From assembly GCF_000151315.2 (NCBI RefSeq), contig NW_011887294.1, forward strand, positions 1,694,460-1,758,459: 64,000 bases of DNA, written 5' to 3'. Positions 1-64,000 of the stretch are shown here, piece after piece. Below the pieces are notes generated by a model. That model worked only from the letters and a program-made list of their open reading frames with translations, ran no database searches and was not told the DNA's origin. The position numbers and the translations under genes are program-made. The stretch is from Capsaspora owczarzaki ATCC 30864. Lineage: Eukaryota > Opisthokonta > Filasterea. The stretch's first letter is position 1. Every line of letters begins with the position of its first letter.

Positions 1-792
1 GATGCCAAGAAGCTCAACCGCGAGATTTTCGAGACCATCTACCACGCCGCCCTCACGGCCTCGGTCGAGATGGCCAAGAAGAGCGGTCCCTACGAGACGT
101 ACGCCGGCTCTCCGGTCAGCCAGGGCATTCTGCAGCACGACATGTGGGGTGTCAAGGAGACGAGCGGCCTGTGGGACTGGGACGCGCTGCGCGCCCAAAT
201 TGCCCAGCATGGCATTCGCAACAGTCTGCTTGTTGCTCCCATGCCCACAGCCTCCACTGCTCAGATTCTCGGCAACAACGAGTCGATCGAGCCCTACACT
301 AGCAACATTTACACGCGCCGCGTGCTCTCTGGCGAGTTCCAGATTGTCAACCAGCACCTGCTGCACGATCTCATGGAGCTTGGTCTGTGGAACGACCGCA
401 TGAAGAACAAGATTATCTCTCAGGGCGGCTCGATTGCCGGCATTGAGGAAATCCCCGCCCACATTCGCGCCCTGTACAAGACTGTGTGGGAGCTGTCCCA
501 AAAGACGCTCATTGACATGGCTGCCGACCGTGGCGCCTACATTGACCAAAGCCAATCGTTCAACGTGCACATTGCCGAGCCCAACTTTGGCAAGCTCACT
601 TCGATGCACTTTTACGCATGGAAGCGCGGCCTCAAGACCGGCATGTACTACTTGCGTACTCGGCCTGCTGCTAACGCCATCCAGTTTACTGTCGATCAAA
701 AGGCCCTCGCCGCACCACAAAAAGTGGACGAGGAGGCAGCCATGGTCTGCTCTCTGCAGAACAAGGAGGCTTGCCTGATGTGCAGTGGTTAA
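1..792 (+). CDS. RRM1: Ribonucleoside-diphosphate reductase large subunit, C-terminal part
   Basis: Catalytic subunit of class I ribonucleotide reductase, which makes dNDPs from NDPs in the cytosol. The frame is open from base 1 (D-A-K-K-L...), so the gene begins upstream and only about 263 residues are present, in one exon. The sequence matches the end of the ten-stranded barrel and the C-terminal tail: [18 protein letters not shown], then [16 protein letters not shown], which includes the conserved Tyr pair of the radical transfer path, then AMVCSL and the terminal CLMCSG. The C-x2-C near the end is the redox shuttle pair that re-reduces the active site. Stop TAA at 790-792. Identity is very secure; only the 5' part is missing. 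Confidence 0.96.
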
Positions 793-1026
793 TTGTTTAT
801 GTGTGTGTGTGTTGTAGTTGGTGTGGTGCTGTTTTTTTCGTTGTGGTGTAGATGTTTAAAATGAATCGCTTTTTTTTTTCTCGCTTTTCTGAAGTGATTC
901 ATGAGAATTGCATTGCGGCTGTGTCAATTTTGATATCAAAGCCCATTGGACATTGACAAGGCTCCGTGAGGCATTCTCTCTATTTCAAATGCCAATGATG
1001 GCATCCAACATCACAGCGCAAGCGAA

Positions 1027-2656
1027 TCATCCGTTCGTGTTGCTCCTCCCTCTCACCAAGGCCCCCAAATCGCGAACTGAGCCTCTGGGTGGACGGAGCG
1101 GCTGGAGCAAACCCACACAATCGGCAAACGAAGGACGCGCAGAGGGATCCCATTCCCAGGTCGCCAACATTAGCGAGTAGAGCTGTGCAGGACAGGTGGG
1201 TGGTTGTGGCAAACGATCTCCGCGCTTCAGACCCACAAGGTACTGGTCCCGCTCGACATCCGCCCAAGGTGGCTGGCCCATTGTGAAGAGTTCCCCTAAT
1301 TTTCAAGTGCAAGCGTGAGCAACGAAACGTCGTGTTATTCACGAGTGCTTGTGGTTCATCACTCCGCCTTACAAAGCACAACACCATACGAAAATACGTC
1401 CGATTGGCTCGAGAATTTGCGGTAGTTGAGTGTTTCGGGTGCCATCCACTACGATGCACGAATCCGGTGAATACACAAGGACAAGAAACAACACAACCCA
1501 GACTCGACCATTCTCAATCAACCGACTTACGCGAACTGGCAGCTTTTGCTTTGACTGCAACTTGTAGTAGTCCTTGTCATTGAGCTCCCTGGATAGACCA
1601 AAGTCGGCAATCTTGGCCACCAGATGCGAGCCAACAAGGACATTGCGGGCGGCCAGATCACGATGAAGCACTCGTGCTTGCTCCAAATACCCCATGCCCG
1701 CAGCAATACCGGTGGCCACGTGAACATACTCTTCTGGCGACCAGGCAACATCGCACTTTGCCGACTGACGAAGCAGATTGCGCAAATCACCTGTACAGAG
1801 CATACAAGAATCGTAAGTGAGTGAGCGCCAACGAATTCCGCTACACCGCCTGGAGCTACGACTGTACATCAAGGACTTACCGTACGGTACATACTCTAGA
1901 ACGAGCATTTGCGGCTGACCTCGGCCAGCTGGAAGCACTGCGAGGACATTGACAATGTTGGTATGATTTAGCTTGCGCAAGAGCTCGGCTTCCAGCACAA
2001 AATCTTGCTCCGCTCGAGCATTGGCATCGAGTAGCAGAGTCTTGACGGCGACATCCACTGTCTGCGCGCCTGGTGCAAACAGATGACGATGCTGGGGAGC
2101 AATGAGGGCAATGGACACGTTCGCGGAAAACACTTGGCCAAAGTTGCCTCGTCCCAGCAGCTTGCGCGTGCCGGTGGCTATCTGCGACGACAACAGAGCA
2201 GCGGTTGACACCACTGCAATGCTGTACGCAGTTGAAGGGTCAACCGTTGTGGATGCAGGACCGCTGGTACTCTTGCTGGTTGCTTTGAGTGGTGTTGAGT
2301 AATCCGTGTTAGCGTTGCCTGAACCTGCTGGAACCGAGTGGGATGCCGAAGCAGGGCGGGACTTGTCTTGTTGAGTCTGACTGGCAACAACCTTGGCTGA
2401 ATCATTGGAGTTGTGCTTCTGACGGCCTGAAGCGACGCCTGGCGTGGTCATTTCAATGGTTGCAGGAGACTTGTCCATCCTGAGGTTGTTGCGGCTTCGC
2501 TTCCTTCGACGCACAATTAGAAGGACGGCCACGATCGCAATCAAAACGACGACGCCTGCTGCTGCGGCTCCAGCAGCTGCGGCGGCAGGGCTACTGCCAC
2601 CAGCGTTGTGAGCGCGAGAAGAAGAGCCTTCATCGCACGAATTGGTTTGCTGGTTG
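1027..2656 (-). CDS. Receptor tyrosine kinase, transmembrane and kinase part (5' end lost in assembly gap)
   Basis: Exons on the minus strand: 2656-1881, 1790-1531, 1448-1373, 1295-1027, each with GT-AG introns of 77-90 bases. After a short Ser-rich extracellular remnant comes one hydrophobic helix (GVVVLIAIVAVLLIV) with a basic stop-transfer RRRKRSR, then a Ser/Thr-rich juxtamembrane region and a complete kinase domain: glycine loop GRGNFGQVF, VAVK, hinge LEYVPYG, catalytic loop HRDLAARN, DFGLSRE, activation-loop KDYYK, then WMAPE across an intron. HRDLAARN plus WMAPE marks it as a tyrosine kinase, and all catalytic residues are present. The tail after the kinase is only about 25 residues. 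The ectodomain lies in or beyond the 100-N gap, so ligand and subfamily cannot be named. The 90-base intron 1791-1880 has no in-frame stop and could be misread as coding. Confidence 0.9.
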
Positions 2657-2756
2657 NNNNNNNNNNNNNNNNNNNNNNNNNNNNNNNNNNNNNNNNNNNN
2701 NNNNNNNNNNNNNNNNNNNNNNNNNNNNNNNNNNNNNNNNNNNNNNNNNNNNNNNN
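2657..2756. other. Assembly gap of 100 N
   Basis: Exactly 100 N, the usual placeholder for a contig join of unknown size. It cuts the 3' end of the oxidoreductase at 2757-3573 and the 5' end of the receptor kinase at 1027-2656. The true missing length is probably larger, because an oxidoreductase C-terminus, an intergenic region and a receptor ectodomain are all absent. Confidence 0.99.
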
Positions 2757-3573
2757 CAATACCAGCGTCGGGGGTGATGGTGCCGATGGTGCCCAGCGGG
2801 GCCAGGATGTCGACATACTCGGGGAACTTGGCGGCGGAGAGGTCGTGGCAGAGCAGAACGTAGTCGACTTGGCCATTCTCAAAGCCGCTGCTCGTCAGCT
2901 GCTCGCGCAGGGGCTTGTGGTGGTCAATCACAACGTCCGCGCCCAGCTTGCGGACATAGTCGCTGGTCTCGGGACGCGACGCAGTGGCAACAACGCGCAA
3001 GTGAAGCAGGCGCTTGGAGATTTGGATGGCCAGCGAGCCGACGCCACCCGCGCCTGCCAGAATGAGGATGGACTTTGGCTTGGCTTCGGGTGCAGCGCGT
3101 TCGGGAATGTTCATCTGCTCCTCGAGCGCCTCGAACGCCGTCAGGGTGACCAGCGGGAGCGACGCGGCCTCGTTCCAGGAGAGCGACTTTGGCTTAAACC
3201 CGACAATGCGCGCATCGACGGCCGTGAACTCGGCGTTGGTGCCCGAGCGTGAAATGTCGCCTGCAAAGTAGACCTCGTCGCCCACACTGAAACGCTTGGC
3301 ATGCGCGCTCGAGCCAGTGTGCACGACAACGCCGGCGCCGTCGTAGCCCAGAATGCGAGGGCCGCCAGTGACCGAGCCGCCCTTCTGGCCTTCGCGGACC
3401 TTGTAGTCGACGGGATTCATGGCGGCGGCCTTGATTTGGACAATAATGTCATTCTCGGAGCGGAGCGTCGGGCGCGGCACAGTGACCTGGGTGAGCAGCT
3501 CGGGGCCGCCGTACTCGGTTGCAAGGCCGAGCGCCTTCATGGTGCCGTTGGACGAGTACGATGAGGATGCCAT
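2757..3573 (-). CDS. Quinone oxidoreductase-like MDR protein, N-terminal part
   Basis: NADPH-dependent medium-chain dehydrogenase/reductase of the quinone oxidoreductase / zinc-alcohol-dehydrogenase-like family. The first 272 residues are seen. The GroES-like domain has AAAMNPVDYKVREG, GYDGAGVVV and GDEVYFAG; the Rossmann fold has ILILAGAGGVGSLAIQ (nucleotide loop) and VVATASRPE. No structural zinc cysteine cluster is visible, as expected for the quinone reductase branch. Start chosen at the ATG ending at 3573 (MASSSYSSNGTMKALG); an ATG 57 bases upstream is in frame, but the extra residues look like leader sequence. The 3' part, about 60-70 residues by family length, is lost in the N gap. Substrate unknown. 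Confidence 0.88.
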
Positions 3574-4551
3574 TTTGTTTTTTTCTGCGAGCAAAGGTTT
3601 GTGTGGTTTTAGTTCCAAATTGTGTGACAAAATCTAGAAGAAGAGTGATGTTTGAGTTTCGCTCGTTCGATCGGTTTATAAAGGAAGGAGTGCTGGTGTC
3701 CACCTTTCAAAAAAAAAAGGATTTGGATTTGGTCAGGATTTGTGAGTCAGCAGGTGTGTGTGTGTGTGTGCCAGGTGAGGGTTGGGGAAAGGAGTGCAAT
3801 GGGGAACATCAAGAGAATGGAGGAGGTGGGAGGGGGGTTGGAAGAATTGGAAGAGTTGGAGGGAGGAGGTGGGGACAGCGCGAAGGTGGTGATGGACACG
3901 GTGACCACCCCCTACCCCGATTGATGTCCACCAGCGGTGCGCCCGCTCTTGGCACTCTGCAAAAAGGAAGGAGTAATATACACCAAAAACCGCAAAGAAT
4001 TGGTCGCGGAACTTTTATCAAACGGAAGGAAAAGGGAAAGGCTCGGAATCGAAACCAAAATCATCAACACACACATGCCAAAATCTGGGGCTTGAGGCGG
4101 TTTGAGTCTCAGCCTACATCCTGGGCTGTGTGCAGCTAAACATCCAATGTAGCAAACATGAGTGATTCATTCTGCATTTGAGATTTTGCTTTGCAGGACT
4201 GCCCGACGGGCTTTGGCATGATTATTGATGCTCGACGGGCTTTGCATTCACCATCATCCGCTCCTTCAGCTTTCGCCCCTTGTCCTCACGTGCTCCACTC
4301 GTGTCGCGGTGCTGACGACATCGCCAAGAGAATTGTTTGTTTTTTCTTCCTCTCCGAGTCGTGTTTCACAAAGAGCCAAATTCACAAGAAAAAACGCCAA
4401 GAGAATTGTTTTTTCCATCCTCCGGTTTCGCAGCGTAAATCCCCATGAAATCTTGCCTTGCCGCTCCACCCGACAAGAAAATCAAAAAAGAAGTTCATCA
4501 AGCAACCAACCCATCTAAGCACGAACAGGCATCCCAGCCAGCCAGCCAGCC

Positions 4552-4582
<31 letters not shown>

Positions 4583-4901
4583 AGGACGAAAGGGGCGGAG
4601 CGTCGCAGTCCAAATTTGGGTTGTGACGTTGCAATCCGGTTTTTTCGCATTCGTTCTTTGTTGCAATGGATTGTCAATGTCCCCCAGTCTTCATTTTCTT
4701 GATCCTTGCTTATTGGACTTTTGATCCTTACTTACTGAACTTGTTCTCGTTTATCGCTTCTCCCTTTCATTGCGTTTGGTGATCTGCATTTGATTCAAGC
4801 CAAGTTAGCACAAAGAAGCAAAAAAGAACGCAGCGGTTTTTTGTTTTTTCATCTCAGCTTAGCGATCACTCTGCACGAATCGCCGTCTCGCCTTACACTT
4901 G
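3574..4901. promoter_or_regulatory. Divergent intergenic region, 1.3 kb, simple repeats
   Basis: Lies between the start of the oxidoreductase (-) and the start of the gene at 4902 (+), so it should hold both promoters. I see G-rich sequence around 3780-3900, a short GT run near 3757-3771, a tetranucleotide repeat at 4535-4582 and pyrimidine-rich tracts just before 4902. No convincing coding exon, RNA gene or named promoter motif was found. Confidence 0.4.
4535..4582. repeat. Tetranucleotide microsatellite (CCAG)n-(CAGA)n
   Basis: About four CCAG units pass directly into about eight CAGA units, an interrupted tetranucleotide tract in the intergenic region. Likely variable in length; no function seen. 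Confidence 0.9.
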
Positions 4902-6815
4902 ATGTACGCCGACTTTGACGCCGTGCTGATGCCCGTGCTCACAATGCCGCAGCAACAACAGCCAGGCCTCATTCACTCGCAGCAACAGCAGCTGGATCGT
5001 CATCGCTTCGCCTCTTCGTCTCCATTTTTGATCAACGCTCTGGGCAATGTTGCATTCTGCCCGGCCGACGTCGCCATGTTGAGCGAGGTGTCGCCTCTGG
5101 ATGCAACAATGTTCTCACAAGCGTTTGCCAAGCAGCACAGCGGCGGCAGCAGCGCTCTGAGCACCTCGTGTGACGCAATGCTGGCCTCGAAGGCGGGGGC
5201 GGGCGATCATTTCCACGTCACTGCCTTTGGCTTGTCGTCCACCACGACCACCGCCACCACCGCCACCGCCGCCGGCCCGACAACTGACGATGGCACTTCC
5301 ATGGCTCTGAGCGGCTATTTCAGCCCCCCTCTGAGCAGCACTGCCGGCCCGAACGCGCGCTTCGCCCCAGACGTCATTGATTTGTACAAATTTGGCGATG
5401 ACAGCGTCACCCAGCCCGCCCACGGCCAGTTGCCACGACTGGAATCCCTGTCGCCCGAAGCGCTCGACGAGCCGGTCTTTGTAAGCGAGCTGGCGGCAGC
5501 GGTTGCCGCGGCGACCCAGGACGCAGCGCTCAACCGAACGGCGGCAGCGAAGAACGCCCACGCTCAGCTTCTTCCTTGCACGAATGCCAACGAGCTCATG
5601 CACCTGCAGACAGTGACCGCAAGCATTCCAGACGCGGCTGTGGCTCAAGCGCTCTCGCTGCCGGGGCCCGATTACTTTGGTCCGCTGCGCATCAGCTCTG
5701 CCGACTTTGGTCTGCAGCCTGCTCTCGGCGCTGCCAGCACACATCGTGGTGTTGCCATCCAGCACGAACGGTCTTCGCTCGCCTTGTTTGACGACAATGC
5801 GCTAATCAACGCAGTTTACAACAACGAGCGCATCAACAATTGGCAACCGCAGCCCCGCCCGCATCAACCCGCCTCTGCTGCTTCGGCCGTTGATGTGCTG
5901 AGCTCGTCCGTCGGCATTGTGTCGCACACCACCGCTTCCATCTCCAAGGCTCAGCGCTACCAACGTTTGGACGCGAGCCACCACCACCACCAACACCAAC
6001 ACCAATCAGCCCTCCATCTCGATGCCATCCTCTTGCAAAGCGGCTTGATGCACGCTCAGCCAGGATCTGCTGCTCCAAGACGCCAGCGCCGCACCTCCTC
6101 GCACTCGGGCTCATCCTCCACCTACATGGATGAAATCAGCGAAACGGCGTCGCACGTCTCGTCCGGCGAGGACAGGCCCACCTTCCACGAGCTCAAGCTC
6201 AAGCCTGCCAACCCAAACAAGCAGCGTATCAAGGTGCAGGGCGCGATCGAGCCCAACGTCAAGGCAATCCTGGACGATGTGCCTGCCGCCATGGCGAGCG
6301 GTCGCGTGCCCGTGTGCGCTTGCTCGCTCGTCGATTCGCCCCTGCGTAGCAACGCCATGAGCTACCTCCACGGCGAAACCGCGCAGTCGATTGACAAGCA
6401 CCTGGAGAGCGGCCAGCCAGTCGTTGTGCTGGTGCAGCTGGATCGCGAAAAGCACCTGGTCGTGTCCAAGAAGAACCGTGGCATCATTTTTGCTCCTCAA
6501 GCCACCACCCAGGTGATGCGCCGGCTGAACTGCCTCGACTGCAAGCTTTCCAACAACGCCCGCTCAGAGTTTTCGGCCATCCTCGACGCCAAGGAGGTCA
6601 ATTCTCGCACCAATGAGCTGGAAACCACTGTACAGAACTTTGCCATCCGTTTTACCTACCTCGCGCGGGGCACGCCCTGTCGACGCGATGCCGCATGCGT
6701 GCGCGACTGCCATCGCTTTGAGCTCGTCCATTGCTTCATGACCTCGATGCCCGAGTCCGACACGATTGCCGTTGTGGTGCGATTGGGCCCCAACACCTAC
6801 GAGCATTCTGCATGA
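4902..6815 (+). CDS. Unrecognised Gln/Ser/Thr-rich protein, possible transcription regulator
   Basis: Single-exon frame of 637 residues from the ATG at 4902 to TGA at 6813. The first ~400 residues are low in complexity: Gln runs, a Thr/Ala run, a His/Gln stretch (HHHHQHQHQ) and Ser patches, as in activation domains. From about residue 420 the protein is ordered: a basic segment (LKPANPNKQRIKVQG), then a ~200-residue block with VPVCACSL, VVVLVQLDREKHLVV, RLNCLDCKL and FAIRFTYL, which alternates beta-strand-like segments with Cys pairs. That pattern would fit an Ig-fold DNA-binding domain of the broad p53/Rel type, but I could not match any named family, so this is only a guess. Codon use resembles its neighbours. 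Confidence 0.6.
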   Translation: MYADFDAVLMPVLTMPQQQQPGLIHSQQQQLDRHRFASSSPFLINALGNVAFCPADVAMLSEVSPLDATMFSQAFAKQHSGGSSALSTSCDAMLASKAGAGDHFHVTAFGLSSTTTTATTATAAGPTTDDGTSMALSGYFSPPLSSTAGPNARFAPDVIDLYKFGDDSVTQPAHGQLPRLESLSPEALDEPVFVSELAAAVAAATQDAALNRTAAAKNAHAQLLPCTNANELMHLQTVTASIPDAAVAQALSLPGPDYFGPLRISSADFGLQPALGAASTHRGVAIQHERSSLALFDDNALINAVYNNERINNWQPQPRPHQPASAASAVDVLSSSVGIVSHTTASISKAQRYQRLDASHHHHQHQHQSALHLDAILLQSGLMHAQPGSAAPRRQRRTSSHSGSSSTYMDEISETASHVSSGEDRPTFHELKLKPANPNKQRIKVQGAIEPNVKAILDDVPAAMASGRVPVCACSLVDSPLRSNAMSYLHGETAQSIDKHLESGQPVVVLVQLDREKHLVVSKKNRGIIFAPQATTQVMRRLNCLDCKLSNNARSEFSAILDAKEVNSRTNELETTVQNFAIRFTYLARGTPCRRDAACVRDCHRFELVHCFMTSMPESDTIAVVVRLGPNTYEHSA

Positions 6816-7039
6816 GACTGCTGATGAACTACAGTATGGTGTGGGATGACACTGCGAATTGATTGAAAATATTGTTATATTAAGTAAACCCTTTTTTTTT
6901 CTTTGCTTTGCATTTCCATTTTTGCTCTGTCTTGCTGAGAAATTCAGCTCATTGTTTTTTTTTTTTTTTCCTTTGTTTCTTCATCGTTTTCCGAGGAGTC
7001 CTCTTTCATAAGCACAGTCACTCTGCACTTTAAGCAAAC

Positions 7040-10498
<3,459 letters not shown>

Positions 10499-10974
10499 TC
10501 GACAGCGATTGTTTCTTCGATTTTAGCGATTTTTGGTGTCGTGTTCCGCTTGTTGGTGTCGTGTCGGTCTGTGAATGGAATGAATCCTTGAGCTTGGCAC
10601 TAAATTTTGCCCAGAGAATCTTGGTGGCTGACTCAGAACGGGTGCAAACGATCGGTAACTTTGATTGTTTGTCCCTTCTATTACGCAAACTTCCTGGCTT
10701 TATTCGATGTCAAAATAGCTACATAATGTGTTGCTATGACACTTTGTCGATGCTGCGAGAACACGCGATCCCTCTCCAGCGTCAAATCCAGCGAGATCTT
10801 GACCAGATTGTGTTTTGCAGTCAAGTTTTTTTTTCTGGTTTTTTCTGGTTTTTTTTTTTTTTCGTTTTCGTTTGTTTTTCTGTTGCCAGGCCGTGCGACG
10901 CCCCCTGCTCCCCGACCCTTCGCTGAGTCTGCTTCCTCCTCCCTGCCCTCGCCAGATTAGATCTTTAGTCAGCC
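10499..10974. other. Intergenic, MCM5 to RasGAP gene
   Basis: 476 bases between two plus-strand genes. It is T-rich, with long T runs near 10826-10860 that read as poly-pyrimidine leader sequence, followed by a C-rich stretch before the ATG at 10975. No coding exon or RNA gene seen. Confidence 0.5.
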
Positions 10975-13900
10975 ATGCGCGACTGGGACTCTGTGTGCAC
11001 GGGCTGCATCCGTCGCGGCGCCCTCAGCAAACAAGGCGGTAAAAAATCGATTTTTTTTTTTTTTTTTTGTATCGACAACTTGCTCCGACGCTCTCCTTTG
11101 GCCTTTGTGTCGACTGAAGCGTGCATCGTCGTGCTGCCCTCCCGCCCGACCGCTCCATCCCACCCATCATTTCCTTACCCACCCCACTCCCTGCTCGGCC
11201 CAAGCCCCCACCGACACACGCAGCGCGGTCGCGGCCAAACCCGACAAGCCCTGCCTTGGTGATTTTTTTTCTGGCTTTTTTTTTTTATGGTGTGAGCGTG
11301 TGTCTTCTTTTGTTGCGCATCCGTTGCCGCGCAGTGCGTAGGCCGATGGCTCGTGTCTGTGCACGTGCACCCTCGGTCTACAAGGCGTCCCGTTGGCCGC
11401 TTCCGCAACCCCGCTTCTTTTCCAACGAGACCCGAGTTTAGTTTTTGTATTTTTTTTATTTTTTTTTATTTTTGTTTTTTCCCATCTTGTTGTTCTTGTT
11501 GTGGATTTTTTTTTTTTTTTTTTTTTGTTCGCTCAGCCACTTTTTTTTGTTTTTCTGGTTTTGTCTTGTTTTTTTGTCGTTGTCTTGTTTTTTTTTTGTC
11601 TTGTAATTATTCATCTGTGTTTTGTTTTTCTTGTGCTTTTGCCAGGCTCAATCAAAACATGGAAGAAACGCCAGTTTGTGCTCAAGGGTGACAAGCTCAT
11701 GTACTACAAGCCGAACGCAAGGGTGACAAGCTCATGTACTACAAGCCGAACGCATACGACAAGCCGGCTGGCATCATCGATCTCTCGAGATGCAGCAAGG
11801 TCAGCTTGGTGGATCGCGAAGTGACCGAGCACGCGTTCAGCTTTGCCATCGTCACAGAGTCGCGCACATACTACCTCTTTGCGCAAGACGAGCCCGAGCT
11901 GCAGGCGTGGGTGAATGAGCTCACGGTCGCCGCGCGCAAGTCCTCCAAGATGTACTCGAGCGCCGATTTCACGCCTGCAGACGCAGGCGCTGGCAAGCCA
12001 AAGCATGCCTCGGCTCCAGTGCTTCCTCGTCTTGGGCTTCTCGGCAGCAACCAGAGCGGCGGCGGCGGCGGCGGCGGCGCATCGAAGGGCCCTCATACGA
12101 GCGTCGTGACTCGCTCGCAGCAAAGCCCCCAGCCCAACTCGCCACTTGGCACCAGCCCGCTCAGTAGTAATGGATTTGGCGGCGGCTCGGATGGCGGCAC
12201 GAGTCCGTTCTCTGCCTACCACGTTTACGAATCACCCAGCAGTCTACGCAAGCCAGCCGAAGGCCAATCCAATGGACAAGCGCCCGCCTCTATTCCGAGC
12301 AATGACAGTACGTACTCTGTGGTGGGCAGGGTTCAATCGCATTACTCGGCCATCCATGTCCTCCCGTCTGGGGACGAGTACCACACCCCGACTCCAGCAG
12401 CACTGTACTCTACGCCTCAACAACAACAACAGCAGCAACAACAACAGTCGAATCCGGCGAGTGATACGTCGATGCAGCCGGTGTTGAACATTCAGCAACT
12501 TTTGCAGCAGCAGCAGCAAAGCGCTCCGCACTCGCCGCAAGAACGCCCGCTGTCGCCGTCGAAAGGCCTATTTGGTGCGGTGGATACGCCAGCGTCTCCC
12601 TCGCTCAAAGCTGCACCGCTAGATGACGGCGACCATGCGGCAACGCTCTTCCGCGGAAACTCTGTGGCGTCCAAGATGATGACCACCTTTGGCAAGCTGA
12701 TTGCCGGTCAGTATCTTGTGCGCACCCTGCAGGATGTCATCATGGACATCATGTCTGGCAAGTTGCCAATGGAAGTCGATCCGTCCAAGCTCGGCATGTT
12801 AACCGATGAGGGCCCCGGTAGCCCCGAGGATTTTCGCTCGGGAGCGAGCTCACCCGTGTATGCCGAGTCGGAGTCGAGCGGCGGGGCGTCGGCCACTTGG
12901 GCTTCGCGCCTGACGCCTGTCCAAGTCGCCACTTTGGCAGAAAACTGCGCCAACTTGTCGGACGCGTGCGAAAAAATCCTGTTTGCCATTGTGAACTCGA
13001 TCAGCGATGCGCCGTCCGACTTGCGCTTGTTGTGCTTTGCGTTGAAGGAGGAAATTTCCGAAATCTACCCGCAGTTGGGCGTCAAGATGGTCGGATCCTT
13101 CCTCTTTTTGCGCCTCATCAATCCCGCGATCGCCATGCCGACTCAGTTTGGCGTGATTGATGCAGATGTCACCATCTCTCCTGCCACGCGGCGCGCGCTC
13201 TTGCTGTGCACCAAAATCCTCATCAACCTGGTCAACGGAGTCGAGTTCGGCCACAAGGAGCCCTTCATGATTCCGTTCAATCAGTTCATTTCTGCCAATG
13301 CTGTGCGGCTGGAGGAGTTTATCACGAGCTTTGCGACTGCACCGGCTTCGTTTGTGTCAGAGCGCGCTCCAACCAATGGCGTCGCAGGAGCAGCCTCCAA
13401 CGCGGGCGAGTCCTCCGAGCGCAATCCGCTTTCCGAACTGGAAATTGGGCTCAAGACGTTGTCCGACACGGTTGAGAAGCTCATCTATCAGTCCGAAGAC
13501 GAGGAGCCATCGGACGAAATGGACGCCATCAAGACTGCCCTCAACCTGTACGACGAGGGTGAGCGCTCTGCGCTGCTGACCATGCTCGTCGATGATTTGG
13601 ATATTGTCGCCGAACTGTTTATCGTGACGCCGCTGGCCAAGGTCGACCAGCTCGTGTCCTCGTTAGTGCACGTCTTCCATCACCAGCGTGAAGCGCAACG
13701 ATTGCTGCGGTACTCGATCTCGCGCGAGCTCAATCGCGACCCGCTCACCTTCGCCACAGAGGGAGCGACCACGTCCAACCTTGGATTTGGAGGCACAATC
13801 AAGCAAGGCTGGTTGCTCAAGGCCAATCCCAAGAAGGATGTCCCGCTTATGCGCAAGAAACGCTGGTTTGTGCTCAAAGAGCGCGGCCAGCTGTTGTACT

Positions 13901-15915
13901 ACAAGTCCGTCGCGGCCGACGTGCCTCTCGGACAGGTGGATGTTAACAGCCAGTGCCTCATCGACCAGGAGACCCCCGAGCTGACCAGGCAGCACGGATT
14001 CCAACTGATCAACCGCACCCGCACGTTCCGGCTGTTTGCAAAGTCGGTGGAGGAGCGGGAAGAGTGGATTCAAGCCCTGACCGCCGTCCGCTCAAGCTCT
14101 GGTAGCAAACAACGCGAACCTTCGCGTGTGCGTCCAACCACCTCTGCGGCCCCTCATACCAAGCGTTTGAGTGCCGACGGCAACGGAACACCAGGCAAAT
14201 TGTCGAACGGCAGTGCCGGATTGCTGTCGCAGCTGACGTCTGGCAAAATGTCCCAGTCGTTCACGGCAGGCGTGATCAACAAGCCCATTCCGAACAAGCC
14301 CTTCAATGGAGGTACAGTTCGCCTGCCCGTTCAAGCAGAAGACGAAGAGGTCGATTCGATGGATGTCATTCAAAGCTATTCATCTCCACGGCGAGTATCA
14401 AACTCTGGGCTTCCCTTTGCGCCACACTCGCCGCTGCACAAGCTTGCCGCTGGCCCTCCCCCGCCTTTGCCCGAAAGCTCTCTTCGACCGCCTTCCGTCA
14501 GCACCATGCCCCCAACGAACGCGGAAACCACAAACGGCCACGGCGGCGATAGTGTCGCAAACGAAATTCGCGTCTCTCTCGGCTTCCTCGACAACGCCAT
14601 GCAGTGGTCACTGTCCTCGGGTAGTGGTGACGACCCTGCTCCGCCAGTTGCAGCTCCCGCGGCAGTTGCAGCTCCCGCAGTCGCCCAAGCTGCCCCCACG
14701 CTCACCCCCACCAACTTCTTGTCGGCCCAGTCCAGCATCGACGACGTCTTGTCCATGCTGCAAACTGAAAATGAAAAGCACAAGCAGCAACAACCGCCAG
14801 CCAAGCGTGCAAGTGTTAGTTTGGACGACCAGCTCCGCGATCTTGACTTGTTGACCAAAGCCGCACCCCCGATCGCCCCTCTTTCTCTTAGCGCCGTTGC
14901 CGATCTGCCAGTTTGCGGCAAGTGCACCCAGCAAATCTTGCCCACCGACTTGTCCTTGACGGCGCTCGACAAGGTCGGTTTTATTGTTTTGATTGGCTTT
15001 TTTCTTTTCTTTTTTTTTTCCCCCCTTTGATTCGTATTTTGGCACGCTTCTGGCGTTGTGTTCTCCTCGAGTGCCTGTCTTGTGTTTGGTGCTCACTTGG
15101 ATGTATTCTTCTGACTTGCTGTTGACAGACTTGGCACGCGCACCATTTCACATGCGCGGAATGCGATAAACAGTTGGTGGCAAATTATTTCCCCAAAGAC
15201 GGCCGTGCCTACTGCCCTGAGGACTACAACCGGCTATTTGCCGTCGTGTGTCATGGTTGCAACAAGCTGGTTGAGGGCAGCATCGTTTCTGCCGGATCAT
15301 TCCAGTGGCATCCCGAGTGCTTTGTTTGCGCTCAATGCAGTAGTCCGCTGTCAGTGTTCCGCACAGTCAATGGCAAATTCCTGTGTCCAATGGGCTCGTG
15401 CAAATCAGGCGAGCTGGATCTCTGCGACGGCTGTGGCAAGTCTTTGGTTGGAGGGTGTCTCGAGGTTTTGAGCAAAAAGCTGCATCTCGAGTGTTTCAAG
15501 TGCAAGGTAACGAAAGCATGAATGCCGCGTTGGCATGTGGATGGATGTGGACGGAGGATTGTTGGTTGCGCCTTTCCCCCCGCGGTCCCCTGTTGTTTCA
15601 CTTTGGTGCTTTGTTGTTGCTTTGCCCTTTTTCCAGGTTTGCCAACAATCCCTCCAAGGCCAGAAATTCTTCGACCAAGGCGGCTTCCCGGTCTGCGATC
15701 GGGACTTCAGGATTTCTCAAGGCCACGTCTGCTACAAGTGCAAGGATGCACTGGACGACGATGCAGTTATGGCACTCAATCAAAAGTTCCACAAACGCTG
15801 CTTTGTCTGTGCCTTCCCGAACTGCGACCTCCAACTGTCCACAATCCGGTTCTTTGTGGTGAAGGACCAACCGTATTGTCAGCAGCACAGCCAGCAGGCC
15901 ATGCAACAAAGCTAG
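10975..15915 (+). CDS. PH-RasGAP-PH-LIM signalling protein (frame broken by a 35-base duplication)
   Basis: Exons: 10975-11038, 11646-14973, 15129-15506, 15637-15915. Domains (residues counted with one copy of the duplication): PH 1 (~17-115); a Gln/Ser/Gly-rich spacer; a RasGAP domain with arginine finger TLFRGNSVASK (~345) and FLRLINPAI (~494), so it should speed GTP hydrolysis by a Ras-type GTPase; PH 2 (~725-825, GWLLKANPKKD to EEWIQAL); a Pro/Ser-rich linker; and C-terminal LIM zinc fingers (from ~1096: CGKC, CAEC, CHGC, CAQC, CDGC, CYKC). The first PH domain is interrupted by a perfect 35-base tandem copy at 11685-11754. The exons sum to 4,049 bases, not a multiple of three; without one copy they sum to 4,014 (1,337 residues). 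Likely membrane and cytoskeleton associated. Confidence 0.88.
11039..11645 (+). other. Long poly-T-rich first intron of the RasGAP gene
   Basis: At 607 bases it is several times longer than most introns here. It begins GTAAAA after codon 21 and ends TTTTGCCAG. The second half (about 11430-11640) is dominated by runs of T. It joins G to GC to code Gly at the start of PH 1. No coding exon was seen inside. Confidence 0.8.
11685..11754 (+). repeat. Perfect 35-base tandem duplication inside PH-domain exon
   Basis: Bases 11685-11719 and 11720-11754 are identical and adjacent. Each copy codes the PH strand segment KGDKLMYYKPNA. As 35 is not a multiple of three, the second copy shifts the frame. Either a real recent duplication or an assembly error. 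Confidence 0.97.
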
Positions 15916-16165
15916 TCGGTGAATCATTACAGTTGTGTTTGTTGTGACTTTCTTTTTTTGTTTCCGAATCATATACAGTTATGTGTTTGTTGTTGTTGTT
16001 TTCCTTTTGCTTTAATTTTTGTGTCTACCAAAAACCAAACATCCCCCTCAACGACACATTTCAACAAAATTCGCAACAACCGACCCTTCTCGCCCTGACG
16101 CAGCACCCAAATGATACGACATCAAGAGCTGAGATTTTGCTAACAATATCATAAAATGCACGCAT

Positions 16166-16915
16166 TCATCGCTTTCGGGGTGATTTGCGCTGCGCGACTT
16201 CCAGGGCGCGGGCCTTTGCGGGAATGCGCGGCAATGGCTTGTTGGGCGCAGCTTTCCTGCGAGTGTCTTTAGTCTCGTGGTCGGTGTGCTCGCCGGCGTC
16301 GCTCTGAGACGAGGTATCCACCCAAATCTCCGACTCGAAGGCGTCCCAGACAGCGCGTGGTGGCTGTTCGCCGGATGGTGCGTTGGGACGGGGGAAGGCC
16401 CGCCACCACAAGGCGCCGTATGTGATGAATATTTCGTCTCCGTGGAAAATGTCCTTGGTGGCCACCAGCGCGCAGGTAGATGGAGTTTGCGCGCCCTTGT
16501 CCAGATTCACCGCATCCTCCTTGGTTGCGTCCACGTAGTTTTCGGTTTGGACGTCGAGTGTCGCAGGCCCGTCCCAGGGTTCTTGGGAGGGTCTGCCTGA
16601 AATGTCGTTGGAGGAACCCAGGATGCCGCGGACAACGATCGCATCAAGAATGCGGCTTTTATGAGAGAGCGCGTACGGAGTAAACCACAGCGCATCGGTC
16701 GGGTCCAAGTCTCGTGCATACCGTTGGCCGTACCGGGGCCAGCTCATCATTTCGCCTTCGTAATAATGCACGAGGTCGCCCTTGCGGAAGACTGGTTGAT
16801 TCTGCTGTTGCGCTGCGAGATTGTACGCAAACAAGCCGCTTCCTGCAGCAGGGATTGTGGACGCACAAACCTGCCATTTCGCCAAAAGCGGCGTCAGCAT
16901 TTGAGAGGAAGTCAT
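16166..16915 (-). CDS. Small SET-domain-like protein
   Basis: Single open frame of 249 residues from the ATG ending at 16915. SET-type signatures: STIPAAGSGLFA near residue 19 (the cofactor-binding GxG opening), GDLVHYYEGE, YVDATKEDAVN, and LVATKDIFHGDEIFITYGALWW near residue 150-175, matching the closing DEI.x.YG motif. The usual NHS/C motif is replaced by DAVNLDKG, so the fold looks SET-like but methyltransferase activity is doubtful. The basic C-terminal tail (RKAAPNKPLPRIPAKAR...RKSPRKR) suggests a nuclear location. An alternative model could splice upstream sequence (about 17002-17211) into codon GTT at 16870. Convergent with the RasGAP gene, 250 bases between the two stops. Confidence 0.65.
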   Translation of the reverse strand: MTSSQMLTPLLAKWQVCASTIPAAGSGLFAYNLAAQQQNQPVFRKGDLVHYYEGEMMSWPRYGQRYARDLDPTDALWFTPYALSHKSRILDAIVVRGILGSSNDISGRPSQEPWDGPATLDVQTENYVDATKEDAVNLDKGAQTPSTCALVATKDIFHGDEIFITYGALWWRAFPRPNAPSGEQPPRAVWDAFESEIWVDTSSQSDAGEHTDHETKDTRRKAAPNKPLPRIPAKARALEVAQRKSPRKR

Positions 16916-17948
16916 TGAGAGTGAGTCAGAGTCAGTGAACAGGAGGGGTGTGCACCATTGGTCAAAGAGCGAGGAAGTCAGGTCGGAGCCTCAACACTGA
17001 CATTCAACCGGAGAAGCTCTCGAGTGTGCGGTAGACAAAACGGAAGAAGACACGTCCATGCCGAGCACTGTTCAGTACATTCGTCTGTGCGCTTCTGGAA
17101 TAACAGAGCAAGAAGGAGCAGAGAACGCGAAATCTGAGCTTCTCATACTGTATTGGCCAATAACAAAAACAATAAACTGCTCGAGATCGATCATCAGACC
17201 AGCCTTACCTCGCTGGATCCTGGAGATCCACCTGATGGTGCAATCCATGCTATGCAGCGACGTTCTTGGAGGGGCGAGAGGAAGAAGCTGCCGTCTGGCT
17301 GCGGCGCATGAGCAAACTCGGTTGTGGAGAATCGACGCTGCGCCAAGCCATCCGTCGACGGCGGGCTGAGTGTTTGGACGTTATCCTGGTATACCGGCAT
17401 CGGGACGCACCGAAACGACTTGTCTGTTTGTGCGCCAGACGTGAGGAGCAGCAAAACAGCAACACGGGATGAGAAGAAGGTCAAAAAAGGCGGGAAAATC
17501 ACCCGCCACACGAGTACGCTCGCTCACTGGCCCCTCCCCCCTCCCGCATCTTCTCTGCGCTCCCGGCCATGCTGCCATGCGGATGGACGAGTAAAGTGAC
17601 TCAAGCACCTGGCTGCAAACGGTAGAGCGCTGGACCAGTGCTTGTTGCAAACTCGCGCGTCAGTCGTATCCGCCCATCTGCTGCCTCTGCCATTGTTGTT
17701 GTTGATGCGCGCAATACAACGCCACTACAACTGGGACTGAAATCGGATCTTTGAAGCATTGCATTTGCATTTGAGCTCTTACAGTAACAAGGCTCAGATC
17801 TCTGTGGGATTTGGTTTTTTGCTGCAGTACAGTATGCCATCTGCTTTTCTCAGACAACTAGATCTACCATGAACTCCTCACTTTTTGCAGTCATCTTTTT
17901 TTTAATTTTGCAATTTCTTAGTTACTACTATATTTTTCTTAGTTTTGA
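16916..17948. promoter_or_regulatory. Divergent intergenic region, SET gene and RRP41
   Basis: About 1 kb between genes that diverge. A minus-strand frame around 17212-17511 has a hydrophobic start but no ATG there, and a possible Cys-rich exon lies at about 17000-17112; I did not accept them as a gene. The last 100 bases before 17949 are T-rich. No tRNA or other RNA gene was recognised. Confidence 0.35.
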
Positions 17949-19337
17949 ATGCTTTCACGCAAGCTCGAGTTTGTCTCGCCTGAAGGGCTTCGCATTGACG
18001 GTCGCCGGCCGAACGAGCTGCGGCGCATCCAAGCGCGCGTCGGCGTCTTCATGCAGGCCGACGGCAGTGCTTACATTGAGCAAGGCAACACAAAGATCCT
18101 CGCGACGGTCTACGGTCCACACGAGGTTGGTTTCAAGCAGATGGCGAGGGATGGGGGATTGAGTGAGGTTGCATTGCGCCGTCCAGAGTCCAGAGCGCGC
18201 GCGAGTGTTGTGACTGAACCTGAAGGGGGGGGGGGAGCTTCTGTAGATGGCGATTGATTTAGATGGCACAACGCGAGGCTGGTGTGGGGATGAGGGGGGT
18301 GTTGGTGATGATCACAGGCTCAAAACTCAACTCGGTCTTCCACATGTACTTTCCATACAAACCAGTAGTCCGTCAGTAATCCCCCCTCCCCATCTCCCCA
18401 AGTCAGGTCACTTTTTGACCCATCCCCGTCGCACTGACTCGGTGCTCCATAATAACACCAAAGAGTCCCCCCTTCCTCGTGGACCTTTGCTTTGACCGCT
18501 TTGCTCAACTCACACAATCACTTCGTCGCTGTTCCAACAGGTCTCGCGCAAGAACAAACCGCTGCACGACCGCGCCATCATCAACTGCGAGTACCGCGTG
18601 GCATCGTTCGCAACGGCAGAGCGCAAGAAGCCAGTGCGGACAGACAAGTAAGAACAGATGATATTGGGTGAAGTAGTGTTGGGATGGTCGCGTTCATTCA
18701 CACGCTGTTTTGTAGGCGAGCGCTCGATCTTGCTGCGGCAGTGCGCGGCGCGTTTGAGGGTGCCGTCATGACACAGCTGTATCCACGATCTCAGATAGAT
18801 ATCTTCCTGCAAGTGTTGCAGTCCGATGGAGGTGAGCCAGACCTCAGATTGAACAACTGGTCCGTTTGAAAATCAGATACTGACCGTCGTCTTCAGGCAA
18901 CCGAGCCGTTTGTATCAATGCTGCCACGCTGGCGCTCATGGATGCAGGCATTGCAATGAAAGACTTTGTGTGCGCCTGCTCTGTGGGCTGCATTGACGAC
19001 ACGCCGCTGCTTGATATCAACTACATTGAAGATTCCGCTGGTGGGCCTGATTTGACCGTGGCAGTGCTCGCACGGTCACGGAAAACAGTGCTTGTTGAGG
19101 TATGATTCCTTTTTTTGTTTTGTTGGCACTTGGCTGCACAGGTTGGACGCTGACGACCACACTCTCTCGTTTATCGTTTAGATGGACTCGCGATTGCACA
19201 TTGATCGATTTGACGATGTTCTGCGGTTGGCAATCGATGGTTGCCAAGCCATCCACTCTATTCTCGACTCAGCAATGGTTGAGCGAACAAAAGCCTTGCT
19301 GGCCGGTGCCGCAAGTGGTGCCGATGCCGACTTGTGA
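17949..19337 (+). CDS. EXOSC4: Exosome complex subunit RRP41 (RNase PH fold)
   Basis: Ring subunit of the RNA exosome, which trims and degrades RNA 3'-to-5' in nucleus and cytoplasm. Exons: 17949-18125, 18541-18647, 18716-18831, 18897-19099, 19182-19337; 252 residues, close to family length. Family marks: LRIDGRRPNELRRI near the N-terminus, GSAYIEQGNTKILATVYGPHE, then LYPRSQIDIFLQVLQSDGG, ALMDAGIAMKDFV, and a C-terminal helix. In animals this subunit is a structural RNase PH protein and the ring itself is inactive; I infer the same here. Start at the ATG MLSRKLEFVSPEGLR. EMG1, another RNA-processing gene, begins 202 bases downstream on the same strand. Confidence 0.93.
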
Positions 19338-19539
19338 GATGACTTGAGCGCTGAATGTAACAAATACAAAGATGTTCCTCCTCCTTTCTCTCTCTCTCCA
19401 CCCCATCGCCCATTCATTCATCTTAACGAATTGTCGAAAACTAGTGTCATCCAACCTCGATCCGGAACAGTGTGTAAGTGGTCCAAGGGAAAGGGTCGAC
19501 TCAGTCGTCTTCTTCATTCACTTTCTCCAGCAACCAACC

Positions 19540-20835
19540 ATGATGGGCGAATCTGCCGAGTCCGCTGCCGCAGCCGCAGCCACCGCCGGTACCACCGACA
19601 AGCGCCGCGTCATTGTCATTCTCCAGAAGGCCCGTCTTGAGACTGTCAAGGTGTGCAACGCCATTGATTGATGCTTGCACGCGACGCTTGTCCCTTTGCT
19701 CCATGTGGACTGTTGCATTGGCGGCGGGCTGCTCAGTCAGTCCCCCCCCCCCGACTCTGGTCCACCTTGGGCCATTGGGGGACAGCTTGGGAGCCACTGT
19801 TGACTCTATTGAGCAACGTCGATCGTGGCGAGGCAGTTTCGATGGAAAGGCCCTCACTCGTGGTCCGGCGGACTGAGCTGCTTGAATCACTCATAGTCAA
19901 AAGTTGCATGGCGTTTGTCGATTCGGTTTGCACTCACATAGTCTATGTGTGTGTATATGTTGATATTGAACCGGTGCTTTGTAGGTCGGCAAAGAGTACC
20001 AGTTGCTGAACTGCGACGATCACCACGGAATCCTCAAAAAGTTCAACCGCGACGTTGCAGACATGCGTCCTGACATTGCCCATCAGGTAAGAACGGATGT
20101 GGCGATAGATCAAGAAGGACTATGTGTGCGTGTGCTTGAAGCTTACTGACGCGATCAAAACCCAACACGCTATCAGTGCCTGCTGACGCTGCTCGACAGC
20201 CCGCTGAACAAGTCCGGACACTTGCAAGTCTTTGTCCACACTGAAAAGAACGTCCTGATTGAAGTCAACCCGCACACGCGCATCCCGCGCACGTACAAGC
20301 GTTTTGCCGGTCTGATGGGTAAGTGCTCCAGCACGACAAACAAAAGCAAACAAGATCCAGCAGCAACAAATCCTCACTGGTTGTCAATTGCAGTTCAACT
20401 CTTGCACAAGCTGAGTATTCGCGCAACGGATGGCCCCGACCGCTTGCTCAAAGTCATCAAGAACCCCGTCACAGACCACTTGCCCCCAGGGTGCCGAAAG
20501 ATTGGTGCGTAGCTTCTGCGGCGCTTTTGAAAATGCATGTGCAACAGATCAAAATCTAACCTCTCCTCGCTCTTTGCACCTATCTCTTCTTCTTCTTCTT
20601 CTTCTCCTGTACAGGCTTCTCGTTCGATGCCAAGCGCACTGTTCAGTTCAGCGAATATATCAAGACATTGCCTCCAACAGACCCAGTCGCGTTCATCGTC
20701 GGTGCTTTTGCTCACGGTGAAATCGACGAAGACTACTGCGAAGAGTCGATCGCCATTAGCGAGTACCCTCTTTCAGCCTCTGTGGCATGCGGCAAGCTGT
20801 GTGCTGGCTTTGAAGATTTGTGGGGCATTTTGTAA
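19540..20835 (+). CDS. EMG1: 18S rRNA (pseudouridine-N1) methyltransferase EMG1/NEP1
   Basis: SPOUT-family methyltransferase needed for small ribosomal subunit assembly in the nucleolus; it methylates a pseudouridine in 18S rRNA. Exons: 19540-19650, 19985-20086, 20177-20318, 20394-20504, 20615-20835; 228 residues. Signatures: [16 protein letters not shown] at the N-terminus, [80 protein letters not shown], and [14 protein letters not shown] with the trefoil-knot cofactor site near the C-terminus. Two ATGs stand in tandem at the start (MMGES) followed by an Ala-rich lead. A CTT run lies in the last intron, just before the acceptor. Confidence 0.95.
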
Positions 20836-21493
20836 TTTGGTTGTTTTTGTTCAAACAAAAAAGTGCATTTCTTTTGCTTTTGGGTGCGTTCTGTTTCCCT
20901 TGTTGAAGTTTTTCTTTGTTGATTGCTGTGCAAATGTTGGTTGAATTGAGTCTGGGGAGTTGTGAGTGACGCGAAGCTTCTCAAAACTGCGAAGCTTCTC
21001 AAAACTTACTTTGCTCCGGCTGCGCTGGTGGAAACGAAATGCAGCTCTGCTTCATCTTTGTATCCGTAGACATTTCGGATATTGTATACTGGTTTGATTT
21101 AGAGTACTTGTATGAGAAAGGCGAGTGTTGGAGTGGAAAATGTGAGAAAATGGACGTACCGATAAGCCTAAACATGAAAATTAAAAACCAGCAACTGAAA
21201 AAAGTAAAACTGGAGCAATTTTTGAGCCCGAATGCAAAACACCTGATGAACGCACCAACACGAATAAAACAGACTAACAATCAGATGCACATCATAACTA
21301 CACTGAAAGAAGCGGAACTTTTGCCCATCTAGCACATCTCCATCGTCAATCCGGAATCGCAACTCTCACACCGACCAAAAACACCCCACCACCACACTTT
21401 TCCCAGCCATGCACTTTATACTCTCATACCAAACAATATTTCACATCTTATTATGTACCGGCGGCAAGGTGGGCGCAGGTCAGTCCCTCTGCT
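20836..21493. other. Intergenic, EMG1 to EME1
   Basis: 658 bases, AT-richer than the genes. A small direct repeat (GCGAAGCTTCTCAAAACT, about 20972-21006, two copies) is visible. The rest holds no convincing exon, RNA gene or named motif. It should contain the EMG1 3' end and the promoter of the next gene. Confidence 0.45.
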
Positions 21494-23619
21494 ATGGCAG
21501 GCCGCGACGACGATGTTGTTGTGCTCAGCGACGACGACGACAGCCGCGATTCCGCTCCCACTGAGGCGACAACCGTGCCTCCGTTCATCCATTCACAGTC
21601 CAGTCAACCAACGCGAACAAGCACAGACCATCGTCTCCTCCCAGCCGGTCAGACTGGGCAATGTGAAGGCGCCGACCTGAGTTTGGCGCCACGATTGCAC
21701 GCATCGGCGTCGTCTCCTGCCAGGCTCATCACGCAGTCCAGAGCACGGGAATCATCATTGTCGTCATCTTATGCCCATGCCACCACTGTGTTGGACTGCA
21801 GCAGTGGCTCGGACGACGACGACGACTTGCCTGCCGTGTCCAATCTGCTCCTGCGAAACGCAGCGGGCGCGAAGCCGAGCTCAGCCAAGGCTGCCGAGCA
21901 AACCGCCGCATCACTGCAACGGGTTCCAACAGACCCAGTCGAACGGAGTACGCACTCTGCGGCGGTGAAATATTCCAATAGCGCTGGTCTGCTGGGATTG
22001 AGCGAGTCGAGCCAGTTTCGCACAGCAAGCGAGCGATCTCGCATGCAAGAGGCTTCGTCATCCGAGAGTGATCAAGATTACGATGGCACAGATGATGCAA
22101 GCTCAATAGCAGTGTTCACAGACCAAGACCGTCGTCGTCGAATTCGCTTGGAGAAGGCGGAAGTGGCCAAGCAAAAGCGACAAGAGGTGCAGGAAGCGAA
22201 ACGAATCGCACGCGACGAGAAGGCTGCACAGAAAGAGCTGGACAAGCATCGCCGCGCGGCAGAGCGACAGGCCAATCGGGTCAAATCTGTCGAGCAGGCG
22301 GTGGAGGAACTGATTGTGGACGTCGACACTGCGCTTGACGAGTGCGTTGGGGCTGACTTTGCCAACGCTGCCTGTGCCAACCTGGAGTCCCTGGGCGCGC
22401 ACGTCCGGCGCCTGCAACTACCACTCCCAGGCGTCATCGTGTTTCAAAGAGCGACGCGAAGCTACCAGTTTGAGGAGAGTCAAAGTGGCGTTTCGCAAAG
22501 TTCCGTCCGTTCTTCTGCTTCATCATCCTCGCTTTTCTCGAGCGACGAGCTCGCGCGCGAGATGGATGTGATTTGGATTTTACCCGGCGAAAAATTTGCG
22601 CGAATCTTGCAGTGCAATCTTGTCGAAGTGGCGATTGTAGATGCACTCAAGCGAGCCTTCCCGTGGCCTGGAGCCCGTTTCACGTTGATTGTACGGTCGC
22701 TCGAAGCAGAGCTTCGGCGGGCCAAGCAAGCGAAAGATGCCCAGATGCGTGCGGCCGTCAAAAACGTCGGCCCATCCATGACAATTACCGAGGCCATGGC
22801 GCAAGCCAAGCACTCCGCGCAAGCTCTGCTCGAAACCCAGTTTCGTTCCCATCTGCCCAATCCCACAGATCGTCGCTTACAGCAAGAGCATGAGCTGCTT
22901 TGGCCGACTCGAGCAATTTCTGCCTCAGAGTTGTCTGTGGTCACTCAAGAGCTTGTGGACGATGCCATCTTTTCGCTTTCTATTGAACACGGCGTTCAAG
23001 TCACTCTGGCAAAGAGCAACGAAGACGCCATTGATTGGATTGTCCGGCTGACCAAGGCAGTAGCTTCCGGACCGTACAAGTTGAGTTGGAGCAAACGGTT
23101 TTTTGTTCTTTGTGGATGGTCAAGTTGCCTCTCGACTCACGTTTCGTGTTGGGTGATGCTTGCGTTCGCAGTACTTTCAGCAGCGACTTTTCATTTGATG
23201 TCCAAAGCGCCAAGCTGCCTGGATCGACGCCAGAGAAAGTCTGGGTGAACATGCTGCTCCAGATTCCGAGCGTGTCGGAAGCTATCGCAGAAACGGTTGC
23301 AGCAGCCTACCCAAGTCTTTCTTCATTATTGCAGGCGTACGATGCGTGTGGTAGTCTCACCGCTCGCGACGCGCTATTGGTTGGACTGAGATTGCATCGG
23401 CATGGCTTGCCTGTGGGCCGCACGATTGGAGCGACTGTCGCGCAGCGCATTGCCGCTGTGATGAATAGCACCAATCCCAACTTGATCATCCCGACGCGCG
23501 GAGCCACCCGAGCGTCCGACGGGTCTTCACAGCGTGGAGTTTCCAAGGGCAAAGCGGCCGCACCGAAAGCATCGAGTCGAATAGAAAGCGACAATGACGA
23601 TGGCGAGGATGTTCTCTGA
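21494..23619 (+). CDS. EME1: EME1-like subunit of the MUS81 structure-specific endonuclease
   Basis: Non-catalytic partner of MUS81, which cuts branched DNA and crossover intermediates in the nucleus. Exons 21494-23079 and 23172-23619, 677 residues. The N-terminus starts AGRDDDVVVLSDDDDS, then ~170 residues of Ser-rich disorder, then a basic coiled segment (RRRIRLEKAEVAKQKRQEVQE), then an ERCC4-type nuclease fold (WILPGEKFARIL, FTLIVRSLEAEL) and a helix-hairpin-helix C-terminus (VSEAIAETVAAAYPSLSSLLQAY, LPVGRTIGATVAQRIAAVM). The typical catalytic ERKxxxD of the active MUS81 subunit is not seen, which favours EME1/MMS4 over MUS81. The hydrophobic VVVL followed by acids resembles a SUMO-interacting motif. 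Identity is by overall layout, so slightly less certain than the enzymes nearby. Confidence 0.8.
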
Positions 23620-23743
23620 TGAAAAAAATCACAATGTTCTGCAACCATGTTTTATTACTATGCATTCAATCATAGCTGCTCAGACCAGTCTTCCAATTTT
23701 GGGCTTTTCTCGTTTTTTTGTTCGTTTTTTCTTTTTCATTTCA

Positions 23744-26700
23744 ATGAGCAGCCCAGACAACATTCTGCCGCCCAAGTTTGCGGATCTTCTGGCCATTGAT
23801 CCCTCGCTGGAGCCCTTTCGCGATGTGATTTCGCGTCGGTGAGTCACCATGACCATCAAAAGAGACGGCGTTGACGATTCAGATGTTTAAGACGTGCATC
23901 GATTTTTGGGGCTCTGTTCGCTTTTCCAACCCCCACTCACTTCCGCCTGGGTTTGTTGCGCTCGCAGGTACTCGGCGTACCATCGCTACGCATCGACCAT
24001 CGAGCTGAACGAGGGCGGCCTGCTCAAGTTTGCGCAGGGCTACACCAAGCTGGGACTGAATCGGATTCAAATTGCTCAACCTCGCTCGACCAGTGCGACC
24101 AGTGCCACCAGCGCCACCAGTGCGTCCAGCGAGGTCAAGCACCACCAAGATGGAACGAACGCAATCGTCTACCGCGAGTGGCTGCCCGGTGCCAAGGCCG
24201 CCTGGCTCACCGGCGATTTCAGTGCGTCATCCATTGACACGTTCGCCCATCCAATCCAAATCCCAATGTCATGCACACTGGAATGGATTGCAACTTCAGA
24301 GAGAGAGTCTGCAGCTGTTGTCATTAAAACATGTGCATTTACTCACTCGCTCATTCACTCAATCACTCACTTTGACTCTTGGCAGATGGATGGAATCGAC
24401 GCTCGCACCCGCTCGTGTTGGGCGAGTTTGGAGTTTGGCAACTCGTTCTGCCAGACAAGGCAGACGGCTCATCCGCCATTCCACACGGGTCTGCATTGCA
24501 GGTACAAATGAGTTCATGTACTTTTGTACTTTGGCCTGAGCTTTGTGGCCTGATGGTTTTTTTTTTTCGTGTTATTTTCGTTTGGATGCTCATCGTTTGG
24601 TACCTCAGCTGCATTTAGAACTTGCCAACGGCTCGTTCGCAGACCGCATTCCTGCGTGGTCACCGTACGTAGTTCAGCCAGAACACACACCAGTCTACGA
24701 AGCGCGGTACTATCAACCGGCTCAGCCGTATGTCTTCCGAAACGCGCGACCCGCCGTTCCCCATGCATTGCGCATCTACGAAGCACACGTTGGCATTGCG
24801 TCCACCGAGCCGCGCGTCGCCAGCTACGCGCACTTTACCGACTTTGTCCTGCCTCGAATTGCGGGACAAGGCTACAACTGCATCCAGCTGATGGCGGTCA
24901 TGGAGCACGTCTACTATGGGTGCTTTGGCTACCAAGTCACCAACTTTTTTGCTGCCTCGAGTCGGTTTGGTCCTCCGGAAGATTTGATGCGCCTCATCGA
25001 CACGGCCCACGGGCTCGGTTTGATTGTCCTGCTGGATGTGGTGCACAGTCACGCATCCAAGAACGTCCTGGACGGGCTGAGCTACTTTGACGGCACCGAC
25101 CACGGCTACTTCCATGCAGGCGGCAAGGGCCAGCATCCGCTCTGGGACAGTCGGCTCTTCAACTATGGTAGCTGGGAGGTGTTGCGCTTTTTGCTGAGCA
25201 ACCTTCGCTGGTGGATTGAAAAGTATCGGTTTGATGGCTTCCGCTTTGACGGCGTGACCAGCATGCTCTACAAGCACCACGGCATCGGCACAGGCTTCTC
25301 TGGCGGGTATCACGAGTACTTTGGAACCGAGGTGGATGAAGAGGCACTCGTCTACATTATGCTGGCCAATGATTTGGTGCATCGGCTTGGCGAAGAGATT
25401 CTCCCGCATGAGCAACCGACGCCTCCTCGTGCGGACTCCAAGGCTGCCTCGGCCCTTCCCCGTCTCATTACAATCGCCGAAGATGTTTCTGGTTACCCGG
25501 CCATCTGTCGACCTGTCGCAGAAGGCGGCCTCGGCTTTGATGCACGCCTCGGGATGGCCATTCCCGACAAGTGGATTAAACTGCTCAAAGAACAGTCGGA
25601 CGACTCTTGGAACATGGGGGACATATGCTTTACTTTGACCAATCGTCGGTACGTGTGTGCTCTCCTTGCATTTTCATGTTATGGCGATCTGACTCATTGG
25701 TCATTTTTTTTCCCTTTGTTTTTTTTTGTTGCCAGTTGGCGTGAAAATACAATCACGTACGCTGAAAGCCACGATCAAGCCTTGGTGGGCGACAAGACAA
25801 TTGCATTCTGGCTCATGGACAAGGAAATGTACACATCCATGTCCGTCTTGTCCGCACCGTCCGCCATCATTGATCGAGGCATCGCCCTCCATAAGGTATT
25901 TGATTGGCCCAGCTGATTTTGCATACTGTTTTTCGTCTTCCTTGATACTTGCTTTTCTTCTTCTTCCTCTTCTTCTTGTTCTTCTTTGTTTGCAGTGACT
26001 CACTCTTGGTGTTGCCGCTTTTGCCACTTTTGTCTCGCTGGGCAGCTCATTCGCGCACTAACGTTTGGACTGGGAGGCGAAGGCACGCTCAACTTTATTG
26101 GCAACGAATTTGGCCATCCAGAGTGGCTGGATTTCCCGCGCGAAGGCAACAAGAACAGCTACCACTATGCACGTCGACAATGGAACCTTGTGGATGACCA
26201 GCTGCTCAAGTACCGTTTCTTGAACGAGTTTGACAGGGCCTTCAATCAGCTTGAGAGCGCGTCGCGCTTTTTGACCGCAGACAATGTAAAAGTCTGCTCT
26301 TCAGCTCTCTTTCCCCCCCCCCTCCCTTTGCTCTTTGGAGCGTTTTGAAGCGTTGCCACTGGACTGACTGGTTTTTTGTTTGCTTCCATCGCCAGACGTT
26401 TGTGAGCTGCAAACACGAGTCGGACAAAGTGATTGCGTTTGAACGTGGCTCCCTGTTGTTTGTTTTCAACTTCCATCCGACACAAAGTCTTGTCGACTAC
26501 CGCATTGGGTCGCCTCGCCCCGGCCGGTAAGCAGAAAACAGCACGTTTGCTGCATGACATTCTCCCGAAGGCTTCCGTTTCACACGTAGATTCACACTCG
26601 TACATGCACGCGTACTTTCTCTTCGAATTGCAGGTACCTGGTTGCTCTGAACAGCGACGACAGCACATTCGGTGGATTCCAGCGCATTGATTCTTCCAAG

Positions 26701-26808
26701 GCCGAGTATTTCACTGCACCAGTTCCCTGGCACGAGCGTCCCCACTCTCTTACCATTTACTTGCCAGCGCGCACCTGTCTCGTGCTTCGTTGTGCGGATG
26801 AGAACTAG
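23744..26808 (+). CDS. GBE1: 1,4-alpha-glucan (glycogen) branching enzyme
   Basis: Transfers glucan chains to make alpha-1,6 branches in glycogen; cytosolic GH13 enzyme. Eight exons: 23744-23838, 23968-24221, 24386-24501, 24609-25648, 25736-25895, 26046-26285, 26396-26526, 26634-26808; 736 residues. A CBM48-type N-terminal domain ([18 protein letters not shown] across an intron) is followed by the catalytic barrel: [25 protein letters not shown] with the nucleophile Asp (~367), [11 protein letters not shown] with the acid Glu (~445) and [15 protein letters not shown] (~512), then [17 protein letters not shown]. All four GH13 catalytic motifs are intact. A Ser/Ala/Thr repeat insert ([13 protein letters not shown]) lies between the first strands. 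Starts only 124 bases after the preceding stop. Confidence 0.96.
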
Positions 26809-27001
26809 GCGGCACAGTTCTCCACGAAGTCGACGCCCAATTTTCACTGGACGAGTATTCCCTCTGCAGTGCAATCAAATTCAAAGTTTAATAATTAAAA
26901 AAAAATAACATCCAAGTGGGGGTGGTGATTTTTGGTGATTTTAAAAAAAGAATAGTACGTGAAAATAAAATGACCGACCACCCAAAAAACAAAAAAATCA
27001 A

Positions 27002-29187
27002 TCAGCCGCTTGAAGAATTCTCGTTGAGGAAGGGTGATGGATGCGGTTCGTCGGTGGAGAGTGGCTGATGATTGCGTGATGGTTCAATGTCCGCCGAGGG
27101 ACGAGCAGACGTATCGGGCGTTGGCGTTCGGGCAGTAGCTGTGGCAGCATCAACGGACTGGTCCTTCACCTTTGGATTGTGATTGTTTCGACCTGGCTGT
27201 CCGGCCGAATCATTTTCAGCACGAGATGGGTCTAAAAACCCTTGCGCTTTCTGGAAGGGGCTCGGAACGCGCTGACGTGGCTCCCCTTTGTCTTGTCGGT
27301 GCGGGTGCGGCTGCTGTTGGCGTTGTGCTTGGTGGTGCGCCAATGACCTTTCGGCGAGTTGCTGGTTGACGGATTCCATGGCGCTCGCAATAGCTGGCTG
27401 CGTCGAGGCTCGAGACTGGAGCTCCCGAAGCAACGCCGCCTCGCGCGTGGACAGTGTCGAGCCAGTAGGCTTGCGGGAAGGGATGGAAGCAAACAATTCT
27501 CTAAAAGCGCCGCAGACGATGAGGTCTCCATAGGCCCTGAACAATCTCTTCGCATATATCGCCAAATGGTCGAGCGTTTGGACAATCGGAGAGATTGGTA
27601 TAAAACCGGGCATGACCATCAACGAGCCAAACAGCTGGCCCAAGATCAATGCATCTTGGAATTGGGCGCGGGCATTTTTGCTCTGCCAAGCCGTCTTCAA
27701 TGGCATGACCTCGCTCTTGTACGTTTCACTCTCCAGCAGAGACAGTAGATTCTGCTCTCGGACAGGAAGTTTGGGTTGAGGGGCTTCTCGCATGGTTCGC
27801 ACAATAAAAAACACGGGCTGCCAAATTTCGAGCAGTTTAATCCTCGACTCCGGTGCCAACGTGGGGAAGGCGAGGCTCTGCTTCATCCAAGGGAGAAGTT
27901 CCTTGAGTGTCTCGAGCGCATCGTTTTCGGTTCTGTTGTAAAGCGTGTCCCTAAAGTAGGCGTGTCCGATGTCCCGCAAACGATGCAAGTCAGAGGTCCC
28001 GCCCATGCCCGAATAGAAGGCAGAGTGCACGAGAACGTTTCGCAACCTCGCCTTGTGCAACACTTGTCGTGCCAATCCCGCTGGCGGAAATGCGCCAGTC
28101 ACATTGCACGCCCCAATCAGCATGGAGCTCGTTCGGTAGCTCAGCGCTGGAAGGTCGGAAGCGTACTTGAAGAGTCGAGTGACGAGGTCTTGAAACGTGT
28201 CGTGCACATTGGCTGCATGTGTAAAGTGCTCAGGTTGTCGAGCGACGTGCCACACGGCCTGCAGCAGGTCCAAATTGGGAGCCACGTCAAGAACTTGACG
28301 CATTGCAGTGCGCACTGGGGTGGCTTTCACAACATTGTGCCCATGGATGCTAGGAAGGGCCTCGCTTAGGCTCTGAGACAGCCGCAACGCCTCAGCAAGC
28401 GCGGCGGGTGATTCGTTTGCCTTCTTGAACTGTGCTTCACACGCGGTAAGGATGTTGATGAACGCATTGTTGCCCACCAGCACGTTGCGATGCCGCCCGA
28501 GTATCGACAGCATTGACCGAAGGTTGAAGCCAAAGGCGGTGATAACAGCCTGAGTAATTAGCAGGTCATTCTTGAGCGTGAGAAGCAAATACTTTTCAGA
28601 GTCGGCCAGCGTCCATGTATCGATCGAGTCTTGAATGAAGTTCCAAGTTGTGTTGCACATCATGACAGCAGCCAAGTTGCGATAGGCTGCGTTGTTCTCC
28701 AAGCCCAGCGCGGCAAGTTCTTTGCTATAGGCGCAACTGAGGCAGTACGAAGCAACAATGCGGTGCTCGGGGGTTGGCCGTGTGGCACGTGTGACGGAAG
28801 TGGCGATGTGGTGCCATAACATGCTGTCGTCCAGTTGAGATAGCGGCAAATGGCTTAGCAACTGATGCAGCCGATCAATCGCCTGGGCCACCGCGGGATG
28901 ATCGCGCAGCGGGCTCTCGGAAATTGCGCTGTCACTGATCGAACTGTAGAGGGAGAGAAGGACGTCATTGATGCCCAGGATGAGGAAACCAGCATCAATG
29001 GAAGGCATGTGGCGAGCAGCAAGGTCCCACAGCTCAGTCATGGTGCTACGTTCACTGTTGTTCACAAGATATTGAAGAACAGCAGTGATTGTCGGCATAT
29101 CGATCGGAACTGGCATGCGGCGAACTAGCTCGATCAATGCGCGCTCGCCTGCTGACATGACGCCAACGAGGTCGTCGAGTGGGACGG

Positions 29188-29224
<37 letters not shown>

Positions 29225-29941
29225 TGGAGAGAGCGGCGGCTGGGACGGGCGCAGCGGTGGACTGGACGATCTGGTGGACGACGATGCTGTTGTCCCCATA
29301 ACACCACCAAGCGCGTCGGCTTTGTTGGAGGCCATGGAATTTCGATACAGCATTTCTGCATACGCGATCGCGGCCGGCCACTCCCGTTTCTTGGCCGCTA
29401 TTACAGCGGGGCTGGCTGTCGTTGGTGTCGCTTCGGAGCCGCCAGCTTTCTTCAGAGGGTGCTCGGTCACGACTCGTTCGCGGACAAACTCGGCCATATG
29501 GGCGACATCAACGTTCTCGCAAACGTAGATGACGAGCTTGTGAAGAGTGAATGCGTCGACTTGATTCCGGCCACGAAACCAATTGAGCAAGCACTCGAGA
29601 AAAATACGCACGGGGACCTGGCGCCGCGACAAGGCGAGAATGGCTTGGTTCATGTCAGTCGCGCTGACATGACTTGGCGCGATACGAAGCACTTCTTCAG
29701 TGGTATTGAAGGGAAGCGACTTGATGCAGCCAAGCGCAAACCGTGCTGCAAGCTCGCCCTCGTACAACATTGGAATTTCTGTCGCAAAACGAGCGGCGAG
29801 TTCCGCAGCCAGGGTAAAGCGATTCGACTTGACGCAATGCTCCATGAGGAGCATCCATGCTCGAGCTGACGGACGTCGTTTGTTCAGTTGCATGGCTTCC
29901 AGCAATTCCGAGATTCCATCGTCATCTCCAGACTATGGCAA

Positions 29942-29994
<53 letters not shown>

Positions 29995-31527
29995 CAAAAA
30001 ACAAACAAACAAACAAAAAAAAAACCAAACAAACCGGAGGGCGGTGGTTGAAGCAAGCAAATAAATAAATGAGCGAACAAGCAAGCAACCTAAAAAGATA
30101 AAAAAGCGACACCAACACTGGGTCATGCAAATAGATAGACACAGATAGCCGTACCTTCACTCGAATAGCCATGCTAATTGTCAATAAGGAGTCGCCCATA
30201 TCCACGCCAGCTTGCTTGGCGACCTGTGCGATCTTTGGGAGCACCGGGTCACCACTTCCGCGGTAGGAGAATGCAACCCTCGCGACTTGCTTCAAAGCCG
30301 CACTCGTAACTGCGTTTCGTTGTTGCAGCAACTCGAGAATCTCATCGGCAAATGATGAAATGTTGATTTTTGCAAAGATCAAGTCCTGAAAGAGGCGGAA
30401 AATTGGCGTGTCCTTCTTATCGACCTGCTGTGAGTTTTTTTGAAATTTGTCCCGCACAGCAGAGGCAAGCGTTGGTCCTCGACACATGGTAATCTACGTG
30501 GAAGGTGTTTGCAGTGAGATACATGAGCACGACCAACAGCCAACGACGCGTGAACAATGCGAGACGGAGCGCGCGTTTCAAACAAGACCCGCAGATCCAA
30601 AAACAAAACAAAACCAAACACCAGCCAAGACCCAAGCCAAAAGCACCACGGACAACATACCGCTGCTAGTGGCTTGAGGAAATCACCGACCATCAAAGCC
30701 GGGCCGAGATGAAGCTCAACTCGATGCAAAACCGCCAGAGTTTCTGCGGGTTCAATCACATGCACGTAATACTGAAAGCCACTGGCCAGCTGGATTAAGT
30801 GTCCGGAAATAACACGCGCATCAGGCAGCATGGCACTCGCGTTGGATTTTGCACTCGTAACCTTCTAGAAGAACAGCATGCATCAGCATCAAAACGACAA
30901 ACGACAAGTGAGGACAACACACCGCGCGCCAAATGTCAAAGCTCCACCTCCCCATGTCCAAGCTCCACGCCTCGGGATGACCATCCACGACCACGGCACC
31001 CTTGGAAAACCTACCCGGCAGTACTCCTCCAGGGCGGCTTGCGCGTGCCGAAGTTTCTCAATGGACTGGACTTTCAAGCGGATGCTGCGAGGGAGCTCTT
31101 GCATGTCCTCGGCGAAATCTACCATCTCTTCTACTTCCTCCCTGGTTAGTTTACTCGGCAATCGGGGCGCAGCATGGTGGGCGAAACTCGGGGCGACTGG
31201 AGCGCTTGGATGCGATCCTGCAGACGGGAGACCAGCGCTCGCCGCAGCCGCGCCCGCTGGTTCAGCTGACATGTGATGTGCGAATGAGCTGGCTGCCTTG
31301 CTGGCGGAGGACGACACCATCCGACAGCATGCATGGAAGGGTCGGGTTCGGGTTCTCTGTTTTTGGTTGATCGCTGCTCTTGCATCAAGCGTGTCGGACG
31401 TCAGTGGTCGGGACCGCCACCCAGCAGCCAGTAATGCTGCTGCACCTGCGCCCGAGACCACCGCCTCGTGGGACGGGCGAGTCCAGCGGGGTGCAGCACT
31501 GGCAGAGGCCGTTACAATCCGCAACAT
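27002..31527 (-). CDS. Large helical protein, probably mitochondrial, function unknown
   Basis: Four exons on the minus strand: 31527-31015, 30864-30661, 30493-30155, 29932-27002. Every junction is phase 0 and the sum gives 1,328 residues. The N-terminus (MLRIVTASASAAPRWTRPSHE) is Arg-rich, Ala/Ser-rich and free of acids over ~20 residues, as in mitochondrial presequences. The remainder is mostly helical with repeated patterns such as ARAWMLLMEHCVKSNRF, LAAELAARFATE and ITAVLQYLVNN, which recall PPR/TPR-like helical-hairpin proteins, but I could not show a clean 35-residue repeat. A Ser run (from the CGA/GAC repeat at about 29192-29223) and a Gln/His/Pro-rich C-terminal tail are low in complexity. 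An organelle RNA-binding role would fit but is only inference. Confidence 0.7.
29192..29223. repeat. Trinucleotide (GAC)n run inside coding exon
   Basis: About ten GAC units on the plus strand, read as a poly-Ser run in the minus-strand helical protein. Low-complexity insertion; likely variable in length. Confidence 0.85.
29943..29993. repeat. (AAC)n microsatellite in intron
   Basis: About seventeen AAC units directly beside the splice acceptor (TTTTGCCATAG on the minus strand) of the last intron of the 27002-31527 gene. On the coding strand the tract is (GTT)n and so forms part of the pyrimidine-rich region before the acceptor. A-rich sequence with AAAC units follows. Confidence 0.9.
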
Positions 31528-32094
31528 TCAAGAGTGAGCCTGTCTTGGCTTACTTGGCGTCCCAATGCGACCACTTGGCTCGAGACTCGAGGTGCGATTC
31601 TGTGCAGAATGTGAGAGTGCGCTTCGATGGTGGTTGTGCTCAACAGGAATGAGGCATGGAGCGAATCTGTCGGGCAGGAGGAGCGAGCGTTTGTTGACAA
31701 CAACCAAACTTGGAAAACTCAGAGATCTTGAATTCGAGTGCAGGTAGCTCGCGTTGCGTTGCGGTGATACATGGTTCTTTTCTGCATGTTTTACGTATCC
31801 TGCTCGTTCGACCAACTTGCGCGTTTGGCGTTGAAGGAAGATTTGATGCTTGGCTCGGGATTGGGATTGGCTGGACCAACATCAGCTGAAACCGTCACAA
31901 GCCGGAAAACGGAGCCAATACTAACCTCACAATTTCCTATTCAACCCTGCTTTGAATAAAGCAGACAAACATCTCATAGCATGGGCGCGACGAAAGCGCC
32001 TCTGAAAAAAAGCAAAAAGGCAATCGACAAATTGTCGGCAAGGGTCGTCCAGGTTTGGTCGACTCAACTTGCTCGCTCTCTCTTTTACATTACA
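31528..32094. promoter_or_regulatory. Divergent promoter region, helical-protein gene and RPS20
   Basis: 567 bases between two gene starts on opposite strands. The last ~25 bases before the RPS20 ATG (about 32070-32094) are a C/T tract, like the pyrimidine-rich (TOP-like) leaders of ribosomal protein mRNAs. No coding exon is supported. Confidence 0.45.
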
Positions 32095-33238
32095 ATGGTA
32101 CGCAAACATCGACATCGGCCTCGCCCCGTGCCCTCTACCCGGCCTTATCCGATAGACAATCATGTGTTCTGACCGATTGACGCGAGAAGAGGGGGCGGAG
32201 CAATGGAGAGTTTGGGAGCGACGGCCGGTCAAAGTGGCAGAGTTGGTGAGCGGGTTGCGGGCCCAAAGCTTGCGATTTGTTCGCTTTTCCCCTCGTTTGG
32301 CCTGCCTTGCACCTCGCCTGCCGCCGCCATACAAGCCTCGTGGATGGGTTTTGGCCAGCAGCAGCAAACTGGGGATACAGGGTGCCGGGCTGCGGTCGTT
32401 CTGTTGGGCCAATGTCCAAGTTGAAAGTTCTGGGATTTTTTTTTTTGGGTTTTTTTGTGGCTCGTCGATGAGTGTTGGAAGCTGTTTGCGACACCTGATT
32501 CACGCTTGTCGAGGAGGAGCCAGGTACCCCATGACCGTCGTGCTCCCCGTGGGCCAGCCTCATTGATCGCGGGGTTGCGGCGGTCTTTGGGCGTTCGCTC
32601 ACATCCTTCTCCGTCTTTTCCCTTCGCTCGTTCTCCTCCACTCTTTTACCTCGACTCGTTCTCGTCTCGTCACTCACACTCTTCTGTTCCTTTTGCTTAC
32701 AGGCTGATCTTAAGGCAAAGGGCGGCTTCGAGGAGGCCAAGGTTCACCGAATCCGCATTACCCTCACCAGCGTTAACGTCGCTAGCCTCGAGAAGGGTGA
32801 GTTTTTGCTCGTCCCCCCCCCCCTGCCTTGTTGCGGACACGAACGTCTCTGCAGCCATCCTCTGCACACGTTGTCTTTGAAGCCCCGTGGCTCTGGGAGC
32901 CAGACTATGATTTTGTTTTGTCTCGCAACCCCCGATCCTAACTTGCCTCCTCGTGTTTGCTTTGCCCTCCGTCGTCTCCAGTCTGCGCTGACCTCATCAA
33001 GGGTGCCAAGGACAAGAAGCTCAAGGTCAAGGGCCCCGTCCGTCTCCCCACCAAGGTTCTCCGCATCACCACCCGCAAGACTCCCTGCGGTGAGGGTTCC
33101 AAGACCTGGGATCACTACGAGATGCGCATCCACAAGCGCCTCATCGACCTGCACAGCCCCTCTGAGATCGTCAAGCAGATCACCTCCATCTCCATCGAGA
33201 CTGGCGTCGAGGTCGAGGTCACCATTGCCGACATCTAA
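32095..33238 (+). CDS. RPS20: 40S ribosomal protein S20 (uS10)
   Basis: Small-subunit ribosomal protein in the head of the 40S subunit. Exons: 32095-32097 (only the ATG), 32703-32796, 32982-33238; 117 residues, near the 119 of human. Family marks: [65 protein letters not shown] and [15 protein letters not shown] at the end. The first intron (32098-32702, 605 bases) follows directly after the start codon, giving M-A-D-L-K. This choice of start is inferred: it is the only upstream ATG I found with a good donor (ATG|GTACGC) in the right phase and behind a pyrimidine tract. Strongly expressed housekeeping gene by family. Confidence 0.94.
32098..32702 (+). other. RPS20 first intron, directly after the start codon
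   Basis: 605 bases, GTACGC to TTGCTTACAG. Open stretches on both strands exist but none looks like a protein. It may hold regulatory sequence or an intronic small RNA, as ribosomal protein introns often do; I could not identify C/D or H/ACA boxes with confidence. Confidence 0.65.
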
Positions 33239-33533
33239 ACATCGTCCAATAACCTTGTCCTTTGTATCTGCGTCCCTGCGCAGCACTGTGCTCCTGTCTG
33301 TGTTGCAACTGTGGTGCATTTTTTATGATGGAATGAAACAGCACGTCCTTCATTGAAGATCCGATTCCCTGTGCATGCATTGAAGCGAGTGTTTTTTTTT
33401 TTGTTTTTTTTTTGGGAGAGGATCTTGACAACGAGGTCTTTTTCGCCCCCTTGGCGTCGTCCAGAGCAAGGCTATTCGGTCGCGCCATTTCCCAAAAAAG
33501 CCCACTCTATTTTCTGCGCTTTGTCTCACGCTC
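33239..33533. other. Intergenic, RPS20 to Ena/VASP
   Basis: About 295 bases containing the RPS20 3' end and probably the Ena/VASP promoter. Contains T runs (33391-33413). Nothing else recognised. Confidence 0.45.
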
Positions 33534-35963
33534 ATGTCGTATGTTGAATCGAACGAGGAAGCAGAATTGAACACAAAAACAAAAAACCAAAAAAAAAAAA
33601 AATTCTAAAAAAACCAATCTCACGCTTGGCCGCTGCGAGCCGCTCGAGCAGTTGCAGCTGCACTCATCTGCAAGCCATGCTGATGCCGCTTGAGTGGTGT
33701 TCTGCTGGGGGGATGCTGTCAGCCGATGCAGCGCATTCGCGAGCTGTTAAAGCAAAAAAAAAAAAAACCCCAACCCCTTTCTGGTTGCATTCATCACAAC
33801 TTTCAGTTGCTGTGGGGGCAGCTCCGGAGGGCCATCCGACCACCGATTGCGCTGCGGGTGTGTTTGTAGCATTGCCGCACACAGGATGCTCCACCGTGTG
33901 CCGACTCCCCGGGCGCACCACCGACTCGCCACGGCGCGGATGCAACCACAAAAACGAAGAGAAAATAACAATAAATAATAAAAATAATAATAAACAGCTG
34001 AACGCGCGGCTTCAAAGACACACGCGTCGCTTGCGTACATATCAACGTACTACACAATGGAAACACGAATGAAGGAAACATGAATGAATTGTGGGCTGAA
34101 GTGTCGCTCCCGCCCCCCTCCCTTTTCCAACTCGCTCAAAAAAGCCCAAAAAAAAAAAAAAAAAAAAACAAAAGAAAAAAAAAAAGAAGAAACGTTAAAA
34201 TTTCTGCTGCTTTTGAATTGTTTTATTTTATTTTATTTTATTTTATTTTATTTTATTTTAAATTTGTATTGAATTTTTTTTTGTTTTTTTTTTTTTGATT
34301 TCTCACTTTGTTGTTGTTCATTGTTGCGGTTGACGTTCGTTTTGACATTGCAAAAACCCCACAAACATCATCCAACAGGGAAGTCTCGGTCGCAGACGGA
34401 AAGGCAAACGTGCTGCATTACGACAATGGCACCAAGCAGTGGGTGCCGCAGGGATTGTGTCGCCTGGACATTTACAAGAACAATGCCAACCACACATTCC
34501 GAGTGATTGCGCGCGTTATGCAAAACCAGTCGCAGATTGCCATCAACTCACCCCTGGTCAAGGGCATGGTGTACCGCAAGGCCACCGACATGTTCCTCCA
34601 GTGGCAAGACTCGCGGATGGTCTACGGCGTCAACTTTAGCTCCAAAGCCGACACGGACGCGTTTACCGCTGCCATGGAGCAGGCTCTGGCCGAGCTCGAC
34701 GGTGGCGCACCAGCACCAGCACCAGTACCAGCACCCGCATCCGCGCCAGCACCAACACCAGCGCCAGCAGCGGCTGCAGCAGCAGCCGTGCCTGCCACGC
34801 CGCCAAAACCAGTGACCGCGCCGCCAAAGCCGATCGTCCCTGCTGCTGCTGCCGCGCCACCGGCCCATGCCGACGACGACGACGACAACGACGCCGGCGA
34901 AGCTGCTCCAGGCTCGCTTGCTGCACAGCTCGCAGCCACCAAGCTCAAGAAGCGTGCAGACGCGCCCTCGCCAACCCCTGCAGCTGCCCCGGCGGCCTTC
35001 CACGACGGTCCCGCAGCCCACGCGCCCGTGGCTGCCACCACAAGTGGCGGGAACATGATGGACGAGATGGCGCAGAAGCTGGCGCGTCGTCGCACCGCCT
35101 CGAGCGCGACTGATGTGCCCGGATCGACCACCGCGCCGCCCCCAAGTGCTGTGACTCCCGCGCCTCCCAAGTTCGGCGGGCCTCCTCCCACGGCCGCAAA
35201 GCCCAAGGCTGTGACATCAGAGCCCGAAACCACGCCTCCCCCACCCACATCTGGCTTCACGCCGCCACCGCCGCAATTTGGCAAGCCCGCAAGCGAACCT
35301 CCGGCCCCTGCGCCAAAGCCCGCTGTCGAGCCCCCAGCGGTTGCGCACAAGCCTACAGGGCCGCCTGCGGTTGCCGCCAAGCCAGTAGCTGAGCCATCGC
35401 ATTCGCCCGAGCACACCGATGCCGATCAGGCAGTCAACGGCTTCAAGAAGCACCTCGTCCCGCCACCGGTGTCGAGCAAATCTGGTCTGACGAAATCGAC
35501 TGGTAAGGATTTTTGCCATGTCTTTGTGAAGTGTTTTTTTTTTGGAAGCTTTTGTGTGTGTGCGTGTTGGTCTTGGCGTCCCTTTGCCTCCCTTTGCCTC
35601 CCTTTGCCTCCCTTTGCCTCACTTTTCCTCCCTTTGCCTCCCTTTGCCTCACTTTTCCTCACGTTTCCTCACTTTTCCTCACTTTTCGGATTTGGTAGAA
35701 AACATTGCCAATGCCATTTCGAGTTCCGAGAGCACTACAATTACCGTTACTAGCGAGGAGCTGCGTGCTTTCAAGGCTGAGCTTTTGCAGGACTTCCGGA
35801 AGGAGCTCCAAGCCATGAAGCATGAGATTCTGACAGGTAAGGAGGATTTAACAAGGGTGGATGCGATCGCTTGTGCTTGTCGCGTTCATTGGGTTCTCAT
35901 TTCTTTGATTTCTTTGATGTCTTGGCTTGAAATGCGCCAGCGCTCAACGAGTCACACACATAA
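33534..35963 (+). CDS. VASP: Ena/VASP family actin regulator
   Basis: Promotes actin filament elongation at membranes. Exons: 33534-33538 (ATG-TC), 34379-35502, 35699-35836, 35941-35963; 429 residues. The 5-base first exon is inferred from an ideal donor (ATGTC|GTATGT) that gives MSEVSVADGKANVLHYDNG, matching the MSE start of animal VASP. Domains: EVH1 (~1-110: QWVPQGLCRLDIYKN, MFLQWQDSRMVYGVNF); Ala/Pro-rich linker; G-actin site GSLAAQLAATKLKKR; F-actin site MMDEMAQKLARRRTAS; a second Pro-rich region (TPPPPTSGFTPPPPQFG); C-terminal tetramerisation coil (ELRAFKAELLQDFRKELQAMKHEI). A Pro-rich block after the F-actin site differs from the animal order. The gene is whole by layout; the first exon is less sure than the rest. 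Confidence 0.9.
33539..34378 (+). other. Proposed Ena/VASP first intron, A- and T-tract rich
   Basis: 840 bases between the proposed five-base start exon and the EVH1 exon. It holds several A runs (33585-33602, 33754-33769, 34142-34200) and a (TTTTA)n tract near 34222-34260. If the start exon is wrong, this is intergenic sequence. No coding exon is supported. Confidence 0.5.
35578..35690 (+). repeat. Pyrimidine minisatellite of 10-base units in Ena/VASP intron
   Basis: Tandem copies of a CCTTTGCCTC-like unit, drifting to ACTTTTCCTC at the right end, fill most of intron 35503-35698. The tract is almost pure C/T on the coding strand and leads into the splice acceptor, so it doubles as an extended polypyrimidine tract. 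Confidence 0.9.
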
Positions 35964-36406
35964 ATCACTCTCAGCGCTAGACTGAGTCGCAAGTCTCGCT
36001 CTAATGCCATTTTTTTTCTTTCTTGTGGTTATCGATTTTTTCTTTCTTTTTTGTCTTCTTCTTTCTTGTTGGAACGGAGCGTTGGCGAAATGCCGTACGC
36101 CTTGTTTTGTTCTTCAGTCGTGTGTTTGTGTGGTGTGCTTCCTGCAAGCGTGTCATGACAGTAATGTGTTTGTGTCTTCATTAACAAAAAAAAAAAAGTG
36201 GTCTTGAAATGTTTGCAGATGATTTCATGTCAACACAGCAAATCTGCGCCTTTTGAAGCTCAAGTTGAATGGTTGTTGTCGCCAAAAAGGGGGTTTTACG
36301 ATTGCCATGACTTCCTTGCCTCGTCCACCTACAAAGTGTTTCACCAAGGAATTGCAATCATTGAAGGTGAGAGAGTGATGCGACCAAAGCTAAGAGCTTC
36401 GAAAAC

Positions 36407-36438
<32 letters not shown>

Positions 36439-36450
36439 GCCACGGGGACA
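35964..36450. other. Convergent intergenic, Ena/VASP and LSM12
   Basis: 487 bases between two stops on opposite strands: 3' UTR sequence of both genes, T-rich at 36009-36060, and a CA microsatellite at 36407-36435. No exon seen. Confidence 0.5.
36407..36435. repeat. (CA)n microsatellite
   Basis: About fourteen CA units in the intergenic tail region, 15 bases before the LSM12 stop. Confidence 0.92.
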
Positions 36451-37574
36451 TCACCGTACCAGCTTTTTGATACGCTCCAGGGTGGCTTGCTGTCCATGCG
36501 ATGGATGAATGAGCGTGCAGTTTTCCGAGCCGTACGGCTTGTCAATACGAACATCATCCAGCACGATGATTGACTCGCGTTGATCGCCTTCTCCCCATTG
36601 GATCCTGTGCACAGTGCAAGTCAGATGCATATCACAATCACAAAAAGCAAACTCAACATTTGTTTGTAATGAAATCACTCACTGTCGGTGTGTCTTGGCC
36701 AGCGCATAGTACAGCTGCTGGGCTTGCGGGGTAACGCCAACGCCAATGCTGCGTGTGGCATCGACAATCTTGGTTGTCTCCTGCTCGACGCGGCGCTTGA
36801 GCTTGGACGAGTCGAGGGTGGACAGCGCGCCGAGCGGATCCCACGGACCGAGCTCGCCGCGGCTGTCCTCGGGCTGCTGTGCCAGCTGCTGTTGAATCTG
36901 TTCGTTCGTGGCCGTCACGGCGACCTCCGTCAACGCATCGCGCGAGACAATCCGGTAGCTGTGCTTGCCCCAAGGCGAGTCGGCGCGCGGCGCGAGTTCT
37001 GTTTTGGTCCCCACCAGCGTGAGTCGATCGTCCAAGCCCGTCATCGCATACGAGATGCACACCCACACACACGCAGCATGCCATGTCACCACCACCAGTG
37101 ATGAGCTCCCCGTCAGAAGAGGAAGAGGAAGGTGGAAAAAAAACAGATCTCGCCAGCTTTCGCTCTGGCGTTCCCCAGTGCGTCCGCATTTGCCTCGGCT
37201 CCAAAACGCACACAAGCAAGAGCAAAACAATAAGGACTGATTCAATCGCAGGGTGGACTTGGCTCTGGACTTGGCTCTGGACTTGGCCCACAACAGAGCA
37301 AAAAACGCGCGAATTCCCGCCTTTTTTTTTTTTTTTTTTTTTTTTTGGCTGAGTTTTCCATTACAAATCAAAATCCTCACCCTGTCCCCCTCTTGTCTGC
37401 CCCCCCCCTTGTGCCCCTGTAGAACGACGATCTGTGAGCCACAGGTGAGTTTCCGTCGATACCTAAGGTGATTGTGCGTGATGTGGCATCGTCAACGACC
37501 ACGCGGCCTTCGAGGACGTCGCCGTAGGTCGTCTTGAGCCGCACACGCGTCCCCACCGCTAGTGCAGACGACAT
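36451..37574 (-). CDS. LSM12: LSM12-type RNA-associated protein
   Basis: Lsm-fold plus anticodon-binding-like (AD) domain protein; in animals and yeast it works with ataxin-2/Pbp1 in mRNA regulation. Exons: 37574-37463, 36998-36683, 36604-36451; 193 residues against 195 in human. The Lsm part starts ALAVGTRVRLKTTYGDVLEG and continues SRTITL|ELAPRADSPW across the first intron. The AD part has STLDSSKLKRRVEQE, GVGVTPQAQQLYYALAKTH, ESIIVLDDVRIDKPYG and the end NCTLIHPSHGQQATLERIKKLV, closely matching the family. The first junction (TTAG|GTATCG to AAAACAG|AACTC) is inferred from phase and fold; other frames across the 464-base intron are open and misleading. Confidence 0.88.
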
Positions 37575-37749
37575 CCAGAAGTTGGGACTGACGAACCATC
37601 AATTGCTAAATTTACGCATGGCAGGTCATGTTGTATTCGAATTTGCAACACTTTGACACTTTGATCCGCCATCTCCAAAATGCTCAGAATCAATCCGTTT
37701 TTGTGTTCCAATGCAATCCCAGTCATTTTTCATTTCACTTCCAAACAGG

Positions 37750-39450
37750 ATGGTCCATCCAAAGACAGCCGTGTTCAGCGCCGCCAAAACACGCGAGATC
37801 CGCGATCACACCAATAAGGTAATGGGAAAGGAGCAATAGCAGCAGCAGCAGCAGCAGTAACCGCCGAGCACAGAAACGCATTGGCTGACTTTGGCTTGAG
37901 CAAGCGTCGATCGATGAAGGACCACTCACTCACCGTCCCACTGACACTCGCCAACACTTTTTGTCACACAGATCACCGCGGTTGGCTGGAACACGGAAGG
38001 GCGCTATCTCGGAACTGCGTCGCTGGACAAGTCGCTGCGGATATGGCACTTCAGTGTAGTCGATCTCGCTGCACTGCTGCACAGGCAACAAACTACTCTG
38101 ATGTTGAAGCTCATTCTAGTGCTGGATGACCAAATATTGTTTGATTATTTTTTTCGGGTCGGTTTGGATGGACAACAATAGCGGCAGGACCTCGAGTTGA
38201 AAGGCCACACGGAAGGCATCGACAAGCTCTGCTGGTCGCCAACATCGGCTTCAACAATCTCAACGTGCTCGCACGATCGGACAGTGCGCATCTGGGACGT
38301 GCGCGGTGAGTTCTTTTGTTGTTGTGGATGCCTGGTGACTGATTCTTTGCACCAAACGACCAACACTCAATTCTTGTGTGTTTTTGATAGCTGGCAAGGT
38401 TGCCAACGTCATTCAAACCGAGGGCGGTGCTAATATTGGCCTGGCATGGAGCCCAGATGGTCAAACAATTGCTGTCGGAAACCGCGTACGTTCCATCAGT
38501 CCATTTTTTTTTTGTTTTTTTTTGCCCGAAAACACAAACGGCCGACCTCGAGATTGACGCGAGATGCACGCTTGTACAGGATGACATTATTAGCTTTATC
38601 GATGTTCGTCAAGCCAAGGTTCTCAAGAGGCTCGATCCAGAAGTGGAGGCGAACGAGATGGCGTGGAATGCCGAAGGAGACATTTTTTACATTTCCACTG
38701 GCCTGGGAGCCGTACAAATGTACCAATTCCCGTCCATGACGCGGATCAACACTGTGCAGGCACACACTGGCAATTGCGTGTGCATTCGCTTTGATCCCAA
38801 AGGCCGGTGAGTCTCGGAGCTTTGTGCGGGTTGTGTTTGCAACCAAACTCGGTCAACACTCATTTTTCGAGATTCTGTTATGCGGCACCCTCTTGGGTAT
38901 ACTCGACAGCTTCTTTGCCACTGGAAGCGCCGATTCGCTAGTTTCAATCTGGGATGCATACGAGCTGATTTGTCTCCGCACCGTGCAACAGTTCGAGTAA
39001 CAGACCTCTTCGGCTTGTTTTGATTTGCACGGTGTTTTTGCAACGTTGTGTCTCATTCCGCTGGTGCTGACCTCCTTTGTTTGCCTTTGCACAGTTTGCC
39101 AATCCGCGCCATCGGCTTTAGCCACGACTCGCAATTTATTGCATCCGCGTCGGAAGACAAGTTCATTGACATTGTACGAGCGAGCTGGATGCTGGGTGCT
39201 GTGCCTGTTGCGCATGCTCACTTTTTTATGCACCGTCATCCCTTGCCGTGAACACTTCTATCAGAGCGCTGTCGACAATGCAGAATCCGTCTACCAAATC
39301 CCCGTAGCATCCCTTGTGAATACGCTAGCATGGCACCCCAAGGAGCACATTTTGGCCTATGGCGGCGAGACCAAAGATGCCGTGCCAATGCTGACGCCGA
39401 GTGGCAGCGGGAGCGCAGACGGGACGGTTCGCATTTTCGGATTGGCTTGA
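37750..39450 (+). CDS. THOC3: THO complex subunit 3 (WD40 protein)
   Basis: WD40 propeller subunit of the THO/TREX complex, linking transcription to mRNA export in the nucleus. Eight exons: 37750-37818, 37972-38055, 38188-38305, 38391-38485, 38580-38806, 38910-38996, 39095-39173, 39265-39450; 314 residues. WD signatures: DKSLRIWHFS, CSHDRTVRIWDVR, NIGLAWSPDGQTIAVGNR (very like the animal protein), ISFIDVRQAKVL, NCVCIRFDPKGR, FATGSADSLVSIWDAYEL, GFSHDSQFIASASEDKFIDI and GTVRIFGLA. The donor of exon 2 (AGT|GTAGTC) is the least certain boundary. Its start lies 175 bases from the LSM12 start on the other strand, so both RNA-related genes may share a promoter. Confidence 0.93.
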
Positions 39451-39573
39451 GCCTGCTGCAGAAAATGGGCTTGACAATAATTTCAGAATTGTAATACGCA
39501 CATACATACATATACATCCTCGAGCGCCATCATCGTTAACACACAAGAACAAGCTCAATTCACGACGCGCAGC

Positions 39574-40960
39574 TCAGTGCGTGTACCGCCCTAATACTAA
39601 ATCCGACAGCAAGCTGGACAGCTGCGTAGGATCGCCTAGAGCCTCGCCCAGCATCTTTTCAATGTTGCGCATGACGGATATTTTCTGCTGGTAGGTCAGG
39701 GGATGGGCAATCTCGGGAGGGCCAACGAGATACCAAAAATTGACGGAAACGGAATCGGTGAGCGACTCAACGTGATGCCACCAGTACGCGGGAATGTAGA
39801 GCACTTCGCCAGGCTCCAGAATGCATTCCCATCCATGCAGCTCGGAAAATCGTGGAAACCGCGCCAAATCCGGGTTGTCGAAATCGACCTGACTTTGCCG
39901 ATCGCACGGATGGTGCACTGGATACGGATACAAGCACGGAAAGCGATCGGGAGCAAAGAGCACACACCGCTTGGCACCGCGCACCTGAGCAAAGAGGTTT
40001 TCCTGCTCGTCGTAATGGGCGGGAGTGACTGCACCAGCCATGCTGACCAGCAAGAGGTTGGTGGTCAAGTCGCTCCAATTCGCGTCGCGCTGGAGCTCTG
40101 CCAGCAATTTCCAGTTGAACTGGAGAAAGGATTCGACTATTTTCAAGCCGACGCTGTTCGAGAGGCCTTGCTGCAAGTAGACGACATCCCCGGAATGAAT
40201 GCCAAATTGCGACGCGATGCGTGCTGCAGAGTCGTCGCTGGCAGCTGGCGGTTGTTGCGAATTTGAATCAAAAGCAGCAGCATCAGCAGGAGCAACAGCA
40301 GCAGCTGCTGTCGGTTGACAACAAGAATCACGTTGTGTGCTTGTCGTTGGTTCGTTGCAACTCGATTGTGGTCGTGGAGCAAATCGTTCGGTCTGACGTG
40401 CTGCGACCGCCATGCACTCGAGAAATTCGGCGAATCGCATGGTGAGCTTCCGCACATCATGATGTGATGCTTCCTGTCCCGGTGTCAGGCGAGTCTCATC
40501 AAAGTACTTGACTTTGCCAGTGCTCGACACAAACACCGTGTTGGACATTCCCAAATGCTCCTTGAGAAACTCCAAATCCCAGCGCTCGACTGCTGGTGCT
40601 GCGATACTCGAGTCTAGCAGTACAAACGGAGTCTAACACAATGTGACAAAGTTGTTGGTATCATCGAACCAACGAATTTTGCAGAATTTGCAGCAGATCA
40701 GAAAACCGGCAGATTGGAGCAAAAATTTGAGCCAAGTCACGCCTCGTAACTTCCCCCCCCCCTCCAACCTCCTGCTCTTCTCAGCCCATCACCTTGCTTC
40801 TCAGGGCGAGCCTGGCAGCATCGTCGGTGGCACGGTAGCGCGGGATGGGCTGCGTCGCAACGCCCAATTGGCGGCAGTTGACCACCGGCGAGCTCACTCC
40901 AGGCAATCTCAGCCTTCCGCGTTCAATCTGCTGCGAAATGTGCGACGCGACTTGATCCAT
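39574..40960 (-). CDS. HIF1AN: FIH/HIF1AN-like asparaginyl hydroxylase (JmjC fold)
   Basis: Fe(II)/2-oxoglutarate dioxygenase; in animals it hydroxylates Asn in HIF-alpha and in many ankyrin-repeat proteins. Exons 40960-40793 and 40632-39574; 408 residues against 349 in human. Near-identical blocks: TNLLLVSMAGAVTPAHYDEQENLFAQV, with iron ligands His and Asp in HYDEQ (~262/264), CLYPYPVHHPCDRQSQVDFDNPD, GEVLYIPAYWWHHVESL with the distal His, and RNIEKMLGEALGDP near the end. The extra length is a Ser/Ala/Gln-rich insert of about 50 residues near residues 145-195. The start (MDQVASHISQQIERG) is inferred. All active-site residues visible to me are kept, so it should be an active enzyme. Confidence 0.95.
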
Positions 40961-41203
40961 GACTGAAAAGCAGGAGCAGAACAACCAACAAAACTCAGCA
41001 CCAGCAGTGAGTGGATTTTGAGAAATGACAAGCAAACAACTCAAGAAAAAAAGACTGAAACCCAAATCAAGATTTTCTCAGAAGTCTGAGATTGTGGGAT
41101 ACCTTTTGCCCCCTGGTTTCAGGCTTCCTTTTTTCTACTTTGGTCACTAACACTCCTCATTTTCTCATCCTACCATACGTACAACCATACAGTCCCAGCA
41201 ACA

Positions 41204-42314
41204 ATGCCGGTCGTGTCTGGTGAGCTCGGAAACCGCGTCTCTGCCAAGCTCGGCGAGTTCCTCCTGCGCGGCCATCGCATGCAGAACGCGTACTGCCTGG
41301 ACTGCAATGTAACAACGCAATCATAGATGATAGGAAGCCTATTGAAGGGGCCGAGCTCACTTCTTGACTGCCATTTGCACCATTGCACCATGTGTGTGTG
41401 TGTGTGTGTAGACTGTGCTGATGCTGGATCTGTCGACCAACCGAGAGCACTGTGTGCACTGCGATGACATGGGTCTGCGTCCGAAGGCTGCACCCGCAAC
41501 CTCAACGACGACGCCAGCTGTGGTCTCGGCGGCCTCTTCGGAGCCAGCCGCAAGCGAGAAGCAAGCGCTGAGTCAAGCTGCTGCAGAGACAGCTACAAGT
41601 ACCACTGCTAGTGCGAACAACGCTGATCCTACAGTTAATACTGCGAATGCTGGTGGAGTACCGGCCAAGCCGAACAAGCCCGAAGAGCATTCCGCGCATG
41701 AGGCGTATGGCAATCTCGACGAAGACTTCCAAGACGACGACGAAGAAGAAGAAGAAGATCCTGAGACAGACCGCTTGCTGGCTCAGATGATTGACGCACA
41801 GCTCCCGTCGCAGGGCATCCGCGAGTTCCTGAAGCTCGAATCAGAGCTCAAGTATCAGAAGCCTGCTGGCCGAGACAAGGCTGGCCATCACGGTGCTTCT
41901 CCTGCGTCTGCTTCTGCTGCTCGAAACAGCGGGTCTGGCGCAACCCGGGCCACCTGGCGTGACCAGTACGAGGAAATTGGTGCAGAGTATGTCAAGCAAT
42001 CGCTGGGTGGTGCTCCCGCAGAGGCCAAGCCGAGCAAACCAAAGCGTCCGACGGCGTCCGCCATTCGTGGAGCCACTACTGCATCAAGCCTGCCGCCCCA
42101 GCCCCAGCATCACCAACACCCACTCGCGCAGGAAGTAGACCCGCAATTCTACCTCAAGCAGGCCATTTCATTCACCTCTGTTGCTCTGGCGACGGAAACT
42201 GTCAAACTCGGCTCGCCAGACCGCGATCTGGAGACGGTCGAGCGTTTGTCCACTGTGCTGCAGTCCCTGATCGAGTCCCTCACTGCCCTGTCACAGTTGC
42301 CCCGACGACGATAA
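41204..42314 (+). CDS. ZNRD2: ZNRD2 / p27 autoantigen family zinc-ribbon protein
   Basis: Exons 41204-41308 and 41412-42314; 335 residues. The N-terminal zinc ribbon reads KLGEFLLRGHRMQNAYCLDCN, then TVLMLDLSTNREHCVHCDD across a short intron holding a TG run, the typical Auto_anti-p27 pattern (C-x2-C and C-x2-C around a hairpin). The rest is an Ala/Thr/Ser/Glu-rich linker with an acidic run (DDDEEEEEDPETD), then a helical C-terminal part (FYLKQAISFTSVALATETVKL, LSTVLQSLIESLTALSQL) of unknown role. Function in this family is poorly known. Shares a 243-base divergent interval with the FIH gene. Confidence 0.82.
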
Positions 42315-42584
42315 TATCTGATCATTGTTCTGTGAGGGGGGAGGGGGCGGCGTATTTTGCCCCTCGTAGCACTTTTCCGCAATGGGTTGTTCAATGCCTC
42401 GTTCGTCGTGATGCCTCAACTTTCATTCAACCCGCTTATTGGCTTCATACACTTCAATGCCCTCCTCCATCACCACCATTCAATATGTTGTTTCTTGTAT
42501 GCTCAGAGCTTGCCATTCAAATCCTACCGTCAGTCTCCATTTCACAGACCTCTTTCTCACTTTCGCTCCACCCGTTCTTCAGCC

Positions 42585-43828
42585 ATGTCCACCCAAACCA
42601 AAGCGAGCAGCCTGCTCGGCCTCAACGCGATCGTCGCTGGCTCTGGCCTGCTGCAGGACGCCGGCTTCCTCATCACCGACAAGCCGCAGCGCGAGTCGCG
42701 TCCTGGCCGCCCAGTCGTCTGCGCCCACGACGGCACCTTCCACTGCGACGAGGCGCTTGCCTGCTTCATGCTCAAGCTGACCGACAAGTGCGTCTTGTCC
42801 GAGCATTGCGTAGCGGGAACTGGGATTTGGGCGTTTTGATCCACCCACGAGGGGAAAAGCACTCACTCCAATCTCAATCTCAACACTCACTCCAATCTCA
42901 ACACTCTTGTGTGCATGTGTGCGTTAGGTTTGCCAATGCGGATATTGTGCGCACGCGCGTACCGGCAGTGCTGGCCGAGGCCGATTGCTGCGTCGATGTT
43001 GGCGCTGTCGACGATCCGAGCACGCACCGGTACGACCACCACCAGGCGTCGTTCAAGGGCACATTCTCGCCTGCGTACAAGTCGCGCTTGTCGAGCGCTG
43101 GCTTGGTGTACAAGCACCACGGCCGCGAGGTCATCCGGAAGATTGTGGCCGGTGTCATCTCGCCAGAGCACCCCGAGCTCGAGGCGCAGACCGCCGTGCT
43201 GTACGAGCGCGTCTACAAGCAATTCATTGAGCACATCGATGCGATGGACAATGGCCAGGAGGTCAGCGAAAATGGCGTCCTCATGTACAACCTGTCGTCC
43301 CACATTGGAACGCGCGTGTCCCGACTCAATCCCGAGTGGAACGAGGAAGCCGACAACGCGACCGTCAACGAGCGCTTCCGTCTGGCCATCTACCTGACTG
43401 GAAGCGAGTTCCATGACTATGTGAGCGGCCAGGCACGCGCGTGGCTTCCTGCTCGCGGCATTGTCGAGGCCGCCGTCGCTGCCCGTCACACTGTCCACCC
43501 TTCTGGCCAGATTATCAAGCTCGACCAGTTCTGCCCGTGGAAGGAGCATCTCTTCATGCTCGAGGAGGAGCTCAACATCCAGGGAGCCATCAAGTTCGTC
43601 CTGTTCCAGGACAAGAGTGGCACGTATCGTGTGCAGACTGTCTCGGTGGACGAGGCGTCCTTCTTTTCATCGCGCATCCCATTGCTCGAGGCCTGGCGCG
43701 GTGTTCGTGACGAAGCCCTCTCTGAGCTTCTTGGCATTCCCGGAGCCGTCTTTGTTCACGCTTCCGGCTTCATTGGCGGGCACAAGACCTACGAGGGTGT
43801 TTTGGAAATGGCTGCGCGCTGCCTTTAA
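42585..43828 (+). CDS. MYG1: MYG1 (UPF0160) exonuclease
   Basis: DHH-like 3'-5' RNA exonuclease that in animals works in nucleus and mitochondria. Exons 42585-42787 and 42928-43828; 367 residues, normal for the family. Marks: VVCAHDGTFHCDEALACFMLK (metal-binding His/Asp/Glu cluster), DCCVDVGAVDDPSTHRYDHHQ (DHH motif), FSSAGLVYKHHGREV, IEHIDAMDNGQEV, and the C-terminal GLIGAVFVHASGFIGGHKTYEG-type block (here IPGAVFVHASGFIGGHKT). No clear mitochondrial presequence at the chosen start (MSTQTKASSLLGLNAIVAG), though an Ala/Ser/Leu-rich start could serve. The ATG is preceded by a pyrimidine-rich leader. Confidence 0.95.
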
Positions 43829-44084
43829 TGGGAGATGGGGGGTGGAGATGTTGGTTGATGTGTTTGTGCTGTAGTAGTAGGTTTGTGCACAAATGGAAGA
43901 CGTTTTCAGATCAATCCACATTGATACAGAATATTGAAGCGAAAACTACAGTATTCTGAAAACGATGCACACAGCAAAGTCGTCGTTGTATGCTTCTTCT
44001 CTGAGAGCTGTAAATGCACCAAGCGCGTTCTTTCATGATGATGAGAGTTACAAAACTCAGAGTCATAACCGAAAACCCGTTCAG

Positions 44085-44502
44085 TTATCGTCGTTGTTGT
44101 TCTTGGTTTCGTGCTCGCTCTTCCTCTGCGAGCCGCCGTTTGTAATCCTCGTAAAGCACCTTGCGATCAAAGTAGCGCACCTGGAATGCCAACAAAATGA
44201 GTATCGAGTCAAAAGTTGTGCAAGGCAGTCAAAGTACCGGATTCGCTGCAGCCTCTCGCGCACGCTCTACGCTTCCGCCGGTCACAGAAACAGAACAAGC
44301 ACGCTCGACTTACCCAGGATGGCAAGCAGGATCCCTCGAGCGCGCGTCGCAGTTCGCTGCACGCAGAGGCCTCGTTGCCAATGTTCTTGGCAGCGCATTC
44401 ATAGTACGCGTCCCGAGCAGCGTAGCACTTTTTGCGATCGGCAGCAGCCGGTGGCGAGTCACCAACACCACCATGTGGGCGATCTGGGTCTGATTCAGTC
44501 AT
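44085..44502 (-). CDS. COA6: Cytochrome c oxidase assembly factor 6 (COA6)
   Basis: Small twin-Cys protein of the mitochondrial intermembrane space that helps mature the copper site of complex IV subunit COX2. Exons 44502-44314 and 44180-44085, 94 residues, too short to stand out as one reading frame. It shows KKCYAARDAYYEC (C-x9-C) and CSELRRALEGSC (C-x10-C), the unusual 9/10 spacing of COA6, then PSWVRYFDRKVLYEDYKRRL, equivalent to the QQWIKYFDKRRDY end of the human protein. The tail is acidic then Gln/Arg-rich. No presequence is expected, since these proteins use the MIA pathway. Confidence 0.88.
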
Positions 44503-44845
44503 TCTGCTTGGAGGAAGAATGGTGCTGCTTGTCGCAATGCTTGTGCACCAAAGGATGACTGGTCTGAGTTTCGTACACAAGATACAAGATTCGTGCGCGT
44601 TTGCGTTCAATGCACAAGAGCATTGTTTCAAACATCTGCGGCATTTGTACTCTTTTTGTTTTTGTTCAGAGAGACGAGGATGACGGCAATTTTGGTTTTC
44701 AGCCCTAGTATGCCTTCTGCTAAAGTTGCGGATGCTGCACTCTTACTGTCATGTTCATCGTCTCAGAATCATTGGAGCTCTGTTTGGATTCTCAACAACG
44801 ATCTATGGATTTGTTACAAGAACGTAAAACACAAGCAACAGCAGC
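44503..44845. other. Intergenic, LRR-kinase 3' end to COA6 start
   Basis: 343 bases between two minus-strand genes: 3' UTR of the upstream kinase gene and promoter of COA6. No exon or RNA gene recognised. Confidence 0.5.
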
Positions 44846-47800
44846 TTAGTCGACAAAAGTCTTGTTGTATGTGCCCTGGTGAAACGAGGTCGGAGGGACT
44901 CGGCAAATCATGCACTTGTCTTGACGTTGGATCATCCATTGAGCACACGCGACGCAGACACATGCGTGGCAGCACGGTATCAGCTTGGCATTCGTCGGGG
45001 CGTTGAAACAGACCAAGCACTCACGATCGCTGCCTGCAACTGTCTCTTCCTCGTTTTCTGCAACTTCTTCCCCCGAAAATCGTCTCAGGATTTCGCCGAA
45101 CGATGGTCGATAGACTCGTGCGGGATCGAGGCAATCAACCGCAAGATCCGCCATGGCTTGTGCAGCCTCTTTATCTTGACTGCTCCAGTCAATTGCTTTG
45201 TCAAGCACTGAATCGATTTTACGGCTCCTTTTCAGCTGGTGTCGAACGGTAGACATCAAGTCAATGCTGGGCCGCTGTCCAGTAGCGAGCTCAAGCAGAA
45301 TCATGCCGTACGAGTACACGTCCGTCTTGATGGAAACCTTGCCTTCATCGCGATACTGAGGGCAAATGTACTGAAGGGTGCCTTGAACCGTCTGCGTACG
45401 AATGTAGCTGTGTGCGTCCACCTGAGCCGGCATAGAGCGCGTCAGACCAAAATCGGCCACTTTGGCGTGAAAGTCAGCGTCCAGCAACACATTATCCGTC
45501 TTGAGGTCCAAGTGGAACAGCGGCTGCCGCGGAATGGCCGTCTGGACAAAGTGCATGGCGTTTGCAATATCAGTCGCAATGTTTTGGCGCTGCTGCCAAC
45601 TCAATGCGAGCGTGCCACCCCTGCGATCGAGACGATCGCGAACAGAACCGTTTGGCATCAGCTCGTAGACCAAGCAGCGCTCGTTGTCTTCCTGGGCATA
45701 GCACATGATGATGACGATATTCGGGTGACGGAAACGCGAGAGGGCTTCGAGTTCGGCCTCGAACTGAGCGGCGCCTTGGGTTGAATTCGCTGCCATGCGT
45801 TTGACAGCGACTTGCTGACCGTTCCAGACACCAGAGTAGACATTGCCAAAGCCGCCGCCTCCAATTTTCTTGGGATCTGCAAAATTGTCAGTCGCTTGAG
45901 AGAGGACTTGGAGATCAACGCGAAGAAGGTTGGGGCTGACGGATGGAGCAGAACTTGGGGGAGAAGCAGAACTTGGGGGAGCAGAACTTGGGGGAGAATG
46001 GCGCTCGAGCTCCAGCTGGGCCATGCGAGCTTGCAGTTGACGAATATCCTCGCGATTTGTCCCTGACTTGGAGTTGGGCATTCGCAATGTAGCAGGTTTG
46101 GGAGGACGAGGCGGAGGCGTTGATGGAGAAGGAGCATGGTGGGAACTTGGAGCATGGGCTCCTGGGACATCTTCAGTTGGAACGCTGGCCCATAGTGGCG
46201 CGTGAGTGGCGTGCAATTGAGCAGGTAACGTCCGACGCTGACTGTGAAAACTGATTTTGAATCCACACGTAAGTGCTGCGCTCCATCGGACTGTGAAGAA
46301 ACGCAATAATCCAGACTTACTCAGGTTGGCAGGCTCTGTTGCCGACTTGTTTCAAGGCGTTGATGGCACTTTCGGAAATGGAGTTCTCATCGAGACTAGA
46401 CGTTTCAGTATGTAGTTCTCAAAGTTTGAGCGACCAATACAAGCTTTGAAATTCTGCAGCAAAGGTTAAATTACATGAGCAGAATCAGCCTCTTGTTGAC
46501 CTTGAGTGCCTCGGCAATCGCCTGCGCTCCAGCGTCGCCAATCTGATTCTCATTCAGACTGTCCATCCCTCCATCAGTGAGCGCGGAGTTTTATCTGCAG
46601 GATCAAGCACTCACATGCTTTAGTCAAACGTACAAGAGCGTGTCCAGCTTCTTGTTCACTTTGAGAGCTTCAGCAATCGCCTGTGCTCCAGCATCGCCAA
46701 TCTGGTTTCGGCCCAGACTGTCCATATCCCTCCATGAATGAGCACTCATATTGCCTTCTGTGGAATCAAAAACTCGCATGCATCGACTGAAGAGAAATGT
46801 CCTACCCGAGTGTCGTCAGCGTCGTGTTCACTTTGAGTGCCTCAGCTATTGTCTGTGCTCCAGCATCGCTAATTTGAACATGTTGCAGACTGTGCGTTCT
46901 CCATCAGTGAGCACTGAAACATATCTGCTGGATCACCACTCCGACGCATCAAAGTCAAAGAGATTGTGCCTTACTTGAGCCCAGTTATCGTCGTGTTCAC
47001 TTTGAGCGCTTGTGCAATGGCCTGCGCTCCAGCGTTGCCAATCTGATTATCACCCAAACTGTTGGTACTTCCGTCAGTGAGCCTGTCTGACCTTGCTGCA
47101 CAACTCCAATATGTCGTCAAAGTCAAAGGCGTTACTTGAGTGTGGTCACTGTCGTGTTCACCTTGAGTGCCTCAGCGATCGCCTGCGCGCCAACATCGCC
47201 AATCTGGTTGAAGTCGAGGCTGTTCACCCAGTCCATCAGTGAACACTCTGAATACCTCTGCTAAATCACCCACTGACTTTGTCAATAGCCGTACCCAAGC
47301 CAACTCAAATTCTTGTTCAATTTGAGAGCTTGAGCAATCGCCTGCGCTTCAGCATCGCCAATCCTATCCAACTGCAAACTGTCTTCACTTTGTCAACACC
47401 AGCGGCGTATGTCACACCTTCCCATAAATACGGTTGTGTCTTACTTGAGCGACCCACTTGCAAGCTTGACTTTGCGAAACAACTCGCTTTGTCTCAGAGT
47501 CGTACTCTGAGCTACTTGCGGACCTTCGGGTTGCAACTCTCGGTTTGCAACGCTGGCCCGGGCTTGCCCATTAGTGCCACTAGCCGCCACCGCTTGCAGT
47601 TCAGCAGGCGAAGGCGTACGCTGGTTGTTCACCCTGTTCGAAAATCACACACAAGTAAGCGCTGCGTTCCATCAGGTTGATGCAACAGTTCAGAGTTACC
47701 GCAGGGTGCGTTTCTTGTTGCTGAACTTGTCCAAGGCCTTGGCCTTGTACTCACGGGCGGAAATGATGTTGTCTTCAAGACTGGAAATTTCAGTGACGTA

Positions 47801-49245
47801 GTTCTCAAGTTCGGGTGAGAAAGCAGAAACGTTTGGAACAATGCAGCAAGAGTCCACGTACTTGAGCGTAGTCAGCGTCTTGTTGATGTTGAACGCCTCA
47901 GCAATCATTTGCGCACCAGCATCCGCAATGGCATTCTGACTCAGACTGTCCATCCCCGCTATCAGTGAGCACTCCGAATGTCCTCAGATAGCACCTATTC
48001 ACACGCATCAGTCAAGGGGAGTTGACGTACTTGAGCTCAGTCAGGGTCGTGTTCACCCTGAGTGCCTCAGCAATCGCTGTCGCTCCTGCATTGCCAAACT
48101 GATTCTTTTCCAAACTGTTTGTCCGTGAGTACTCTGAATGCCGCCTGCTGAAACCACTCGCTCACAAGCATCAACAAACGAGATGCCTTACATGAGTGTC
48201 GTCAGCGTTGAGTTCACTTCGAGTGCATCAGCAATCGCCTGCGCTCCAGCATCGCCAATCTGATTTCGAAAAAAACTGTCCGTCCTCCACTAGTGAGCAA
48301 TCTGAATGCCCTCTGCCTTTCACTCGATTACAAGCATCGGTCAAGGTGAGATGACTTACTAGAGCTCAGTCAAGGTGTTGTTCACTTTGAGTGAATCAGC
48401 AATCGCCTGCGCCCCGGTACTACCAATCGGATTGCGGCCAAGACTGTCCAACCCCTTCATTAGTGAGCACGCTGAATGCCCCTCCGCTGAAGCCACCCCA
48501 CACTCAGATTAGTCAAAGTGAGATGACTTACTAGAGCATTTCCAGCGTCGTGTTCACCTTGAGTGCGTTGGCAATCGCTTGCCCTCCAGCATCGCCAATC
48601 TGATTCTCGACCAAACTGCCCGTCCCCTCTCCGTCAATGAGCTATGCTGAAAATCACACCCCCCTCTCACACGCATTAGTCGAAGTGAGATGCCTTACTT
48701 GAGCGAGGTCAGCCTCTTGTTCACTTTGAGCGCCTCAGCAATCGCGAGCGCACCGGCATCTCCAATGTGATTATCACTCAGACTGTCCATCCCCTCCTTC
48801 AGTGAGCACTCTCAATGTCCTTTGCTGAATCATCCACTCACATGCATCAATCAAGGTGAAATGCCGTACTAGAGCCCGGTCAGTGTCTTGTTCACTTTGA
48901 GAGCTTCAGCAAGTGCCTGCGCTCCAGCACTGCCAATCCGGTTGTTGTCGAGCCTGTTCATTCCCTCCATCAGTGAGCACTCTGAATGTCTATGAATCAG
49001 CTACTACATCCATCAGTCAAAAGTGAGATGACTTACATGAGCACCGTCACCGTCACGTTCACTTTGAATGCCTGTGCGATTGCCTGTGCTTCAGCATCGC
49101 CAATCTGCTTGCCACACAAACTAGACCCATCCTGTCAACTCACACACGTCGCCACGTTTCCCACCATAAGCTCAGCTTTCTCTTACTCGTGCCATCCACC
49201 TGCAATATTGACTTTGTCATGCAACTCTCGCTGCCTCTCAGTCAT
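44846..49245 (-). CDS. LRR - non-RD kinase - RING finger protein, with two LRR arrays
   Basis: Nineteen exons on the minus strand: 49245-49187; eight 84-base LRR exons starting at 49120, 48953, 48782, 48615, 48443, 48275, 48114, 47945; 47780-47700; 47633-47445; six more LRR exons starting at 47378, 47219, 47058, 46889, 46718, 46559; 46395-46321; 46250-44846. Total 994 residues. Each LRR is 28 residues of ribonuclease-inhibitor/NLR type (NQIGDAGAQAIAEALKVNK). Kinase: GGGGFGNVY (~657), VAVK (~677), HLDLKTDN (~773, Arg of HRD replaced by Leu), DFGLT (~793), TKL/IRAK-like. C-terminal RING CLVC...CCHACVCVAC...CMIC (~945-985), cIAP-like. No signal peptide or membrane helix, so cytosolic. By layout it could be a sensor with kinase and ubiquitin-ligase outputs; that is inference. 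The acceptor at 46251 has an in-frame alternative 9 bases on. Confidence 0.85.
46476..49120 (-). repeat. Tandem array of LRR exon-intron units, period 160-172 bases
   Basis: Fourteen units, each an 84-base exon plus an intron of about 75-88 bases, in two blocks (49120-47862 and 47378-46476). The introns resemble each other as well (recurring CCATCAGTGAGCACTCTGAAT and GTCAAAGTGAGATG on the plus strand), so exon and intron spread together as one unit, and fairly recently. Not a CRISPR array: the repeats are coding and far too long and varied. Confidence 0.93.
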
Positions 49246-50593
49246 TCGCTGATACGACAGCATTGGAAGATCTTGACAAAATTGAAAACAAGGACTAGAT
49301 CTTCAATCTCGATCCCATCTTCGGCTCAACTCTTTCCCGAATTATGCTCGGCATTCATGCTCATAGTCAGTGAGCAAACGTGGCGGGTTGAAAAAGGACC
49401 GGGCATGCATTGAATGGATTTGTTTGTGGAAAGCAGCGAAACACTGAGTTTTTCCATTTCCATGCTTTCGCTGTCAGACTCCGTTCTCCTGCTTTTTGGA
49501 CAAACTCCTTGGTGGTTTTACGATCCGTGTTTGCTGAGACTTTGACATTTGTATTTGCAATGAACTCGCTTTTGGTCTTGTTTAAGAACGCTTTTCATTC
49601 TCATTTTTTGACTTCTTATTTTCCTTTCAACACATATACAAAATGCGTCCTGGTAAATGATTTTATTTATACGATTGCCTCATCACGCTTGCCACCCTTT
49701 TCTTGCCTTACTATCTCACTTTAGTGAGCTCCCACTTTTTTCCATGTTTTTTCATCTTTTTTGTCTTCTGAATCCTTTTTGTCCCTTTTGCCTCTTTGAG
49801 CCCGGATTTCTTCCCGGATCCACACGCATCTTGACGAATCGCACAGCCAGCGACAGAGGCAGAGTGAACCTCGAGGGGAAGGGGTGGTTGGGCGCACTGT
49901 GCAGCACCATTGAAACGAGCACATGGAAAAGAAAAGAAAGAAAAGAAAAAAAAATCGGATTTTTTTTCTTTGATCTCGAAAGCCAACGAGCTGCGTGAAA
50001 AGGCGATGCAGGGCGGCTCGAACAGCAGACAAGTGGCGACAAACGACCAAAGGGCCGCAGTCGCACAGCATGGAGCAGAACGCCGACGCACTGCACTGCG
50101 GGAAGCGCGGCTTTCTGTTCGACCGCAGAAGAGCGAAAAAAACAAAAAAAAAAAAAAAGGCCCACACATGGTCGGTGCTGCTGTGATGTCGTTCGTCTCG
50201 GAAGCGCAGGACGACAGCCAACCACCAGCGCAAATGTCGTGCTGTGATTGTGTGTTGCTCGTGTGGGCGATCGACGAGCTGTTCAGTCAAAGACAACGAC
50301 GCGATCGCAAGCAAAAAAAAAAAGAAAAAAAAAAGAAACAAAAAAAACCCATGTGGCTTGAAAAAAAAAAAAAAAAAGAAGGAAAAAAAAGACAAAGTCA
50401 AGGGGAAAGTCATGTCGAAGATCAGCAGACTTTGGATGTAGAGCAAGATCTAGACAAAGATCAAGTGCTGGGATTAGAAGCAGCAACATGATCAGCGGAA
50501 GAGTCGGCTTGAAGCAGTGATGGTTGATGCAAGACGACTTGTAACTCACTTTTGATCCTTCCACCCTGTTTTTTCATTTGCGTGCTCACAGGC
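49246..50593. promoter_or_regulatory. Divergent intergenic region, LRR-kinase gene and fibrillarin
   Basis: 1.35 kb. T-rich in the first half, then A-rich with AAAAAG/AAAAAAG runs (49920-50400). These give long open frames of Lys/Phe on either strand that I treat as noise. A possible splice acceptor (GTGCTCACAG at about 50582-50591) just before the fibrillarin ATG hints at a 5' UTR intron. No coding exon is supported. Confidence 0.45.
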
Positions 50594-51802
50594 ATGGATT
50601 CTCCTCGCGGTGGCCGTGGTGGCTTCGGCGGTGACCGTGGTGGCCGTGGCGGCGGTCGCGGTGGCTTCAGCCCCCGTGGCGGCTTTGGCGGTGATCGCGG
50701 CGGTCGTGGCGGCGGTCGTGGCGGCTTCAGCCCTCGCGGCGGTGTCGCCGGCGGCCGTGGCGGCGCCCGTGGTGGTGCCCGCGGTGGTGCCCGTGGCGGT
50801 GCTCGCGGTGGTGCCCGTGGTGGCCGTGGCGGTGCTCGCGGTGGTAAGTGACGATGTGACTCGTCCCCCATGTGTTGAACGTCTGCCTTTTGGTGCGATC
50901 GCGCTTTCCCCCTCTCACCTTTATTGATGTTTGTCTCCCGTCTTCATTGGCTCTTCTTCTGGTACCTGTAGGCATGAAGGGTGGCTCGAAGGTTGCCGTT
51001 GAGGCCCATCGCCACGCTGGTGTCTTTGTCGCTCGTGGTGGCAAGGAGGATGCCCTTGTCACTCGCAACCTCGTCCCCGGCGAGAGCGTGTACGGCGAGA
51101 AGCGCATGACTGTCGAAGAGGAGGGCAACAAGGTCGAGTACCGTGTTTGGAACCCCTTCCGATCCAAGCTTGCCGCTGCCATCCTCGGTGGTGTTGCTCA
51201 GATCCACATGCCCCCAGGCTCGAAGGTCTTGTACCTCGGCGCTGCCTCTGGCACGACCGTCTCACACGTTGCTGATATTGTTGGCCCCGTAAGTCGATGA
51301 TGCAGGCTTGGAAATTTTTTGTTTGGTGACCCGATTCGAAATGCTCACACTTTTTTTTTCTCAAACTGCCTTACATCTTCAACAGGAGGGTCTTGTCTAC
51401 GCCGTCGAGTTCTCTCACCGCTCGGGTCGCGACTTGATCAACATGGCCAAGAAGCGCACCAACGTCATCCCGATTATTGAGGATGCTCGCCACCCCCACA
51501 AGTACCGCATGCTCATCGGCATGGTTGACACAATTTTCGCTGACGTCGCTCAGCCAGATCAGGCCCGTATTGTCGGCATCAACGCCGAGTACTTCCTCAA
51601 GAACGAGGGCAACTACGTCATCTCGATCAAGGCCAACTGCATAGACTCGACCGCACCAGCAGCCGCTGTGTTTGCCGAGGAGGTTAAGAAGCTTGCCGCC
51701 ATGCAACTCAAGCCCAAGGAGCAACTGACACTTGAACCCTACGAACGTGACCACGCTGTCGTTGTCGGCACTTACCGCCCTCCCCCGAAGGCTGCCAAGT
51801 AA
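50594..51802 (+). CDS. FBL: Fibrillarin, rRNA 2'-O-methyltransferase
   Basis: Catalytic subunit of box C/D snoRNPs in the nucleolus; methylates rRNA ribose. Exons 50594-50843, 50972-51288, 51386-51802; 327 residues. The first exon is a GAR domain made almost only of Gly, Arg and a few Ser/Phe/Ala ([14 protein letters not shown] units, then [11 protein letters not shown]), which the protein family uses for RNA and phase-separation contacts. Methyltransferase fold: [35 protein letters not shown] (SAM site), [27 protein letters not shown]-type strand (here [16 protein letters not shown]), [16 protein letters not shown] and the final [14 protein letters not shown]. All expected motifs are intact. 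Intron 1 begins GTAAGT inside the Gly-Gly end of the GAR domain. Confidence 0.97.
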
Positions 51803-52211
51803 AAAGGCATCCGGACTGGCAATTTTTTAACAGAATGAGCAAACAGCACAATCAAAGGCTATGCCACCAACACGAAACAATATCCGAAACAAAAAAGAAT
51901 CCAGTGCGCTTCAAGGTGTATCTAGTTGTGTATTTGGCCTTTTTTTTTTTTTTTTTTCTCTCGTAGTTGGCGTGCAGTTTTTGGTTGATGCGTGTTGTTT
52001 TGGTAGGATTTGTTGTTGTTGTTGTTGTTGTTTCGTATGTACGTGTAGTGAAGATTTTTTTTCTGAATTGCTGTTCTTTCATTGATGGGATACAAGTGCA
52101 CGAGAAGAGGTTTGAAACGAACAGCGAATCAAAAACGGAGAAAAGCACTTTTGGATTGCGAGCCTCCCCCCACCGATCCAAAACTTGACAGGCTCTCGTA
52201 TGCTCGACAAG
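51803..52211. other. Convergent intergenic, fibrillarin and FLAD1-like gene
   Basis: 409 bases of 3' sequence for both neighbours, with a T run at 51939-51957 and a short (GTT)n around 52012-52032. Nothing else seen. Confidence 0.5.
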
Positions 52212-53508
52212 TCAATCGGACAAAGGCTTCTGCTTGGCCTGTCGGCGAGCTTCCGACGCAGCGCGACAGGCAGATTCCGAGTCGAAACCTTGAATTTGGG
52301 CTTGAATGGCTTCCACACAGCGGAGGACATCAGCCTCGTTGCTGCCCTCTGGATTTTGTAAGGGAGTGTCAAAATCACACACGATGGGTGCCCGAGCTCG
52401 GTGAGGGGAGAAGGAAAGGATGAATACCATTACAAGCCATCTGCACGAAACTGCCCAATTCCTTACCGAACGAAATCATCACACGAACATGATCGTCGTT
52501 AAAGCGAGGATAGCTACCAATGCTCACAGAGGGAATGTCGATGGTAGCTTGCGTCATGGCATTCGCAATCTGGGATTCAAACAGACTCGTGTACAAGATG
52601 CGTCGCGTAAATTTGTGCGCGGTCGCCAGCAACGGTTGCGCAGCATCCAGCATTTTCGAAAAGAGCATTGGGACACCTGGTAGAATGTATACATTGCCTG
52701 CCACCACGACCAGCGGTACCCACAGTCCGTCTGTTTTGAGCACTTCTCAAGCGGAATTTGGGTCTAGCAAGTCAGCAACAACAACCACAAATCACGAGCC
52801 CGCTCGATATCTGCACTTCCTCCCAGCTTGCACGTACACTTTGCTGGGGTCGGCAGGAGCGCCATGCGCTTGATGGGCTCTGTGAGCTGCATGTTGCGTT
52901 TTGCATAGTGAGCTTCCATGAGCTTGATAATTTCGGCATTGTGCTCGAGCTTGAGACCAAACGCTTTCGCAATCGATTGGTATGTAATATCGTCGTGTGT
53001 CGGACCAATACCGCCGCTTGTAAACACGAGATCGTAGTTGGCAGAGAGTGTCTGCACGGATCGAATAATGTCGCTCTCGACGTCGGGCACGATTTCCACC
53101 CGCGACAGCGAAATGCCATTGTCAAAGCAAAAGCTTGCTGTCATTCCAAGTGTACAACCGTACAGAGGGTTTCAAGTGAGCTGCGCAATCTACACCTTGG
53201 TAGTGTGAACAAGTCGCATCAGAGTCAAGATTGTTCGCGTCCAAGCGCACCGTACCAAGCTTGTGCGTGTTGACATCGTGCACCTTGCCAGTCAGCACTT
53301 CGTTTGCAATAATGCACGCTGCGGCTGTCTTGGTGGCTCCCGGGATGATTGGCACACGCGCGCTCGCCGACAGTGACGCCAAGCACCGCGCCTGTGATAT
53401 TGCAGATTCAGAAGTGCAACGTTCAGCTCCATAGGAATAATACAGCCAATCGCTCGCCAACCCTCGCAATAATACCTGCACTGCAATCCGTCGCGCTGCC
53501 GTCGACAT
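52212..53508 (-). CDS. CinA / FLAD1-type molybdopterin-binding-fold protein
   Basis: Five exons on the minus strand: 53508-53476, 53391-53256, 53137-52838, 52742-52428, 52396-52212; 322 residues. The fold is that of the MoaB/CinA family: AAACIIANEVLTGKVHDVNTHKL (the GxE/D-L-G-V-N-type substrate loop), IVPDVESDIIRSVQTL, DLVFTSGGIGPTHDDITYQSIAKAFGL (the signature block), VYILPGVPMLFSKML and GSYPRFNDDHVRV. This matches the N-terminal domain of animal FLAD1 and bacterial CinA. The PAPS-reductase-like FAD synthase domain of FLAD1 is absent, so it is probably a stand-alone FAD/NAD-mononucleotide hydrolase-like protein rather than FAD synthase. The start and short first exon are the least certain part. 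Confidence 0.82.
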
Positions 53509-53699
53509 GCTCAACGCCGGTAGCATTTCGCTTTCTGCACTCGGCAATGTAGACTGATCCCAATGCAGTTCCAGCCAAATCCAATCCAAAAGAGCCAGTC
53601 CAGTTTTCTCTTTCGTTTTGCCATCCCCAATTTCGACCTCAGCCGCAGCAGCCCTCGTCCCGCCTCACGTCCGCGTCCCTTCACCCTTCACTTCAGCTC

Positions 53700-55061
53700 A
53701 TGCCCGTCGTTGCCTTCCCACTCATCAAGCTGGGCTACCTGGCTCTGCGGCAGATGGCCAAGCCGATCGCCAACGTCGTCAAGACCTCGGTAACAGCCAT
53801 TCAACTCAACCCTTGCATGTCCCGTTCCCACCACCACCACCCCAACGCGAGAGACAAAGATGGAGAGCAAGCTTTGCTGTTTCAAACCCAAGCTGCGATT
53901 CTCGCATTCGATGCAATCTCAAGTTCAAACAACGATCACAAAAAGCAATCCGTTCTCGGCATAGAAAAAAAAAACCGCCAAGATTTGGGTTTTGTTCCCA
54001 AACAAAAACCATGAATCGCTGAGATTCAAGTGGATCAATGATGACGCTTGGAAGAAAATCCATGGCAAAAAATATGTGTCGTGCCATGGTGGTTGTGGTG
54101 GTGGCTCAGCGCGAACCACGTCCCAAAACAACCCCGAAACGAGCAGAAGGCGAAAACGCTCAGACATCAACAGTACTTTGCCAGCAATGGTCACCACGTC
54201 GCTTTTTGCTCTTTGATGCACAACAGATTTTTAGGTTTGGTCTCGCTTTGTCTGTCTGCTTTGGGCTAACCACACAGGCTTGGGTTGGAATTGTTTGTCT
54301 CTTTGTCACAGGTCGTCGCGCGGCCGCTGCCCCGCAAAGTCATGGTCAAGTTTGGCCAAGGATTCAACCAAGTCTACACACGAATGCAGCTCTTGTCCAT
54401 GGGACATCGGGCGACTGCGGTCAAACCTCTCACCGAAGAGCAGGCATTGCAATACGGATCGGACATTCTCGGCGAATTCATCCTGTTTGGCATTGCCGCG
54501 AGCTTACTGTTTCACGAGTTTACAGGCAGCGCAGAGAAGGAAGCGGCCAAACAGGCAAAGTTAGCGTCCACCCTGGCCGGGCTGCGAACGGACGTGACGA
54601 CGCTGCAGAATCAGCTCGCCGAGAATAATGCCACAATTGCTCGCCTTTCGCTATTACTCGAAGACGAGCGTATCGAGCAGGAGCGACGCAGCCTAATGAC
54701 CACCCATGTCGTCTCCAAAGCACTGGGTTCGACGACTCACTCTGCGCCACCACGGCAGGAGCACAAACCCTCACTAGCCAGTAGTGCTGCAGCTGCTGGG
54801 CCATCCACTTCCGTGTCAGTCCCATCAACGGCTACTGCCAAGCAACTGCCTTCCAGCAATGCATCCCCAGCAGCACCAGCAGCACCTGGCGCATCTCCAG
54901 TTTCGCGACACGAAATTCAGCCAACACCAACACCCTCCTCGCACGTCTCTCAGCAATCGTCGTCGTCACCAGGTTATATCTCTAGTGCACTTCAGCTCCC
55001 GAGTCGAGCGTGGCGGTGGGCAACATCATCATCCAGCAGCAGCAGCAGCAGCAGCTCGTAA
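53700..55061 (+). CDS. OPA3: OPA3-like mitochondrial protein
   Basis: Exons 53700-53789 and 54312-55061 with a 522-base intron; 279 residues. The N-terminal region MPVVAFPLIKLGYLALRQMAKPIANVVK is the OPA3 signature, followed by RPLPRKVMVKFGQGFNQVYTRM, GAEILGEFILFGIAASLLFHEF-type helix (here GSDILGEFILFGIAAS) and a coiled coil (LAGLRTDVTTLQNQLAENN). OPA3 proteins sit in the mitochondrial membrane; their role is not well defined. After about residue 165 a Ser/Ala/Pro/Thr-rich tail of ~110 residues ends in a Ser run from an AGC repeat (55029-55058), which animal OPA3 lacks. Shares a 191-base divergent interval with the FLAD1-like gene. Confidence 0.9.
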
Positions 55062-55319
55062 ATTTTTGTTCATGTATTGAAAATTTCTCTTTGTTTGTCG
55101 ATACCACCACCCCCCAAGTAATACAGTACTATACTATTACAGCGATGATTCTCTCTACCTCCCTCTCCAACCTCACCAGCATCACAATGTTCACCTCAAT
55201 GCGACGTACTCGATGGGCGGTCGGATTTTGAAATTTCAAATCAAAAAACGCACCAGTCCCCAAATTTCATTTTCATTGGCGCATCGTCCGTTGACCAACT
55301 CGCGCGGCATCACATAGAA

Positions 55320-58300
55320 ATGGCGTCGTGGCTATCCAGCGCCGTGTCGTCCGTCACAAGCAACACTGCCAACCTGCGCGAGACGCTCAAGCTGCCGGAC
55401 AACCTCAACGCCTTCCGCGACCAGGTGGGGGATTTTGAGTTTGAGGAAGCGCCTTCCTTTTCCCCCTTCCATGCAGACCGCACAGACAACACACTACGCC
55501 TGTCCATTGCCAGGGCTTTGATAGCAACGCCGTCTTGTCACTTTCAAAGCCTCACAAACGCGCGCTCAAGGACTGCCGCGCAATGTGGTTTGGACCTGAC
55601 TGCGCTTCAGGCCGACCCCGCCACGTCCTCCTCCTCCTCATCCTCCTCCATCAGCTCCGTGACCAGATCTACTCAATGCACTCATTTGGTGGAAACATGG
55701 ATGACCCAATCTTGCGAATCTTTACTCACAAACCCGCAAAAAAAAAACTTCTTGTGAATCAACACCACAGATCAGCCATTATGCGCGAGACGTACTCGTT
55801 GAAGGAACGGAAGAAACCGTCGACCTCGAAGCCGAAGTTGCAGTGCTGCGTCAGCGACTGCGGGACGCCGAGGCGACCTCCGAGTCGATGCGCCAGGAGC
55901 TCAATCAACGCATCGCACATGCGGACGAGTTAACGCAGCGTGCAGAGAGCACCGATTTGCAACTGATGGCCGTTTCGCGCGAGTACAAGGAGTTGCTCAT
56001 GGCAAAGGAGGCCGAGCTCAACGACGCACAGGACAACCGCATCGCTACAGAGAATGCAATGCGCGCACAGCAACAGGCGTACCAGATCCAAGTGACGCAG
56101 TTGCACGAGACGGTCGACCACTTGCAGCACGAGATTGTGCGGGTGAGCGGCGGCGGTGGTGCTGCTGTGGCAGAGGCAATCCCGACCACCATCACTCGCA
56201 TCGCGTCCGTGCCAACACTGACGCCATCATCGATTGCTTTATCAGCAGCAGCAGCAGCTGCTGCTGCACAGAGCTCGGCAAATACGAGCATGCTGGACGA
56301 GGTGGACATTGACGACGCTAGCGATTTTGGCGCAGCCGCCGCATCCCGCCGTCAGATTGAAGCGTTGAATGCTCAACTGTTGACGGCGCGTCGGGATCTC
56401 GATCACTGGAAGCGTGTAGCTGATGAAAATACATCCCAGCAGTCTCCCGCGACGGCGAACAACGGTCCACCTGCACTCCAGGACGAACTGGCCGCCGCTC
56501 AAACGCAAATCAAACGATTGAGAACCGAATGCCTGGAACGCGAGCGTCAGATGCAAGACATGGAGCAGGTCCACTTGCTCAAGATTCAAGAAGCACAGCG
56601 CTTTGCGCACCAAGAACTCGAGCTCGAGCGGTCTCGCGTCGCCGACCTGCAAGCCCAGCTGGACGAGGCGGGCGGGTCTGATTCCCAGCCAGATCATAGC
56701 GGCAAGATCTCTTCCGAGACGACTGCGAATGATGTAGCTGCCGCCACCGAGCTCGCGCGTCAGCTTGACGAGTGCAAAGCACAACTGGCACGGCAGCAAG
56801 AAGAAACCAGCAAAACCCAGCAAGTTCTGGCCCAGCTGTCCGAGTCGCAAGAAGCCGAAATGCTGGCTCTTGCCGACTCGTTCAAGCAACGCGAGAAGCA
56901 GTTGGCGATCGCATCCGACGAAAAGCACCAGCAAGCAATCAACGCCCTGCATGCCGAGCTGTTGGCCGCAAAGCTTGCCGCAACGTCTACCGTTGACGCA
57001 ACCAACGAAGAAACTCGTGAGCAGATTCAACAGTTGCAAAGTCAACTGCAAGCTCTGCAGACTGACGCCCAGCACGCACACGAACAAGAGCAGCGTGCCA
57101 CGACCGAAGCTGCGGAATTGCGCCAGCAACTGGAGGCGGCGAAACTGGCTGCTCTGACGGGTACTCGGGACGCCGCAGATCAACTTCTTGCATTGCAGCA
57201 GCAAGTGCAAAGTCAGCAGACAGCGATTGCCGAGGCTCAGCAGCGAGAACAGCAAGCCCAGTCCGAATCAACCGGTTTGCGTGCCCAGCTGGAAGCGGCT
57301 CAGCTCTCTGCTGCCTCCGCTGCTCAATCACGCAGTCAAGAAGCCTCTTCTCAGATTTCGGAGTTGCAGCAGCAAGTGCTTGACTTGCAGGCCAAGGTAC
57401 AAGGCGCACACCAACGCGAGCAGGCGGCTCAGCTCGAGCAGCAAACGCAGTCCACCGGCAACCAAGAGTTATCCATGCAAATTGTCGAGCTACAACGGCA
57501 AGTGCAAGACCTGCAGGCCAAGGTACAAGGTGCACACCAACGCGAGCAGGCGGCTCAGCAAACGCAGTCCACGGAGATGGCGCAGCTTCGCCAGCAGTTG
57601 GAAGCGTCACATGCCGCGCTTGATCACGCCAAGCAGGCATTCCAGGCAGAACAGGCGACTTGGGTGCAGCATGAGCAAGATTTGAAGAGTCAAGTGTTGT
57701 CCAAGTCTGCCGATCAAGATACTGTCGCGCTCTCGCGCGTGCATGAGTTGGAAAATGCCCTGTCTCAGCTCACAGCAGGTACGTGCAATCTTCCTGACAT
57801 CTCGTGCAGGCATCATGTGTGAATGCCATTGACTTTTTTTTTGGTGTGCCTTCCCCTCTTTGCCTCTTCAGAGCTGAATAAGGCGAAACTTCATGCAACG
57901 CAAGCTGATGCTGACACTGCCCGACTTGTGGACAAGCTGCGTGTCGAGCAGGTATTGTTCCTGTATTCTGTATTCATGCAGTTTCCTTCCATGTTGCAGC
58001 TGCTCATTCTATATTCTTTGCTGGAATACACAGGAGCGATCAATTTCCTTGGACACCCAAGTTACCGCCCTGCAGACAGACCTGCAACGCGCGCAACAGT
58101 CCCAGCACGAGCTGTTCGGCAAGCTCCAACAGGCAGAGGCTCAACGGACGGATTCGTCCAGCCGCGTGCAGCAAATCCTCGACGAACACATGTCTGCAGG
58201 AATGGAGATGGAGGCCCAGTTGAAATCCAAGCTGGCTTCCTTGGAGCAGCTGCACGCTCAATCGACGCACGATCTCGGCGCAGCGCGACACGAAATTGAA

Positions 58301-59706
58301 TTGCTGCAAAATGAGATTGCGAAAGGCGAGAAGACCACGGCACGGCTTCGACAGCACCTCCTCGAGATTGAAGACACGCACACGACGGAGGGCGTGGTCC
58401 GAGAGACACGCATTGCAGAGCTTGAGGCCCAGATTGCAGAGCTGTCAGAGCGATCGCAAGTCCAAGCCAACGAAGGCGAGTCTGCGCAACTCGATTTGGC
58501 TCAGCGCCTGCAAAAGTCGGATCAGCAGGTTGCTCAACTCGCGCAAGAGCGAGATGCTTTGCAGACCGCACAAGTGCAGCTTCGACAGGAGCTTGAGCAA
58601 ACCAACACTGCACTTTCCAACATGCAGCTGGTTCTGGACCAAATGACACGAGGTGCGCCGCCGCCGATTTCCGTCCTGCGAGTGTGGTGCATTTCAGTCA
58701 CGTTTTTTGCAATGTTGCTCATTTCTTTTTCTGCCTTTGTCGTTTTTTGTATTCCTGCAGATTCACAATCGACCGAGTCTCTGAAACTCGATAAGGCCAT
58801 GCGAGATTTGGCTGCTGCCCACCGTGAGCTCGCTGCTGCAGAGAGCAAGATACAGGAGCTTGAGGTTTGTTCGGCAACAGCAATGACCGGAACGAAGTGG
58901 TACTAGTACTCACTGTGTCGGTGTCTATCATCACAGCGTGCTCTCCCAATGTTGCAGCAGTACGAGTCTCAGGTCATTCAGCTTCGCGGGGCCCAATCTC
59001 TTGCAGATCAACAGCTGCTGGGAGCCCGCAACCAAATCGCCGATTTGAATCGCTTGTTGAAGGAAAGCCACGAGCGCCTCCGCCAAGCATTGACAGCCAC
59101 AACAAGCAACGCCATTGACAAGTATGGGAGTTTGCGTATTGCGTGCATGATTTCATCCAGTTGCAAGTGACTCATTCAAATTTGCACCGCTTGGCGTTTT
59201 CTGCTGCACTGTCAGGGGCTTGGTCAAGAACCTGATCGTTTCGTACTTTAAGACAAACAAGAAGAATGAGGTCTTGAATCTTATCGGCAATCTTTTGGAG
59301 TTTGACGACGCCGAAAAAGCCGCGGTAAGGGCAGTACCGTGATAGCTTTGGTTGTAAAACCCTCACTGACTCACTCACTGGGTATCTTACAGGTCGGCAT
59401 CGGCCGTGGAAACGTGTGGTCCCGTATTGGTGGTATCGCTTCCAAGTTAACAACTACCATTGGTGCCAAGCCAGCCGGAGTGGCGGCAGGCGAGCACGGA
59501 GAGGTACGTCATTCATTGTTCATTCTGTGCTGCAATCTCCGTCACCTCACTTCATCTTCTGGTACGTGGTTGATTGTTAGACCTTGTCCGATCTCTTTGT
59601 CCAATTCTTGCTCGAACACTCCAATCCAGCTCCAGCCAGTTCGGGCGCATCCGCTACATCCGACACCACTGCTGCTCCTGCAGTGGCCGAGTCCAACTCT
59701 GCATAA
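55320..59706 (+). CDS. TRIP11: GMAP-210 / TRIP11-like golgin with GRAB domain
   Basis: Long coiled-coil tether of the cis-Golgi. Nine exons: 55320-55424, 55771-57778, 57872-57951, 58034-58652, 58761-58864, 58958-59121, 59216-59324, 59393-59503, 59581-59706; 1,141 residues. The first ~35 residues (MASWLSSAVSSVTSNTANLR) are Ser/Ala-rich with spaced hydrophobics, like the curvature-sensing ALPS helix of GMAP-210. Next, ISHYARDVLVEGTEE mirrors ISNFTKDMLMEGTEE of the animal protein. A Gln-rich coiled coil of ~900 residues follows, with a near-repeated block (VQDLQAKVQGAHQREQAAQ, twice, 57372-57560). Near the C-terminus, LVKNLIVSYFKTNKKNEVLN with LIGNLLEFDDAEK is a GRAB/GRIP-related Arf-binding domain. 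Much shorter than human (~1,980). Confidence 0.88.
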
Positions 59707-59961
59707 TATTTAATCGTGCTCTGCATTCATTTTGATTTTTTGGTTTTCATAACAAGCTATTTTGGGTATTTCTTCGAATCAACATTGAATCTGGCTGCGA
59801 ATGGGGTGGGAAAAAAAAGTTATTCAAGTAACACAGCCTTGGAGCTGATCAAGAACATTCAATGCCAACGATCACGATACACATTACACAGACACAACAC
59901 TGGATAGTGGAGCGGACGCTTGCCAGTCCTCCCAGTGCACACAAGGCGTTATCGTCAGGTC

Positions 59962-61423
59962 TTAAGCATCGAGCGAGTCCTCTTCAGCGTCGAGGTCGCC
60001 GCTGGCCTCTTCTTCGCCAATCGGAACATCCTCGTCGTCCTCTTCGTCTTCGGAGCCGCTGGAGTCGTCGTCGCCTGGTCGCTCGGTCTGTCGTCGTGCG
60101 TAATCCTCCATGAGCTCAGCAAGTTGCTTGTCGTCTGTCTCGGTGACGGCACGGGGCTTCACAGGGCAAGGAAAAACAAAGAAGATGAAGGGGCAACCAA
60201 GCAAGATACATGGGTGAGTGCTACAGCTGCAAAAACAAAACAAAAACAGTGGATATCACGGCCCAAAAGGACAAACCTCGTTTTGGACGTGAAGTACGCC
60301 CTTTGAGGCGGTGATGCTTTCTCGAATAGCTTCAATGGCGTTGGAAAGCGCCTTGATACCCTTCTCGCGGTCAAGCGAGGTGGTGGTCATGACATACAAC
60401 GGGGGTGCAATCAAGTTGATCTGCAAAATCCCGATTTAAAAAAAAAAAGTGTGATGAGAGGTCGAATCACCCAAAAAGCCAACACGACAGCCAAAGAAAA
60501 CAACAGCGCGACAAATACCTTGACGGGCTGTTGCTCTGTCGAAACGGCAAGACCAGCGCGCAGGGCGTTCTTGACGGCGTCAATGCCCTCGTACGCGTAG
60601 CACGCAACCTCAATGTCGGCGCGGATGCGCATTTGCTGGGGAGCGAGTTTTCGGCGAATGTTGGCGAGCAGGATCTCGCGAGTCTTGGGGTCGATCTGAA
60701 GGTCCTTGAAAATGAGATCGGGGTCCCTGATCATGGTTGAAAGAATCAAGAGGCAAAAAAGGAAAGGAGGGTGAGCTCAAGGATCAGCTTTCGGAGCAAG
60801 ACGAACAGCAGCAATCAACAAAACACAGTTGTACGCACGAAATGGCAAGTTTGAAGGCCTCGTAGCACGAGCCGGGGCCGCCGAATCGCTTGTCGAGCTC
60901 CCAGGCGGTTTGTTTGTACAGCTCCTCGAGGTCGATCTTTTGGACCTCTGCGACATATCGGAGCAAGTTGTTGACCGTTTTTGCCTAAACAGACAACAAA
61001 GCAAAGTGAGACATCAAAGTTTCGTTGAGCGCTGTCGTTCTTGGTTGTGTTGTGTATGCAGAACAACGAACGAAACAAACCTTGTTGAACTTTTCCTCCG
61101 CCTTGCGGATTTCCTCAGCAGACACGCGGCGCTTGGACAAGTCAATATAGCCTGCGCAACGGCACACATGTTTCAAACCAATCGAGTCAGTGCCATGGGA
61201 GGAAGCAACAACGCAGCCAGGATTGCAGCAAAGTGACGAAATCAGTGAAGCAGTGCAGCATCAGTGAATGATGCAGGCGTTTCGAACAGTTCCACTGCCT
61301 GACACATGCTTGTGTTCTCCTCCTCCTTTGGTCTTCTCCTCGCCACTTTGGAACCCCCCCCCCCCACCCCGGAAGCCCCCGCGCTCCCCAATGCACAGGC
61401 AAAGAAGACAGATCTCGCGTTAA

Positions 61424-61455
<32 letters not shown>

Positions 61456-62002
61456 CCGTTGGTCGTTGGTGGGTCGCACACTTGGCGTTTCCGCGGTTTG
61501 CCACCACTCTGCGCGGCTGCAGATCACCTCGCGCTGTGTGGCCCCAACTGACATGCGGCTGCCCAACCGCAGCACGCAATCGAGAGCCGTTCCATGGGGC
61601 CCAGGCGATTATTTTCCAATGCAGATTGTCTGGGGGCTTTTTTTTTATTTTTTTAATATTTTTTTATTATTTTATTATTTTTCCACGAGGCGACACGCGC
61701 TTCCTCCATTCAAGTCGCCCCCATTGCAGTTCGCTCGTCTGCGTGTGGCCGTGCTTTTGCACCTTCATTCGTGATGGAATGAGTCACATTGAACCCCTTC
61801 CTCGCCTTCCCCGCTTCCCCTTTGGTCCCGTCCACTTCACCCTCTCTCAAGCAAAGCGGCAACAAGAAGCACAGAAAAAAAAAAAAAAAAGTTGGCTGGA
61901 AAACCATTACAAAAAAAAAAAAAAAAAAAAAAAAAGCTCGCTTGCACTTCTACTTCCTCCTGGGACGAGCGACCCTGATGACAGTGATGATGAGACAAAT
62001 GC

Positions 62003-62038
<36 letters not shown>

Positions 62039-62276
62039 CGCGGTCGACACGGAGAACGACGACACACTCGCTCTTGCCGACGCGGATGAGCTTGAGCTTG
62101 TTGACCGAGCGGATGCGCCGCCGAGAGAGCTCGCTCAAGAGGATCATGCCCTCAATGTTGTTGTACTCGAGGAGGTTGACGTACGCACCCATCTCGGCGA
62201 TCGAGCGCACATTCACAACCACAACGTCGTCCACTTCGGGGAAGGGCTGCTCGTAAAACCGGCACGTCAAAGGCAT
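59962..62276 (-). CDS. EIF2S1: Translation initiation factor eIF2-alpha
   Basis: Alpha subunit of eIF2, the factor that brings initiator tRNA to the ribosome. Exons on the minus strand: 62276-61997 (end uncertain), 61151-61081, 60984-60839, 60726-60519, 60420-60277, 60156-59962; 347 residues. It begins [21 protein letters not shown] and keeps [13 protein letters not shown], with the regulatory Ser of stress kinases (Ser51 in human), then [30 protein letters not shown] and [17 protein letters not shown], and an acidic tail ([16 protein letters not shown]). After [10 protein letters not shown] the frame runs into an (AAC)n repeat with no GT donor until 61996, so about 15 extra residues, mostly Asn, seem to be inserted just before GYIDLS. 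Confidence 0.92.
61152..61996 (-). other. Long first intron of the eIF2-alpha gene
   Basis: 845 bases, the longest in this gene. It contains homopolymer runs (A runs at 61874-61890 and 61911-61935, T runs at 61428-61455 and 61638-61680, C run at 61357-61366). No coding exon supported. Confidence 0.7.
62003..62038. repeat. (GTT)12 microsatellite at exon-intron edge of eIF2-alpha
   Basis: Reads (AAC)n on the coding strand directly after the codons for V-D-R-D, giving poly-Asn if translated. Confidence 0.92.
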
Positions 62277-62750
62277 TATTAGGAATGAGTGAAGAAAGGA
62301 AGACTGATCTGAGCAAATCTCAGCAAAATCGAGGACTCGAATTGGACGACAGTACAGTACGATGTTGAATGAACGCGTTGTCGATAGGCAAAGGGGTTTG
62401 TGATAGAGTATTGCAGATAGGGTTACGAGAGCACAAACAAAAAGCAACCCTGCCGCATGAAGCTGTCGCGCCCTTGTTGCCCCCAGCGACGCCCAACAAC
62501 GCTCAAAGTTCAACTCCAACGTCAGTGAAGACTGCGATCTGGGTGATTTTTGAACAGTCGTGCACTGGCGTTGAAGTGTTCTGAGCATTGTCGTATTGCA
62601 CTCTTCCGATGCAATACCCCCAGCTTCAACATCCAACTGTTTGCTTCATCTATTACTGTACTGATGTTTTGTCATTTCTCTTTTTTGTTCTTTCTTTCTT
62701 CTTCTTGTCTTACTTCTCTCAGACAAAACTTGGTTACCTCATCCACGGAA
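62277..62750. promoter_or_regulatory. Divergent promoter region, eIF2-alpha and ASCC3-like gene
   Basis: 474 bases between two starts on opposite strands. The part before 62751 is T/C-rich (TTCTTTCTTTCTTCTTCTTG), as in leaders of other genes here, and ends in an acceptor-like CTCTCTCAG at 62713-62721, so a 5' UTR intron is possible. No coding exon is supported. Confidence 0.4.
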
Positions 62751-64000
62751 ATGGCTGCCAATCCGGTCGCTGTCTCGATGTCTGCTTCCTCATCGACCCC
62801 GTTCGCGTTCGACAATGCCATCAGTCGCAAATCCACCACTACTTCTACTACCACCAGCACAACCAGCACAGCGACATCCGCACTGCCTGTCATTGAGGGA
62901 TGGCTTTCGTCCCTGTTGCGCAACGTTGCTGGGCGCGGACTCGTCTCGCCGCACCCTTCGCTCGCCACCCCGCCAATCTCATCCGCTGCACTTGGGCAGG
63001 ACCTGACGAGTGCTGCTCACGCTGGTGCGCCAGGGCTGCAGCAGGATCGCGGTGCACTCCATCCGGAGGCGATTTGGAAGCAGCGCCTCGAGCAGCGAAT
63101 GCGCACCATTGGCGCTCAATCCTCAGGCGCTGGATCAAGCTCAGGTGCTGGATCAAGCTCAGGATCAAGCTCGGGATCAGGATCAAGCTCGGGATCAGGG
63201 TCGAGCTCGGGATCTGGATCCTCCGGGTCAAACACTGCTGCCGCCTGCTCAACCACGACGATCGACATCCTCAACCCCCATGCTGCTGCATTCATGAGTA
63301 AGTTGTGTTTTTTATCGCTCAATCTCGACATGGGATAACAACAACAAAAATATTGTCCAACAAAAAAAATGGCACTCATTTCTCAAAACCCATTGCTCCC
63401 TCACCAGATTTGGGCGCCCATGGTGGCTGCCTCGGAGGTTTTGGCGAGGCAATCGAGTTTGCAGACGCACCACCCGTGCCAACGACAGCGGATGTGTTTT
63501 ACGCATCGTTGCAAGCGGCGCTACCGTCACAACTCGTATCCGGCGCTGGCAAATCCATCGGCTCGTCAGGCGACGATCTGTTGTACCTCTCTCCCGACGA
63601 GCGGGATGCAGAGCTGTCGTGGCTTCTGGATGGTCCCATCGCGGAGGTGCAGCAAGGTCCGCGCGATCTCTTGGCCGAAGGGATGGCCATCTCGCAGATG
63701 GACGACACCCCAAACAACAACACAATGGACGGCACTTGGCTGCGTCGTCAGCTCGTCCGCCGGTTTGACGACGCTGCCGTCAAGACGGTGGCGATGGCTA
63801 TTTTTGAGGTTCTTTCGGCTGCGCGCGATGACTCGGAGCTTCAAAACAACCTGTTTGAGCTGCTTGGTTCGGACCACTTTGACTTTATTTCCGAGCTGGT
63901 CACCCACCACGTTGCCATTGTCAAAATGACCAACGAGCGTCTGGCCGCTCACAACGCTCACATGGCCAGTGTGATGGGAAGCGCGTCGACAGCAGCAGCT
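62751..64000 (+). CDS. ASCC3: ASCC3-like helicase, N-terminal part (cut by window end)
   Basis: Exons 62751-63297 and 63408 to beyond 64000. The first exon is Ser/Thr-rich with a Gly/Ser repeat (GSGSSSGSGSS units, 63130-63230) and a short ordered piece (VIEGWLSSLLRNVAG). The second exon has DDLLYLSPDERDAELSWLL and then ARDDSELQNNLFELLGSDHFDF and ISELVTHHVAIV, which resembles the GDELQDELFELLG...IEKLLQNRITIV segment in the N-terminal region of animal ASCC3, the Ski2-like helicase of the ribosome-quality and alkylation-repair complex. No helicase motif is inside the window, so the name rests on one segment and may be wrong; a related Brr2-type helicase is the alternative. Confidence 0.6.

Follow-up and report, generated by a model that had tools for sequence, protein, structure and literature searches.

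An LRR-kinase-RING gene family of Capsaspora owczarzaki built from exon cassettes: candidate soluble recognition receptors

Described systems with LRR exons, kinases or RING fingers

Candidate immune receptors of brown algae belonging to the ROCO type (LRR-ROC-COR) have one leucine-rich repeat (LRR) per exon, all in phase 2, undergo exon shuffling and, in the portion of the source consulted, are reported to be under positive selection at four concave positions, sites 14, 16, 18 and 19 (PMC11378527). The gene studied here lies in the window, i.e., the whole stretch of 64,000 nucleotides of C. owczarzaki DNA that was analysed, and shares with these receptors the one-LRR-per-exon organization, the single intron phase and the exchange of LRR exons between genes. 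The four algal sites, as given in that portion, can be read as positions 26, 28, 2 and 3 of our repeats, that is, as the same x residues of xLxLxxN. The algal exons differ in being 72 bp long and in encoding another LRR subtype, as compared to 84 nt here; a kinase-RING tail is not mentioned in the same portion of the source (PMC11378527), and COR is one of several heads in the family of the window gene.

LRR genes of Tetrahymena consist of tandem exons with a fixed length of 90 bp and an extreme phase-2 bias, exchange sequence with one another and are in some cases fused to protein kinases (PMC6564038, partial text). Tandem equal-length phase-2 exons, exchange and kinase fusions are therefore features that they have in common with the window family. 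The 90-bp exons and the number of genes, which is in the thousands, set them apart, and the partial text mentions neither a kinase-RING tail nor selection at concave sites. The kinase-TLRs and kinase-TIRs of choanoflagellates combine a kinase with a TIR domain and may or may not also carry LRRs and a membrane helix (PMC6040629, partial text). To judge from that text, they resemble the window protein in that a putative receptor of a unicellular animal relative bears its own kinase, whereas the window protein has LRRs and a RING finger and no TIR domain. LRSAM1 carries LRRs and a C-terminal RING finger in one cytosolic protein; it has no kinase, and its LRR class differs from that of the window protein. 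Among the titles and abstract openings listed by literature searches, in a collection with few subscription papers, none describes the present family.

Gene structure and domains of the window protein

Manual splicing of the minus-strand gene (49245..44846) gave 19 exons in an unbroken frame, separated by 18 GT-AG introns that are all in phase 2, in agreement with the single frame proposed by the first-pass annotation. Fourteen exons measure exactly 84 nt and encode one 28-residue LRR each, eight in array 1 and six in array 2; the other exons (cap, tail, linker) are placed before, between and after the arrays. Two in-frame ATGs, at 49263 and 49245, are available. Since the models of type-A paralogues open in a similar way (MNQRQRELYDEVKN, MTKRQRELYDKVKN and alike), 49245, at which the first-pass annotation also ended the gene, is the likelier start codon, keeping in mind that the script picks the ATG closest to the first intron in those models. 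The features are as follows.

49187..49245, minus: exon 1, from the likelier ATG at 49245, N-terminal cap MTERQRELHDKVNIAGGWH together with the leading two bases of the following codon (manual splicing, paralogue starts)
49037..49120, minus: exon 2, array 1 LRR 1 (84 nt)
48870..48953, minus: exon 3, array 1 LRR 2
48699..48782, minus: exon 4, array 1 LRR 3
48532..48615, minus: exon 5, array 1 LRR 4
48360..48443, minus: exon 6, array 1 LRR 5
48192..48275, minus: exon 7, array 1 LRR 6
48031..48114, minus: exon 8, array 1 LRR 7
47862..47945, minus: exon 9, array 1 LRR 8
47700..47780, minus: exon 10, array 1 C-terminal cap
47445..47633, minus: exon 11, linker and array 2 N-terminal cap
47295..47378, minus: exon 12, array 2 LRR 1
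47136..47219, minus: exon 13, array 2 LRR 2
46975..47058, minus: exon 14, array 2 LRR 3
46806..46889, minus: exon 15, array 2 LRR 4
46634..46717, minus: exon 16, array 2 LRR 5
46475..46558, minus: exon 17, array 2 LRR 6
46321..46395, minus: exon 18, array 2 C-terminal cap
44846..46241, minus: exon 19, Pro/Ser-rich linker, kinase, RING finger and stop
45083..45874, minus: kinase domain, residues 656-919, with VAVK, HLDLKTDN and DFG intact
44888..45028, minus: RING finger zf-C3HC4_3, residues 938-984, Arg following the last Cys
44846..44887, minus: C-terminal tail, ending GTYNKTFVD, and stop

The Pfam scan, run on the 997-aa reading of the gene, detected LRR_6 (E 7.6e-67), Pkinase (residues 656-919, E 9.2e-42) and zf-C3HC4_3 (residues 938-984, E 4.1e-10, 39.7 bits as compared to a cut-off of 27). 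The repeats are of the ribonuclease inhibitor (RI) type, with ribonuclease inhibitor and NLRP3 among the closest solved structures, together with a protein which we take to be NOD2. The kinase is of the IRAK/RLK type, its closest PDB entries being SYMRK (E 1.4e-48), BAK1, BRI1 and IRAK4 (E 4.5e-43), and has a non-RD loop (HLDLK). The RING finger has the spacing C-x2-C-x11-C-x-H-x3-C-x2-C-x10-C-x2-C and shows the hallmarks of a RING E3, namely the C3HC4 zinc ligands and an Arg past the last Cys. The two RI-type arrays, the complete IRAK-like kinase and the finger pattern of the first-pass annotation are thus borne out. Its "cIAP-like" label holds as a name for the type of RING, and not as a relationship, because MGRN1, CGRRF1, a herpesvirus RING and MEX3C are closer in sequence than cIAP1/2 and the BIR domain is missing.

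No membrane helix is apparent, as had been proposed: no 19-residue Kyte-Doolittle window reaches 1.6, and the maximum, 1.49, falls within the RING finger. The protein is likely soluble and cytosolic. In the Pfam scan of the whole protein no NACHT or NB-ARC, TIR, Death or BIR domain was found, nor was ROC-COR, so that the order ROC-COR-kinase does not occur. NLRs (NOD2, NLRP3) have RI-type LRRs in common with the window protein, which is not one of them since NACHT/NB-ARC is missing; the lack of a TIR domain and of an apparent transmembrane helix likewise excludes a Toll-like receptor. IRAK and plant receptor-like kinases have a similar kinase, but the window protein has no N-terminal Death domain and no apparent transmembrane helix, is non-RD and adds a RING finger; membership of the IRAKs was rejected, although the kinase type fits. 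Without BIR domains, it is not an IAP (cIAP) either.

The family and the exchange of its parts

The first-pass annotation described one protein and proposed a count of its paralogues. The protein is no isolated oddity: kinase and RING are adjacent and uninterrupted in 22 of 114 genome matches, and the window gene is one member of a large family. Among 28 tabulated kinase loci, 21 have a RING finger, and in 14 of these (the window gene and 13 others) it stands behind LRRs, so that the proposed succession of LRRs, kinase and RING in one chain recurs. The motifs VA(V/I)K, HLDLKxxN and DFG are retained in 27 of the 28 kinases; the Arg after the last Cys, as well as TFV or TYV close to the C-terminus, is kept in 20 of the 21 tabulated RING-bearing loci. 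A gene-prediction artefact fusing two genes is unlikely because the order recurs at the 13 other tabulated loci, for seven of which a script returned a full spliced model, and the 22 uninterrupted matches rule out a one-off fusion. Taken together with the regularity of the exons, these copies exclude a chance origin of the architecture.

The paralogue models come from a script and their linkers are doubtful in places, whereas the window gene was spliced manually. For L016 and L018 the script stopped short of a complete model; inspected by eye, L016 has a repeat of 81 nt and L018 an LRR exon that appears frameshifted. L034 and L035, for which another script gave no frame, are outside all counts of 28; L035 has a kinase-RING match of 47% identity and five LRR-like exons upstream.

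Other heads on family kinases are COR (ROCO-type), SH2-like and coiled-coil-like, and triple-kinase genes also occur. In L025, COR-A, COR-B and the kinase were identified by Pfam and the Roc part by eye only, while the COR heads of L030, L032 and L033 were assigned by resemblance. An undescribed tail of ~175 residues, present in 97 near-full copies, may draw on the same LRR exon pool. The LRR-A query matches at least 220 places in the genome (150 of 1292 candidates scored).

LRR exons with 95-100% identity were found in different genes, in one case (a near-identical pair) on kinases merely 53% alike; the window gene's own LRR exons have best outside matches of 72-86%. Type-A repeats are as similar within a gene (0.739) as between genes (0.745), and introns show ~57% identity both within and between genes in one multiple alignment, the pairwise intron alignments, which were filtered for similarity, having higher identities. 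In the kinase tree, head types are interspersed, and the window kinase pairs as sister with that of an SH2-kinase-RING gene (99/93); many forks of the tree are unresolved, with 12 of 25 inner branches open in the drawing. By these sequence comparisons, LRR pieces are exchanged among family genes as exon cassettes.

Searches of the organism's own genome with the PF13516 (LRR_6) and PF00554 (RHD) profiles gave 0 matches, which is weak evidence since the controls were likewise empty. NF-kappaB is reported in Capsaspora (PMC9621439, partial text), and the empty RHD search may reflect insensitivity to introns. Over the cut-offs, the genome contains four NACHT matches (best E 1.6e-8) and four TIR matches (best E 5.0e-6), and its T-box matches fit the proposed host, a single-celled organism related to animals. 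A search of phage records yielded 23 weak matches to the kinase, of which 0 reach 80% query coverage.

Selection and proposed function

The highest codon variability was observed at the four concave positions of xLxLxxN, with entropy maxima at repeat positions 2, 3 and 26; at codon 28, which is split by the intron, the nonsynonymous count is also high. The main test compared the four concave codons of 69 cleaned type-A units from 12 genes after strict sorting, mostly without matching the position of the repeats. The concave pN/pS was 1.75 (bootstrap 1.26-2.94) in 684 pairs with introns >80% identical and 1.45 over all 1377 pairs with alignable introns, so the choice of similar-intron pairs increases the ratio; the remaining type-A codons gave 0.43-0.44. 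The first sorting, which left some B-like units among type A, had given 1.53 (1.13-2.48) with three codons, and the result held under the stricter one. The pooled test (p 0.0034) counts changes as independent events even though the exons recombine; singly, the concave codons are marginal or non-significant against their own synonymous changes (p 0.027-0.67). Pooled type-B repeats give no such excess when measured against their own synonymous changes (ratios 0.71-0.94), and a single codon, position 3 of B1, reaches p 0.015-0.032; signs of diversifying selection are therefore confined to type A, whose recognition pieces appear to be selected for variety. The kinase-RING tail, with a median dN/dS of 0.175 (range 0.119-0.237; 55 pairs, 11 genes), is under strong purifying selection.

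These values bear on the quite improbable alternative that LRR exons and introns are amplified mostly neutrally through ectopic recombination, as proposed for the Tetrahymena genes, with incidental kinase fusions. The 220 or more LRR-A places (150 of 1292 candidates scored), the equal type-A identity within and between genes and the seemingly frameshifted exon of L018 are what it would predict, yet the kinase-RING tail is strongly purified, and the scaffold is conserved (pN/pS 0.43 for the rest) while type-A concave positions exceed neutrality. It is unlikely, though less so, that the proteins are E3 ligases or kinase scaffolds whose arches select endogenous substrates like F-box-LRR proteins, the variety corresponding to many substrates and not to foreign or non-self ligands. 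Type-B repeats, without excess, fit this better, and it is favoured by the conserved RING and C-terminal tail (20 of 21) and by the sharing of the kinase-RING tail by COR, SH2-like and coiled-coil-like heads, as for a general signalling tail; however, concave residues would then normally be preserved, and the type-A ones outpace synonymous sites.

On balance we lean slightly towards a soluble recognition receptor from an exon-shuffled family, with kinase and E3 output. The two RI-type arches, with one repeat per phase-2 exon, would bind a ligand through concave beta-sheet residues; binding would release or cluster the non-RD IRAK/RLK-type kinase, which would phosphorylate partners, and the RING finger would ubiquitinate these partners or the receptor itself. 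The cytosolic location, the ligand binding, both enzyme activities and the order of events are predicted. The suggestion of the first-pass annotation that one protein could sense, phosphorylate and ubiquitinate is retained as such, and the ligands may come from microbes or viruses, as in innate immunity, and not be self or symbiont cues. Recognition of self or kin, for instance in aggregation, appears very unlikely: Capsaspora does form aggregates and diversified LRR families could serve either task, but neither a signal peptide nor a membrane helix is apparent in the window protein, so a role at the cell surface would require a partner.

A wider interpretation of the receptor model can be offered only tentatively. 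A close unicellular relative of animals would have germline-diversified recognition independent of TLRs and NLRs, in which one LRR exon pool serves at least three output classes (kinase-RING, kinase and the ~175-residue tail), the kinase-RING tail is recombined with other heads, and one chain senses, phosphorylates and ubiquitinates. If so, this would be the third case of exon-cassette LRR diversification, after brown algae and ciliates; the nearest animal-side case, gonadotropin receptors with phase-2 LRR exons, is not described as a shuffled family in the portion of the source consulted (PMC11378527). Because the conserved tail separates from the variable concave face, the prediction is directly testable. 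According to the partial text of a review of basal immunity, Capsaspora has NF-kappaB and no obvious TLR (PMC9621439); the LRR-kinase-RING family is a concrete candidate for its means of recognizing microbes. The kinase-RING tail, if the interpretation is correct, would be a natural one-chain form of steps that are split across several proteins in animals.

Domain structure and paralogues of the LRR-kinase-RING gene

Two kinase-containing features lie on the minus strand of the window:
49245..44846, minus strand: LRR-kinase-RING gene (L009, hereafter the window gene)
1531-2166, minus strand: second PF07714 kinase match, separate from the window gene

Splicing by hand gave the window gene an open frame of 19 exons with 18 GT-AG introns, all in phase 2. 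Fourteen exons are exactly 84 nt long; every one of them corresponds to a single LRR of 28 residues, eight forming the first array and six the second. In the Pfam scan, LRR_6, kinase and C3HC4 RING domains each scored over their cut-offs. The nearest solved structures by sequence were the ribonuclease-inhibitor (RI)-like protein of 9y6s, ribonuclease inhibitor, the 5irm chains (which we take to be NOD2) and NLRP3 for the LRRs, SYMRK, BAK1, BRI1 and IRAK4 for the kinase, and MGRN1, CGRRF1, a herpesvirus RING and MEX3C, then cIAP1/2, for the RING. Splicing, Pfam and these structures confirm the first-pass annotation, which had read RI-type LRR arrays, a kinase and a RING in one 19-exon frame; its term cIAP-like for the RING holds as a description of type, the four other RINGs ranking nearer than cIAP1/2. 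It had also seen no membrane helix, and the hydropathy scan agrees, since the peak window of the protein lies inside the RING and under the usual membrane threshold.

The genome (27.46 Mb, 29 contigs) was searched exon by exon, and only the best candidates were scored, so that gene counts are lower bounds. A 364-aa kinase-RING query gave at least 114 matches, 22 of which, the window gene included, span query residue 12 or lower to 362 or higher. Among the paralogues, the 14 best have identities of 79-86%. The PK_Tyr_Ser-Thr family gave 176 matches and T-box six pieces on two contigs, a gene content in keeping with a filasterean such as Capsaspora owczarzaki; the RHD family search, working exon by exon, gave 0 matches, which lends that assignment no support, and its controls were equally empty.

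The table of kinase loci has 28 entries, L009-L033 and L036-L038 (L034 and L035, without a frame in the script, were left out). The motifs VA(V/I)K, HLDLKxxN and DFG are kept in all except L033, in which HxDxKxxN and DFG are missing and which has the look of a pseudokinase. A RING follows in the kinase frame at 21 loci, and in 20 of these (exception L032) the last Cys is followed by Arg and TFV or TYV stands near the C-terminus.

Heads and shared LRR exons

The LRR repeats fall into two types. Type A is a single repeated unit (LxxNQIGDAGAQAIAEALKVNTTLTxL), whereas type B alternates two (B1, MxxNQIGDAGAQAIGSALRNKANLSxL; B2, LxxNKIGDIGARAIAEGLQTSTALTxL). These arrays and other domains form the heads that precede the kinase(-RING) tail.

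Heads at the 28 tabulated kinase loci. The Pfam scan of paralogues covered L025, L017 and L028; L030, L032 and L033 were assigned by resemblance to L025.
RING, LRR type A: 6 loci (L009, the window gene; L010, L011, L015, L018, L020)
RING, LRR type B: 8 loci (L012-L014, L016, L019, L021-L023)
RING, COR or COR-like: 3 loci (L025, L030, L032)
RING, SH2-like: 2 loci (L017, 22.2 bits vs Pfam cut-off 21; L026, resemblance only, by eye)
RING, coiled-coil-like: 1 locus (L029, by eye)
RING, head unknown: 1 locus (L024)
No RING, LRR type B: L027, L031
No RING, LRR type A: L036-L038
No RING, three kinases in a row: L028 (Pfam)
No RING, COR-like: L033

The four loci with COR or COR-like heads have an LRRK-like order, and L025 carries two RINGs; LRR-A exons precede this head in L025 and L030. 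The three kinases of L028 lie in a single open frame, upstream of which there is an LRR-A exon. The kinase tree has 28 rows and 25 inner branches, 12 of these being open. On it, type-A and type-B heads require 7 changes each, at least 3 of them forced by starred branches, and SH2 and COR heads 2 each. All seven head labels together take 12 changes, where shuffling gives a mean of 15.3 (0/200 as low); heads are therefore partly clustered, yet have been exchanged repeatedly. The closest branch to the window kinase, its sister, is that of the SH2 gene L017 (support 99/93).

LRR exons are common to different genes. By design of the scan, a counted unit is an exon of 84 nt flanked by AG and by GT or GC; units of 81 and 87 nt were also seen by eye. 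Repeat 7 of L037 and repeat 6 of L038 are identical across 84 compared bases, as are the second repeats of L013 and L014. The second repeats of L020 and L038 are 95% identical and their flanking intron ends 93%, the kinases being 53% identical and the RING present in L020 only. Repeats of the window gene reach 72-86% with their best outside matches. Type A identity is 0.739 within and 0.745 between genes (70 units, 12 genes; 429/500 shuffles as high), and the best match lies outside the unit's own gene for 59 units, inside for 5 and is tied for 5. Identity is higher within genes for B2 (0.805 vs 0.773; 0/500 shuffles as high) and weakly so for B1 (37/500).

Intron ends flanking LRR units are more than 80% identical in 629 pairs among 138 units, and may be recombination sites. 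One LRR exon of L018 seems frameshifted by eye; skipping it would preserve the frame, since every LRR exon is bounded by phase-2 introns. L021 has seven type-B repeats before its kinase, and the LRR-A-like exons after it apparently belong to a neighbouring LRR gene. A three-repeat LRR-A query hit at least 220 places, from 150 of 1292 candidates scored, and the cassette pool looks far bigger than the kinase family. In eight LRR-A arrays, chosen from plus-strand matches and not at random, a tail of about 175 residues lies downstream in seven (L055-L060, L062) and a 36-residue piece of it in L061. A genome search with this tail gave 128 matches, and 97 of them extend over 157 or more of its 174 residues. 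Of two proteins put through Pfam, one had a sub-threshold NifQ (20.3 bits vs 27), the sole match, and the PDB gave no significant one (best E 0.4).

Tests of selection on the repeats and on the kinase-RING tail

The x of xLxLxxN, repeat positions 26, 28, 2 and 3, lines the concave face in LRR structures. The variable positions of the family are these x, which would place them on that face by analogy with LRR structures generally. Type A entropy is 3.4-3.8 bits at positions 2, 3 and 26 and 2.43 at the next most variable one (85 units from a rough sorting rule, some B-like units included). For 505 pairs with introns more than 80% identical (18 stretches), pN/pS was 1.53 at codons 2, 3 and 26 (bootstrap 1.13-2.48) and 0.46 elsewhere. 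A stricter type A set (69 units, 12 genes; 684 such pairs), with the intron-spanning codon 28 added, agrees: 1.75 (1.26-2.94) vs 0.43 (0.38-0.51) for the rest, with dN at the four concave codons over all-site dS of 3.38 (2.76-4.25). With all alignable-intron pairs of this set (1377/2346) the values were 1.45 and 0.44. On a tree for which introns were the sole input (87 units, 16 genes), the four positions showed 351 nonsynonymous and 64 synonymous changes (expected nonsynonymous share 0.79, p 0.0034); taken singly, their excess was marginal or non-significant. Type B concave positions are variable as well; pooled, their nonsynonymous changes are not in excess relative to the synonymous changes at the same positions. 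The kinase-RING dN/dS was 0.119-0.237, median 0.175 (55 pairs from 11 of 15 genes, those caught by the script).

Known relatives and proposed working

In the portions of the literature consulted, the LRR exons of brown-algal ROCO genes are 72 bp long and undergo shuffling, and four positions of the concave face are under selection, the x of xLxLxxN being stated to line this face (PMC11378527); in Tetrahymena, genes with 90-bp LRR exons number in the thousands, some kinase-fused (PMC6564038), and choanoflagellates have kinase-TLRs (PMC6040629). LRR exons are phase 2 in brown algae, Tetrahymena and the window gene, where they measure 84 nt. The words LRR, leucine-rich and RING are absent from the main text of a unicellular holozoan genome study (PMC5560861), and LRR and leucine-rich from PMC8001218. 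Those same portions describe neither LRR-kinase-RING genes nor a single kinase-RING tail on several heads.

The kinase loop of the family, HLDLK, is of the non-RD type that several receptor kinases of immunity share. Its RING keeps the Arg and hydrophobic C-terminal tail; in IAP and MDM2 RINGs such a tail supports dimerisation. Judged from sequence, the family would bear the usual mark of recognition proteins, a variable LRR face with a conserved output. For the steps beyond this, we infer that the protein most likely acts as a receptor which, once clustered by a ligand, would phosphorylate and ubiquitinate itself and its partners.
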